From Acidobacteriota bacterium (GTDB lineage Bacteria > Acidobacteriota > Terriglobia > UBA7540), in contig QHZN01000091.1 in the NCBI GenBank assembly GCA_003225365.1, positions 1-46,892 on the forward strand: DNA of 46,892 nt, given 5' to 3'. Made by a program: the position numbers and the translations under genes. The notes beneath the pieces were generated by a model that did not search any database, had not been told where the DNA came from, and saw nothing but the letters and a program-made list of their open reading frames with translations. Below are positions 1 through 46,892 of the stretch, one piece after another (within the stretch, counting starts at the first letter, position 1; each line of letters starts with the position of its first letter).

Positions 1-1
1 C

Positions 2-148
2 ACCGACCAGGTCATTCGATACTTCGATCCGGCGATTGAAGTCATCAAGGTGGGATTGAACCAGACGTGGCGGAAAGGCATTCAAGTGCTGTTTCGAAGG
101 CGGGGCGGCCGCGACGCGGCAGCCGACTCGCGGGCGGATCGCTTATGA
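2..148 (+). CDS. C-terminal end of an unidentified protein (5' end outside window)
   Basis: An open frame enters the window from the left and stops with TGA at 146-148, giving 48 residues that begin TDQVIRYFDPAIEV and end with an Arg-rich stretch. The Arg/Ala-rich tail looks like a disordered C-terminus. I do not recognise the family. The stop overlaps an ATG at 145 as ATGA, so the following short frame could be translationally coupled. The frame could also be spurious because only its tail is visible. Confidence 0.4.
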   Translation, partial: TDQVIRYFDPAIEVIKVGLNQTWRKGIQVLFRRRGGRDAAADSRADRL

Positions 149-303
149 GCGCATTCGAGGAGCTACGGCGGGCCGAAAAACCAAATCTGCCGCCCAAGTG
201 GGACGGATTCAAGCGTCGAGCACAGCTCGACACTACAGTTAGGCCGCGCGGCATCGGCGCCGGGGCTGTCATAAGGCCTTTTCGGAATCGAGGAGCAGTG
301 TGA
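145..303 (+). CDS. possible 52-residue hypothetical protein coupled to the upstream frame
   Basis: The ATG at 145 overlaps the previous stop (ATGA) and the frame runs 52 codons (start MSAFEELRRAEKPNLPPKWD) to TGA at 301-303. The N-terminal half has a plausible protein composition, but the C-terminal half is Arg/Gly-rich. The last 35 bases run antisense into the end of dtd. No domain is recognised. The ATGA junction is the only argument for a real gene; it may be chance. Confidence 0.25.
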   Translation: MSAFEELRRAEKPNLPPKWDGFKRRAQLDTTVRPRGIGAGAVIRPFRNRGAV

Positions 304-718
304 CCGGCCCGTCGTTGACCAACTCGACTTCCATCTTGGCCTGGAATTGGCCGGTTTCCACATGGACTCCGAAGGCGCGGAGCGCGGCGAGGAAGGACTC
401 GTAAAGCGGCTCGGCGACCCCGGGCGTGGCGGCGCGGTCGAAACTGGGCCGGCGGCCTTTGCGGCAATCCCCGTAGAGCGTGAATTGAGAGATGCAGAGG
501 ACGCCGCCGCTGGTTTCAAGCACGGAGCGGTCCATGCGGCCCGCGTCGTTGTCAAAGATACGCAGATGAACGATCTTATCGGCGAGAGCGCGGCCGGCCT
601 CGGGCGAATCCCCCGCCCCCACGGCCACGAGCACTACGAGCCCCGGCCCGATTCTTCCGACGGCTTTGCCTTCCACACGGACTTCCGCGCGGCTCACGCG
701 TTGGACGACAGCTCGCAT
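269..718 (-). CDS. dtd: D-aminoacyl-tRNA deacylase
   Basis: A 149-residue protein of full family length. It hydrolyses the ester bond between a D-amino acid (and glycine on tRNA-Ala) and its tRNA, acting as a cytosolic proofreading enzyme downstream of aminoacyl-tRNA synthetases. The sequence opens MRAVVQRVSRAEV, the standard DTD N-terminus. It carries the SQFTLYGD motif at residues 77-84 and NDGPVT at 135-140, which contains the cross-subunit Gly-Pro element that excludes L-amino acids. The C-terminus is slightly shorter than in many homologues. It is divergent from the PilZ genes to its right and appears monocistronic. Confidence 0.96.
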   Translation of the reverse strand: MRAVVQRVSRAEVRVEGKAVGRIGPGLVVLVAVGAGDSPEAGRALADKIVHLRIFDNDAGRMDRSVLETSGGVLCISQFTLYGDCRKGRRPSFDRAATPGVAEPLYESFLAALRAFGVHVETGQFQAKMEVELVNDGPVTLLLDSEKAL

Positions 719-882
719 CGCGAGTCGAAGTGTAACCCAATGCTGCCCCAGTATCGCTGGGGCCCCCCCTCGAGGTTCCGGAAAGCGGCACCCAGCGAAT
801 GGCTATGCTAAAATAGTCTGGCTCTTGACCGGAGCTGTGATCGCTTGAACCCTGGCAGGGTGCTCAAGACCTATTCCGCCGT

Positions 883-994
883 GTCAATCTGAGCGGAGCG
901 CTTGGCTCTTCGTCGAATCCGTGCCTTGCGAAATCCCTCCTCCATCGGCTGGTCCGCCAGTTGAGGGATCGTCTGAGGGACTTCTCAGGATGAC
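883..994. repeat. degenerate long-range inverted repeat of an interspersed type
   Basis: In the dtd/PilZ divergent gap, GTCAATCTGAG (883-893) and CTCAGGATGAC (984-994) are inverted copies with two mismatches. The left arm continues CGGAGCG. From memory, GTCATCCTGAGCG-like sequence is a frequent interspersed element in acidobacterial and related genomes, so this looks like an eroded copy. I see no gene in 719-1048. Confidence 0.4.
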
Positions 995-1048
995 CGGCGC
1001 GGAAGGTTACTCGGCACCCCCAGGAATTGGACGAGACCCTGGTGAGAC

Positions 1049-1372
1049 ATGCCTTCCGCGTCTGATACTCCTCCCTTGCGGAGGAGTATCCGCATCCAAC
1101 TTCGAATCCCCGTCCTAATCTCCGGAACGCTCGCGGATGGGAAGCGGTTCTTGAAGGAGGTGCATGTTCTGTCAGTCAGCAAATTCGGCGCCCGAATCAA
1201 AGCCGACGTCAAGCTGAGCGTGGGAGCGGAAGTCCGAGTCGAGACCAAACAGAAGGCCGGTGCGACGTTCCGAGTCGTCTGGGTGGGCCTCGAAGGAACG
1301 CCCCGGGCAGGAGAAATAGGCCTTGAATACGTGAAGATGTCAAACTTGCTGGGTATTTCGTTCCCCCAGTAA
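1049..1372 (+). CDS. PilZ-domain protein (degenerate)
   Basis: A 107-residue protein that is essentially one PilZ beta barrel. PilZ domains normally bind c-di-GMP and change the output of a partner or of motility and surface machinery. The N-terminal Arg-rich segment RRSIRIQLRIPVLISG matches the RxxxR side of the binding site. The second motif, normally (D/N)xSxxG, reads SVSKFG here, so the Asp/Asn is missing and c-di-GMP binding is uncertain. A second PilZ protein starts 46 bases downstream on the same strand, so the two are probably co-transcribed. Confidence 0.8.
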   Translation: MPSASDTPPLRRSIRIQLRIPVLISGTLADGKRFLKEVHVLSVSKFGARIKADVKLSVGAEVRVETKQKAGATFRVVWVGLEGTPRAGEIGLEYVKMSNLLGISFPQ

Positions 1373-1417
1373 CGGCCCAAGGCCAGACCTGGCCGTCGTT
1401 CGGAGGATTCGCCCGTC

Positions 1418-2326
1418 TTGAGCGACCCGACCAAGCAACGCCGCAGTGGCCGAGTGGAGATGGCCTTGCCCTTGCGACTGCGGGGCTTGTCCAGCGAGAC
1501 CAAGTTCTTCGACGAGTTAGCCGAAACCATGCTCATCAGTAAGAACGGCTTTATGACGCGCATCCGCGCGCACGTGGACCTTGAAACCGAGGTTCTCGTC
1601 ACGAGCCTCTCGAACAACCGCACCGGAACGTTCCGGGCGGCCTGGATTCGCGACTCAGATTGCGATGGGTTATACAACCTGGGCCTTGAATTGATCGAGG
1701 GGGAAGAGGACCTGTGGGGAGTCCATTTTCCCGCTCCTGAGGGCGGCGAAGACGAGGTCGCGGCCAAGGTGTGGCTCGTCTGCCGCCGCTGCCGGCAAAA
1801 GCTTCTGACCGCGGTCCCTGAAGCTGAATATGGCAGCCTCACCGAAGGGTTCCTCATCGCCCGGAATTGCGTGCGGTGCAAGGCGACCACCACTTGGGAA
1901 TTCACCGAAAAAGACGCCATCAACCCCGCAGGTGAAACAAGCGAGCCAGCAATTTCGCCCCCACCGAGCGGTGCCCCTGCTCAAAATGCGGCGGACCAGG
2001 ATTTGCGAAAGAAGGGCCGCGCGCCCCTCCAGATGCGCATCAAGGTGACGCGCCACAAGCACGGAATTGAAATCGAAGACGTTTGTGAGACGCTCAAAGT
2101 CTCGCGCAACGGAGCTTTATTCCTGACCTCTCAGCACTATGATGCGGGCGAACCCGTTCGAGTGGTGATGCCCTATAGAGAAGGGGAGATGGCGATTCCC
2201 GTCCCCGCGCGCGTCGTTCGGACGGGGGTCGCCAAGAATTCGTTCCTCCGCGCGGTGGCGGTGAATCTAGAAAAGGAGCTGCGGGGCGAACGGGGAGCCA
2301 GCGCTCCCTCCGACCGAAAGGGGTGA
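1418..2326 (+). CDS. PilZ / zinc-ribbon / PilZ three-part protein
   Basis: 302 residues from a TTG start at 1418 (no nearer ATG fits the domain start). Residues about 7-105 form a PilZ-like domain beginning RRSGRVEMALPLRLRG. Residues about 120-165 contain two CxxC knuckles (CRRC and CVRC), a rubredoxin/zinc-ribbon-like metal site. A disordered Pro/Ala/Ser linker follows, then a second PilZ-like domain from about 205 with SRNGALF. Both PilZ domains have lost the Asp/Asn of the (D/N)xSxxG motif (LISKNG and KVSRNG). The role is unknown; tandem degenerate PilZ domains around a metal ribbon suggest an adaptor. Its stop overlaps the next start as GTGA. Confidence 0.78.
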   Translation: MSDPTKQRRSGRVEMALPLRLRGLSSETKFFDELAETMLISKNGFMTRIRAHVDLETEVLVTSLSNNRTGTFRAAWIRDSDCDGLYNLGLELIEGEEDLWGVHFPAPEGGEDEVAAKVWLVCRRCRQKLLTAVPEAEYGSLTEGFLIARNCVRCKATTTWEFTEKDAINPAGETSEPAISPPPSGAPAQNAADQDLRKKGRAPLQMRIKVTRHKHGIEIEDVCETLKVSRNGALFLTSQHYDAGEPVRVVMPYREGEMAIPVPARVVRTGVAKNSFLRAVAVNLEKELRGERGASAPSDRKG

Positions 2327-2706
2327 CCATAATGTGCAAGCGATATGAGATTCGACCGACCAAGCGCAGGTTGATCCTACTCGGCTGGATCCTTGCGGCG
2401 GCAGTAATTTTCGTCAACGTCGAGGCCGTTCAAGGCATGCCTCAGGAATCGAACTTCACTCTGGAAGGAAAGATCACCGAGAAGTCTGCCGGGAAACTGA
2501 CCCTCTCCACGACCGACAACATCATCTTCCACGTGCGCTACGACGACAAAACCGAAATCAAGCGCGCCGATGGCAGCGCGGGCTCGGGCGCCGACCTGAA
2601 GGTCGGCCAGACCGTCTCCGTGGTGGGCGAACTCGCCGAGACTGGGGAGATCATCGCCAAGAAAATCGAGATCGAAAAACCAGTTTCCTCAAAGGACCAT
2701 TCCTAA
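2323..2706 (+). CDS. small exported protein with a DUF5666-like OB-type fold
   Basis: 127 residues from GTG 2323, which overlaps the upstream TGA (GTGA). An ATG at 2332 is the alternative start. Residues about 15-38 form a hydrophobic segment typical of a signal peptide or N-terminal anchor, followed by a beta-rich domain with LEGKITEKSAGKLTLSTTD, then KVGQTVSVVGELAETGEIIAKKIEIE. That pattern is typical of the DUF5666 family of periplasmic proteins with unknown function. Coupling to the double-PilZ gene suggests a shared output at the envelope, which is inference. Confidence 0.7.
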   Translation: MTIMCKRYEIRPTKRRLILLGWILAAAVIFVNVEAVQGMPQESNFTLEGKITEKSAGKLTLSTTDNIIFHVRYDDKTEIKRADGSAGSGADLKVGQTVSVVGELAETGEIIAKKIEIEKPVSSKDHS

Positions 2707-2742
2707 CGGAAGACCGCCTCCAAGCGCGAATCGAACGGCCGA

Positions 2743-3651
2743 TTACTTAACTGATTTGGCTCGCTTTTCAGCATCAAGTGCTGCGGCTTCATCCCCGCTT
2801 TGGCGGAGCAGCTTTGCGTACTCCTGAAGAACAATCTTCATCGTATTTGCGGTGCCCACCTTGAGCCGGTCCGAGCGGGCGTGGGCGCGCGCAAGCTCCA
2901 GTGTTTTGATAGAGCGCCCGTAATACTCCCGCGCCCCCTTCAGATCCCCATTCGCGTATAGCCCCAAGCCTAAAGCGTGATATGCGCGCCCCAACTCGGC
3001 GTCGTCCGAACGCAGGGTCTTTTCAGCCAAAGGCAACTCGCGCTTGAAATATTCGAGTGATTCCGGCAATTTCCGCAGGTCAAATAAAGTGTAGCCAAGG
3101 ACTTCGTAGGAATCAATTCGCTTGAGCGCAGGAGCGGCGGCGAGCTTTTCGGCCAAGTCCACGGCGGCCCTGCACGGCGCTTCCGCCTTCTGATACTCTT
3201 GAGCCTTGAATAAATCGTGGCACTCTTCATCCTGCTCAAAGTAGTGTGCGATAGTCGCCTTTTCCTCCCTTGCGCTGGAGAGGGCGCCGCCCAACCAGAA
3301 CGGAACTTCGGCAGTCGTCGTAACCTCAACAGGATTTCCATCGGACACGAACGGTTTATACTTCCACTTCTTGACCGCATCCACGGCCGCCCCTACCAAC
3401 AGCGGATGGCCGCTCAACGCATTCGTCTCAGTAACCGACCCGTCTTTGGAGATACGGATCTTGATCACTACCAGACCTTGAATTCGTGCGAACTCGGCCG
3501 TCGGCGGGTACTTAGGCCCGACCCCTTTCATCAGGTGCTCTTGGGCCTCCGCCTGGGAAACGACGATTGGCTCCTGTGCGGTCGCGGCTCCGGCACCGAC
3601 ACTTCCGGCCAAGAGCACAACAGCGATGCCTATTGGATAGGTTCTGAGCAA
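2743..3651 (-). CDS. periplasmic TonB C-terminal-domain protein with TPR repeats
   Basis: 302 residues from a TTG start at 3651. A signal peptide covers about residues 1-25 and ends GAATAQ. Residues 45-120 match the energy-transducer TonB C-terminal domain (KYPPTAEFARIQGLVVIKIR, then VDAVKKWKYKPF). About 150-290 form helical TPR-type repeats (HALGLGLYANGDLKGAREYY). True TonB has an N-terminal membrane anchor and Pro-rich linker, and neither is present here, so this is not a classical energy transducer. It more likely uses the TonB-C fold as a periplasmic binding module with a TPR scaffold. Convergent with the gene to its left. Confidence 0.78.
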   Translation of the reverse strand: MLRTYPIGIAVVLLAGSVGAGAATAQEPIVVSQAEAQEHLMKGVGPKYPPTAEFARIQGLVVIKIRISKDGSVTETNALSGHPLLVGAAVDAVKKWKYKPFVSDGNPVEVTTTAEVPFWLGGALSSAREEKATIAHYFEQDEECHDLFKAQEYQKAEAPCRAAVDLAEKLAAAPALKRIDSYEVLGYTLFDLRKLPESLEYFKRELPLAEKTLRSDDAELGRAYHALGLGLYANGDLKGAREYYGRSIKTLELARAHARSDRLKVGTANTMKIVLQEYAKLLRQSGDEAAALDAEKRAKSVK

Positions 3652-3745
3652 TTATTCGCCCGCCTGGGTAAGCGACACCGTACTGCCTTTACCTGGAAAA
3701 GCGCCCCTGTCAAACCACGACCAGAAAAGCCGGCCCGTGGACATT

Positions 3746-4705
3746 CTACCCCGGAAGTGTGAGCTCTTTGCCCCTCCGCATTTCGAGCGCGCGGCGGTAG
3801 ACTTCGCCTGCCGCAGCGACGTCCCATAGGGCCAGGCCCGTGGATTTGAAAAGCGTGATCTCGTCTGCGCCCGACCGGCCCGGCCGTTTGCCCGCCACAA
3901 TGTCTTTGAGCTCGACGACGCCTCCCCAACCGCCGCGCAAAGCTGCTTCTCCTTGGATCAAGTCGCCCGCTTCGATTTTCGCTTGTTCGAGCGAATCCAC
4001 GGCGACGAGCGCGGCGCGCGCGAGCGTGCCATCGTCCACTTCGCGCCGCTCGGGCATGTTAGCTCCTATTGCATTGACGTGCGTTCCCGGCGGGAGCCAG
4101 TCGCCGCGGACGACCGGTACGGAAGCGTTGGTGGCCGTAATCACAACCTCGGCGAAACTTACTGCTTCTTCCGCGCTGGTAGCCGCGCGGACCGCGACGC
4201 CCAAGCAGCCCGCCATCTCGCGAGCGAATTCCGCCCTCCGGGCGGGGTCGCGACTATAAACTTTCACTTCAATGACTTTGCGCACTTTCGCGACCGCTTC
4301 GAGCTGCGTGCGGGCCTGGCGGCCGCTGCCCACCACGCCCACCCGCGAAGCCTCGGCGCGCGCCAGCCATTTCGTGGCGACGCCGCTCGCCGCGCCGGTC
4401 CGAATCCGTCCCAGGTGGTCGGCCTCAATCAAGGCCAGCCATTCCCCGGAGCCCGCATCGTAAAGCAACACCAAAAAGCGAAAACCGGACCGCGACACCG
4501 TGTATATTTTAACGCCGATCAGATTTTCTTCCTGCCACGCCGCCGCCATGTAGTGTAGCGACAGGCCGGGCAAGAAGATTCGTTGGCGCGGACGGTTGAG
4601 AGCCCCGCCGCGCGCCCAGGCCCGGAAGCTTTCCTCGACGCACTCTATGGCGCGATCCATGGGCAAAAGTTCACGCACGTCCGCTTCGGTCAGGTAAAGT
4701 GCCAT
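3746..4705 (-). CDS. ornithine cyclodeaminase / mu-crystallin family NAD(P)-dependent enzyme
   Basis: 319 residues, full length for the family. Members include ornithine cyclodeaminase, archaeal alanine dehydrogenase and ketimine reductases. Visible signatures: IGVKIYTV with the active-site Lys, GRIRTGAASGVA with the substrate-binding Arg, the Rossmann loop GVVGSGRQARTQLEA near residue 125, ATNASVPVV, and the VDSLEQAKIEAGDL segment. Substrate cannot be assigned from these motifs. It is the last gene of a minus-strand run and lies 60 bases after the creatininase-family gene, so joint transcription is likely. Confidence 0.88.
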   Translation of the reverse strand: MALYLTEADVRELLPMDRAIECVEESFRAWARGGALNRPRQRIFLPGLSLHYMAAAWQEENLIGVKIYTVSRSGFRFLVLLYDAGSGEWLALIEADHLGRIRTGAASGVATKWLARAEASRVGVVGSGRQARTQLEAVAKVRKVIEVKVYSRDPARRAEFAREMAGCLGVAVRAATSAEEAVSFAEVVITATNASVPVVRGDWLPPGTHVNAIGANMPERREVDDGTLARAALVAVDSLEQAKIEAGDLIQGEAALRGGWGGVVELKDIVAGKRPGRSGADEITLFKSTGLALWDVAAAGEVYRRALEMRRGKELTLPG

Positions 4706-4765
4706 GATTTTTTCGCCAGCTCCGAGCTGGATGGAGTTGGCGACGCTAGCCGCCGACCGGGCCCG

Positions 4766-5746
4766 TTAACGCCAGAGGCAGTAAATCAGGCCGAGTAGAA
4801 GGAGAATCGCCATGCCTCCAGCGACAAAGGGGAAGCCGGAGCGAAGGAAAGGGACCTTGTAGAGAACCGACGTCTGTTGCCATCGCTCATCGGGAGCGTC
4901 AAAGATGGGCTGCGCGATTTCCCATGCGGCGTCGGTCAAGACACGGGACGCCACTTCGCCGAGCTCCCGGCTCGACGGCGCAGGCGAGCCAATGTATCCG
5001 AGTTGGTTCCCGAGCCGCAACGGATAGTTGTGGCGCAGGCAATCGAAAAGCGGAAAGCGCATCGGGGGAAGGCGAGCAAATTCCGGCGAAACCAGCTCGG
5101 GGCGAATACGGAGAATCAGTGAGGTTTCCCAGAGCCCCGCGTGCGCGTCGCCTTCGAGGCCTTCGCGCTCCCCGGCCGTGAGCGGCCTCCCGAGGTTCGC
5201 TTCCAGGCGCTCGGTAAATCCTCCGCGCAAAACTTTCCAAAGAATCGGGCCGCTCAAAGAGAGCATGCGCACCGCGTAGCGGCGCGACACCGCGGCCGCG
5301 GCCTCCTCGAGCGCTACAATGTGGCGAGGCCCGCCGTGTCCGTTCATCAACAGTATGTAGCGAAACCCGTGGCGAGCCAGCGCCGCGCCGTAATCCACCG
5401 CAAGGTTGCGCACCGTCCGAGCCCGCGCCAGGAGCGTCCCTGGCTCATCAAACGCCGACGCCCCGAGCGGGACCGGCGGGCCGAGCAACACCGTCCAGCC
5501 GGGCTTTTCCGCGATGATCCGATTGGCCAATCGCTCGCTGAAAAACTCCGCGTCGAACATGTCCGTTCCCACCGGCAGATGGGGCCCGTGCTCTTCGAGG
5601 GGGCTTACGGAAAACATCACCGCCGTGCGCTCGCGGTCAAGCTCGCGCAGCCGGGTGAAGGTAAGCTCGGCGAGTCGAAAGACACCTCCCTCGCTCTCCC
5701 GCGTCTGCGGGGTGGGTGGCGGAATTTCAGCGCTGGAATCGAGCAT
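4766..5746 (-). CDS. creatininase-family amidohydrolase with C-terminal membrane anchor
   Basis: 326 residues from ATG 5746. This start is chosen because the open frame runs on to 5842 but would overlap the acyltransferase gene by 56 bases with non-conserved sequence. Family metal-binding motifs are intact: EEHGPHLPVGTD, LMNGHGGP and GDAHAGLWETS. The family hydrolyses creatinine, formamides in riboflavin/F420 or mycofactocin pathways, and related cyclic or linear amides. None of those partner genes is present, so the substrate is unknown. Unusually, the last 25 residues (SGFPFVAGGMAILLLLGLIY) form a transmembrane helix, so the enzyme is probably tail-anchored. Confidence 0.85.
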   Translation of the reverse strand: MLDSSAEIPPPTPQTRESEGGVFRLAELTFTRLRELDRERTAVMFSVSPLEEHGPHLPVGTDMFDAEFFSERLANRIIAEKPGWTVLLGPPVPLGASAFDEPGTLLARARTVRNLAVDYGAALARHGFRYILLMNGHGGPRHIVALEEAAAAVSRRYAVRMLSLSGPILWKVLRGGFTERLEANLGRPLTAGEREGLEGDAHAGLWETSLILRIRPELVSPEFARLPPMRFPLFDCLRHNYPLRLGNQLGYIGSPAPSSRELGEVASRVLTDAAWEIAQPIFDAPDERWQQTSVLYKVPFLRSGFPFVAGGMAILLLLGLIYCLWR

Positions 5747-5786
5747 GGGTGGAATGGAATACTCGAGCCGGCCAGGGATTGCCGGT

Positions 5787-7187
5787 TCAGTGAGCGACGC
5801 CCAGCACCTCCGCAAAAGCGTCTCGAGCCCGGTTGAGGTCACGGAGCCATCGGCGGCGCCTCGCCTCCAGGAGCGAGCGCGCGCGCGGGTTTAAGACCTT
5901 CCAGGCAAGCAACCGCGCTCGGTGGACGAGAAGCCATCTATAGCGCCAAAGATAAAGCCCCGCCACCGGCACCCCCAAAGCGTATACGCCCGCCACGGAC
6001 CGGCCCCACAGCCAATCGCAAACCAGGACTTGCGCGGCGAAAATAGTCAGGACGATGCCGGCGCGCTTAAGCCAGCGGCGCGGATTTTCAGCGGGTCTTT
6101 CGATTCGCAACAAGCCAGCCGTCCGGAGGGCGGCGAACGGGACGAAACAATTCAGAAGGCCAAAAACGGCCACCAGGGAACCAGTCACCGTCTCGATCCA
6201 AACGGCCGTCCGCTTCCACCTCGAGCTTATCCACGCCCCGCAGGCTTCGGTCTCGAGTTCGCGCAGCGAAAGGGTCCTCCGACGATTCCGGCATGAATCC
6301 AGTTCGCTCGCGAGCGCCACCAAGCGGCCCGGGTTGAATCGGTTTTCCTGCTCCGCCCACTCCACCAGAAACTCGCTCAGCGCGAAACCGTCGAGTTGCG
6401 GTTTGCGCTCGGTCGGCGCCACCGGCTCCGATTCGAGAATTTGCCGCAACACCTCTTCAAGGTCGGCGAGAAAAACCCGCAAGTTCGCGGGCCTCAACCG
6501 AAAGACGTTTCGTCGGAAGGACGAATCGAGGGCCTTGAGGAGGTCCTCAGCCTGCCAAGGGAGGCCCGCCGGGCGTTCCGCGCTGGCGGAATCGAGGCGG
6601 AGTGGCGGCTCAAGATGGATCACGACCTCCAAGGAATTGAGCGGCCCCTGCGGCATGAAAACGTGGACCGGGACAATGGCCGGGCGTCCCGCGTGCGCGG
6701 GATCGGCAAGCCGATTGTCCACCTCCACAGCCAGCCGAACCGCCCGCGCGCCGAACCGCGCTCCCCCTTCTCCCACCGATTTCTCAAGGTGCGCGAACGC
6801 CAGAAGTGTCCCGCCCGTCAATTGACGGGCGACCCGGCAGGCCTTTTCTAGGCTCGCTTCGCTCCCGTCATCTGGAATCAAGCCCAGCCCATTCCCAAGC
6901 AGCCTCCCCCACGCACCAGGAATAAATCGCGGGTCGAGAAGGCAACGAATAGTGCGGTCGAAGCCCACGATGAAAACCAAGGTATCGAGAAAGCTCGGAG
7001 GATGCCCGACGATTAAGACGACGGGGCCGGAAGCGGGCAAGCCGGCCTCGGCCCCAACCACGCGGACCGGGCCGTAAAATAGCCTGAACCAAACCCGAAG
7101 ACAGCCGCGAAGGAATCGGTACCCTCGCTTCAGCTCACCGGAGTCTTCACGAAATTCGATTTTTCCGGTGGAAGGCAACTGGTTCAT
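5787..7187 (-). CDS. PlsC-like glycerolipid acyltransferase with C-terminal membrane domain
   Basis: 466 residues. The N-terminal 230 residues resemble the 1-acylglycerol-3-phosphate acyltransferase fold: a VLIVGHPPSFLDTLVF block followed by a region ending GTLLAFAHLEKSVGEGG and IVPVHV. The catalytic His and Asp are separated by five residues (HPPSFLD), the HX5D spacing known in some glycerol-phosphate acyltransferases, instead of HX4D. The C-terminal 150 residues contain two hydrophobic stretches (TVTGSLVAVFGLLNCFVPFAAL and the VLTIFAAQVLV region). It probably acylates a lysolipid at the inner membrane. The start overlaps the upstream stop as ATGA, so it is coupled to the SH3-domain gene. 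Confidence 0.8.
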   Translation of the reverse strand: MNQLPSTGKIEFREDSGELKRGYRFLRGCLRVWFRLFYGPVRVVGAEAGLPASGPVVLIVGHPPSFLDTLVFIVGFDRTIRCLLDPRFIPGAWGRLLGNGLGLIPDDGSEASLEKACRVARQLTGGTLLAFAHLEKSVGEGGARFGARAVRLAVEVDNRLADPAHAGRPAIVPVHVFMPQGPLNSLEVVIHLEPPLRLDSASAERPAGLPWQAEDLLKALDSSFRRNVFRLRPANLRVFLADLEEVLRQILESEPVAPTERKPQLDGFALSEFLVEWAEQENRFNPGRLVALASELDSCRNRRRTLSLRELETEACGAWISSRWKRTAVWIETVTGSLVAVFGLLNCFVPFAALRTAGLLRIERPAENPRRWLKRAGIVLTIFAAQVLVCDWLWGRSVAGVYALGVPVAGLYLWRYRWLLVHRARLLAWKVLNPRARSLLEARRRRWLRDLNRARDAFAEVLGVAH

Positions 7188-8323
7188 CCCCGCCCCGCAA
7201 AGACTGGCTCCTTCGAAGGGACCCAGTCCGAGCGAGTGCCGCTGGGCGTCATCCTATCCCGCCCAACGCTGCGCGAGGCCTGCCGTTTATCGCGCCTTCC
7301 CCTCGGTGGTTTCTCAGGGGCCGACGGGAGGGCGTCGCTCTCCCAGCCATCCACGGTCCCGAGCACGCGAACCACCGTCCCGAGAAGCCCGTACACCTTT
7401 TGCAATTTCCGTCCGTTCTGATCCATTAGCCGCAAGCGAAAAACCGGCACTCCGTTCGAGATTCCCGTGACAATCGGAAAATACCCGTTCAGATTGCTCT
7501 CGACGTGGGCGATGACGTAATGGTGCCGCTTAGCCCACCAAGTCAGGACCCGTATGCGGTTGAAGTCGTCGTCCTGAGTCTCGTTGCGGTCGGCAAGCAC
7601 ATACTGAGGAATCCGGGCCCCGTTATCCTGGACGCGGTCGAGGACGAGCCAGGCGACCAGATTGACGTCCTGGGCGTAGGCGCCGATTTCTTCAGGGACC
7701 TTGAGGGAGACATAGCGGCCGATCAGCCAGCCCGCTTGGCCCTTCCGGCGCACCAAGTACCAGACATCGCGCTCGGGTTCTCGAGGGGTCTCCGCCTCAC
7801 CAGCGGCCTCCGTCGGCTTCTCGGAAAGCGCCGCAGGACGCGCGACGACCCTGCGCCCGACGACTTCCACGGGCTCGCCGGCGGCCAGGTTGCCCATGAT
7901 CCCAGCCTGTCGGGACGGACTGAGACGAAGCGCGCTGTCGGTGACTAGACTTCCGCTGGCCTGAGCCGGCACCCGCTCAACTTGCTTCAACAGACGCTCG
8001 CCCCCCGCGAAAGTCTCGGCGTCGAGCAAGTATTTCGACTCGACCCACCCCTCCCGCCCGCCCGCCGTCCGAGCCTTGGCCCAGTTCCGGGTGCGTGAAA
8101 AAACCTGGAGGCGCTCGCCGGAGTGAAGTTCTCCGATTTGGGCGCGGACTTCCGCCGGCGAGTCCATCAGGGGCAGTGTGGCGGGCAGGACGTAGCAGAC
8201 CTCCAGCACCGTGTGCGCAGGGCGATAGAACCAATAATAGTACGCTCCCCCGACGGCGGCTAAGAACACGAGAACCAGAAAGGCTTTCACAACTCTTCGA
8301 GTCCCTGGCGTCCCAAACGCCAC
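7184..8323 (-). CDS. membrane-anchored protein with two bacterial SH3 domains
   Basis: 379 residues from GTG 8323; a GTG at 8290 just before KAFLVLVFLAAVGG is an equally plausible start. One transmembrane helix lies near residues 13-33. Two SH3b repeats follow: about 48-100 (LHSGERLQVFSRTRNWAKAR, GWVESKYL) and about 125-215 (DSALRLSPSRQAGIMGNLAAGE, GWLIGRYV). The C-terminal 150 residues (VLADRNETQDDDFNRIRVLTW) are not recognised. SH3b domains usually bind peptidoglycan peptides, so a periplasmic wall-contact role is likely. The stop is coupled (ATGA) to the acyltransferase, and pfkA lies 37 bases upstream. Confidence 0.75.
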   Translation of the reverse strand: MAFGTPGTRRVVKAFLVLVFLAAVGGAYYYWFYRPAHTVLEVCYVLPATLPLMDSPAEVRAQIGELHSGERLQVFSRTRNWAKARTAGGREGWVESKYLLDAETFAGGERLLKQVERVPAQASGSLVTDSALRLSPSRQAGIMGNLAAGEPVEVVGRRVVARPAALSEKPTEAAGEAETPREPERDVWYLVRRKGQAGWLIGRYVSLKVPEEIGAYAQDVNLVAWLVLDRVQDNGARIPQYVLADRNETQDDDFNRIRVLTWWAKRHHYVIAHVESNLNGYFPIVTGISNGVPVFRLRLMDQNGRKLQKVYGLLGTVVRVLGTVDGWESDALPSAPEKPPRGRRDKRQASRSVGRDRMTPSGTRSDWVPSKEPVFAGRG

Positions 8324-8360
8324 GCGGGCAGCCCGCCAGCCGACGGGCGACCCGGTTGGA

Positions 8361-9455
8361 TTAGTCCGCGCCGAACGAAATCCCGATGGCGCGTGCGGAC
8401 TGGACTATGTCCGATTGCGGCGGCACGGTTTTGATCCGGCCCACAGCTTCGTCCAGCGTACAACTTGTAATGACGTTCCCCTTCAGGCAAACCATGCGGC
8501 CGTATTGCCGGTTCGCCGCGAGCTCCACGGCGGCGACGCCAAAGCGCGTGCTCAATATCCGGTCGAAGGGCGTAGGTGAGCCTCCGCGCTGGAGGTGCCC
8601 GAGCACTGTGACGCGCACTTCTTCCTTGCGCTCGCGCGCGACGAGCGCCCCGACCTTGTTCCCGGCGCTCGTGGGGACGGAAAACTGCGGCTCGTTCGCG
8701 TGGGCGAGCCAAACAGGATCGTCGGCCTGGATCCGGCAGCCTTCCGCCACCACGATCAGGCTGAATTTTTTCCCCGTCGCCTTGCGCTCGGTAATCTTTT
8801 CGAGAACTTTTTCCATCCGAAACGCGATTTCGGGAATCAGGATGACGTCCGCCCCTCCCGCGAGGCCGGCTTCGAGCGCGATCCAGCCCGCATCGCGACC
8901 CATGACCTCGATCACCATGATGCGGCCATGGCTCGCGGCGGTGGTATGAATCTTATCAATGGCGTCCGTGGCGGTCGTGACGGCGGTGTCGAACCCGAAC
9001 GTGACGTCAGTGGCCGAGAGGTCGTTGTCAATGGTCTTGGGAACTCCCACGACACACAGGCCGAGACGAAAGAAATCCCGCGAGATTGTCAGCGTCCCGT
9101 CGCCGCCCACCACCACCAGGGCTTGAAAGTTCGCGGATTTATAGTTTTCGATGACGCGCTGGGAATAGTCGTGGAAGACGACTTGGCCGCCTTCTTCCGA
9201 GCGGTACTTGAAGGGGTTGGCGCGACTTGTCGTCCCGAGAATCGTCCCGCCCTCATGGAGAATCCCCCTGACCTGCCGCGGCGTAAAATCCTTGCTCTTT
9301 TCGGGCCAGATGAGGCCGTCGAACCCGTCGAAGATACCGACCACTTGGCCGCCGTAGCGGTAATGCACGGCGCGAACCACCGCGCGGGTAACCGCGTTCA
9401 ACCCCGGGCAGTCGCCTCCCCCGTTCAAGATTCCGATTTTGCCGAGCCCGCCCAT
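8361..9455 (-). CDS. pfkA: 6-phosphofructokinase (ATP- or PPi-dependent)
   Basis: 364 residues. It phosphorylates fructose 6-phosphate to fructose 1,6-bisphosphate in glycolysis. Motifs: GILNGGGDCPGLNAV at the N-terminus, GGDGT at 117-121, PKTIDND at 139-145 with the catalytic Asp, MGRDAGW at 185, and a terminal HLQRGGSPTPFDR. The second Gly of GGDG favours ATP, while Lys before TIDND (Gly in the E. coli ATP enzyme) is a hallmark of PPi-type and mixed-clade enzymes. The phosphoryl donor therefore cannot be called. It is the first gene of the minus-strand run and is divergent from the hydrolase gene across 111 bases that must hold both promoters. Confidence 0.93.
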   Translation of the reverse strand: MGGLGKIGILNGGGDCPGLNAVTRAVVRAVHYRYGGQVVGIFDGFDGLIWPEKSKDFTPRQVRGILHEGGTILGTTSRANPFKYRSEEGGQVVFHDYSQRVIENYKSANFQALVVVGGDGTLTISRDFFRLGLCVVGVPKTIDNDLSATDVTFGFDTAVTTATDAIDKIHTTAASHGRIMVIEVMGRDAGWIALEAGLAGGADVILIPEIAFRMEKVLEKITERKATGKKFSLIVVAEGCRIQADDPVWLAHANEPQFSVPTSAGNKVGALVARERKEEVRVTVLGHLQRGGSPTPFDRILSTRFGVAAVELAANRQYGRMVCLKGNVITSCTLDEAVGRIKTVPPQSDIVQSARAIGISFGAD

Positions 9456-9566
9456 GCGAGCGCCCTTCCCCGCCCTTCTCTGGCCAGTGTTGCGGCCTTT
9501 CGCGAACCTTGCAGGTCATTCTACACTAATTGCGCGACCCGAAGAGTTGGGGCGCGGTGTGAAGCG

Positions 9567-10208
9567 ATGCGTATGGAAAGACTTTCGCTGGCCGGCCCGG
9601 CCGGGCCGCTCGAGGCGCTGCTCGAGTTCGACCCGATCTCAACGCCGGGCGCGAGCGTCGTCGTCTGCCACCCGCACCCTCTCTACGGCGGGACGATGCA
9701 TAACAAAGTCGTCTTCCGCGTCGCCAAGGCAACGCTCAGTTTGGGGATGCCCACGCTGCGCTTCAATTTTCGCGGCGTCGGCAAGAGCGCCGGCAATTAC
9801 GACAGCGGCCGAGGCGAGCGCGACGACGTTGGCGCGGCGCTCGATTTTCTTCGTGCTCGATTTCCCGGACGGCCCATGATCCTGGCCGGGTTTTCCTTCG
9901 GCTCGTGGGTCGGCCTCGACGCGGGCGCGCGAGATCCGGATGTCCGAGCGTTGGTCGGCGTGGGCCTGCCCGTCGGCTCGTTGCCTTTCACGTTCCTCCT
10001 GGGCGTCAAGAAACCCAAGCTGATCGTTCAGGCCACTGATGATCAGTACGGGCCGAGGAAGCAACTTCAGGCGCTCTTCGACTCACTCGATGAGCCGAAG
10101 CGGCTTCATTGGGTCGAAGGTGTGGACCATTTCTTCGAGGGAAAGCTCGAGGAAGTCCAAAATGCCGTGGCGGAATTCCTTCGCGGATGGTTCGAAGCGA
10201 AATTTTAG
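9567..10208 (+). CDS. alpha/beta hydrolase (COG2945-type)
   Basis: 213 residues from ATG 9567. A much longer open frame continues upstream but only as antisense of pfkA, so the internal ATG is chosen; ATG 9573 is the alternative. The oxyanion-side motif CHPHPLYGGTMHNKVV, the nucleophile elbow GFSFGSW and a C-terminal VDHFFEG with the catalytic His are all present. The C-terminal part matches small cytosolic hydrolases of COG2945. Physiological substrate is unknown (esterase or thioesterase-like). Convergent with the ADOP permease. Confidence 0.87.
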   Translation: MRMERLSLAGPAGPLEALLEFDPISTPGASVVVCHPHPLYGGTMHNKVVFRVAKATLSLGMPTLRFNFRGVGKSAGNYDSGRGERDDVGAALDFLRARFPGRPMILAGFSFGSWVGLDAGARDPDVRALVGVGLPVGSLPFTFLLGVKKPKLIVQATDDQYGPRKQLQALFDSLDEPKRLHWVEGVDHFFEGKLEEVQNAVAEFLRGWFEAKF

Positions 10209-10652
10209 CGCCAGGCCCGTGGTTCGCCCTTGCGGCTCCTCCACGCGATGGTGGGTCTGTTTCCGGCCGAGGCGTTTTTGGTTTCCAATGCGCCTCTGCA
10301 GTTGATCCGACCTCTGACCGCACTCCGTGGGCCGGCACACTTCTCCGTGTAGGCCGTTTTACGGCAACTTAGAAGCGAGCCCCGCAATCATTGGAAACGG
10401 TCGCGTGTAGTCACTTTTCTAGGAGCAATGTTGTACGTTCCGCAGTCGGCGTGGCGCGCCACTAATCGTCATTGATCCGGCCAACGTACCGCGCCGAAAT
10501 GCACCCGGGCTTCCCGATACCTGAGCCACTGCATTTCTGTTTCGCGCGGGGCCTTCACTGAGAAGGCCTGACATCACTTGAATCCTGCCAGGCCTTGTCG
10601 TAGCTGTATTACATCGTGCTGAACGCGCTGAAACTCCTTCAATAAAGCTGAT
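10209..10652. other. convergent intergenic gap with one small hairpin, no gene seen
   Basis: 444 bases between the 3' ends of the hydrolase and the ADOP permease. No convincing frame was found on either strand. A perfect 7-bp hairpin with loop ACTGA lies at 10550-10568 (GGCCTTC/GAAGGCC). It has no T-tract, so it is not a standard intrinsic terminator. Confidence 0.5.
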
Positions 10653-13313
10653 TCACTCCTCGCGCAACAATGTCACAGGATCAATCGCCAACGCGCGCTG
10701 CGCCGGAATCCACGTAGCCACGAGGCCCAATAATGCCATCGCTAGAACTACACCGGCCAATACCAGCGGATCGCGGGGGGTGGCCTGATACACAATAAGA
10801 GCCAGAACTCGGCTGGCCAGAATTCCCAACATCAATCCTGCCATCGAACCGAAAGCCAACAGCTTGATTGCCCTTCCCAGCGCCGCCTGTAACACCTCCT
10901 TGCGCTGCGCCCCCAACGCCATACGAATTCCCAACTCCTTCTTCCGCTTGCTCACTGAATACGCCGCCATCCCGAAAACGCCAATGACCGAAAGCAACGC
11001 GCCCATCGCGCCCAGCACACCGAGCGTCGCCGTGGCCAGGCGCGGAGCAAGCAGAGCTCCGTTCATTGCTTCGTTCCACGTTTGGATGTAAGAAGGGAGC
11101 CCTGCATCCAGGTCCCGCAGTTTGCTCTTGATGGCGGCCACCAGTTGCTGCGGGTCGCGGCTCGAGCGCACCACCATATACGATTCACTCGAAGGTGATT
11201 GCAGGATGGGCAGAAACATCGTCGCCTGCGGATCCTCGGTTAGGCTCCCACATCTTCCGTCTTCGACAATACCCGCCACTGGGATGCGCGTTCCGCCCCG
11301 CCTCTTGTAATATCCGCCCAGGGCGTTTGTTATGGAGCCAAACATTTTGCGCACAAACTCCCGATTCACCACGGCTACGCGTGGTGAGTCTTTGTCGTCG
11401 TGCCATGTGACGGACCTTCCGGACAGCAAGGCGGTGCCCGCCGCCTGGAAGTAGTCGGGAGAGATGTTGTAAAGTCCGGCGTCGGCGGCGGCGTTCGCTG
11501 GCCTCAGATCTGTGGTTTGGTCGGTAAAGACAATCTCGTTATTCAAGCCCGCCCATAATGGCGGGTACTGACCCACTAGTCCGACGGATCCTACCCCAGG
11601 GATCGTCTCCATCGCGTCGATCATGCGCTTTTGCATTGCGGGCACTGCGTCGCCGCGGTAACCCGCCATCGTCAGATCGATGTTGATCAGCATCGCGTTG
11701 CGCGGCTCAAAACCGAAATTGCTGTGTAGCGAGCGCACCAGTCCGCGCACGGCCACCATCGAAGCAGTCACCAGGACGGCACAGATCGCAATTTGCGCGC
11801 CCAGCAACAGGTCGCGGACGGTAATCCGCCGCCCCGTCAGCTGACGGGTTGATCCCGACTTGATGACCTGATAGGGATCAGTGCGGAGTACCTGGTTCAC
11901 GGGGACCGCGCCAAAGAAGAATCCGCTCGCTAAAGCCAAGAGCAACGCGACCAAATAAACATTGGCGTCTGGACTCACCGACGCATTGGCGGGAAATTGA
12001 TGAAATGGGTTCCACACACTCAACCAGCCCAACAGCACCACGCTGCCCCATAGTCCAACGGCGCCGCCCATCAGCGAAAGCAGAATGGCTTCGGTGAAGA
12101 GTTGCCGCAGAATGCGCATGCGGGCCGCTCCCAGCGCAAGTCGCAGAGCAACTTCCCGGGAACGGTCAGCGGCGCGCGCCGCAAACAGGCTGCCGAGGTT
12201 CGCGCAGGCAGCCAGAAGAATTAACCCGGCCAGCAGCATCAATCCCACAACGAAATCCCTTAGCGGACCGCCAACCTGATCCCCCAAGAGACTTGGACGC
12301 GCCAAGGTAAAGCTCATGTGGCCCTCGTCTTTGGGATAGGTCTTTTCGAGATAAGAGCCAATCGAGTTCAGATCTGCAATAGCCTGCGCCAGAGTGACTC
12401 CCGCCTTCAGGTGTCCCATCGGCATCATCACCCAACGGTCCCCGCGCAAGTGCAGCAGATTCACCCCGTCCATCTGCTCCTGGTTCACCATCGGCACAAA
12501 GAAAGCGGGAGAGAAAATCAATACAGTCCCGCGGAAGCCAGGCGGCGCTACGCCCAGGATGGCGTAAGGATGCTTGTCGAGCTGAACCGTACGGCCCACC
12601 ACGCCGCGGTCATCCTGAAAATGGCTGTGCCAATACGCGTACGTGAGCACGATATAGGGAGCGCTGTTCGCGCCATGCTCATCGGAGGCGTGGAAGAAAC
12701 GGCCAAGATAAGGCTGAACCTTCAATACATCGAAGTAATTCCCGCTCACTTCAAAGACCCAGGCGGTCGTTGGACCTTCGCCCGTGTCCAGTCCTACCTG
12801 ATTGACGTTAAAAGCTGCCAAACCATCAAAGCTGCGGTTGCGATCGCGCAGATCGAGATAGTCGGGATACGATTGCGATGGGTCACGGTCGCTCGCGCGC
12901 TCGATTCCGTAGAGGCTCTCGGCCTGAGGCACATTCAGCGGGCGCAGGATCAGCCCGTTCATAACACTAAAAACCACGGCGTTCGCGCCGATGCCCAGAG
13001 CGAGCGTCACAACGGCCACGAAAGTAAAGCCGGGAGATTTGCGCAACTTGCGAATCGCGTAGCGAAGGTCTTGGATCAGGGTCTCGATAAAATTGCCGCC
13101 CAGCGCTTCGCGGGATTCCTCTTTAAACCTCTCATGCCCACCGAACTCGATCCGCGCGCGGCGTTCTGCCTCGGCACGAGCCAGGCCGGAACGTTCAAGG
13201 TCATCGGCGCGGTGCTGGATGTGTGAGCGAAGCTCCTCCTCGATCTCGGCGTTCATCTGTGAGCGCTGGAAGAGAGTGGCGATGCGGAAGCGAAGTGAAT
13301 CGAGGAGTTTCAT
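10653..13313 (-). CDS. ADOP-family ABC transporter permease (MacB/FtsX-like)
   Basis: 886 residues from ATG 13313. The open frame extends to 13457, but a GGAGGT ribosome site directly before 13313 and the family N-terminus (MKLLDSLRFRIATLF) fix this start. Residues 1-75 hold the ADOP leader domain (NAEIEEELRSHIQHRADDLE). Then comes a first MacB periplasmic core domain with FtsX transmembrane block (LGIGANAVVFSVMNGLILRP) and a second duplicated half ending GLVATWIPAQRALAIDP. The family moves lipophilic compounds or acts as a mechanotransmission permease, usually with a separate ATPase. No ATPase or membrane-fusion partner lies nearby. The start overlaps the PadR stop (ATGA). Confidence 0.93.
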   Translation of the reverse strand: MKLLDSLRFRIATLFQRSQMNAEIEEELRSHIQHRADDLERSGLARAEAERRARIEFGGHERFKEESREALGGNFIETLIQDLRYAIRKLRKSPGFTFVAVVTLALGIGANAVVFSVMNGLILRPLNVPQAESLYGIERASDRDPSQSYPDYLDLRDRNRSFDGLAAFNVNQVGLDTGEGPTTAWVFEVSGNYFDVLKVQPYLGRFFHASDEHGANSAPYIVLTYAYWHSHFQDDRGVVGRTVQLDKHPYAILGVAPPGFRGTVLIFSPAFFVPMVNQEQMDGVNLLHLRGDRWVMMPMGHLKAGVTLAQAIADLNSIGSYLEKTYPKDEGHMSFTLARPSLLGDQVGGPLRDFVVGLMLLAGLILLAACANLGSLFAARAADRSREVALRLALGAARMRILRQLFTEAILLSLMGGAVGLWGSVVLLGWLSVWNPFHQFPANASVSPDANVYLVALLLALASGFFFGAVPVNQVLRTDPYQVIKSGSTRQLTGRRITVRDLLLGAQIAICAVLVTASMVAVRGLVRSLHSNFGFEPRNAMLINIDLTMAGYRGDAVPAMQKRMIDAMETIPGVGSVGLVGQYPPLWAGLNNEIVFTDQTTDLRPANAAADAGLYNISPDYFQAAGTALLSGRSVTWHDDKDSPRVAVVNREFVRKMFGSITNALGGYYKRRGGTRIPVAGIVEDGRCGSLTEDPQATMFLPILQSPSSESYMVVRSSRDPQQLVAAIKSKLRDLDAGLPSYIQTWNEAMNGALLAPRLATATLGVLGAMGALLSVIGVFGMAAYSVSKRKKELGIRMALGAQRKEVLQAALGRAIKLLAFGSMAGLMLGILASRVLALIVYQATPRDPLVLAGVVLAMALLGLVATWIPAQRALAIDPVTLLREE

Positions 13314-13651
13314 GATACCTCCGGTTGCGCAGAGAGCGCGGAAGCGATGGCGGCCGCGAGCCGATTCCAGTTGGCAGTCTCTTCCCGCAGACGCCTGCGC
13401 CCCGCGGCCGTGAGTTCGTAAAACTTGGCGCGGCGATTGTTCTCCGAGGTGCCCCAACTCGCCTTGAGCAGCCCCTGTCGCACCAGGCGAAACAGACCGG
13501 GATAGAGCGCGCCCTGTTCGATCAACAAGGCATGGCCGGAGATCTGCCCGATGCGAAGAAGGATGCCGTACCCATGCAGGGGGCCGAGCGAGACCGCCCT
13601 CAGGATGAGGAGATCGAGAGTGCCAGGAAGCAACTGGGCTTGGTCATTCAT
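13310..13651 (-). CDS. PadR-family transcriptional regulator
   Basis: 113 residues, typical of the short PadR subfamily 1. The winged helix covers residues 5-85: LLPGTLDLLILRAVSLGPLH, then GYGILLRI, QGALYPGLFRLVRQGLL with the wing, and KFYELTAAGRRRL. A short C-terminal dimerisation helix follows. PadR-ADOP pairs are a standard arrangement in Acidobacteriota, where the regulator represses its own operon. Here the genes are fused translationally by ATGA, and an inverted-repeat array overlaps the ribosome site and leader, consistent with autorepression. Confidence 0.93.
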   Translation of the reverse strand: MNDQAQLLPGTLDLLILRAVSLGPLHGYGILLRIGQISGHALLIEQGALYPGLFRLVRQGLLKASWGTSENNRRAKFYELTAAGRRRLREETANWNRLAAAIASALSAQPEVS

Positions 13652-13656
13652 ACGTC

Positions 13657-13695
13657 CTCCTAAGACGATTAGGAGATTATCGCAATCTCTCCTAA
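13657..13695. promoter_or_regulatory. three-half-site inverted repeat, candidate PadR operator
   Basis: CTCCTAA (13657-13663), TTAGGAG (13669-13675) and CTCCTAA (13689-13695) form alternating half-sites. The left pair is a perfect 7-bp inverted repeat with a 5-base gap; the right pair is a perfect 8-bp repeat (TTAGGAGA/TCTCCTAA) with an 11-base gap. The leftmost arm overlaps the GGAGG ribosome site of padR, so a bound repressor or an RNA hairpin would block expression. The assignment to PadR rests on position. Confidence 0.6.
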
Positions 13696-14187
13696 GCTGT
13701 CAAGGAGAAAATGAGGCAGCCATCATAAATTTGCGTTGGCTCGCCTCGAAGGCCCTCGGCTCGAAGCGCACCGGCACCGAAAGCGACCCGCTGCAAATGC
13801 TTACCCGCCTATGTCTACTGCCGATCTACCAGAAGCGTGATAATCCAGCAGTAATCCTTACCCTGGGTGGAAATGGCCTTCTCGCTGAAGACTGGGAACT
13901 AGCGAAGAGGCCGAGTAGTCGGCTTACCTGGAGAGTGGTCACGGGCTGGCTTTTTGCGGATAACGAGTTGCCCGGTTCAGCGCCATTCGCGGCGGCATAA
14001 CCTCGACACTGATGAAATCTCGGCGCTCGCCTCGATGCTCGGCAAGCCGCCGCTGCCGAGCCATTGGAGACCGCAGCTCAAGAACGCGCGTGTAGAGTCG
14101 GCAAGCGGGAAAAGTGAACCGCTGCCTTCCACTCGTTGCACTTGGTGGACCTGAATAATTCGTGTAGGCTTGGCGCGAGAGACCTCA
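13696..14187. other. about 490 bases without a recognisable gene
   Basis: Open frames exist on both strands but none resembles a known protein. The plus-strand frame around 13735-14000 gives an unstructured sequence with no ribosome site. The region probably carries the padR promoter at its left end and degenerate sequence elsewhere. Confidence 0.4.
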
Positions 14188-14343
14188 ATGTCCGGAGTCG
14201 AAGAACCCAAGGAAGAGCCGCTCTATTGCCCGAAGTGCGACCGCGAAGTCACCGACCCTCTGGTCTGCGGCGACTGCGCCGCCGTCATCTGCCGTGTCTG
14301 CGGCACGCCGCTTGAAAAGGTGGATGAGCTGGGGATTGGCTAA
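14188..14343 (+). CDS. 51-residue zinc-ribbon protein
   Basis: An ATG at 14188 opens a 51-codon frame ending TAA 14341-14343. The product starts MSGVEEPKEEPLYCPKCDRE and continues with CGDC and a terminal CRVCGTPLE, so it carries three CxxC knuckles (six Cys), the layout of a double zinc ribbon. The acidic N-terminus, clean cysteine spacing and use of a stop soon after the last ribbon argue for a real gene despite its size. Function is unknown; small zinc ribbons often act as adaptors. No neighbour on the same strand. Confidence 0.65.
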   Translation: MSGVEEPKEEPLYCPKCDREVTDPLVCGDCAAVICRVCGTPLEKVDELGIG

Positions 14344-14403
14344 TGTCCGTCAAGGCTTTTTGAGCGATCGCCTGACGAAATGTAATGCCTGTCGCAAGCG
14401 CAT

Positions 14404-14679
14404 TCATGGCTCGGCGGTTGTCGGATCGATCGTGGACTTCACTTCCGAAATGCGGTTGGCGGGAAAGCCGCCCTGTCGGGCATGCTCTCTGATCATTTCC
14501 GCGTTCGGAGCGATGTAGACGCAATAGATCTTGTCAGGGGTGACGAAGCTTTCGACCCACTCAATTTGTGGGCCCATTATATTCAGAACGCCGCACGACT
14601 TCTCGGAAATGGCGTGCAGCTCCTCCCGCGAAAGCTTTCCGGCGCCCGGGATTTCGCGCTCAACGATGTATCTCGGCAT
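14404..14679 (-). CDS. DUF4242 family protein (SCO4226-like)
   Basis: 91 residues from ATG 14679, fixed by a strong GGAGGAGG ribosome site seven bases upstream and by the family start MPRYIVEREIPGAGKLSREE. The open frame continues further upstream without homology. DUF4242 proteins are small ferredoxin-fold oligomers; the Streptomyces member SCO4226 binds nickel. The sequence ends with HARQGGFPANRISEVKSTID, a typical DUF4242 C-terminus. It lies 98 bases after the E1 dehydrogenase gene on the same strand and may share its transcript. Confidence 0.83.
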   Translation of the reverse strand: MPRYIVEREIPGAGKLSREELHAISEKSCGVLNIMGPQIEWVESFVTPDKIYCVYIAPNAEMIREHARQGGFPANRISEVKSTIDPTTAEP

Positions 14680-14777
14680 CTCAATCCTCCTCCTTTTCTG
14701 GTCCACCAGGTTGATGACAGCCTCACAAGCGTTTTTCATCAACCTGCCTGAGCAGCCGCAGCCGGCGACCGAAGCGA

Positions 14778-16889
14778 CTAATATGCCACAAGTTCGCGAG
14801 CGGCGCGCACGATGTCCGCCGGCTGCGGCAGGACGGCTTCTTCGAGGATAGGGTGATAGGGGACGTAGACATCCTTCGCGGCGAGACGACGGACGGGCGC
14901 GTCGAGCCACTCGAATAATTCGTCGGCGATGCGTGCGGCAATTTCGGCGCCGTAGCCCCACGACAAGCAGTCTTCGTGGAGCACCAGCACGCGGCTGGTT
15001 TTTTTCACCGAGGCCGAAATCAGCTCCCAATCGTAAGGAGCGAGCGAGCGCAAATCGAGGATCTCCGCCTGGATGCTTTCCTGTTCGAGTAGTTTCGCCG
15101 CCTTCAGGGCGCGCACGACGAGCGAGCCATAAGTGACGATGGTCAGCTCCGCGCCTTCGCGTACGAGCTTGGCCTTGCCGAACGGGATCATATAGTCCGG
15201 ACCGGGGTAAGGCGAGCGATTGTGCGTCTGGCGATAGAGGTGCTTAGGCTCGAGGAACAGCACCGGGTCGTCCGAGCGAATCGCGGTGCGGAGCAATCCG
15301 TTGGCGTCGAGGGCAGTCGCGGGCATGACGACGCGCAGACCCGGCAGGTGCGCGAAGATACACTCGCCCGACTGGCTGTGATAGATGGCGCCGCCGGCCA
15401 GATACCCGCCGATGGGCGCGCGAATGACCATCGGACACGCAAAGGCGTTGTTCGACCGCCAGCGCAGGACTGCCAGTTCGTCGCGGAATTGCATCATGGC
15501 GGGCCAGATGTAATCGAAGAACTGGATTTCGACGACGGGCCTGAGGCCCCGCACGGCCATGCCCAGGGCGCGGCCGACGATCGACGCTTCGGCGAGCGGG
15601 ACGTTATAGCATCGGGCGCTGCCAAAATGTCCTTGCAGCCCATGCGTGACCTTGAAGACGCCACCCTTGCCTTTGACCTTGTGGAGCTCGTCTTCGTGGC
15701 TGCAATCGGCCACGTCTTCGCCGAAGACCACGACGCGCGGATCGCGCGTCATCTCGTCCCGCAGGCAGGCGTAGATCTGGTCCACCATGGTCCTTGGCTC
15801 GCCGTGGAATTTCGGCGGGTGGTCGAACTGGTCGGAAGTCGGGTCCGCGGTCGGCGAGTAAAGGTAGAACATCACCTTCTCGGGCTTGGGGGGTTGGGCG
15901 GCCAGAGCTTTGTCCGCGGCCTCGCGAATCTCGAGGTCCACGGCCGCTTCGAGCTCCTTCAGTTCTTTCTCCGTAGCCAGGCGCTCGGCGACAAGGTAGC
16001 GGGCCATTCGGGCCAAAGGGTCGCGCTTGGCCTCCGCCTGGCGCACTTCGTCGGATTTGTAGAGCCGTTCGTCGTCGGAAAGTGAGTGCGAGTACGGCCG
16101 GATGACGTGCGCGTGAAGGAGCGCCGGCCCTTGTCGCTTGCGCACGTACTCCACGGCCCTCGCTGCCGCATCGTAGCTGGCCAGGAAATCGGTGCCGTCA
16201 CACTCGAGGACCAGCAGGTTCGGGAAATTCCCGAGCAGGCGGGATATATTGCCACCGGCGGTTTGAACGTCCACAGGTACGGAAATGGCGTAGGCGTTGT
16301 CTTCGACCACGTAGAAGACCGGCAGCTTGCGGTTCGAAGCCCAGTTGAGCGACTCCCAAAATTCGCCTTCGCTCGATGCGCCGTCGCCGAGCGAGACATA
16401 AGCCACCTCGTCGGCGTGGAAGCTCGGCGCGAGCTCGGCCGCCTCCTGAACTTGAGCGAAATACCAGCTCGCCTCCGCGGCGCCGACGGCGTGCAGGATT
16501 TGGGTGCCGGTGGGGCTCGATTGGGAAACGATGTGCAGCGGCTTCGACGACCAATGCGAGGGCATCTGCCGCCCGCCGGAACACGGGTCGTCTTCGGCGC
16601 CCACCGAGCCGAGGAACATGTCGAGCGGGGTCATCCCCAGTTGCAGGCAGAACGCCCGGTCGCGGTAGTATGGGAAAAACCAGTCGTAGCCGGGCTTGAG
16701 ATGAAGCGCGCAGGCAACGTTGATGGCCTCGTGGCCGACGCCGCCGATTTGGAAGAAGGCGCGGTTCTGTCGCTTAAGCTGAATCTCCTTGTCGTCAATC
16801 CGCCGCGACAGGTACATGGTGCGGTAGGCGGAGACGACCAGGTCGCGGGAGAGCTTTTGAGCTTTCAAGTCCGGGATTGTGGTAGCCAT
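14778..16889 (-). CDS. 2-oxoacid dehydrogenase E1, alpha and beta subunits fused
   Basis: 703 residues from ATG 16889; a GAGGT ribosome site six bases upstream favours it over the preceding TTG codon. The first 330 residues are E1-alpha with the thiamine-diphosphate motif [16 protein letters not shown] ending VVEDN. From about residue 365 the E1-beta half begins ([47 protein letters not shown]) and runs to a transketolase C-terminal domain. Similarity is to branched-chain 2-oxoisovalerate or acetoin-type E1. It decarboxylates a 2-oxoacid and passes the acyl group to E2 lipoyl. No E2 or E3 gene is adjacent. Confidence 0.92.
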
Positions 16890-16938
16890 CAAACCTCGGA
16901 GACGCCGGTCGACGAACGACCGCCGTTGGCATGCCGCA

Positions 16939-17002
16939 GCCCCGCCCGAGCGGGCAGACTTGCCTGCGCAAGCAGGCTTCGATGTTCCGATCTCTGCGGG
17001 GC
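16939..17002. repeat. nested hairpins in the leader of the E1 gene
   Basis: Outer arms GCCCCGC (16939-16945) and GCGGGGC (16996-17002) enclose two further perfect hairpins: GCCCG/CGGGC (16944-16955) and GCCTGC-GCAA-GCAGGC (16962-16977). Together they could fold as a multi-branched structure in the E1 5' leader on the minus strand. No known riboswitch class is recognised. Confidence 0.4.
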
Positions 17003-17182
17003 AGGAGAGCGGTGTCCTGGCACCCAGCCAAAATTATCAAATCCTCGACCCATAAAGTCAAATCCCGTGGGCTGTTGGGTAGCGTGAAGCATCTTGTGTA
17101 AATTGCTTCAAGGGTTTTGTTTCCCAGGCGCGGTTCAAATGGCTTAAGATGTCCTCCCTCGAGGACTTCCAGTTCTCGCATC

Positions 17183-17233
17183 GAGGGTGTACCTCCTTCG
17201 TGAGTTTGACCGCTCCCGAAAAAGTACACCCTC
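17183..17233. repeat. 10-bp perfect inverted repeat near a dead transposase
   Basis: GAGGGTGTAC (17183-17192) and GTACACCCTC (17224-17233) are perfect inverted copies separated by 31 bases. They lie about 130 bases before the first transposase homology and may be a remnant of insertion-sequence ends. The flanking bases TCG recur on both sides with a 4-base offset. Confidence 0.45.
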
Positions 17234-17360
17234 TTTCGATTTCAAACCTCGATTTACACAGAACAAGTTACGCTACCTTCGTTAAACTTTGCCTGCGAAT
17301 AAATCCGAGCGTGTTGAAATCGCTGAAGTTCAGCCCCTGATCCCCACTCCTATCCCACCC

Positions 17361-18000
17361 CATGCGAGCCGCGTTTCTCTCTTTGTTTTTTGCTCTGCTT
17401 TCCTGCCTCCGAAGCCGCGCGTCGCCGCAAGGGGAGAATCCGCCCTGCGGCACCAAATCGATACACTGCGGTGGGGTGGTCACAGACCGCTGCGTCTAAG
17501 CTCTGCTGGTCGTGTCTTGTGGGTCTGGCTGTTGTGCTTATGGGGTAGCTGGCGCTCCCCCCTGGTGATCGTCAAGCCGGAGACAGTCGTCCGTTGTCAT
17601 CGAAAAGACTTTCGCCTCTACTGGACCTGGAAAAGCAGACGCGCTTGTCTTGGCAGGCCGGACATTCCCCAGGAGGTTCGGGACCTCATCGGAAAGATGA
17701 GCATGTGGAATCCGCTCTGGGGAGCTCCGCGGATTCATGGGAATTACTCAAGCAGGGGATTAAACTTTCGCAAGCGACGGTGGCCGACTACATGGTCCGC
17801 GGAAGGAAGCCGCCTTCGTAGAGTTGGCCTGCCTTACTGAACTGCCGCGTAACGAGTTTAGCGTCGGTCGATTTCTTCACGGTGCCGAGTACTTGCTTTC
17901 GAGTGCTGTTTGTCTTTGTAGTTCTGGCTCATCATCATCTGCACCACATTTATTTTGACGTGACGGCCAATCCCGCTGCCGCATGGACCCATCTGGCACT
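17361..18000 (+). pseudogene. integrase-core (DDE) transposase remnant, multiply frameshifted
   Basis: The coding signal moves between frames. ATG 17361 gives an N-terminus ending CLRSRA. Another frame gives ALRHQIDTLRW through VIVKPETVVRCHRKDFRLYW and GKMSMWNPLWGAPRIHG to about 17740. A further frame gives LLKQGIKLSQATVADYMVRG, and one more gives FRVLFVFVVLAHHHLHHIYF to about 17990. These blocks in this order are the helix-turn-helix and DDE core of an IS3-like integrase-core transposase common in soil bacteria. The DDE domain is truncated after its first strands. A second remnant of the same family lies at 42295-42558 on the other strand. Confidence 0.85.
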
Positions 18001-18231
18001 TCATATCCGATTCCTGGAGCCCCGAGATCGGGCCCGCCTGCGCAAATTCAATTCTGTGCCGGACCTTACGCCGGTCGTTCCCTTACTGTCAATCTCAGGT
18101 CTAGTTGAGTCGGTTCAACAGTGCGGTGGTTGATAGGCATCGTCCAGATCTTCATATCCCGCCAAGGTGAAAATCATTGTCCGCTCGCGCGGCGCGGAGT
18201 ATCTTTCTTGTTCCCGGAAGGAGAGGGCGGC

Positions 18232-19317
18232 ATGGTGCACAATCTCGCGCAATACCTACACGTTCAGCCGACGTTGTTTTACACACTCATCTTCGCGGCC
18301 CTGATCGTCGCGGCGCTTGCCATCGGGTTCGTGCTCAGCCGCGTCTTCCAGTCCTGGGCACGCAAGCTCCACAACACCTGGGGCGGATTCGTCCTCGCCC
18401 TGCTCGCGACGCTGTCCGTGCCTTTGCTAGTTCTTCTGGCCCTATATATCGGGATGGAATCGCTTCCGCTGCCGCGCCTTTACGAGCGCATTGCCTCGAA
18501 GCTCATTTTCGCGCTGGTGGTTCTGGCGATCTCCTATTTTCCCGCCAAGGTGCTGTTGCTGTTTCTTGGCGGGATGAGCGAGAAGCATGCGGGCCTTAAG
18601 CAGGTGGCGCAGCCGGCGTCGTTCATCGTCAAGGCATTGTTCGCGCTGTTCGCCGTCGTCATCGTGCTCGAGAACCTGGGAGTTTCTCTGACCGCTGTTT
18701 GGACGACGCTGGGCGTGGGAAGCGTGGCGGTGGCGCTGGCACTTCAGGATACGCTCGGCAATTCCTTCGCCGGCCTTTTCGTGATGATCGACCAGCCCAT
18801 TCGCCCTGAGGATTACATCAAGCTCGATTCCGGCCAGGCGGGCTATGTCGTGAGGATCGGCTGGCGTTCGACGTATCTGAACACGCTCGACGGCAACAGC
18901 ATCGTCGTGCCGAACGCCACGCTCGCAAAGGCCGTCATCATCAATTACTCGCTGCCGCAAACTCGCCTGAGTGTGCCCATCGCGGTCAGCGTCGCTTACG
19001 GCACCGACCCGGAGGTCGTTACAAAAGCGCTGCTCGAGGTGGTTGACCAAGCCGGCCGCGATGGCCTGGAAGGGTTGCTGCTTTTTCCCCCGCCCGGGGT
19101 CAGCCTTAATCCCGGCTTCGGCAATTCATCGCTGGACTTTACGCTGGGCGTTCAGGTGCGCGAGTTCCGCGACCAGTTCCGCGTCCAGAGCGAGCTGCGC
19201 AAGCGAATCCTAGCCCGGTTCGCTCAGGAAGGTATCAAAATGACCTTCCCGATCCAAACTATCGTTCTCGATAAGTCATCGCTCGCCGCGCTAGGGAAGC
19301 CTGCGGTGAACGTGTGA
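18232..19317 (+). CDS. MscS-family mechanosensitive channel
   Basis: 361 residues from ATG 18232, chosen for the GGAAGGAG ribosome site upstream; the open frame begins at 18121 without family similarity. Transmembrane helices lie near residues 14-38, 50-75, 90-115 and 140-185. The pore-lining block VWTTLGVGSVAVALALQDTL and the following NSFAGLFVMIDQPIRPEDYI are the MscS signature, then a beta domain (GNSIVVPNATLAKAVIINYS) and a cytosolic alpha/beta cage. The channel opens on membrane tension to release osmolytes. It stands alone between the transposase remnant and sod. Confidence 0.92.
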   Translation: MVHNLAQYLHVQPTLFYTLIFAALIVAALAIGFVLSRVFQSWARKLHNTWGGFVLALLATLSVPLLVLLALYIGMESLPLPRLYERIASKLIFALVVLAISYFPAKVLLLFLGGMSEKHAGLKQVAQPASFIVKALFALFAVVIVLENLGVSLTAVWTTLGVGSVAVALALQDTLGNSFAGLFVMIDQPIRPEDYIKLDSGQAGYVVRIGWRSTYLNTLDGNSIVVPNATLAKAVIINYSLPQTRLSVPIAVSVAYGTDPEVVTKALLEVVDQAGRDGLEGLLLFPPPGVSLNPGFGNSSLDFTLGVQVREFRDQFRVQSELRKRILARFAQEGIKMTFPIQTIVLDKSSLAALGKPAVNV

Positions 19318-19545
19318 ACGTCAGAGGCGAATGGGACAGGGTTTCCGCGAGAGCGGCCAAGCCTCAACGCAATGCTTTTTGCTGTGGTCGCCGCACCTTG
19401 ATTTGGCACGGAGCATCCATTAATGTGTATCTCCCCGCTCGGGGGAACGTGGGCGGAGGAGGCGCGCGGGATTCGGTTTCACCGACCCCGCGGCCCAAGA
19501 GGAGTTTCTAGAGGCGAGGTAAGATCAATTATAAGGAGGCAAGCT

Positions 19546-20190
19546 ATGGCAACTTCAACTGCTGTCCAAGGAGGTTTTATGCCGTTCTCACTTCCGCCTC
19601 TGCCTTATCCGGCAGACGCGCTTGAACCGACCATTGATAAAACGACGATGGAGATTCACCACGGCAAGCATCACAACGCCTATGTGACGAACCTCAATAA
19701 GGCGCTGGAAGGCCATGCGGCGCTCGCTTCGAAGAGCGTGGAAGAGCTGCTCGTGAACAACTGCGCAGCCGCGCCGGAGAATATTCGGACCGCGGTGCGC
19801 AACAACGCCGGCGGGCACATCAATCATACGATGTTCTGGCAGATCATGGCGCCCAAGGCCGGCGGGGCGCCTAAAGGCAAACTCGCCGACGCCCTTAAGA
19901 GCACGTTCGGCAGCTTCGATACCTTCAAAGAGAAGCTTACGGCCGCGGGCATGGGCCGCTTCGGCTCGGGCTGGGCGTGGCTGGTCGCGCACGCGGGAAA
20001 GCTCGACATCATCTCCACCGCCAACCAGGACAGCCCCGTCATGGAAGGCCAATACCCGGTGATGGGCGTGGACGTCTGGGAGCACGCCTACTACCTGAAA
20101 TATCAGAACCGGCGGAACGAGTATTTGGCCGCGTGGTGGAACGTCGTCAACTGGCCCGAAATCGAAAAACGCTTCGGGGCGGCGAAATAG
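19546..20190 (+). CDS. sodA: superoxide dismutase, Fe/Mn family
   Basis: 214 residues from ATG 19546, or 203 residues from ATG 19579; both starts have a strong AAGGAGG ribosome site. The second matches the family N-terminus ([16 protein letters not shown]) and the first adds only eleven residues that are not a signal peptide. Metal ligands are visible in [20 protein letters not shown] and [10 protein letters not shown]. The GGHxNH pattern and the [16 protein letters not shown] context resemble Mn-type or cambialistic enzymes more than Fe-type. It dismutates superoxide in the cytosol. Symbol is by family, metal not proven. Confidence 0.93.
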
Positions 20191-20200
20191 GAGCTCGAGG

Positions 20201-20287
20201 GAGTCGCTCCGTCCGGAGTCTGTTTGTCGGGAGTCCGTCGATGCCCTTGCGGCTGGGCGGACTCCCAGACCATGGACCGAGCGACTC
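20201..20287. repeat. 87-nt nested inverted repeat between sod and the Mo-hydroxylase genes
   Basis: Outer arms GAGTCGCTCCGTCC (20201-20214) and GGACCGAGCGACTC (20274-20287) pair at 13 of 14 positions. Inside are GTCTG/CAGAC (20218-20222, 20266-20270) and the perfect 9-bp GGGAGTCCG/CGGACTCCC (20229-20237, 20258-20266). It would form a long stem. There is no T-tract, so it fits a REP- or MITE-like element, or an RNA-stabilising stem, better than a terminator. Confidence 0.6.
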
Positions 20288-20357
20288 ATGGACACGTTCA
20301 ACGTGAAACCTGGGCGGCCTTCCTGCCGTCTGAATCACTGAACGCGCGATTCGGGCC

Positions 20358-20837
20358 ATGGCGAAAATCACCGAGCTTCAGGTCAACGGCGCGCGCTGCC
20401 CGATCGAGGCGGACGAAGCCACGCCTCTGTTGGTGGTGCTGCGCGACCAGCTTGGCCTCACGGGCGCGAAATACGGTTGCGGGGAAGGCCAGTGCGGCGC
20501 TTGCACGGTGCTCCTGGACAGCAACCCGCGCCACTCCTGCAATACACCGGTTGGAAAAGCCGCCGGTCACTCGATTACCACTATCGAGGGCCTCGCCGCC
20601 AACGGCCGCCTCCATCCTCTCCAACAAGCGTTTCTCGACTCCGGCGCCTTCCAGTGCGCCTATTGCACTTCCGGAATGATTTTGACCGCCGCCGCGCTTC
20701 TCCGCGTCAATCCCCATCCGAGCGAAGACGAGGTGCGGCGCTTTATGAACGGCAATGTTTGTCGCTGCGGGACGTATCCGCGCATTGTAGAGGCTATTCT
20801 CGGCGCGGCGGAGACCATGGCGAAGAACAAGTCATGA
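20358..20837 (+). CDS. [2Fe-2S] subunit of a xanthine-oxidase-family molybdenum hydroxylase
   Basis: 159 residues, normal for the small subunit. An N-terminal plant-type ferredoxin domain carries CGEGQCGACTVLLD, with a fourth Cys in RHSCNTPV. A C-terminal helical domain carries CAYCTSGMI and NVCRCGTYPRI. The two clusters pass electrons from the molybdenum site to an external acceptor. It resembles the alpha subunit of isoquinoline 1-oxidoreductase and of membrane aldehyde oxidoreductases. Its stop overlaps the large-subunit start (ATGA). No FAD subunit is encoded here. Confidence 0.93.
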   Translation: MAKITELQVNGARCPIEADEATPLLVVLRDQLGLTGAKYGCGEGQCGACTVLLDSNPRHSCNTPVGKAAGHSITTIEGLAANGRLHPLQQAFLDSGAFQCAYCTSGMILTAAALLRVNPHPSEDEVRRFMNGNVCRCGTYPRIVEAILGAAETMAKNKS

Positions 20838-22990
20838 GCGCGAACCTGGGGCCGCAATTCGAAATCGAATTCGAGCGCTACGAGCTCAGCGCCGGCCTGC
20901 CTTACCATTTTGAGTTCGGCCGCCGCGAATTCCTGAAAGTCTTCGGCGGCGGGGTGGCCGTGGTGTTGATCGTTCCCCGAGCCGCCGCGGCGCAGGAATC
21001 GGGACGGAGACAACGCGGGTTCGAAGAGAGCATGCCGGCGGAAATCGGCGCCTGGCTGCACCTCAGCGAAAACGGCGCGGTGACGGTGTTTACAGGGAAG
21101 GCGGAGGTCGGGCAGAATATCCGCACCTCGCTCACGCAAGCGGTGGCGGAAGAGTTGCGCGCGCCCCTCGGTTCGATCCAGCTCGTCATGGCCGACACCG
21201 AGAAGACGCCCTTCGACATGGGCACCTTCGGCAGCCGCACCACGCCGCAGATGAATTTGCAATTGCGCCGCGTCGCCTCCGCCTGCCGCGATCTCGTCAT
21301 CGCGCTCGCGGCGAAGGGATGGAACGTGGACGCGAAAGGGCTGGTGGCGGAGGACGGAGAAGTCCGCGATCCGGCCGGCGGCAAAGTTCTCTCTTACGGT
21401 GAACTCGCGCGCGGGCAGGCGCTCGCGAAAGCCGTCGTCGCCGAAGACCCGCTTTTACCTGCCTCCGCCTGGACGGTTGCCGGCAAGCCGCTTCCCAAAG
21501 TTAACGGCGAGGATTTCGTCACAGGCAGGCACATTTACACCCCCGACGTAAAACGCCCGGGGATGGTTTACGGCAAAGTGCTCCGGCCACCGTCTTACGG
21601 AGCCACGCTCGAATCGCTCGACACAAGCGCCGCGGCGGCGCCAAATGTCATCGTGGCGCGCGACGGAGATTTTGTCGGCGTCACCGCGCCGAGCGAGCCC
21701 CAAGCCGAGCAAGCCCTGGCGAAGCTCGAGGCAAAATGGAAAACCGTGCCCAGGCCGTCGAGCCGCGAACTGTTCCAATATCTCAAAGCCAACGCGGAAA
21801 CGGGCGGGCGCGGCGGAGAGCCGTTCGAGACCGGCTCGGTTGAAGAGGCATTAAAGTCCGCCGAAGCGCGGCTCGAGCAAACCTACACCGTCGCCTACAT
21901 CCAGCACGCCCCGCTCGAGCCGCGCGCTGCCGTGGCGGAGTGGAGCGGCGGGAAGCTCACCGTCTGGACGGGCACGCAGAGGCCTTTCGGCGTGCGCTTG
22001 GAGCTTGCCGAAGCGTTCCGGATTCCCGAGGACCGGGTGCGTGTCATCGTGCCCGATACCGGAGCGGCGTACGGCGGCAAGCATACGGGCGATGCGGCCA
22101 TCGAGGCGGCGCGGCTCGCGAAAGCGGCGGGGCAGCCCGTCAAGCTCGTCTGGACACGCGAGGAAGAATTCACCTGGGCGTACTTCCGGCCCGCCGGCGT
22201 GATCGAGGTTCGCGGCGGCGCGCGCGCCGACGGCACGCTCACCGCCTGGGAATTCCACAACTATAATTCCGGCCCGTCCGCTATCCGCACGCCCTACGAA
22301 GTCCCGAACCAGCGCATCGAATTTCATCCCGTGAAGTCGCCGCTTCGCCAGGGCTCGTATCGGGCGCTCGCCGCGACGGCAAACCATTTCGCGCGCGAGT
22401 CGTCCATGGACGAGCTCGCGCACGCCCTCCCGCATGGCGGGATGGACCCCTTGGAATTTCGTTTGAAGAATCTGAAGGACGAAAGATTGCGCGCGGTCTT
22501 CCAGGCCGCGGCGGAAAAATTCGGCTGGGGGAAATCGCAGCCCGCGGCGGGCCACGGCTTCGGCATCGCGGGCGGGGTTGAAAAGAACGGCTACGTCGCC
22601 ACCGCGGCCGAAGTGGCTATTGAAGATAATAATGTGCGTGTGGTGCGCGTCGTCACCGCGTTCGATTGCGGCGCGGTCATCAACCCCGACGGCTTAAAAA
22701 ACCAGATTATGGGCGCCAACATCATGGGCCTCGGCGGCGCGCTCTTCGAGGCCATCGAATTTGAAAACGGCCGCGTCCTGAATAACCGCTTCTCGAAATA
22801 TCGCGTCCCGCGCTTTCGCGACGTTCCCGCCATCGAAGTCGTGCTCCTCGACCGCAAAGACATACCCTCCGCCGGCGCGGGCGAAACGCCCATCGTCGGC
22901 TTGGCGCCCGCGGTCGGGAACGCCGTCTTCCACGCGAGCGGCACCCGCCTGCGGTCGCTGCCCATGGTCCCGAACGGCCTCAAGGCGTGA
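20834..22990 (+). CDS. molybdopterin-binding large subunit, Tat-exported (IorB-like)
   Basis: 718 residues from ATG 20834 (ATGA overlap with the small subunit). Near residue 34 a twin-arginine signal GRREFLKVFGGG is followed by a hydrophobic stretch and AAAAQ, so the complex is probably folded in the cytoplasm and exported by Tat. Domain order is Mo-binding half (GAWLHLSENGAVTVFTGKAE), an aldehyde-oxidase a/b hammerhead (DFVTGRHIYTPDV), then the second Mo half with YGGKHTGDAAIEAARLAKA, RQGSYRALAATANHFARES and GAGETP holding the catalytic Glu. It hydroxylates an aldehyde or N-heterocycle; the substrate is unknown. Confidence 0.9.
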   Translation: MSANLGPQFEIEFERYELSAGLPYHFEFGRREFLKVFGGGVAVVLIVPRAAAAQESGRRQRGFEESMPAEIGAWLHLSENGAVTVFTGKAEVGQNIRTSLTQAVAEELRAPLGSIQLVMADTEKTPFDMGTFGSRTTPQMNLQLRRVASACRDLVIALAAKGWNVDAKGLVAEDGEVRDPAGGKVLSYGELARGQALAKAVVAEDPLLPASAWTVAGKPLPKVNGEDFVTGRHIYTPDVKRPGMVYGKVLRPPSYGATLESLDTSAAAAPNVIVARDGDFVGVTAPSEPQAEQALAKLEAKWKTVPRPSSRELFQYLKANAETGGRGGEPFETGSVEEALKSAEARLEQTYTVAYIQHAPLEPRAAVAEWSGGKLTVWTGTQRPFGVRLELAEAFRIPEDRVRVIVPDTGAAYGGKHTGDAAIEAARLAKAAGQPVKLVWTREEEFTWAYFRPAGVIEVRGGARADGTLTAWEFHNYNSGPSAIRTPYEVPNQRIEFHPVKSPLRQGSYRALAATANHFARESSMDELAHALPHGGMDPLEFRLKNLKDERLRAVFQAAAEKFGWGKSQPAAGHGFGIAGGVEKNGYVATAAEVAIEDNNVRVVRVVTAFDCGAVINPDGLKNQIMGANIMGLGGALFEAIEFENGRVLNNRFSKYRVPRFRDVPAIEVVLLDRKDIPSAGAGETPIVGLAPAVGNAVFHASGTRLRSLPMVPNGLKA

Positions 22991-23007
22991 GACGCAATGG
23001 TAGCCAA

Positions 23008-23027
23008 GGTCCCGCATCTGCGGGACC
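23008..23027. repeat. perfect 9-bp hairpin just after the Mo-hydroxylase stop
   Basis: GGTCCCGCA-TC-TGCGGGACC begins 18 bases after the stop at 22990. The stem is strong but the following bases (GTGGTTTCGCC) lack a T-run. It may terminate or protect the 3' end, or be a REP-like element. Confidence 0.5.
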
Positions 23028-23476
23028 GTGGTTTCGCCAAACCAGAAAGCCCGCAACACAAATACCGTGCCGTGGCGTCCAAATCCAAGCGCAGCCAACG
23101 TTGACCAGAACGCGAGCAAGGCGGTGGTCTCGACACGAGGAGGGGACGCGGAACGGGCAAATCGCTTGGACTTTACTGGCCATCTTCAAAGGAGGCAGCG
23201 GTTCGTGTCGCTCTGACTCGAGCTCGACGTTGCATCCGAAGGGCGCACCGTTCGCGAAGCCAAGAAGATGTGGGCGGATGCGGCAAGCGTTTAGTTGGAA
23301 AACGGATTTGAGAGCAACTCTCCCTACCCGCGCGCCGTCCGAACGCGATTCGTAGCCACCTTCCCGTAGGCCGGGCCACATGCCTCGACCAGTCCGGGGG
23401 CCCCGGCAACTTTTGTGGGACGAGGAAAGCGCGCCCGGGGCCGGCGCTTCGATCTCCAGTCTCGGGCCGCGCTCGG
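23028..23476. other. about 450 bases with no supported gene
   Basis: Both strands contain open frames, but their products are Arg/Ser/Pro-rich translations without domain similarity or ribosome sites. The right end leads into the 33-nt repeats that precede the AAA+ gene. Confidence 0.4.
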
Positions 23477-23509
23477 TTACGCCATTTAGCGTTACGCCAA
23501 TCGGCGTAA
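23477..23509 (+). repeat. 33-nt hairpin repeat, copy 1
   Basis: The copy reads TTACGCCATTTAGCG followed by TTACGCC-AATC-GGCGTAA. The second part is a perfect 7-bp hairpin with loop AATC. Copy 2 starts 26 bases later in the same orientation with three differences in 33. No match to a protein-coding frame was found. Confidence 0.8.
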
Positions 23510-23535
23510 ACAGTTGGGTTCCAGCCCCTTGCGTA

Positions 23536-23568
23536 TTACGCCGTTTAGCGTTACGCTAATCAGCGTAA
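23536..23568 (+). repeat. 33-nt hairpin repeat, copy 2, abutting the AAA+ start codon
   Basis: The hairpin here is TTACGCT-AATC-AGCGTAA. Relative to copy 1, the C at position 22 has become T and the paired G at position 26 has become A, so the base pair is kept. The third difference is A to G at position 8. The repeat ends one base before the ATPase ATG at 23570 and occupies the place where a ribosome site would be. Confidence 0.82.
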
Positions 23569-23569
23569 T

Positions 23570-24712
23570 ATGGCCTCGAGCGAAAACCCTTTCGTTTTCG
23601 GCGAAATCATTGACGACGTGAATTTCGTCAACCGAACTGACGAACTTAGCCAACTCGTCAGAGACTTGGCTGACGGCCAAAAAGTGTTCTTGTTATCTCC
23701 CAGACGCTTCGGAAAGAGCTCGCTGGTGGCTCTGGCCCTTCTCAAGTTGAAGAAGAGACACATTCATACCGTCAGCTTGACGGCGAGCAGCTACTCGAGC
23801 TACGCCCAATTCCTGGAAAAGTTTGCTGAGAAAGTGTTGCGAGCCGCCGGTCCTTGGGAGCGTGTTAAAGATTGGGCTACGCGATTTGGCCGGCAGGTAA
23901 AGCCCGACATCAGCATCAACATGACGACTGGGGAGATCAGTCTGTCCCTAGGCAAAGGGGCGGGTTTTGACCCCACACCGATCGCACCGGAGGTTTTTGC
24001 GCTGCCGGGAGAGTTGACCAAAAACGCCGGATTTCGGATGGCGATATGCCTCGACGAATTTCAGCAGATTTCCCGATTCAATGGGGGCTCGGTCGAAAAT
24101 GCCATAAGGAACCAGGTTCAGCAGCAAAGAGAGGTAGGTTATGTTTTCGCGGGATCTCAACCGTCGTTGATGAAGGAAATGCTTTCCGCCAAACGTCCCT
24201 TTCATAAAGCCGGCCCCCAGATGTTCCTGGACAAGATTCCGGCAAGAGACTGGAAGGACTCTATTGCCCGCCATTTTCGCAAGAGGGGCAGGACGCTTGA
24301 CGACCCGGGTTTAGATACGCTGCTGGCTTCCGCTGATTTAATTCCCTATGACGTGCAGCGTATCGCGCATGAGCTTTGGGATTACTCGGAATTGAAGGAT
24401 AAACGCAAACTCGATGCGTCAGACGTGAAGGCCGTCACTGAAAGTCTTGTCACGAGCCAGTCCACTTACTATGAGTTTCTCTGGGAACAACTTTCGGCGC
24501 GGCAACGTGCAGCGCTACAGGCGGTCGCTTACCGCGGGGCATCCGATATCTACTCCCAAGGCGTCCGCGAAGAATTTCACCTCGGGCCCGCGTCTTCTGT
24601 TCAGAAGGCACTTCAGTCGCTTGATTCAAGAGATATCCTGGATCGGTACAAAGGCAACTATTTCTTCCTGGACCCGCTCTTTCCTTTCTGGATTAGAAAG
24701 AAGGGCGCATAA
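23570..24712 (+). CDS. AAA+ ATPase of the archaeal-ATPase (COG1672-like) type
   Basis: 380 residues. N-terminus MASSENPFVFGEI, then FVNRTDEL, the Walker A variant SPRRFGKSS at 43-51, Walker B CLDEF at 160-164, and a sensor-like YVFAGSQPSLM at 191-201. A C-terminal winged helix (SARQRAALQAVAYRG, SSVQKALQSLDSRDILDRYK) covers about 300-370 and ends FFLDPLFPFWIRKKG. Such STAND-like ATPases are common and largely uncharacterised; some sit in mobile or defence contexts. The start codon lies one base after a 33-nt hairpin repeat and has no Shine-Dalgarno site, and a third repeat copy follows the stop by six bases. Confidence 0.85.
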   Translation: MASSENPFVFGEIIDDVNFVNRTDELSQLVRDLADGQKVFLLSPRRFGKSSLVALALLKLKKRHIHTVSLTASSYSSYAQFLEKFAEKVLRAAGPWERVKDWATRFGRQVKPDISINMTTGEISLSLGKGAGFDPTPIAPEVFALPGELTKNAGFRMAICLDEFQQISRFNGGSVENAIRNQVQQQREVGYVFAGSQPSLMKEMLSAKRPFHKAGPQMFLDKIPARDWKDSIARHFRKRGRTLDDPGLDTLLASADLIPYDVQRIAHELWDYSELKDKRKLDASDVKAVTESLVTSQSTYYEFLWEQLSARQRAALQAVAYRGASDIYSQGVREEFHLGPASSVQKALQSLDSRDILDRYKGNYFFLDPLFPFWIRKKGA

Positions 24713-24718
24713 GAGCGG

Positions 24719-24751
24719 CTATGCCATTTAGCGTTACCCCAAAAGGCGTAT
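24719..24751 (+). repeat. 33-nt repeat, copy 3 (decayed), downstream of the AAA+ gene
   Basis: Same orientation and length as copies 1 and 2, sharing the core GCCATTTAGCGTTAC but with six differences from copy 1 overall. Its hairpin arms no longer pair fully. The ATG of the next gene lies at its third base, so the first ten codons of that gene are repeat-derived. Confidence 0.72.
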
Positions 24752-25284
24752 TCAGCCTAAAATGGTTGGCTCGACTCAGCCTGACCGCGTTGTTTCTTCT
24801 TCCCTGCCTTTATTGGTCCCTCGACCTCCTCCTTCATTTGCTAGAAGAGCCCTGGTATCTCTTGGCGAATTTTGTCCTTCCCGTGGCAATTTCATTGGTA
24901 GCATACGCCTGCTGCGTTTGCTGGGGTCGGAGGTTGGGTTGGGGGTACGTCCTTGGTTTAAGCTTCGGGACATGGCTTGGGATATGGCTGCTCGGACCTT
25001 GGTATCTTCTCGTCGGAAGCCATTTGGTCTGGGAGCCAGTTTCAGGACCCGGTTTGTCCGCGCATGACGCTCCAAGCATGATGCTTTCTTTCCCCTTCTT
25101 ATCGACGGTCGACGTCTCAACCTACGATGGCTCGCTGCCTGCGCCGTTCTTTACGGCAATTGGTGTGGTCGGAGCCGGTTGGATATACCAGAGGCTAAGA
25201 AAATCGGGACATGCGGGCACGTACCGTGGAACCGGCGTGCGCGGGGTCCGCGGCTTTTCGACAAGCCCAGATATAGAACCGTAG
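24721..25284 (+). CDS. small multi-pass membrane protein, unknown
   Basis: 187 residues. Hydrophobic segments at about 17-35 (LARLSLTALFLLPCLYW), 45-65 (WYLLANFVLPVAISLVAYAC), 75-105 (LGWGYVLGLSFGTWLGIWLL) and 140-160 suggest four transmembrane helices, with a basic C-terminal tail. No family recognised. The first ten residues are encoded by repeat copy 3, so the true start may be a later TTG such as the one near 24766. It follows the AAA+ gene by eight bases and could be its membrane partner, which is inference. Confidence 0.55.
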   Translation: MPFSVTPKGVFSLKWLARLSLTALFLLPCLYWSLDLLLHLLEEPWYLLANFVLPVAISLVAYACCVCWGRRLGWGYVLGLSFGTWLGIWLLGPWYLLVGSHLVWEPVSGPGLSAHDAPSMMLSFPFLSTVDVSTYDGSLPAPFFTAIGVVGAGWIYQRLRKSGHAGTYRGTGVRGVRGFSTSPDIEP

Positions 25285-25397
25285 GGCGAAGGACCGGTCC
25301 CTGCTATCCCGCTTGCGCGAAAACCTTTGTCAACTCCTTAAAGGCGAATATCCTTCCGGATCTTATGTTAAACTTGTTATCTCCTCGGAGGGGAACT

Positions 25398-27976
25398 ATG
25401 AGGCTGAAGGTTTCGACCGCTCTTACCCTCCTTATGTTTCCCGCCTGTTCAATCCCGGTTTGGGGTCAGCAAGGATGCCACCCGCCCTCCGCTCTTCTCA
25501 ATCCAGGCGAAAACATGTTTAACGAAGAGCAGGAAGAAGCCCTGGGCGACATTATGGCCGATCAGGTCGTGCGAAGCTTGCGGACGAGCAGGTGCTTGCC
25601 CACGAACTGGGGCATGCCGTGACGCATCAGGCCGCCGTCGAAATGACCCGCCGCATGAAGCTGGTTCTCGGAGTGGACCATCTCGGCGACCGCCGCGATG
25701 TCATCGCAAAATACAACCAATTGCTCGACAATTGGCGGCGCAATCCAAAAGCCTTCCGCCAGGCCAGTCAATCGCTGCCTGAAAAGCAGTCTATCGCCGA
25801 CCAGGTTGGGCTGTACGCAGTAGCCGCAGCAGGCTACTCGCCTGAAGCTTCGGCGGATATATTCGACCGATTCACGGGTCTGCAAGGAAAAACCGGGAAT
25901 TGGGTTTCGGACTTCTTTGGCGCGACCAAGCCGGAAGCTAAACGGTTGCGCGAAATGTTGAAAACAATTCCCAAGCTGCCGGCCTCATGCATTGAGAAGC
26001 GGGCTGATTCGAATGGCGCCGAGTTCAAGAACTGGGCGGCCGCAGTCATTGATTTCACGGCGTGGAACCAGGAGGAAATCCTTCACAATGTGGTGGCCCG
26101 GACGCCACTCATGCCGCAATTGCGCGACCGCATTCGCCGTCTCCGATTCAGCCCGGATGGGCGGTACATATTGGCTCAGGATTCCGCCCAGATTTACATT
26201 CTTTCCAGGGAACCCTTGCAGGCGCTTTTTCAGATCGATGCTCCGGATACCCTCGACGCCCAATTCTCGCCCGATTCGCAGTCGGTGGTATTCAACGACA
26301 AAAACCTGCGGGTCGAAAAATGGGACGTGGCCACAGGCAAGCGGGTAGAGGCGCATGAGGTTGTACTCTACCCAGGCTGCCTTGACACGGCCTTATCTTC
26401 CGACGGGCGATGTCTAGCCTGTCTCTCCTCGGATGAGTCGCTGAGGCTAGTGGAGGTCGCCTCTGGTCACGAAGTCTTCCGAAAGCAGTATTTCGAACCC
26501 TTTCTAATACCGTCAGTCCTATTCACGTCGGTTTATTCCCAGGGCCTCCGTCTCCCTCTTCTGTCGGAAGAAATGTTTCGTTTTTCTCCGGATGCGAAAT
26601 ATTTCCTCGGACGCGGCAACGAGACAGTGGCCTACGATCTTTCGGTGAAGAAGGAAATTTCGATCAAAGGTCCGCTCGGCTCCATGACGAGGTTTGCCTT
26701 TCTCGGTCCAGACCGAGTTCTGGTCGGGAAAGGAAGGACTTCCCTGAATTCGGCAATCGTCAGCTTTCCCTCCGGTCAGGTCATTTCGGAAGGGAAGGCG
26801 CCGGCCTTCGCATGGCAGGCGGCCACCCACGGGGATTACATCATTTGGTTTCCCCAAACGGGTGCCCGAGTTGCCGTTTTTTCTCTTGCGAGCGGTGAAA
26901 GCGTGCTTTCGTCCAAGGTCCTCACCGCAATGGATATCTACGACCAGACGCTGGTTAGCGAGGCCCGCGATGGCGAGATCGGACTGTTGAAAGTAGAAAC
27001 TCGCCAGCCCTTCGCGCAGGTCACGTTGCCTTCAGGTTCGCTGAGCGGCCTTGAAGCCGTTGCCGTATCACCAAGCCTCAATTGGCTGGCGGTTTCCAAC
27101 CGAGAGCGGGCGGCGTTCTGGAACCTGACGAATGGAGTTCGAACGTATTTCATCCGCGGCTTTCGCGGCGCTTACATGCCAGACGAAAGCGCCTGCTACG
27201 CCGAGTTCCCAAAGTTCGAAGAGGCGCCGCACAGCATCGAATACCTCAGCCTCACATCGCAGAGTATCCAGCGCGTTTCAACCCTCGACTCGGATCACGT
27301 CAGGGACTACGGTTCCGTATACGTCGTCCCGAAATGGGAAGGCGGTCAGCCGCGCCCCGGCGCGAAGCTGACCATGGAAGTTTACGACGTCCGAGTAGGC
27401 AAATTGCTCTGGTCGCGTGAGTTTCGAAAGGTCCGCCCGGATATCCTGATGAGGTCTGGGTCGAATCGAATGCTTTTCCTCTGGGACTTGGCTAGCGACG
27501 ACGCCCGAAACGAGATCAAGAGCTCGATTGCCGGTAAAGAAGAACTGGGTTCTGTAACTTACAAGAAGGGTGACTATTTGGTTGAGGTCGTCGAAACCCA
27601 AACAGGGAATCGTGTGAGGACTCTCGTGGTGCGGACGGGCAAGCTTTCCTTCGATGTGGAAGGCGGATTTGCCAGCGCTGACTGGGTGGTTGTGGCCGAC
27701 AATTCGGACCGGCTCCACGTCTATTCGCTCGCAGATGGCAACGAACAGGCAACCCTCTTCGGGCGGCGCGCGGCGGTTTCAGAGTCCCGGAAATTGCTGG
27801 CGGCCGAGAATGGCCGGCACCTGACGCTCTTCGATTTGGGCTCTTTGGAGGAGCGCGACGATTTCACTTTCAAGTCACCGATTGTCTTTACGGAGTTTTC
27901 CTCGGATGGAAAGCGCCTGCTGGTCCTCACTCGCGACCAATCCGCTTACACGCTGAACGTGAGTGGAGCACCATAG
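25398..27976 (+). pseudogene. M48-type peptidase with C-terminal WD40 propeller, frameshifted
   Basis: ATG 25398 follows a GGAGGGG ribosome site and begins a signal peptide (MRLKVSTALTLLMFPACS) and the M48 opening NEEQEEALGDIMADQVV. The frame then runs out at 25622. A second frame, offset by two bases, resumes at about 25580 with the zinc motif LAHELGHAVTHQ, followed by a helical domain and a long beta-propeller to 27976 (RLRFSPDGRYILAQD and similar repeats). Only about 25 residues separate the two blocks, where M48 enzymes normally have some 60-80. A deletion with loss of frame is the simplest reading. The 3' frame alone (from GTG 25592) encodes 794 residues and could still be expressed. Confidence 0.75.
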
Positions 27977-28022
27977 AGTCGCCCGTCCGCAAGGCGTCCG
28001 TGTCAAGGCCTCACCGTTCTAT

Positions 28023-29357
28023 TTATTTCTTCGGCTGGATTCGTTCAAGCGCCCACGCCGCGTGTTCGCGGATGTTGGGGTCGGGGTGGGCGGTGAGTTC
28101 TTGGAGTTTCGGGATGAAGCGCGGGTCGCCTGAGTTCCCCATCGCGACACACAAGTTCCTCAACCAGCCGCGATATTTGACGCGCTTGATGGGAGACTTC
28201 GCGAAGGCGCGGCGGAAGTCCGCTTCGGACATGCAGGCGAGCGTCTCGAGGGGTGGGTTGAACAGAGAAAAGGTGCCAGGTGCTAGGTGTGGGATGCTAG
28301 GGGCTGGGGACTGGGGGCTAGGAGAACAGGGGCTAGGGGTTAGGGGCTGGGGGCTAGGGACCTCAACCTTAAGCGGCTGGAATTCGGGAAGGAGAGTCGT
28401 TGCAGCCCTGCGAGGGATCTTGGAGTGAGCACTCAGCGGAGCCTTCCCCATTGCCGAGATATCCGCGTTCTCCTTCTGGCTTCTGGCTTCTAACTTCTGA
28501 CTTCTGCCTTCACCATTCCACGGGCACACGTCTTGGCAGATGTCGCAGCCGAAAACGTTCCGGCCGATGGCTTCGCGGAACTCGGCAGGGATCGAGCCTT
28601 TAAGCTCGATGTTGAAGTAGGCGATGCAGCGCGAGGCGTCCATGACATAGGGCTCGACCAAGGCGCCAGTGGGGCAGGCTTCGATGCAGCGCGTGCAAGA
28701 GCCGCAGCGGTCGGGCGCGGGGAGGTCGGGAGCAAGCGCCAGGTTCGTCAGGATGACGCCCAGGAAAAACCAGGAGCCTTTCTCTTGATTGATGAGGCAG
28801 GTGTTCTTGCCCATCCAGCCGATGCCGGAAAGTCGTGCAAAGGCCCGCTCGACGATGGGCCCGGTATCCACAAAGACGCGCGTCTCGACTTCCGCCCCAA
28901 GGTCTTGGATCGCGGCGCGAAGCTTCTCGAGCTTGGTGCGCATGACTTGGTGGTAATCGCGCCCCCAGGCGTAGCGGGAAATCCAAGCTCGCGGGCCTTC
29001 GGTCGCGTCCGAAATTCGAAAATCGAAATTCGAAAATGGCTCTCTCTGCCCATCGCTTGCTTCCCCTTCCGACTCCTGACTTCTGACTCCTGACTTCTCT
29101 ACCTCCACCGAGTACGGCAGCGATGCGTTATAGACCAGGCCCACCGAGACAACCGAGCGGGTAGAGGGAAGGACGGAGCGCGTGTCGTGGCGCTTGGGGT
29201 TCGCGAGGTAGCGCATCTCGCCGGAAAAGCCGCGCTCGACCCATTGACGGGAAAATTCGAGGTCTTGCCAGGCGTCAATGGGCGCCACGCCGACTAGATC
29301 GAAACCGATTTTCAGAGCCCGGTTCTTAACGATGTCCCTCGACAGCATGGTTCCCAT
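28023..29357 (-). CDS. queG: epoxyqueuosine reductase with low-complexity insertions
   Basis: 444 residues against a usual 310-380. The enzyme reduces epoxyqueuosine to queuosine in tRNA wobble position 34 using cobalamin and two [4Fe-4S] clusters. Cluster motifs are CGSCTRCIEACPTGAL and CDICQDVCPWN; the cobalamin-side blocks AWISRYAWGRDYHQVM and GWMGKNTCLINQEKGSWFFLG are intact. A HEAT-like C-terminus ends REHAAWALERIQPKK. Two linkers carry inserted repeat-encoded peptide: about 33 residues after LPYSVEVEK and about 75 residues after the second cluster, including Ser/Pro-rich sequence. ATG 29348 is the alternative start. The frame is uninterrupted, so it may be functional. Confidence 0.92.
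   Translation of the reverse strand: MGTMLSRDIVKNRALKIGFDLVGVAPIDAWQDLEFSRQWVERGFSGEMRYLANPKRHDTRSVLPSTRSVVSVGLVYNASLPYSVEVEKSGVRSQESEGEASDGQREPFSNFDFRISDATEGPRAWISRYAWGRDYHQVMRTKLEKLRAAIQDLGAEVETRVFVDTGPIVERAFARLSGIGWMGKNTCLINQEKGSWFFLGVILTNLALAPDLPAPDRCGSCTRCIEACPTGALVEPYVMDASRCIAYFNIELKGSIPAEFREAIGRNVFGCDICQDVCPWNGEGRSQKLEARSQKENADISAMGKAPLSAHSKIPRRAATTLLPEFQPLKVEVPSPQPLTPSPCSPSPQSPAPSIPHLAPGTFSLFNPPLETLACMSEADFRRAFAKSPIKRVKYRGWLRNLCVAMGNSGDPRFIPKLQELTAHPDPNIREHAAWALERIQPKK
28291..28359 (+). repeat. G-tract array inside queG (G-quadruplex candidate)
   Basis: Nine runs of three to five G occur in 69 bases, including GGGGCTAGGGGTTAGGGG (28329-28346). Spacers are mostly CT, CTA, TTA and ACT. 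The G-rich strand is the template strand of queG; the coding strand yields a Ser/Pro-rich peptide (SPQPLTPSPCSPSPQSPAPS). Confidence 0.8.
28473..28511 (+). repeat. heptanucleotide tandem repeat inside queG (array 1)
   Basis: Five and a half units of CTTCTGN (CTTCTGG, CTTCTGG, CTTCTAA, CTTCTGA, CTTCTGC, CTTC). Read on the queG strand it encodes a rotating RSQKLEARSQK peptide just after the second iron-sulfur motif. The 7-nt period gives a 7-residue protein period. Confidence 0.9.
29011..29038 (+). repeat. 14-nt tandem duplication inside queG
   Basis: Two copies of GAAATTCGAAAATC/G lie head to tail (29011-29024, 29025-29038), differing at the last base. On the coding strand they give FSNFDFRIS within the first inserted linker. 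Confidence 0.85.
29071..29098 (+). repeat. heptanucleotide tandem repeat inside queG (array 2)
   Basis: Four units GACTCCT, GACTTCT, GACTCCT, GACTTCT. It is the same heptad family as array 1 but occupies the other linker of the protein and encodes SGVRSQESEG. Confidence 0.88.
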
Positions 29358-29706
29358 CTTAACCGAAGAAGTACATGGACCGTACTGGAGTCCATCTGGA
29401 AGGCTGAGGTACCCTTGAGAGAGCCATCTTGTTGATTCTTGGGCTCCTTTGGTGTCCCGTTTGATGCCGACTTCGCCCCTTCCAGCCCCAGAAAAGACCC
29501 ATTGGACTGAAATCTCTTACGTCCCGGCAGAGGCTTCACTCACAATTGGTCGCGAACGAGAAGTAGTGTGACTTGCAGGCGCTTACATGAGCGCGCCAGC
29601 AGCAGAGGCGACCCGTCCCGACTGGTCGGGATCGCCGTCTTGCTGAAAACCGATTTGGCTCGAAAAGCAAGCCAGACGGTTCATCCCCATCGAGAGAGAG
29701 GCTCCT
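29358..29706. other. divergent promoter region with one perfect palindrome
   Basis: 349 bases between queG and the radical SAM gene, transcribed apart. A perfect hairpin TCCCGAC-TG-GTCGGGA lies at 29616-29631, about 75 bases before the radical SAM start, and could be an operator or leader stem. No gene and no confident sigma-70 boxes were seen. Confidence 0.45.
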
Positions 29707-31818
<2,112 letters not shown>

Positions 31819-31863
31819 TGCCGCGTTACGTAAAAAGGTGAAACACGAGCACGCCCGCTGTAG

Positions 31864-31903
31864 CGCCGGCCGGAGCCTGCCCTGGCGGGGCCGGTGACCG
31901 GCG
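31864..31903. repeat. GC-rich imperfect inverted repeat
   Basis: CGCCGG (31864-31869) and CCGGCG (31898-31903) bound a GC-rich stem with a further GGCC/GGCC pairing inside. It looks like a REP-type element between the radical SAM stop and its terminator. Confidence 0.35.
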
Positions 31904-31965
31904 GTCTTACCTGTTTCAGTAACCCGGCGCTAACGTTTTTGATATCGGAGTCGAGTTTTTTCTGG

Positions 31966-31997
31966 GCCGTCCCGAACGTTCGGGGCGGCTTTTTTTT
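31966..31997 (+). terminator. intrinsic terminator for the radical SAM gene
   Basis: GCCGTCCCGAAC (31966-31977) pairs with GTTCGGGGCGGC (31978-31989), eleven Watson-Crick pairs plus one G-T, followed by eight T (31990-31997). Direction is plus; the minus strand has no T-run after the stem. It lies about 150 bases after the stop. Confidence 0.92.
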
Positions 31998-32121
31998 GCC
32001 AGGATTTCAACTTACAGGTGTCAGAGTTGGCCAGTTTGATTTCCCTGTCCCGGCTCCCGCTCCGACCAAATCCTTATCGCGGCGGTCGGGGAGGAAGCTC
32101 GGTACGACCGCAGTCCGGACT

Positions 32122-32475
32122 TCAGGACGAATCTCCGCGCGGCGGCAACCCCGTCGGGTTGACTGTGTCCACAAGGTACTTCGTCGTTGCCCCGCCCGCC
32201 GTCTCGCTCGCGCGGTTGCCGTCCCCGTCGTAGACGATAGTGGTGGTCCCGTACGCCGTCATGTGGTTCTCGAAATCGTAGAGGCTCGAAACTTCACCCG
32301 AGGAAGTCGTGTTCCCGTTGGCGTCATAGGTGTCCGTGGTCAGGCGATCGTTGGTGTCATAGGAATACGAGCCGCCCACGATCTCGCTTAGCGTCGAACT
32401 CATCTGCGTCCGGTTCCCCACCGCATCGTAAGAAGGATAACCGATAGTGCCGTTCTTGCCCGCCGGATCGGCTGT
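32122..32475 (-). pseudogene. RHS-repeat protein fragment
   Basis: A minus-strand open frame of about 115 codons reads YD-type repeats: GYPSYDAVGNRTQ, YSYDTNDRLTTDTYDANGNTT, LYDFENHMTAYGTTTIVYDG. These are RHS/YD repeats, which form the shell of polymorphic toxins. It has no start in context, is limited by a stop at its 5' side near 32478 and ends without an RHS core or toxin tip. It is therefore a fragment of a large gene. Related fragments lie at 42561-43393 and 44773-44936 on the plus strand. Confidence 0.82.
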
Positions 32476-32509
32476 TCAAGATGTCAGGGAGCGCGTCGCC
32501 GTGGAAAGC

Positions 32510-33439
32510 TCACGAAAGTAGAGACACCTCGTCAACGGTGCCCAGAAGCTGGCCGTCGGTGCTTCTCAGGCGGGCGCTGATTCGGGCAATGCCTTGGGGA
32601 CTAGAAATCACCTTGTTGACCGAGCAGGGAGCGAGCGGCGAAACCTCGCCAAGCGGAACAGTCTCAAGTGCCTTGCCGCTACGATGAATGCTCACCAATT
32701 CCAAAGACCCGACATAGAAAAGACCGTAGGCGCCGCTGACCGACCAGCGCCTGTTGGAGCGTTCAGCCGTCAGGCGGCGGACGATAACGCCGCAATGGTT
32801 GACGGCCGAGATCTCTGCTTCTTTGATCGAGGCAGCCTGCCACGTAATCGGGAACGTGTACACTTCCCCGGGGTCGAGGTCCGCCACAGGGCTCAGGATT
32901 TCCGTTTCAACGTGCGGGTCGCAATCATCCCGATTGTCCTCCATGCGTATCTTGTCGCCGTGGGCGGTGAATGTGCCCTCCCCGTTGACCCAGACTTCTA
33001 CCGGAGCAGCGTCGGGATACAGTGCCTCGGGGAATAATGGAAATTTCTCGACCAGCGCTACCCCGTCCGCGGGCTTCATTGTCGCCAGCCAGCCCTTCTC
33101 GCTCTGGACGGCGAATTTAGCGACCCGGTTGCAATAGTCGAGCTCCCACAGCCCACTCTGCGGGTCAATTCGCGCGCAGGGGTAGTCCTCATCGCCGAAC
33201 ATTTTGTGGAACGAGCGCGCGGGTGTACAAATCCGGAGAGGTTGGTCGGCTGCCTGTTGCGACACCTGCCAGATACCCCATCGCACAGGGCGTAGCGACG
33301 AGTTTCGCACTGTGTGCGTGATTCGAGCCACAGAGGAGCGGGCGAAGATGCGCACCTCGCGGCTGAAGGTCAGGCCTGTGTATTCGTCCTCGGGACTCTC
33401 GAGATAAACGGCGGCGCTCTCCGGTCCCGATTCAACCAC
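32510..33439 (-). CDS. DUF4380-type protein, probably 5'-truncated
   Basis: 309 residues from GTG 33439. The frame is open a little further (to about 33500, giving LRPVLDGGSFSSRVVE), and this also looks family-like, so the true N-terminal third is missing or frameshifted. The body is beta-rich with FSREVRIFARSSVARITHTV, RPVRWGIWQVSQ and HVETEILSPVADLDPGEVYTF. It resembles DUF4380 / galactose-mutarotase-like sandwich proteins found beside sugar-utilisation genes. No catalytic residue can be named. It is divergent from the LacI regulator and could belong to the same regulon. Confidence 0.6.
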   Translation of the reverse strand: MVESGPESAAVYLESPEDEYTGLTFSREVRIFARSSVARITHTVRNSSLRPVRWGIWQVSQQAADQPLRICTPARSFHKMFGDEDYPCARIDPQSGLWELDYCNRVAKFAVQSEKGWLATMKPADGVALVEKFPLFPEALYPDAAPVEVWVNGEGTFTAHGDKIRMEDNRDDCDPHVETEILSPVADLDPGEVYTFPITWQAASIKEAEISAVNHCGVIVRRLTAERSNRRWSVSGAYGLFYVGSLELVSIHRSGKALETVPLGEVSPLAPCSVNKVISSPQGIARISARLRSTDGQLLGTVDEVSLLS

Positions 33440-33790
33440 ACGGGAGGAAAAGGAACCGCCATCCAGTACCGGGCGGAGTGTATCCGCGCCATTTCATTCA
33501 GCAGCCTTGGGGCAGAGGGGGCTTCTTAGCCTCTGCAACGAGTTCCTGATATACACCTTTTGATACGAACCCCTCATGTCGGATGAGGCCTGGGGAAAAT
33601 ATACGTCCAATTAGAGGTATTTATGCTAGTCTATGCCTGTGGACGAATCAAATGCAAGCGGCGCCTCTCTGCTCGCCGCCTCGGCTATACTCGCGATGCT
33701 TCTATGCCCCGCGGATGCCGCAACGTGCTGCTCCTGGGGTGGCCGGCGCGGGCTCGACAAGCTTGACGCTCGGGCACTTCCCATAACGTG
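33440..33790. other. divergent gap with possible remnant of the DUF4380 5' end
   Basis: The first 60 bases next to the DUF4380 gene still read as family-like sequence on the minus strand and then meet a stop near 33500. The rest shows no gene. The LacI start at 33791 lacks a clear ribosome site. Confidence 0.4.
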
Positions 33791-34855
33791 ATGAATAAAA
33801 CAGGTATTTACGAGATCGCGCGACTTGCTGATGTCTCGATTGGCACGGTGGACCGCGCCTTGCACGGTCGCAAAGAAATCAGCGAAAACACCCGACGGCG
33901 CATTCTGCGCATCGCCAAGGAGTTGGGCTATCGGCCGAATCTCGCGGCGCGTGCGTTGTCCGTGGGCCACCCTGCCATCCGCATCGGGGTGTGCATCCCG
34001 CGCGAGATCCATTATTTTTACGACGAGCTCCGCGCAGGCTTCGTCACGGAAGCCAGACGATTCGAGCAACTGGGTGTGGAGGTCGTTTATCGCCGGACCA
34101 AGCGCCTGGGAATCGGCGAGCCGGAGGGGCTGAAGGAGCTGCTGGCCCTAAACGTCCAAGTGGCGGCGATCTGTCCGGGCGATCCTGCCAGCCTGTGTTC
34201 GCTGATTAACCAAGCTGAGGACCGGGGCATCCGCGTTATTTGCGTGGCCTCTGACGCGCCCCACACGGCCCGGTCCACGGTGATTTGCGTCAACCCCGCC
34301 CTGAACGGCCAACTGGCCGCCGAATTGATGGCAAGGTTCCTGCCTCCCAAGGCCGAGGTAGCGATTATCACGGGAATGCTTCAGACGGAGGACCATCGGA
34401 AGAAGGTGGAGGGTTTTTCGGAGAAGTTTCGACAATTCTGTCACGGCGGGAGGCTGCTCGAAGTCGTTGAGGGTCACGACGACGAGGATGAAACATTTCA
34501 GAAAGTTTATGCGCTCCTGCGCAGGCACAAGACGCTGGCGGGCCTTTATGTTAGTACCGCCAATTGTCTCCCGGTGTGCCATGCCATCGGCGCCCGCGGG
34601 CTCCACGGAAAAATGAAATTGATCACCACCGACCTCTTTAAGGAGATGGTTCCTTACTTCGAGAGGGGGACAGTCCTGGCTTCCATTCATCAGCGGCCCT
34701 ACGTGCAGGGCCAAATTGCCGTGCGTCTCTCCGTCGATTACCTGGCCAATGGGCGGCCCATTCCCCCCACCTACTACCTGACTCCTCACATCGTCATGCG
34801 CTCCAACCTTCACCTCTTTCGCGAAATCCGCCGGAACGGAATTCCGGAGGGATAG
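33791..34855 (+). CDS. LacI-family transcriptional regulator
   Basis: 354 residues from ATG 33791 (GTG 33788 is in frame directly before it). N-terminal helix-turn-helix GIYEIARLADVSIGTVDRAL with the hinge helix GYRPNLAARALSVG. The periplasmic-binding-protein-like effector domain follows (GVCIPREIHYFYDELRAGF, VAIITGMLQTEDHRKKVEGF). TVDRALHGR replaces the more usual TVSRALNG, a pattern of the xylose- or rhizopine-type LacI group. It lies just upstream of the TonB receptor, whose promoter has a LacI-type palindrome, so it probably controls the plus-strand sugar genes and may repress until a ligand binds. Confidence 0.92.
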   Translation: MNKTGIYEIARLADVSIGTVDRALHGRKEISENTRRRILRIAKELGYRPNLAARALSVGHPAIRIGVCIPREIHYFYDELRAGFVTEARRFEQLGVEVVYRRTKRLGIGEPEGLKELLALNVQVAAICPGDPASLCSLINQAEDRGIRVICVASDAPHTARSTVICVNPALNGQLAAELMARFLPPKAEVAIITGMLQTEDHRKKVEGFSEKFRQFCHGGRLLEVVEGHDDEDETFQKVYALLRRHKTLAGLYVSTANCLPVCHAIGARGLHGKMKLITTDLFKEMVPYFERGTVLASIHQRPYVQGQIAVRLSVDYLANGRPIPPTYYLTPHIVMRSNLHLFREIRRNGIPEG

Positions 34856-34971
34856 CCCTTCCCCGGCTCGGCATAATCGTGGTTGGCCTTCCTCCTCACA
34901 TAGGTTCAGAGGCGCGACAACCACTTCGGACGAGGGTTGCGACCCCGGGAAAGGGACGCGCAATATTTTTC

Positions 34972-35001
34972 TTGACATGGGAAGGGGACCACGAGTAGTT
35001 T
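34972..35001 (+). promoter_or_regulatory. candidate sigma-70 promoter of the TonB receptor gene
   Basis: TTGACA at 34972-34977 and TAGTTT at 34996-35001, 18 bases apart. The expected start point near 35008 falls inside the LacI-type palindrome. The receptor ATG is 35174, so a leader of about 165 bases is implied. Confidence 0.6.
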
Positions 35002-35002
35002 C

Positions 35003-35016
35003 CGTAAACGTTCACG
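35003..35016. promoter_or_regulatory. LacI-type operator
   Basis: CGTAAACGTTCACG matches its reverse complement at 12 of 14 positions and has the central CG of LacI-family operators (AAACGTT core). It overlaps the expected transcription start, the classic repression position. The regulator gene ends about 150 bases upstream. Confidence 0.65.
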
Positions 35017-35173
35017 GAGCCGCAACCGAGAAGGCCAAAGATGTGGGCAAGATCGGTTCGGTGACGTGCTGGGCGTCGGGGCATTAGTCACGGGGCGAGA
35101 GAGGTTTCCGCTCAAGGGTCTTTTCGGGTCAACCGCATCGAATAGCTTGGCTTGATTTCAGGGGGAGGACCCA

Positions 35174-38100
35174 ATGTGCTCGAATAAAGATGCTTCGCGG
35201 TACTTCGCCGTCCTAACCGCATTGCTGGCGTGGGTGCTCCTTGGGGCCCAGGCGGCTTTTGCCCAGATTGATACAGGAGCAGTCCTGGGTACGGTAATGG
35301 ATCAGACCGGCGGGGTCGTGCCCGGCGCCAAAGTCACGCTGACAAACGAAGGAACCGGCCTAGCGCTGACGACAACGAGCGCCTCCGATGGCAGTTACAT
35401 ATTCACTCCAATCAAAATTGGGGATTACAGCGTGGCGGTGGAAAAAGAGGGCTTCCAGCGCGTAAACCGCCAACACCTCACTGTGCACGTCCAGGAACAG
35501 GTCAAGCTTGACGTGACCCTCGTCCCGGGGCAAGTGACGCAAACCGTACAGGTTACGTCGGCGCCTCCCTTGCTGCAGACGCAGTCCTCCTCCGTCGGTC
35601 AGACCGTCGGCTCGCAAGCGGTCAACGACCTGCCGCTCAACGGCCGCAACTATACCTTCCTCGCCCAGCTCGTAGCGGGAGTGGCGCAGACCGCGCCTAC
35701 TGGACGCGGACTCGAAGCCAGCGGAAGTTTTGCCGCCAACGGGCTTCCTTTGGTCCACAACAACTACATTCTGGATGGGATTGACAACAACAATGACACG
35801 GTCGATTTCCTGAACGGAGCGGCCTACGCTGTGCTCCCCCCGCCGGACGCCATTCAGGAATTCAAGGTCCAGACCAGCAATTTCAGCGCGGAATTCGGCC
35901 GCGCGGGGGGCGCGGTGGTCAACGCCACCATCAAGTCAGGGACGAACAGGGTTCATGGCAACGTCTGGGAGTTTGTTCGAAACGACAAGTTCGACGCCGC
36001 CAACTTTTTTGAAAATGCGTCACCCACGCATATTCAGAAAGGCGAATTCCGGCGAAATCAGTTTGGCGGATCCATTGGCGGGCCGGTGATCATCCCTCAC
36101 GTTTACAATGGCAAGGATAAGACTTTTTTCTTCGGCGACTTTGAGGCCACCCGCATCCGCCAGGCGGAGCCGCAGATCGCCAGCGTCCCGACGGCTCTCG
36201 AAACCAGCAGCGGCTACACGGACTTCCAGGATCTGATTAACCCCGTTTATCAGAACGGAACTCGAAGCGATTTGCTGGGGCGCACATTCCCGCTCGGCGC
36301 CATATTTGACCCTGCGACCACGCGCGCGGTGACTTCGGGCCAGGTTGACCCTGTCACAGGTCTCCCTGCCATGAGCAGCGGGTTTGTTCGGGATCCTTTC
36401 TATACGGGCGCCAGCCTCGCCGGGATCAGCGACTTTACGACACCCGCGCAAGAAGCCCTCTTGAACATGCTCCCCGCGAACCGCCTCGATCCGAACGCCA
36501 TCAAACTGCTCAGCCTCTATCCGTCTCCCACCGGTCCGGGGATTGTCGGCAATTTTACGGCTGACCGTGTAAACAAACACGACATCAACCATTACGATGT
36601 TCGAATTGACCATAACTTTAGCACGGCGGACCAGATGTTTGGCCGCGTGAGCTTTTCGCACGACAACAACTTCAAGCCGGCCCCCTTTGTGGGCTTCGCG
36701 GATGGCGGATCATTCAACACTGGCCAATATGTAGATGTGAATTTCAATTCGGTGCTGAGCGAGACGCATTCGTTTTCCTCGGCACTGATCAATGAGTTTC
36801 GCTTCGGATACAGCCGTATTCACACCACGCAGCTTCAGCCTTTCGGCAATACATTGGGCGTTCCCGAGCAGTTTGGAATCGCGGGAATCCCTCAGGCTCC
36901 AGCCAATGGTGGCTTGCCGAGACTCGATATCAACGGACTTTCCGGCATCGGCGGCAACGCCTTCCTGCCTGGAAATCGTGTCAGCGATACGACCCAAGTG
37001 GCTGAAAATCTGACCAAGGTTTACGGCAAGCACACCTTTAAAGGCGGCTTCGAAATGCAGCGCCTGCGACACCCGTGGTTGGCGCCGGCATGGTCGAGGG
37101 GAGAGTTTTCCTTCGATGGTACCTATACCGAAGTACCGAATAATGGCGGCGGCGGCACCGGCCTGGCACAACTCCTTCTCACGCCCGGACCGACCAAGGT
37201 TCCCAATGGTTTCAATAATGTTGGCGGTCCAGCGTTTGCCGCGGCTTCGAATTTCGCCGGCCCGGATGACATTCGTAACCTTTATGGCCTTTATTTCCAG
37301 GACGATTGGAAGATCACGCCCAAGTTGACCTTGAACTTGGGACTGCGATGGGAATTCTTCGGCTCAGTGGGTGAGAAATACGGCGCACAGGCGAACTTCA
37401 TTCCTAAGCCTCCCGGCGCGGGAGCGGAATATCTGATTACAACGAGGCGGAAGAGCACGCCCCTTTCACCCACGTTCCTTTCCACGCTGGCGACGGACGG
37501 CATCCAGCTCGCGTACAGTAGCCTGCCCGGGCTGGTCGCCACCCCAACCAAAGACTTCGCGCCGCGCCTGGGATTCGCCTATCAGGCGACACCCAAGCTC
37601 GTGGCGCGTGGCGCCTATGGAATCTTTTTTGCGGGGTTTGAGGACATCGGCGGGGCGCCCGATATCGGAGAGAATTATCCGTTCCTCTATGATTTCCTTT
37701 TCTTCGCGCCAGACCCCGCCCATCCGATGATCTACCCGGACGGCTCCCAAGCCACGCTCGAAGAGGGACTCGCCGGGGTGAACCTGAGCCCCACGGCGGT
37801 CAATGGAGCAGGCTTGGCGCTCCAGGGCTGGCAAACAGACTATCAGTGGCCGTACGTACAGGAATATAACCTGATGTTTCAATACCAGATGACTCCGAAT
37901 GACAGCGTTCAACTCGGCTACCTGGGCAATAATTCCCACCACCTCCTTTCCAGTCCCGGCCTGAACACTCCGAGCGTGATTCTTCCTCCCGGCGTAGATC
38001 AGCATCCTTTCGTTCCCTTTCCCGATTTCGGAATTGGAGCGACTTATGTCACTTCCCAGGCGAACAGCTATTACCACTCCCTCCAGCTCACTTACGAACG

Positions 38101-38836
38101 AAGGTTCGGCGGCGGGTTGAGCATGCTTGCTAATTACAGTTATTCGAAATGTCGGGGCGATGAGAGCAACCTGCTGGGAATTGGCAATACGCTTGGCTAT
38201 CGCGCGCCTCATCTTTCGGGCTTCGGCATTCAGGGCGATTACGGGCTTTGCAGTGAGGCGCTGACGAACGTGATTCACTACAGCGGGACCTATCAACTTC
38301 CGCTCGGAAGCGGCAGGCGTTTTGCCCAGAGCGCCGCCGGAGCAATCGACCAGGTGATCGGGGGATGGAGCATCAATTGGATTTTGACGCTCGAGGGTGG
38401 TTTCCCGTTTACACTTGGCTGCCCCATCCCCACGACTTCGAATTTCGGCTGTAATGCGCTTCTGGTTCCCGGGCAGAACATCTATGCCGGTCCGCATAAC
38501 GTCAACCAGTGGCTGAACCCGAATGCCTTTGCGAATCCGCCCGCGGCAGCGACCATCGGCCAGACGGACTACGCTCCTCTGGGCGGTGCGCCGACTCAGG
38601 CCTACGGGCCGGGCTTCCACCGGCTAGACTTCTCAGCTTTCAAGACTTTCCGCACCAGCGAAGGGACGCACCTGGAGTTTCGCGCGGAATTCTTCAATCT
38701 GACGAACAGGCCGCAGTTCGGAAATCCCGGCTTTTTGGACTTTACGAACACGTCGGTCTTTGGCCGGATCACCAGCCTGCAAGACGGCGCGAACGATCCG
38801 CGGCAGATCCAGTTCGCTCTAAAGTTTTACTGGTGA
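35174..38836 (+). CDS. Oar-like TonB-dependent receptor with carboxypeptidase-regulatory domain
   Basis: 1220 residues from ATG 35174 with GGGGAGGA upstream. A signal peptide ends AAFAQ near residue 31. Residues 35-115 form a CarboxypepD_reg beta sandwich (VLGTVMDQTGGVVPGAKVTL, YSVAVEKEGFQ). The plug follows (NDLPLNGRNYTFLAQLV, YILDGIDNNNDTVDF), then a long beta barrel with DDWKITPKLTLNLGLRWEFF and FFNLTNRPQFGNPGF, ending IQFALKFYW with a terminal aromatic. The family imports large substrates, often plant-derived glycans, across the outer membrane using TonB energy. Context suggests a carbohydrate substrate. Confidence 0.93.
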   Translation: MCSNKDASRYFAVLTALLAWVLLGAQAAFAQIDTGAVLGTVMDQTGGVVPGAKVTLTNEGTGLALTTTSASDGSYIFTPIKIGDYSVAVEKEGFQRVNRQHLTVHVQEQVKLDVTLVPGQVTQTVQVTSAPPLLQTQSSSVGQTVGSQAVNDLPLNGRNYTFLAQLVAGVAQTAPTGRGLEASGSFAANGLPLVHNNYILDGIDNNNDTVDFLNGAAYAVLPPPDAIQEFKVQTSNFSAEFGRAGGAVVNATIKSGTNRVHGNVWEFVRNDKFDAANFFENASPTHIQKGEFRRNQFGGSIGGPVIIPHVYNGKDKTFFFGDFEATRIRQAEPQIASVPTALETSSGYTDFQDLINPVYQNGTRSDLLGRTFPLGAIFDPATTRAVTSGQVDPVTGLPAMSSGFVRDPFYTGASLAGISDFTTPAQEALLNMLPANRLDPNAIKLLSLYPSPTGPGIVGNFTADRVNKHDINHYDVRIDHNFSTADQMFGRVSFSHDNNFKPAPFVGFADGGSFNTGQYVDVNFNSVLSETHSFSSALINEFRFGYSRIHTTQLQPFGNTLGVPEQFGIAGIPQAPANGGLPRLDINGLSGIGGNAFLPGNRVSDTTQVAENLTKVYGKHTFKGGFEMQRLRHPWLAPAWSRGEFSFDGTYTEVPNNGGGGTGLAQLLLTPGPTKVPNGFNNVGGPAFAAASNFAGPDDIRNLYGLYFQDDWKITPKLTLNLGLRWEFFGSVGEKYGAQANFIPKPPGAGAEYLITTRRKSTPLSPTFLSTLATDGIQLAYSSLPGLVATPTKDFAPRLGFAYQATPKLVARGAYGIFFAGFEDIGGAPDIGENYPFLYDFLFFAPDPAHPMIYPDGSQATLEEGLAGVNLSPTAVNGAGLALQGWQTDYQWPYVQEYNLMFQYQMTPNDSVQLGYLGNNSHHLLSSPGLNTPSVILPPGVDQHPFVPFPDFGIGATYVTSQANSYYHSLQLTYERRFGGGLSMLANYSYSKCRGDESNLLGIGNTLGYRAPHLSGFGIQGDYGLCSEALTNVIHYSGTYQLPLGSGRRFAQSAAGAIDQVIGGWSINWILTLEGGFPFTLGCPIPTTSNFGCNALLVPGQNIYAGPHNVNQWLNPNAFANPPAAATIGQTDYAPLGGAPTQAYGPGFHRLDFSAFKTFRTSEGTHLEFRAEFFNLTNRPQFGNPGFLDFTNTSVFGRITSLQDGANDPRQIQFALKFYW

Positions 38837-39088
38837 CCCGTGGAGGAAGACCCCTTGGGGGTTCGGCCCCGAGTTCCCTGCGCCGCTCCGTTGACGGAAA
38901 ACGAGGCGCGCTCGACTCCATGGGGAACAATCGTTCTCCGGTTGATTTACCTTCAGGCCGCCCAAAGACGGCGCCATGGCTGGACTTTCCCGGCGAAAAT
39001 TCCTCAGAAATTCACCAGTCACACGGGTCCTGACTGGCCTCCAGTCGCCCACGGCGGTGAACGAATAGCCCCAAAGCGGGTCACCACG

Positions 39089-40117
39089 ATGGCCGGAGAC
39101 TTCTGGTTAGGAATGGCTATCATTTTTGTGAGCGGGGCGCTGAACGGCACCTTCGCGCTCCCCATGAAGTACAGCCGCCGCTGGAAGTGGGAAAACACCT
39201 GGCTAGTCTTCGCCCTCGTGGCGTTGGTCATTCTCCCTTGGCTGCTGGCGGCGGGATTGGTGCCGCGCCTCGGCGACGTTTATCAGCAGGTCCCCAACCG
39301 GGCGCTTTTCGATCCCATCGCGTTCGGCTTTGTCTGGGGCATCGCGCAGTGCACGTTCGGGCTTGGGATTGAGGCGGTGGGAATGGCGCTCGCGTTCACG
39401 GTTGTCTCCGGATTGGCCTGCCTTTCGGGCTCGCTGGTCCCCCTGCTGGTCTTGGACGCCAGCGAGTTCTTCCGCGCGCGAGGGATTCTGCTTCTCATCA
39501 GCATCCCGATTCTCCTCGCAGGCCTCGTCTTTTACGGGAAGGCGGGACGCCGACGCGAGCACGAACAGGCCGCTGCCCCATCGGCGAAAAGCGGGGCCGC
39601 CTATAGCTTCGCGACGGGCCTTGCCATTTGCATTTTTACCGGCATCGTGGGGTCAGCCTGGAACCTGGGATTCGCCTTTAGCGGGACGATTCTCAGCAAG
39701 AGCCAGGAATTCGGCGCCGGCTCTCTCGCTTCAACCTTTGCCGTTTGGGCGCTGATCCTGACAGCCGGCTTTGTTCCGAACCTGCTTTACTGCGCTTACC
39801 TTCTTTCCCGCAATCAGACATGGCCGCTATTCGTTGGCCACGGTTCGTTTCGAGAAGCGATGCTAGGCGCCGCGATGGGTCTTTTGTGGCTTTCGGGGAT
39901 TGTCGGTTACGGGATCGGCGCGACTTTTGTGGGTAGATACGGGACTTCCATCGGCTTCACGCTCTTCATTGCCGCTCAGATTCTCTGGTCGAATATGCTG
40001 GGCGTTCTGACCGGAGAATGGAAGGCGACCTCTTCGAGGACAAGGCAGATGTTGGCCGCAGCCGTGGCCGTGACGCTCGTGTCGGTGATTGTGCTGAACC
40101 TCGGCGGGCTCTTTTGA
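39089..40117 (+). CDS. RhaT-family sugar:proton symporter
   Basis: 342 residues from ATG 39089; the open frame runs back to 38840 without similarity. About ten transmembrane helices. Family blocks are visible: SGALNGTFALPMKYSRRWKWE, GFVWGIAQCTFGLGIEAVGMAL, GIVGSAWNLGFAFSG and a terminal FTLFIAAQILWSNMLGVLTG. RhaT imports L-rhamnose with protons; acidobacterial relatives occur with varied sugar-acid loci, so the exact sugar is unproven. It follows the receptor by 252 bases. Confidence 0.9.
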   Translation: MAGDFWLGMAIIFVSGALNGTFALPMKYSRRWKWENTWLVFALVALVILPWLLAAGLVPRLGDVYQQVPNRALFDPIAFGFVWGIAQCTFGLGIEAVGMALAFTVVSGLACLSGSLVPLLVLDASEFFRARGILLLISIPILLAGLVFYGKAGRRREHEQAAAPSAKSGAAYSFATGLAICIFTGIVGSAWNLGFAFSGTILSKSQEFGAGSLASTFAVWALILTAGFVPNLLYCAYLLSRNQTWPLFVGHGSFREAMLGAAMGLLWLSGIVGYGIGATFVGRYGTSIGFTLFIAAQILWSNMLGVLTGEWKATSSRTRQMLAAAVAVTLVSVIVLNLGGLF

Positions 40118-40336
40118 GCCTCTGGGCAATCGAGCGAGCCGGAATGGGGGGAAATTTACAATTCCTCGCAGGGAATCCTAAAATGATTCGAGGGATCACC
40201 CACAAGTTCGAGTCTTTCGCGCCACTCATCGCGCAAGGACGGCGGGAATAAGTTGCGGCCGGAACAGGGCTCAGTTAGATAATTTTGTCGTGCAATGAAA
40301 GGGGAAGGGACTTTTGCAACAGGATTGGGATTAAAC

Positions 40337-41122
40337 ATGACGACATTTGCGAAAGACTGTCTGGCCGGCAAGATGTTTTTAATCACTGGAGGTTTGGGCG
40401 CGATCGGCCAGGTCGTTGTCGGGCGCCTCCTGGAGCACTCGGCCTGTGTCACCGTCAATGACATCGTCGAGGAAGGGCGCGCCCAGCAGATCATCCGGGA
40501 AAAGGCATGGAGTTCGGACCACCTTGCTTACGCCCGCGCCGACGTGACGCGCCCGGAGGAGGTCGAGCGCCTGGTTTCCCGCGCCCTCGGCGCGTTTGGC
40601 CGCCTCGATGTCGCGCTCTGCCACGCCGGCATGGCCTTCACCAGCCCGATCATTGATTACTCGGAGAGCGACTGGCAGAAAATCATGGACGTCAATCTTA
40701 AAAGCGCTTTTCTGGTGGCTCAGGCTTCCGCCCGAGCCATGACCGAGCACGGCATCAAGGGCAAGATTATCTTTACTTCGTCCTGGGTACAGGATGTTCC
40801 CTGGCCGGACATCACCCCCTATAATGTGACCAAGAGCGGAATAAAGATGCTCATGCGCGGCATGGCGCGCGAGCTGGCCGCGAAGGGCATTCGCGTCAAT
40901 TCCGTCGCGCCGGGGATTGTCGCCGTCGGCATGGCCAAGCGCCAGTGGGACACCGAACCGGATTACCGCCGGCGCGCCCAGAAAGCAATCCCGCTGGGTT
41001 ACATGCAGCCGCCCGAATCCGTTGCCGATGCCCTAATTTTCCTCAGCTCTGACGCCTCGGATTACATCACAGGGACCACTCTGCTCGTGGACGGAGGCTC
41101 GAGCCTCTATCCCATGGACTGA
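40337..41122 (+). CDS. SDR-family sugar/sugar-alcohol dehydrogenase
   Basis: 261 residues from ATG 40337 (an ATG at 40295 would add 14 residues with no family match). A classical short-chain dehydrogenase: TGGLGAIG at 17-24, catalytic Ser near 148-149 (IIFTSSW), Tyr162 and Lys166 in YNVTKSG, and the C-terminal SDASDYITGTTLLVDGG. It oxidises an alcohol with NAD(P), probably the sugar supplied by the neighbouring transporters, to its lactone or keto form. The next gene starts four bases after its stop, so they share a message. Confidence 0.9.
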   Translation: MTTFAKDCLAGKMFLITGGLGAIGQVVVGRLLEHSACVTVNDIVEEGRAQQIIREKAWSSDHLAYARADVTRPEEVERLVSRALGAFGRLDVALCHAGMAFTSPIIDYSESDWQKIMDVNLKSAFLVAQASARAMTEHGIKGKIIFTSSWVQDVPWPDITPYNVTKSGIKMLMRGMARELAAKGIRVNSVAPGIVAVGMAKRQWDTEPDYRRRAQKAIPLGYMQPPESVADALIFLSSDASDYITGTTLLVDGGSSLYPMD

Positions 41123-41125
41123 GCG

Positions 41126-42292
41126 ATGAAAATCACAGACATCCACACCTTGATCGTCAACGCGCAGATGCGGAACTGGGTCTTGGTGAAGGTTGAGACC
41201 GACCAGCCAGGGCTTTACGGCTGGGGTGAGGCGACGCTCGAGTGGAAAACGCGCGCGGTGGTCGGCTGCGTGGAAGATTTTAAGCCGATGCTCGTCGGGC
41301 GCGATCCAACTCAAATCGAGTTCCTATGGCAGATCATGTACCGTCACTCCTTCTGGCGGCTGGGAATCATTGGGACCAGCGCCATGTCAGGCATCGAGCA
41401 AGCCTGCTGGGACGTTCTTGGCAAATCGCTCGGCGTGCCCGTTTACCGTCTGCTGGGCGGGCGCGTGCGCGACAAAGTGCGCATGTACACTCACCTGGGC
41501 GGCGGCGAAATGAAGGCCGTGTACGAGACGTTCGCAGTCGGCCCGCTCCTCGAACGCGCTCGCGCCGTGATCGAGAGGGGTTACCGCGCGCTGAAAGTGG
41601 TGTTTGTGCCCTTCTCGCAGCCGCTGATGGGGCTGCCAGCCGTGAAGCACTTCGCTTCTCTGATGGGGCAACTGCGGGAAGCCGTCGGCCCGGAGATTGA
41701 CATCATGGTGGACTTCCATGGGCGGACGACCACCGGCCAAGCCATCGAATACATCCGTGCCATTGAGGAGTATCATCCTCTGTTTTGCGAGGAGCCGGTT
41801 CCACCCGAGAACCCCGACGCCTTGCTTGAAGTACGGCGGAGCGTCCGCGTGCCCATCGCCACGGGCGAGCGGCTGACGACGCGCTGGGAGTTTCGCCGCC
41901 TCTGCGAGCTCCAAGCCTGCCATGTTCTGCAACCGGACCTCGGCCACTGCGGTGGCCTGCTCGAAGCGAGGAAAATCGCCGCCCTGGGAGAGACCTACTT
42001 GATGGGTATTGCGCCGCACAATCCCAACGGGCCTATCGCCAATGTGGTGGCGCTGCACTTCGACCTGGCAACGCCGAACTTCCTGATCCAAGAAGACATG
42101 CTCGGCGACGTTCCCTGGCGCTTCGACGTAGTGCAGGCAGACTTGCGATCGGAGGGCGATTACTGGTTGCCGCCTCAAAAACCCGGTTTGGGAGTTGAAG
42201 TCAACGAGGCCGAAGCGCGCAAGCACCCATTCCAGCAGGAAGTTTTCGAACAGATGGTCTTCCATCCGGACGGCTCGGTGGCGGAGTGGTGA
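41126..42292 (+). CDS. enolase-superfamily sugar-acid dehydratase, D-galactonate dehydratase-like
   Basis: 388 residues. Metal ligands Asp196 (VDFHGR), Glu222 (CEEPV) and Glu248 (ATGERL), with His198 and His298 (IAPHNPNGP), line up one for one in spacing with E. coli DgoD D183/E209/E235/H185/H285. An N-terminal capping domain (about 1-125) precedes the barrel. The family removes water from a sugar acid to give a 2-keto-3-deoxy acid. Conserved pair DFHGR and the His suggest galactonate or a close epimer, which is inference. It is the last gene of the plus-strand sugar set. Confidence 0.88.
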   Translation: MKITDIHTLIVNAQMRNWVLVKVETDQPGLYGWGEATLEWKTRAVVGCVEDFKPMLVGRDPTQIEFLWQIMYRHSFWRLGIIGTSAMSGIEQACWDVLGKSLGVPVYRLLGGRVRDKVRMYTHLGGGEMKAVYETFAVGPLLERARAVIERGYRALKVVFVPFSQPLMGLPAVKHFASLMGQLREAVGPEIDIMVDFHGRTTTGQAIEYIRAIEEYHPLFCEEPVPPENPDALLEVRRSVRVPIATGERLTTRWEFRRLCELQACHVLQPDLGHCGGLLEARKIAALGETYLMGIAPHNPNGPIANVVALHFDLATPNFLIQEDMLGDVPWRFDVVQADLRSEGDYWLPPQKPGLGVEVNEAEARKHPFQQEVFEQMVFHPDGSVAEW

Positions 42293-42294
42293 GC

Positions 42295-42558
42295 ACCACC
42301 TTGGCCTTGGCGAATCGTACGAGGCGCCAGGACAAGCGACGTGAAATCCTTCACGACCATTCGACTTACCCTACCGTAGACCGAGTCCCGATCTCGGATC
42401 AGATAGCTGGGAGCCATGTCCCAGGGGAAAGGCTGAACAATCTGCTGGGCGGTCCATGCGGCGGTGGAATTGGCCGTCACGTCAAAATAGACGTGGTGCA
42501 GACGATGATGGGCCAGAACGACAAAGACAAACAGCACATGAAAGCTAACGGTTGGCAA
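42295..42558 (-). pseudogene. integrase-core transposase fragment (same family as 17361-18000)
   Basis: Minus-strand reading gives FHVLFVFVVLAHHRLHHVYF, VTANSTAAWTAQQIVQ, PFPWDMAPSYLIRDRDSVYG, then VKDFTSLVLAPRTI. This is the DDE-domain middle of the family whose other remnant lies at 17.4-18.0 kb; the two share near-identical FVVLAHH segments. The 5' side stops abruptly at RHS sequence near 42558, and the 3' side ends at the dehydratase stop. No start codon in context and no complete DDE triad. Confidence 0.85.
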
Positions 42559-42560
42559 TG

Positions 42561-43393
42561 ACCGGCATGCTCGTGTTCCTTGGAGAAAGGCGCTTCGGGA
42601 TATATAAGAACAACCACGCCTACTTCGTCCACGGGGACAACCTGGGGACCAGCCAAACGGCTACGGACGAGACAGGGGCGGTGGGGCAGGACGTGCTGCA
42701 TTACCCGTGGGGACAGCAGTGGGCCGTGGCGGGCACCATGTACGACCACCGGTTTGCGAGCCTGCACGCTCGCGACACGGAGTCGAACCTCGACCCGACG
42801 CACTTCCGCATGTTCTCTTCCGACCAGGGCCGCTGGCTCAGCGCCGACCCGAAGGCTGGTGCGGAATGAACCCGCAAAACCACAATCGCTACGCCTACGG
42901 GATCAATTCTCCAGCGACCCGGATCGACCCTAAGGGGGACCATTGCTTTTCTGAGGACGATATTTCAGAGTGTAACTGTGAGTGCTGTGATGCTATTTGC
43001 GACCCCGACTGCATCCTTTGCGATGGCGGGGCAGGTGGAGGTGGTGGTGGCGGCGGCGGCGGTGGCGGATTCCCCTGCCCGCCCGATTACGCAGGGTGCA
43101 ACGCTGGCCTCGCAAAGTGTCTCGAATTCTACGCGGAAGCAACGGCGATTTGCATAGGTGTTTGTAATAACCTCGGACAACCTATTTCCACCTGCCTGAA
43201 GGTTTGCGGGGAGGCTGGCTCTCTAGGAGCCGCGCTATTCCTCGGCGCCTATCCTGTATGTCTGGTCTACACCGCCAACTGCAATCCAGCGAATAATTTC
43301 CCGTGGCCGACAGGCAGGATTACGTTCCCATTTGGACCGAACAGAGCGCCACGGAGAGGGCGGGACCCGGGATCCCGTAATTACCAATATTGA
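42561..43393 (+). pseudogene. RHS core C-terminal fragment with Cys-rich tip, frameshifted
   Basis: The first frame reads AYFVHGDNLGTSQTATDETG, HYPWGQQW, TMYDHRFASLHARD, RMFSSDQGRWLSADP, the RHS core ending, and stops at 42867-42869. The other frame (ATG at 42866) continues NPQNHNRYAYGINSPATRID, the expected next block, so one base has been lost or gained. The tip (about 43 to the end) has many Cys (ECNCECCDAICDPDC), a twelve-Gly run, and a hydrophobic Cys-containing part (LGAALFLGAYPVCLVYTANC). That tip occupies the position of a polymorphic toxin, unrecognised. The ATG overlaps the TGA as ATGA, so coupled translation is possible. Confidence 0.75.
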
Positions 43394-43410
43394 GCTGACC
43401 CGCAAGGTCG

Positions 43411-44709
43411 GTGGAGACCCTTTTGGATTTTGGCAGGAGCGCGGAGACGGTGACTCTAAGAGTGGGAGCGTCGGGCGTGGAGAGGCAGGCAGACAGTACT
43501 CGCGCTTCCAGAATTCGCCTGCATTCTCTTTGCCTGGGGCGAGCCTGCCTCGCGATCCTGGTATCGCTCCACGCGGCTTTCTGGGGCTCGCCTTTACCTG
43601 CCGGGCTGCTGGGTGCCGCGGGATCATCGCATGAGGCTTCCTCTGCCACGCCGCGCAAAGTTCCAGGCAGGCCCCTGATGGCCCTGGGCGTAGGCCCCGC
43701 CTCTCTACTGAGCACAACCCACGTAACTGCTCTCGCCATCTCTTCCGACGGAAGGTTCCTCGCCACCGGAGGTGTGAAGCACGGAGCGGGCCTTGCCATT
43801 TACATATGGAGCGTAAGCCTAGGCGCTAAGGTGCGCGAGATCGCGACCCTGCCCGACATTCCCCCTCCATATTGGCTCACCTTTTCCCCCGACGACACAC
43901 TGCTCGCCGCCGGGAACGTGGCCAGACCCCCGTCAAAACATACACTGGAAGTGTGGGCGGTCAAAACCGGGGACCCCACCGGACAACACGACACAGGATT
44001 CAAACCGCTCCTCGATGACGATAGGGTTTCCGCCGAAGCCTTCTCCCCCGACGGCAAGTATCTGGCAGCCGGAATCGAAGGTAACACCCGGGATGCTGCC
44101 GTAAGAATCTGGCATCTGGGGTCTTGGCAGGTACTCCCGGGCGCTTACAATATCAGCGGAACAGCCGATAGCTTGGCGTTCGCAGCTAACGGGAACCTTC
44201 TTGCGGTAGGAGGGACCTCAACTAGCGTCTTTCGGCTTAGCTGGGCGGTGACAGTATTCGACCTTTTGGCCGCGAAACGCTTGGCGACCTACGAAGGCTG
44301 TTATGGCCTCGGGCTCTATGGGCCCGGCAAGTATGGCGTGACACTCACCTCTTCGCCGGTCGGAACCGCGCTCGCCGCAACCGGGCCGGGCGGGGTCTGC
44401 GCATGGGACGTTCGAACGGGCAAAAAGTATCCAAAGGTTAAGATCGGCCGGGTGCGAGTGCTGGGCATTGCTTTTTCTTCCGACGGAACTGACCTCGTCG
44501 GGGCGCTTTCCGACGGCACCGCGCGGGTCTGGAACGTGGAAACATCCCGGGAGGTCCGTCGATGCAACCTTGGAAAGCCGCCATCCGAGTACCGGCTCTG
44601 TAGTTTCTCAAGTGGCGGGAGGTTGCTTGCGTGCGCAGAAAGACACAGCCTTACGGTCCATGTGTGGGATGTCGAAACTTGCAGCGAAAAAAACAAGTTT
44701 AGTATGTGA
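43411..44709 (+). CDS. exported WD40-repeat protein
   Basis: 432 residues from GTG 43411; a downstream GTG near 43450 could be the true start. A hydrophobic stretch CLGRACLAILVSLHAAFWGS lies near residue 41-60, signal-like. Several beta-propeller blades follow: LAISSDGRFLATGG, LTFSPDDTLLAAGN, EAFSPDGKYLAAGI, LAFAANGNLLAVGG, IAFSSDGTDLVGALSDGTARVW. Such propellers are interaction scaffolds; there is no enzyme domain. It lies 17 bases after the RHS tip and might be an adjacent accessory or simply a neighbour. Confidence 0.75.
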   Translation: METLLDFGRSAETVTLRVGASGVERQADSTRASRIRLHSLCLGRACLAILVSLHAAFWGSPLPAGLLGAAGSSHEASSATPRKVPGRPLMALGVGPASLLSTTHVTALAISSDGRFLATGGVKHGAGLAIYIWSVSLGAKVREIATLPDIPPPYWLTFSPDDTLLAAGNVARPPSKHTLEVWAVKTGDPTGQHDTGFKPLLDDDRVSAEAFSPDGKYLAAGIEGNTRDAAVRIWHLGSWQVLPGAYNISGTADSLAFAANGNLLAVGGTSTSVFRLSWAVTVFDLLAAKRLATYEGCYGLGLYGPGKYGVTLTSSPVGTALAATGPGGVCAWDVRTGKKYPKVKIGRVRVLGIAFSSDGTDLVGALSDGTARVWNVETSREVRRCNLGKPPSEYRLCSFSSGGRLLACAERHSLTVHVWDVETCSEKNKFSM

Positions 44710-44772
44710 AGCCTTGGGCCGGTAGGCCCCACATGCGTCGAGCTCGTTGCCATTTGTGACAGTCCACACACG

Positions 44773-44936
44773 CTGCTCTCGGGGATCTGACGCAGAACGG
44801 CACTGGGACGGGCACCGGGGCCCACACCTTCCAATGGGATGCGGAGAATCGCATGGTCTCCGTGGACGGCGTGACGGGGCAGGCGTGCCAGTCCGCCTGG
44901 ACGGCCTGCTGCGCTGCTGTTTGCCCATTACCCTGA
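44773..44936 (+). pseudogene. small RHS-repeat scrap
   Basis: A frame read as DLTQNGTGTGAHTFQWDAEN then RMVSVDGVTGQACQ ends at TGA 44934-44936. This is one YD/RHS repeat unit with no start. It lies just after the WD40 gene and is the third RHS piece in the window. Confidence 0.72.
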
Positions 44937-45260
44937 CTTGCTTCCAACCCGGTGGCACGCGACGTGCCAGGGTGTTGGTGAGACACCGCGTTGACGGCAC
45001 AGAACATTCTGCGGAGAGCAGAGGGGTCCGCAGAGAAAAAATTACATTCTCCATGTCAATTTTCCGCAGTAGTACTACGTCCTTTTGACTTTGGATTACA
45101 CGACCATACCTCCTGCTATCTGTTCGTGTTAAAGTACTTGACGTTAGAGTCGTATGGCCGCACGGCCCGGCAATCACGGGAAACCAAAGGGTTGGTAGTA
45201 CTACTGCTGTTTCCTGTCGTCGTGCCGCCATGGACATCAAAATGTGATAGGGTTACTCCT
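44937..45260. other. region upstream of the TetR gene, no other gene seen
   Basis: The TetR frame is open through here but the translation (start MTAQNILRRAEG) is not family-like. A TTGACG lies near 45139 as a loose -35 candidate with no good -10. No clear ribosome site precedes 45261. Confidence 0.35.
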
Positions 45261-45896
45261 ATGAGACACCAAACCGAACTACGCAGGGCCGAATCTCCCA
45301 CCTTCGGCGCTTCATCTCGCGATCGCATTCTTCAATCGGCGAAGAGCTTGTTTGCCGCGAAAGGCTACGCGAAGACCAGCACAGTAACTATCGCCCGCAC
45401 GGCTGGCACCAGCGAGTCCCAAATGATGAAGCACTTCGGGAGCAAAGATGGGCTGCTCGCTGCCATTTTCGAGGAGAGCTGGCAGAGAATCAATTGGAGC
45501 GCTCGCCAGGCGATCCAGAACCTCACTTCTCCATCCGAGAAACTCTTGGTATTAAGCGGTGTGGTGATGAGCGCGCTCGATCGCGACCCGGAACTCAAGC
45601 TGCTGATGCTGCTCGAGGGCCGCCGCTTCCGCAAAGAGGGACAGATGGTTTCCCTCGCCCAGGGGTACCTTGAGTTTGTTCGTTTGACGGATGACGTGCT
45701 CAGCGAAATGCAGGACGCCGGTCTGCTTCGCCCGAACATCCACCTTCAAGCGATGCGCTCCGCGCTGATGGGCGCCTTGGAAGGGCTGATGCGCGACCAG
45801 CTCTTGGCCCGGCGGGTGGGATTTCCGGCTCAATACGGCGCGGAGGAGCTGCGCGAAGCCTTCCGTGGCGTGTTCAACTCATTCATTCGTCCTTAA
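45261..45896 (+). CDS. TetR-family transcriptional regulator
   Basis: 211 residues from ATG 45261, chosen because the helix-turn-helix domain starts soon after (SSRDRILQSAKSLFAAKGYA, SESQMMKHFGSKDGLLAAIF at about 17-70). The C-terminal ligand domain is helical (ELKLLMLLEGRRF, MRSALMGALEGLMRDQLL). Nearest neighbours are an RHS scrap and a small membrane gene on the other strand, so its target is not evident. Confidence 0.88.
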   Translation: MRHQTELRRAESPTFGASSRDRILQSAKSLFAAKGYAKTSTVTIARTAGTSESQMMKHFGSKDGLLAAIFEESWQRINWSARQAIQNLTSPSEKLLVLSGVVMSALDRDPELKLLMLLEGRRFRKEGQMVSLAQGYLEFVRLTDDVLSEMQDAGLLRPNIHLQAMRSALMGALEGLMRDQLLARRVGFPAQYGAEELREAFRGVFNSFIRP

Positions 45897-46122
45897 TTGA
45901 ATAAAAATCTTGTCATGGATGTTCGAGAATAATAGCCATCCCAGGAGAAGCCTCAGGTCTCCTAATCGCGGGGACCCGGTGCCTGTGAATCACGCCGACA
46001 TGAGGTATACGTAGCCGGGAGACATAGGGCAGCGCTGTTTGCGCTGGTTCTGCCGGCCATAGCTCTCGCAGATGCGGTTGGTTTGTCTGCGGGCTCCGAT
46101 ACGCCCCTCCGGACCCTCAGGG

Positions 46123-46641
46123 TTAACCATTCGACGCCTCTCCGCTGACGTGTCGTTCCGCGCTAACCTGGCTTGAAAGCCAACGGCGCATTCGAACAAG
46201 CGGATAGAAACATGCAAGGTAGATTGAAATACTGCCAAGTATCAGGCCGAGCCGAAGCACGTGATGCCTGAGGAACTCGTCGGAGGGTGGAAGCTGATGA
46301 GGGAGCTGCAACTCGATAAGCAGCGAAACGAAGGCGTACAGGATCAGCACTGGAATTACGATGATGAGGACCGTTGGCTGAAGGCGACCGGGGCGATACA
46401 ACCCGTTAATGCAAATCACGAGGGCGGCAAGCGATGCTTCGAATGGCAAGCCTACGAGCACCGGGTTATCCGCCACATTCATGAAAAACATGCTCCATGA
46501 GTAACGAAGCGCCACCAAAGTCGGAATGGCGATTGCGATGAGGAGGGCCTTATACTTAAGGCGCATGCGAACCTGGCACTGAGCGGACGGAGATCCGCTC
46601 GTCAAACCACCACCCGCCGTATTCGCGATATCCGACTGCAC
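46123..46641 (-). CDS. small four-helix membrane protein, unknown
   Basis: 172 residues from 46641, or 147 from ATG 46566 (MRLKYKALLIAIAIPTLVAL), which fits better as a membrane start. Hydrophobic segments at about 29-45, 65-80, 90-110 and 135-150. No family recognised. Ends SAERHVSGEASNG. No partner gene adjacent. Confidence 0.5.
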   Translation of the reverse strand: MQSDIANTAGGGLTSGSPSAQCQVRMRLKYKALLIAIAIPTLVALRYSWSMFFMNVADNPVLVGLPFEASLAALVICINGLYRPGRLQPTVLIIVIPVLILYAFVSLLIELQLPHQLPPSDEFLRHHVLRLGLILGSISIYLACFYPLVRMRRWLSSQVSAERHVSGEASNG

Positions 46642-46749
46642 TTCGCAACGCTCCCACGCTTCATCCCGGGAACAGGCACGGATTGAAATCTAGTGTAGCG
46701 CGTCATAAATAGCTTTACTCATTCTCGGCCTGCGGGTATCTTGCCGCAC

Positions 46750-46892
46750 ATGAGCCGAAGAGCCGAACCGATTCTTCTTTCCGATCAGGAGCGGGCCACT
46801 TTGCAAACTTGGGCCAGAGCGAGAATCCAGCCCCTGCGCGTCATTCAACGGGCGAAGATCATCCTGCTGGCCGCCGAGGGAGTCGAGAGCCA
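46750..46892 (+). CDS. IS630-type transposase, 5' part (cut by window end)
   Basis: ATG 46750 opens a frame still running at the last base. The product begins MSRRAEPILLSDQERATLQ and continues VIQRAKIILLAAEGVES, the helix-turn-helix N-terminus of IS630-family transposases. Without the rest, intactness and the right end of the element are unknown. The AT-rich bases just upstream (ATAAATAG near 46706) may hold the left end. Confidence 0.78.
   Translation, partial: MSRRAEPILLSDQERATLQTWARARIQPLRVIQRAKIILLAAEGVES

Follow-up and report, generated by a model that had tools for sequence, protein, structure and literature searches.

The window, that is the whole stretch of DNA analysed here, comprises 46,892 bp and is contig C398 in a 5.16 Mb metagenome-type assembly of a soil bacterium. 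It contains a gene for an AAA+ ATPase framed by three copies of a 33-nt repeat. Two of these copies, at 23477-23509 and 23536-23568, had already been located in the preliminary description of this DNA, together with a third past the ATPase stop, which lies at 24719-24751. The distances given there were borne out: one base separates copy 2 from the ATG at 23570, and six bases separate the TAA at 24710-24712 from copy 3. The features are the following.

23477..23509, + strand: distal copy, 33-nt double dyad (TTACGCCATTTAGCGTTACGCCAATCGGCGTAA), covariance model match with E 3.9e-9
23529..23534, + strand: putative -35 element TTGCGT, 17 nt upstream of TACGCT
23536..23568, + strand: proximal copy, 33-nt double dyad, putative operator overlapping the promoter, ending 1 nt before the ATG
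23552..23557, + strand: TACGCT, putative -10 element within the proximal copy, with a fixed final T (repeat column 22)
23570..24712, + strand: AAA+ ATPase gene, 380 aa, SSO1545/PF01637-like, intact, single copy in the genome
23624..24259 (approximate limits), + strand: AAA+ domain with Walker A PRRFGKSS, Walker B LDEFQ and GSQ sensor strand
24497..24706, + strand: C-terminal winged-helix region with presumed recognition helix 341-353 (SSVQKALQSL), from the AF2 model, MarR_2/GMT-wHTH matches in relatives and the alignment
24719..24751, + strand: decayed 3' copy, 6 nt past the stop codon, covariance model match with E 1.7e-6

Each 33-mer consists of two overlapping 18-bp dyads, TTACG-N8-CGTAA, which have a TTA in common and whose centres are 15 bp apart. 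Copies 1 and 2 differ at repeat positions 8, 22 and 27; the number of three differences and position 22 had been reported correctly before, but position 27 had been miscounted as 26. No other copy was detected in the 5.16 Mb genome by BLAST, pattern or covariance model searches. Judged by conservation across relatives, a chance origin of the repeats is excluded. In 7-8 other cassettes of ATPase gene and repeats, a 3' copy occupied the corresponding position. In the window, the first ATG of a hydrophobic 187-aa ORF (24721-25284) falls within this copy, the cassette lying directly 5' of the ORF.

The ATPase

The motifs PRRFGKSS, LDEFQ and GS were invariant or nearly so in the 47 aligned members of the family. 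The AF2 model (pLDDT 88, pTM 0.85) consists of an AAA+ domain followed by a C-terminal winged helix at residues 310-379, and relatives of the window ATPase showed matches to MarR_2/GMT-wHTH domains. The presumed recognition helix (SSVQ) was kept in all dyad-bearing groups and changed in the group at 31% identity. A profile search matched the ATPase to SSO1545 (2fna) with E 1.7e-10, and Foldseek returned 2qen and 2fna as the closest solved folds (TM 0.63-0.70), followed by Orc1/Cdc6 with origin DNA (2qby, 2v1u). The window protein did not reach the gathering threshold of PF01637 (26.8 bits versus 33.2); its matches to Pfam AAA families were below cut-off yet consistent across 47 relatives, the best of which attained E 1.7e-13. 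Judged by the Walker A and B motifs and the sensor strand in the sequence, together with the winged helix and full-length fold in the model, the protein belongs to the SSO1545/PF01637-like AAA+ ATPases. NCBIfam held no name for it, and PADLOC yielded weak matches only (the window protein at E 0.016, relatives at 1e-5).

Repeat and ATPase across genomes

Homologues were sought in 84,980 species genomes, which yielded 53 loci, mostly in metagenome assemblies of Acidobacteriota. A genome of the same genus (G001) carries an ATPase 80% identical to that of the window in the same layout, with two copies upstream and one downstream; the copies have diverged and the surroundings are different. Among the close homologues, 15 (with the window) had a readable 5' flank, and in each of them the proximal copy was present and ended a few bases from the start codon. 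About half of the close homologues had a second upstream copy and most had one copy just past the stop codon.

The covariance-model search suggested in the preliminary description was carried out and tied the repeat to the ATPase in this genome and in relatives. The model matched in 7 of the 299 genomes of the class, and the six genomes with a near-type ATPase all fell within those seven. Put differently, the repeat occurred in 6/6 genomes with a close ATPase homologue (at least 59% identity) and in 1/293 others (Fisher p=7e-12; since the copies are related by descent, Fisher p-values overstate independence and are upper statements of support). The only one of the 299 genomes with a repeat and no ATPase was G139, which has a 3'-type copy. 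In 14 repeat-bearing genomes, all strong matches lay at the ATPase with one exception, a decayed ATPase locus. Looking for scattered, unlinked repeats and for homologues devoid of repeats did not refute the link that had been proposed, and covariance model and pattern searches in 299, 15 and 20 genomes led us to reject a scattered repeat.

Several loci were incomplete. The repeat of G139 (L106:1501-1533, G139:C58) is a solo 3'-type copy, possibly a remnant or scar; the 1.5 kb to each side of it contain no ATPase. At L082:1408-1533 (G030:C110), a proximal-type repeat is followed directly by the last ~30 ATPase codons; by eye, the adjoining 303-aa gene looks paralogous to the one that lies upstream of this genome's intact ATPase (L009). 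Repeats were kept in L035 (G172:C291), where the ATPase has a frameshift near residue 264-274, and in L073 (G080:C263), where ATPase homology stops after residue 119.

Upstream dyads of the form TTAY-N10-RTAA were found in 48/53 homologues as compared to 5/2682 background windows. They persisted at ~40% identity (Vicinamibacteria-type loci) and ~30% (Elusimicrobia), the range extending down to 26-33%. Locus L039 had no visible dyad and a few other members had an imperfect dyad only. In the Vicinamibacteria-type loci, successive dyads were exactly 21 bp apart, corresponding to two helical turns, with three consecutive dyads in L063. The tandem-dyad pattern occurred in 15/20 distant host genomes, always only at the ATPase promoter and in positions matching the loci of the homologue scan, and the reversed-pattern control gave 0.

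Putative promoter signature

Two features distinguished the proximal copies of the window's group from the other copies. The first is TTG at 6-8 nt ahead of the repeat (-8..-6), present in 13/15 proximal versus 1/16 other copies (p=7e-6). The second is a T in column 22 (15/15 versus 3/16, p=3e-6). The resulting arrangement, TTGnnn-17/18-TACGCT, was exhibited by the proximal copies of this group and by them only. In several of the relatives at 40% identity, TATAAT lies within the last dyad, about 6 nt ahead of the ATG. A strict sigma-70 scan reported no promoter and TACGCT is a poor -10 element, so that the promoter is put forward here on the grounds of conservation. On the sequence, symmetric sites overlap the ATPase gene's own putative promoter, the arrangement of an operator module.

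Proposed regulation of the ATPase gene

The best explanation of these data, to which we assign a probability of roughly 0.62, would be an operator embedded in the promoter, bound by the ATPase itself and controlling only the ATPase gene. This reading builds on the fold of the protein, on the intact gene and its exclusive linkage to the repeats, and on the position, phasing and promoter-specific signature of the latter. The repeats would act as DNA operators and not as RNA hairpins. In the ATPase promoter, the -10 box would lie within the copy on the start-codon side and the -35 box ahead of that copy, and the ATPase would bind the dyads via its C-terminal winged helix and thereby control, most likely repress, its own transcription. 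Cooperative binding would come from the additional upstream copies and, in relatives, from the dyads phased at 21 bp, and ATP binding or oligomerisation of the AAA+ module may constitute the switch. Binding of the dyads by the ATPase, the direction of regulation and the role of ATP are what we infer. Since the sites occur practically only at the ATPase locus, the gene would form a self-contained, self-limiting module. The nearest studied analogue that we found is Orc1-2, an AAA+/winged-helix protein with a binding motif in the promoter of its own gene (PMC9738581).

The preliminary description had proposed that the ATPase recognises, or is regulated by, its own hairpin. As a DNA operator this idea is well supported; its hairpin or RNA aspect is not. 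Several points speak against an operator bound by the ATPase. Besides the poor -10 element, the negative sigma-70 scan and the members with no dyad or an imperfect one, the 3' copy past the stop codon is unneeded for autorepression, and the winged helices in this ATPase family could bind something other than dyad DNA.

The best-matching solved relatives, SSO1545 and PABY2304, were deposited as conserved hypothetical protein and Walker-type ATPase with function unstated. With a conserved DNA site that is confined to the locus and accompanies the protein across phyla, there is a concrete candidate ligand through which the function of such ATPases can be approached.

Genomic context and possible mobility

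Beyond regulation, the presence of a 3' copy and the different neighbours seen from cassette to cassette may point to a relocating unit with repeats at its ends. In that case the repeats would serve as recognised termini of a small repeats-ATPase-repeat unit, mobilised by an enzyme acting in trans or by the ATPase together with a host nuclease, with self-regulation perhaps added. We consider this unlikely. Such a mobile cassette had been raised at the outset, and the part of the proposal that stood concerns the differing neighbourhoods and the decayed and solo copies (L082, L106). About ten cassettes in the window's class had no neighbour genes in common, and the pairs G000/G001, G063/G064 and G062/G065, with cassettes ~80% identical, kept their RecA neighbours and not their ATPase neighbours, in a control that covered one gene, RecA, and in which some ATPase flanks were short. 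Homology between L028 and L029 ended at the outer repeats, the 3' copy lay 8-21 nt past the stop codon in most cassettes of the class, and the distribution was patchy (3/37 family members).

Other expectations of a mobile unit found no support. No target duplication was seen. Empty sites with one repeat, as called for in the preliminary description, were looked for and none was found, neither with the flanks of five cassettes, joined and searched for in 13 genomes, nor with the window's downstream flank in 41 genomes and the G001 flank in 13, all of them diverged genomes; these searches returned only multi-copy neighbour genes and one-sided matches. The 3' copy was absent in L027, L030, L031, L036 and all Vicinamibacteria-type loci, so that terminal repeats do not bound both ends of all copies as they would in a mobile element. 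Several Vicinamibacteria-type loci kept their context within clades, a transposase or recombinase was absent from the unit, and no genome had more than one intact near-type copy. The ATPase DNA tree followed the RecA clades, with the window and its congener unseparated; a clade of these two was not rejected (AU p 0.39). With the protein tree unresolved and the DNA tree in agreement with the RecA groups, horizontal transfer is not claimed.

By eye, the left neighbour at L029:1-440 resembles the truncated start of an integrase-like gene just ahead of the cassette.

Both functions might also be combined. The ATPases would represent a widespread, deeply conserved Orc/Cdc6-like AAA+ class that acts solely on its own locus via cognate double dyads, and in Acidobacteriota the dyads would also delimit a minimal relocating element of one gene, selfish, self-regulated and devoid of a transposase. 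We regard this broader picture as rather improbable. If relocation proves true, the cassette would represent a mobile unit of one gene that lacks any recognised recombinase.

Possible replication origin or RNA element

A replicator-like module, with the ATPase as an Orc/Cdc6-like initiator and the dyads as the origin boxes of an integrated replicon, its origin still active or a relic, appears very improbable. The fold matches Orc1/Cdc6 with origin DNA, archaeal initiator genes adjoin their boxes according to the literature, the phased dyads are iteron-like, and distant relatives at 25% identity were found on Bacteroidales plasmids and phage-like contigs. However, the closest structures are 2qen and 2fna and not Orc1, the dyads lie on the promoter, an AT-rich unwinding stretch between boxes was not noted, and the loci reside within ordinary chromosomal contigs with differing neighbours.

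We likewise give very little credence to an RNA element, i.e. hairpins that act in the mRNA by autoregulation, processing or translation control or as an antitoxin RNA of type III toxin-antitoxin kind. This possibility drew on the 7-bp stem with C-G/T-A/T-G changes at pair 22:27 and on copy 2 taking the ribosome-binding position, and covariation had been taken initially as evidence for selection on the fold. That argument was not upheld when 31 copies were compared, in which only pair 22:27 showed many double changes (C-G 10, T-A 10, T-G 7, unpaired 4). Pair 7:12 was unpaired in 11/31 copies and the other pairs were without covariation. Across the whole 33-nt dyad, covariation equalled the shuffled mean, and shuffles attained the observed values. 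Selected RNA pairing would tolerate G.U and not A.C, and the near-equal counts of G.T and A.C appositions (27 versus 21 in the hairpins, 40 versus 36 in the full dyad) therefore leave RNA pairing unsupported. Rfam gave no match to the repeat, and a putative transcription start would fall inside or past the proximal copy. The pair counts, the slid and shuffled controls, the appositions and Rfam together led us to reject a structured RNA. The conserved TTAC/GTAA arms suit DNA. In the distant dyads, inner positions were often unpaired, with TTA/TAA and mostly C-G retained; as their outer letters were set by the search pattern, only the inner positions are informative here. The inner-position pattern and the 21-bp phasing fit a protein-binding DNA site. 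A type III toxin-antitoxin system, with tandem RNA repeats upstream of a ToxN-like endoribonuclease, is dismissed, the gene being an AAA+ ATPase.

Comparison with known systems

The SSO1545/PABY2304 Walker-type ATPases (2fna, 2qen; PF01637 ATPase_2, COG1672-like) gave the best profile match and the best full-length fold match, and share with the window protein the AAA+ domain and C-terminal winged helix. Identity in the structure alignment is 16%, however, and the window protein remains under the curated Pfam cut-off. In the papers reached, neither an operator nor a repeat was reported for these proteins; a nuclease domain is absent. Archaeal Orc1/Cdc6 with their origin recognition boxes likewise combine AAA+ and winged helix, with the gene beside its own binding sites, but their fold match to the window protein is weaker than that of 2qen/2fna. 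The non-initiator regulator Orc1-2, which binds its own promoter (PMC9738581), has a motif, ANTTTC, that is asymmetric and found across a regulon, whereas the window dyads are locus-exclusive. In AbiE-type and other autoregulated defence or toxin-antitoxin modules, a winged-helix protein reportedly autoregulates with involvement of inverted repeats (PMC3985639). Such modules and the window ATPase are both self-limiting single loci, although the latter has no partner toxin gene and only weak PADLOC matches. REP/RAYT and MITE-type elements also have palindromic repeats flanking one gene and a patchy occurrence; the window locus differs from them in having no transposase and no genome-wide dispersal of the repeats. 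A literature search, with subscription journals mostly outside its reach, found no description of the link between repeat and ATPase.

Repeats at other members of the family

Viral contigs contained no relative of the ATPase, and phage and plasmid sets contained relatives at ~25% identity only. Two of the three Bacteroidales plasmid relatives examined at this identity had a 35-bp palindrome at the promoter in a similar layout.

L169:1432-1466 and L170:1422-1456, Bacteroidales plasmids: palindrome ahead of the ATPase gene, its two 17-nt arms separated by 1 nt

As AT-rich DNA makes palindromes common, these are to be read as leads; if true, they would extend the picture of a self-regulated selfish unit across phyla.

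Other repeated motifs were observed ahead of the start codon in the group at 28-33% identity. In a relative at 33% identity (L166:1454-1510), a direct repeat with a 15-nt period (TCACACAGNNTTGCG) abuts the start codon. A subfamily of the same class at 31% identity exhibited flanking tandem or hairpin arrays (L011 1-672 and 1948-2653; L012 1254-1310 and 2826-2882), the 84-nt and about 119-nt units of which are long and unlike the window dyads.
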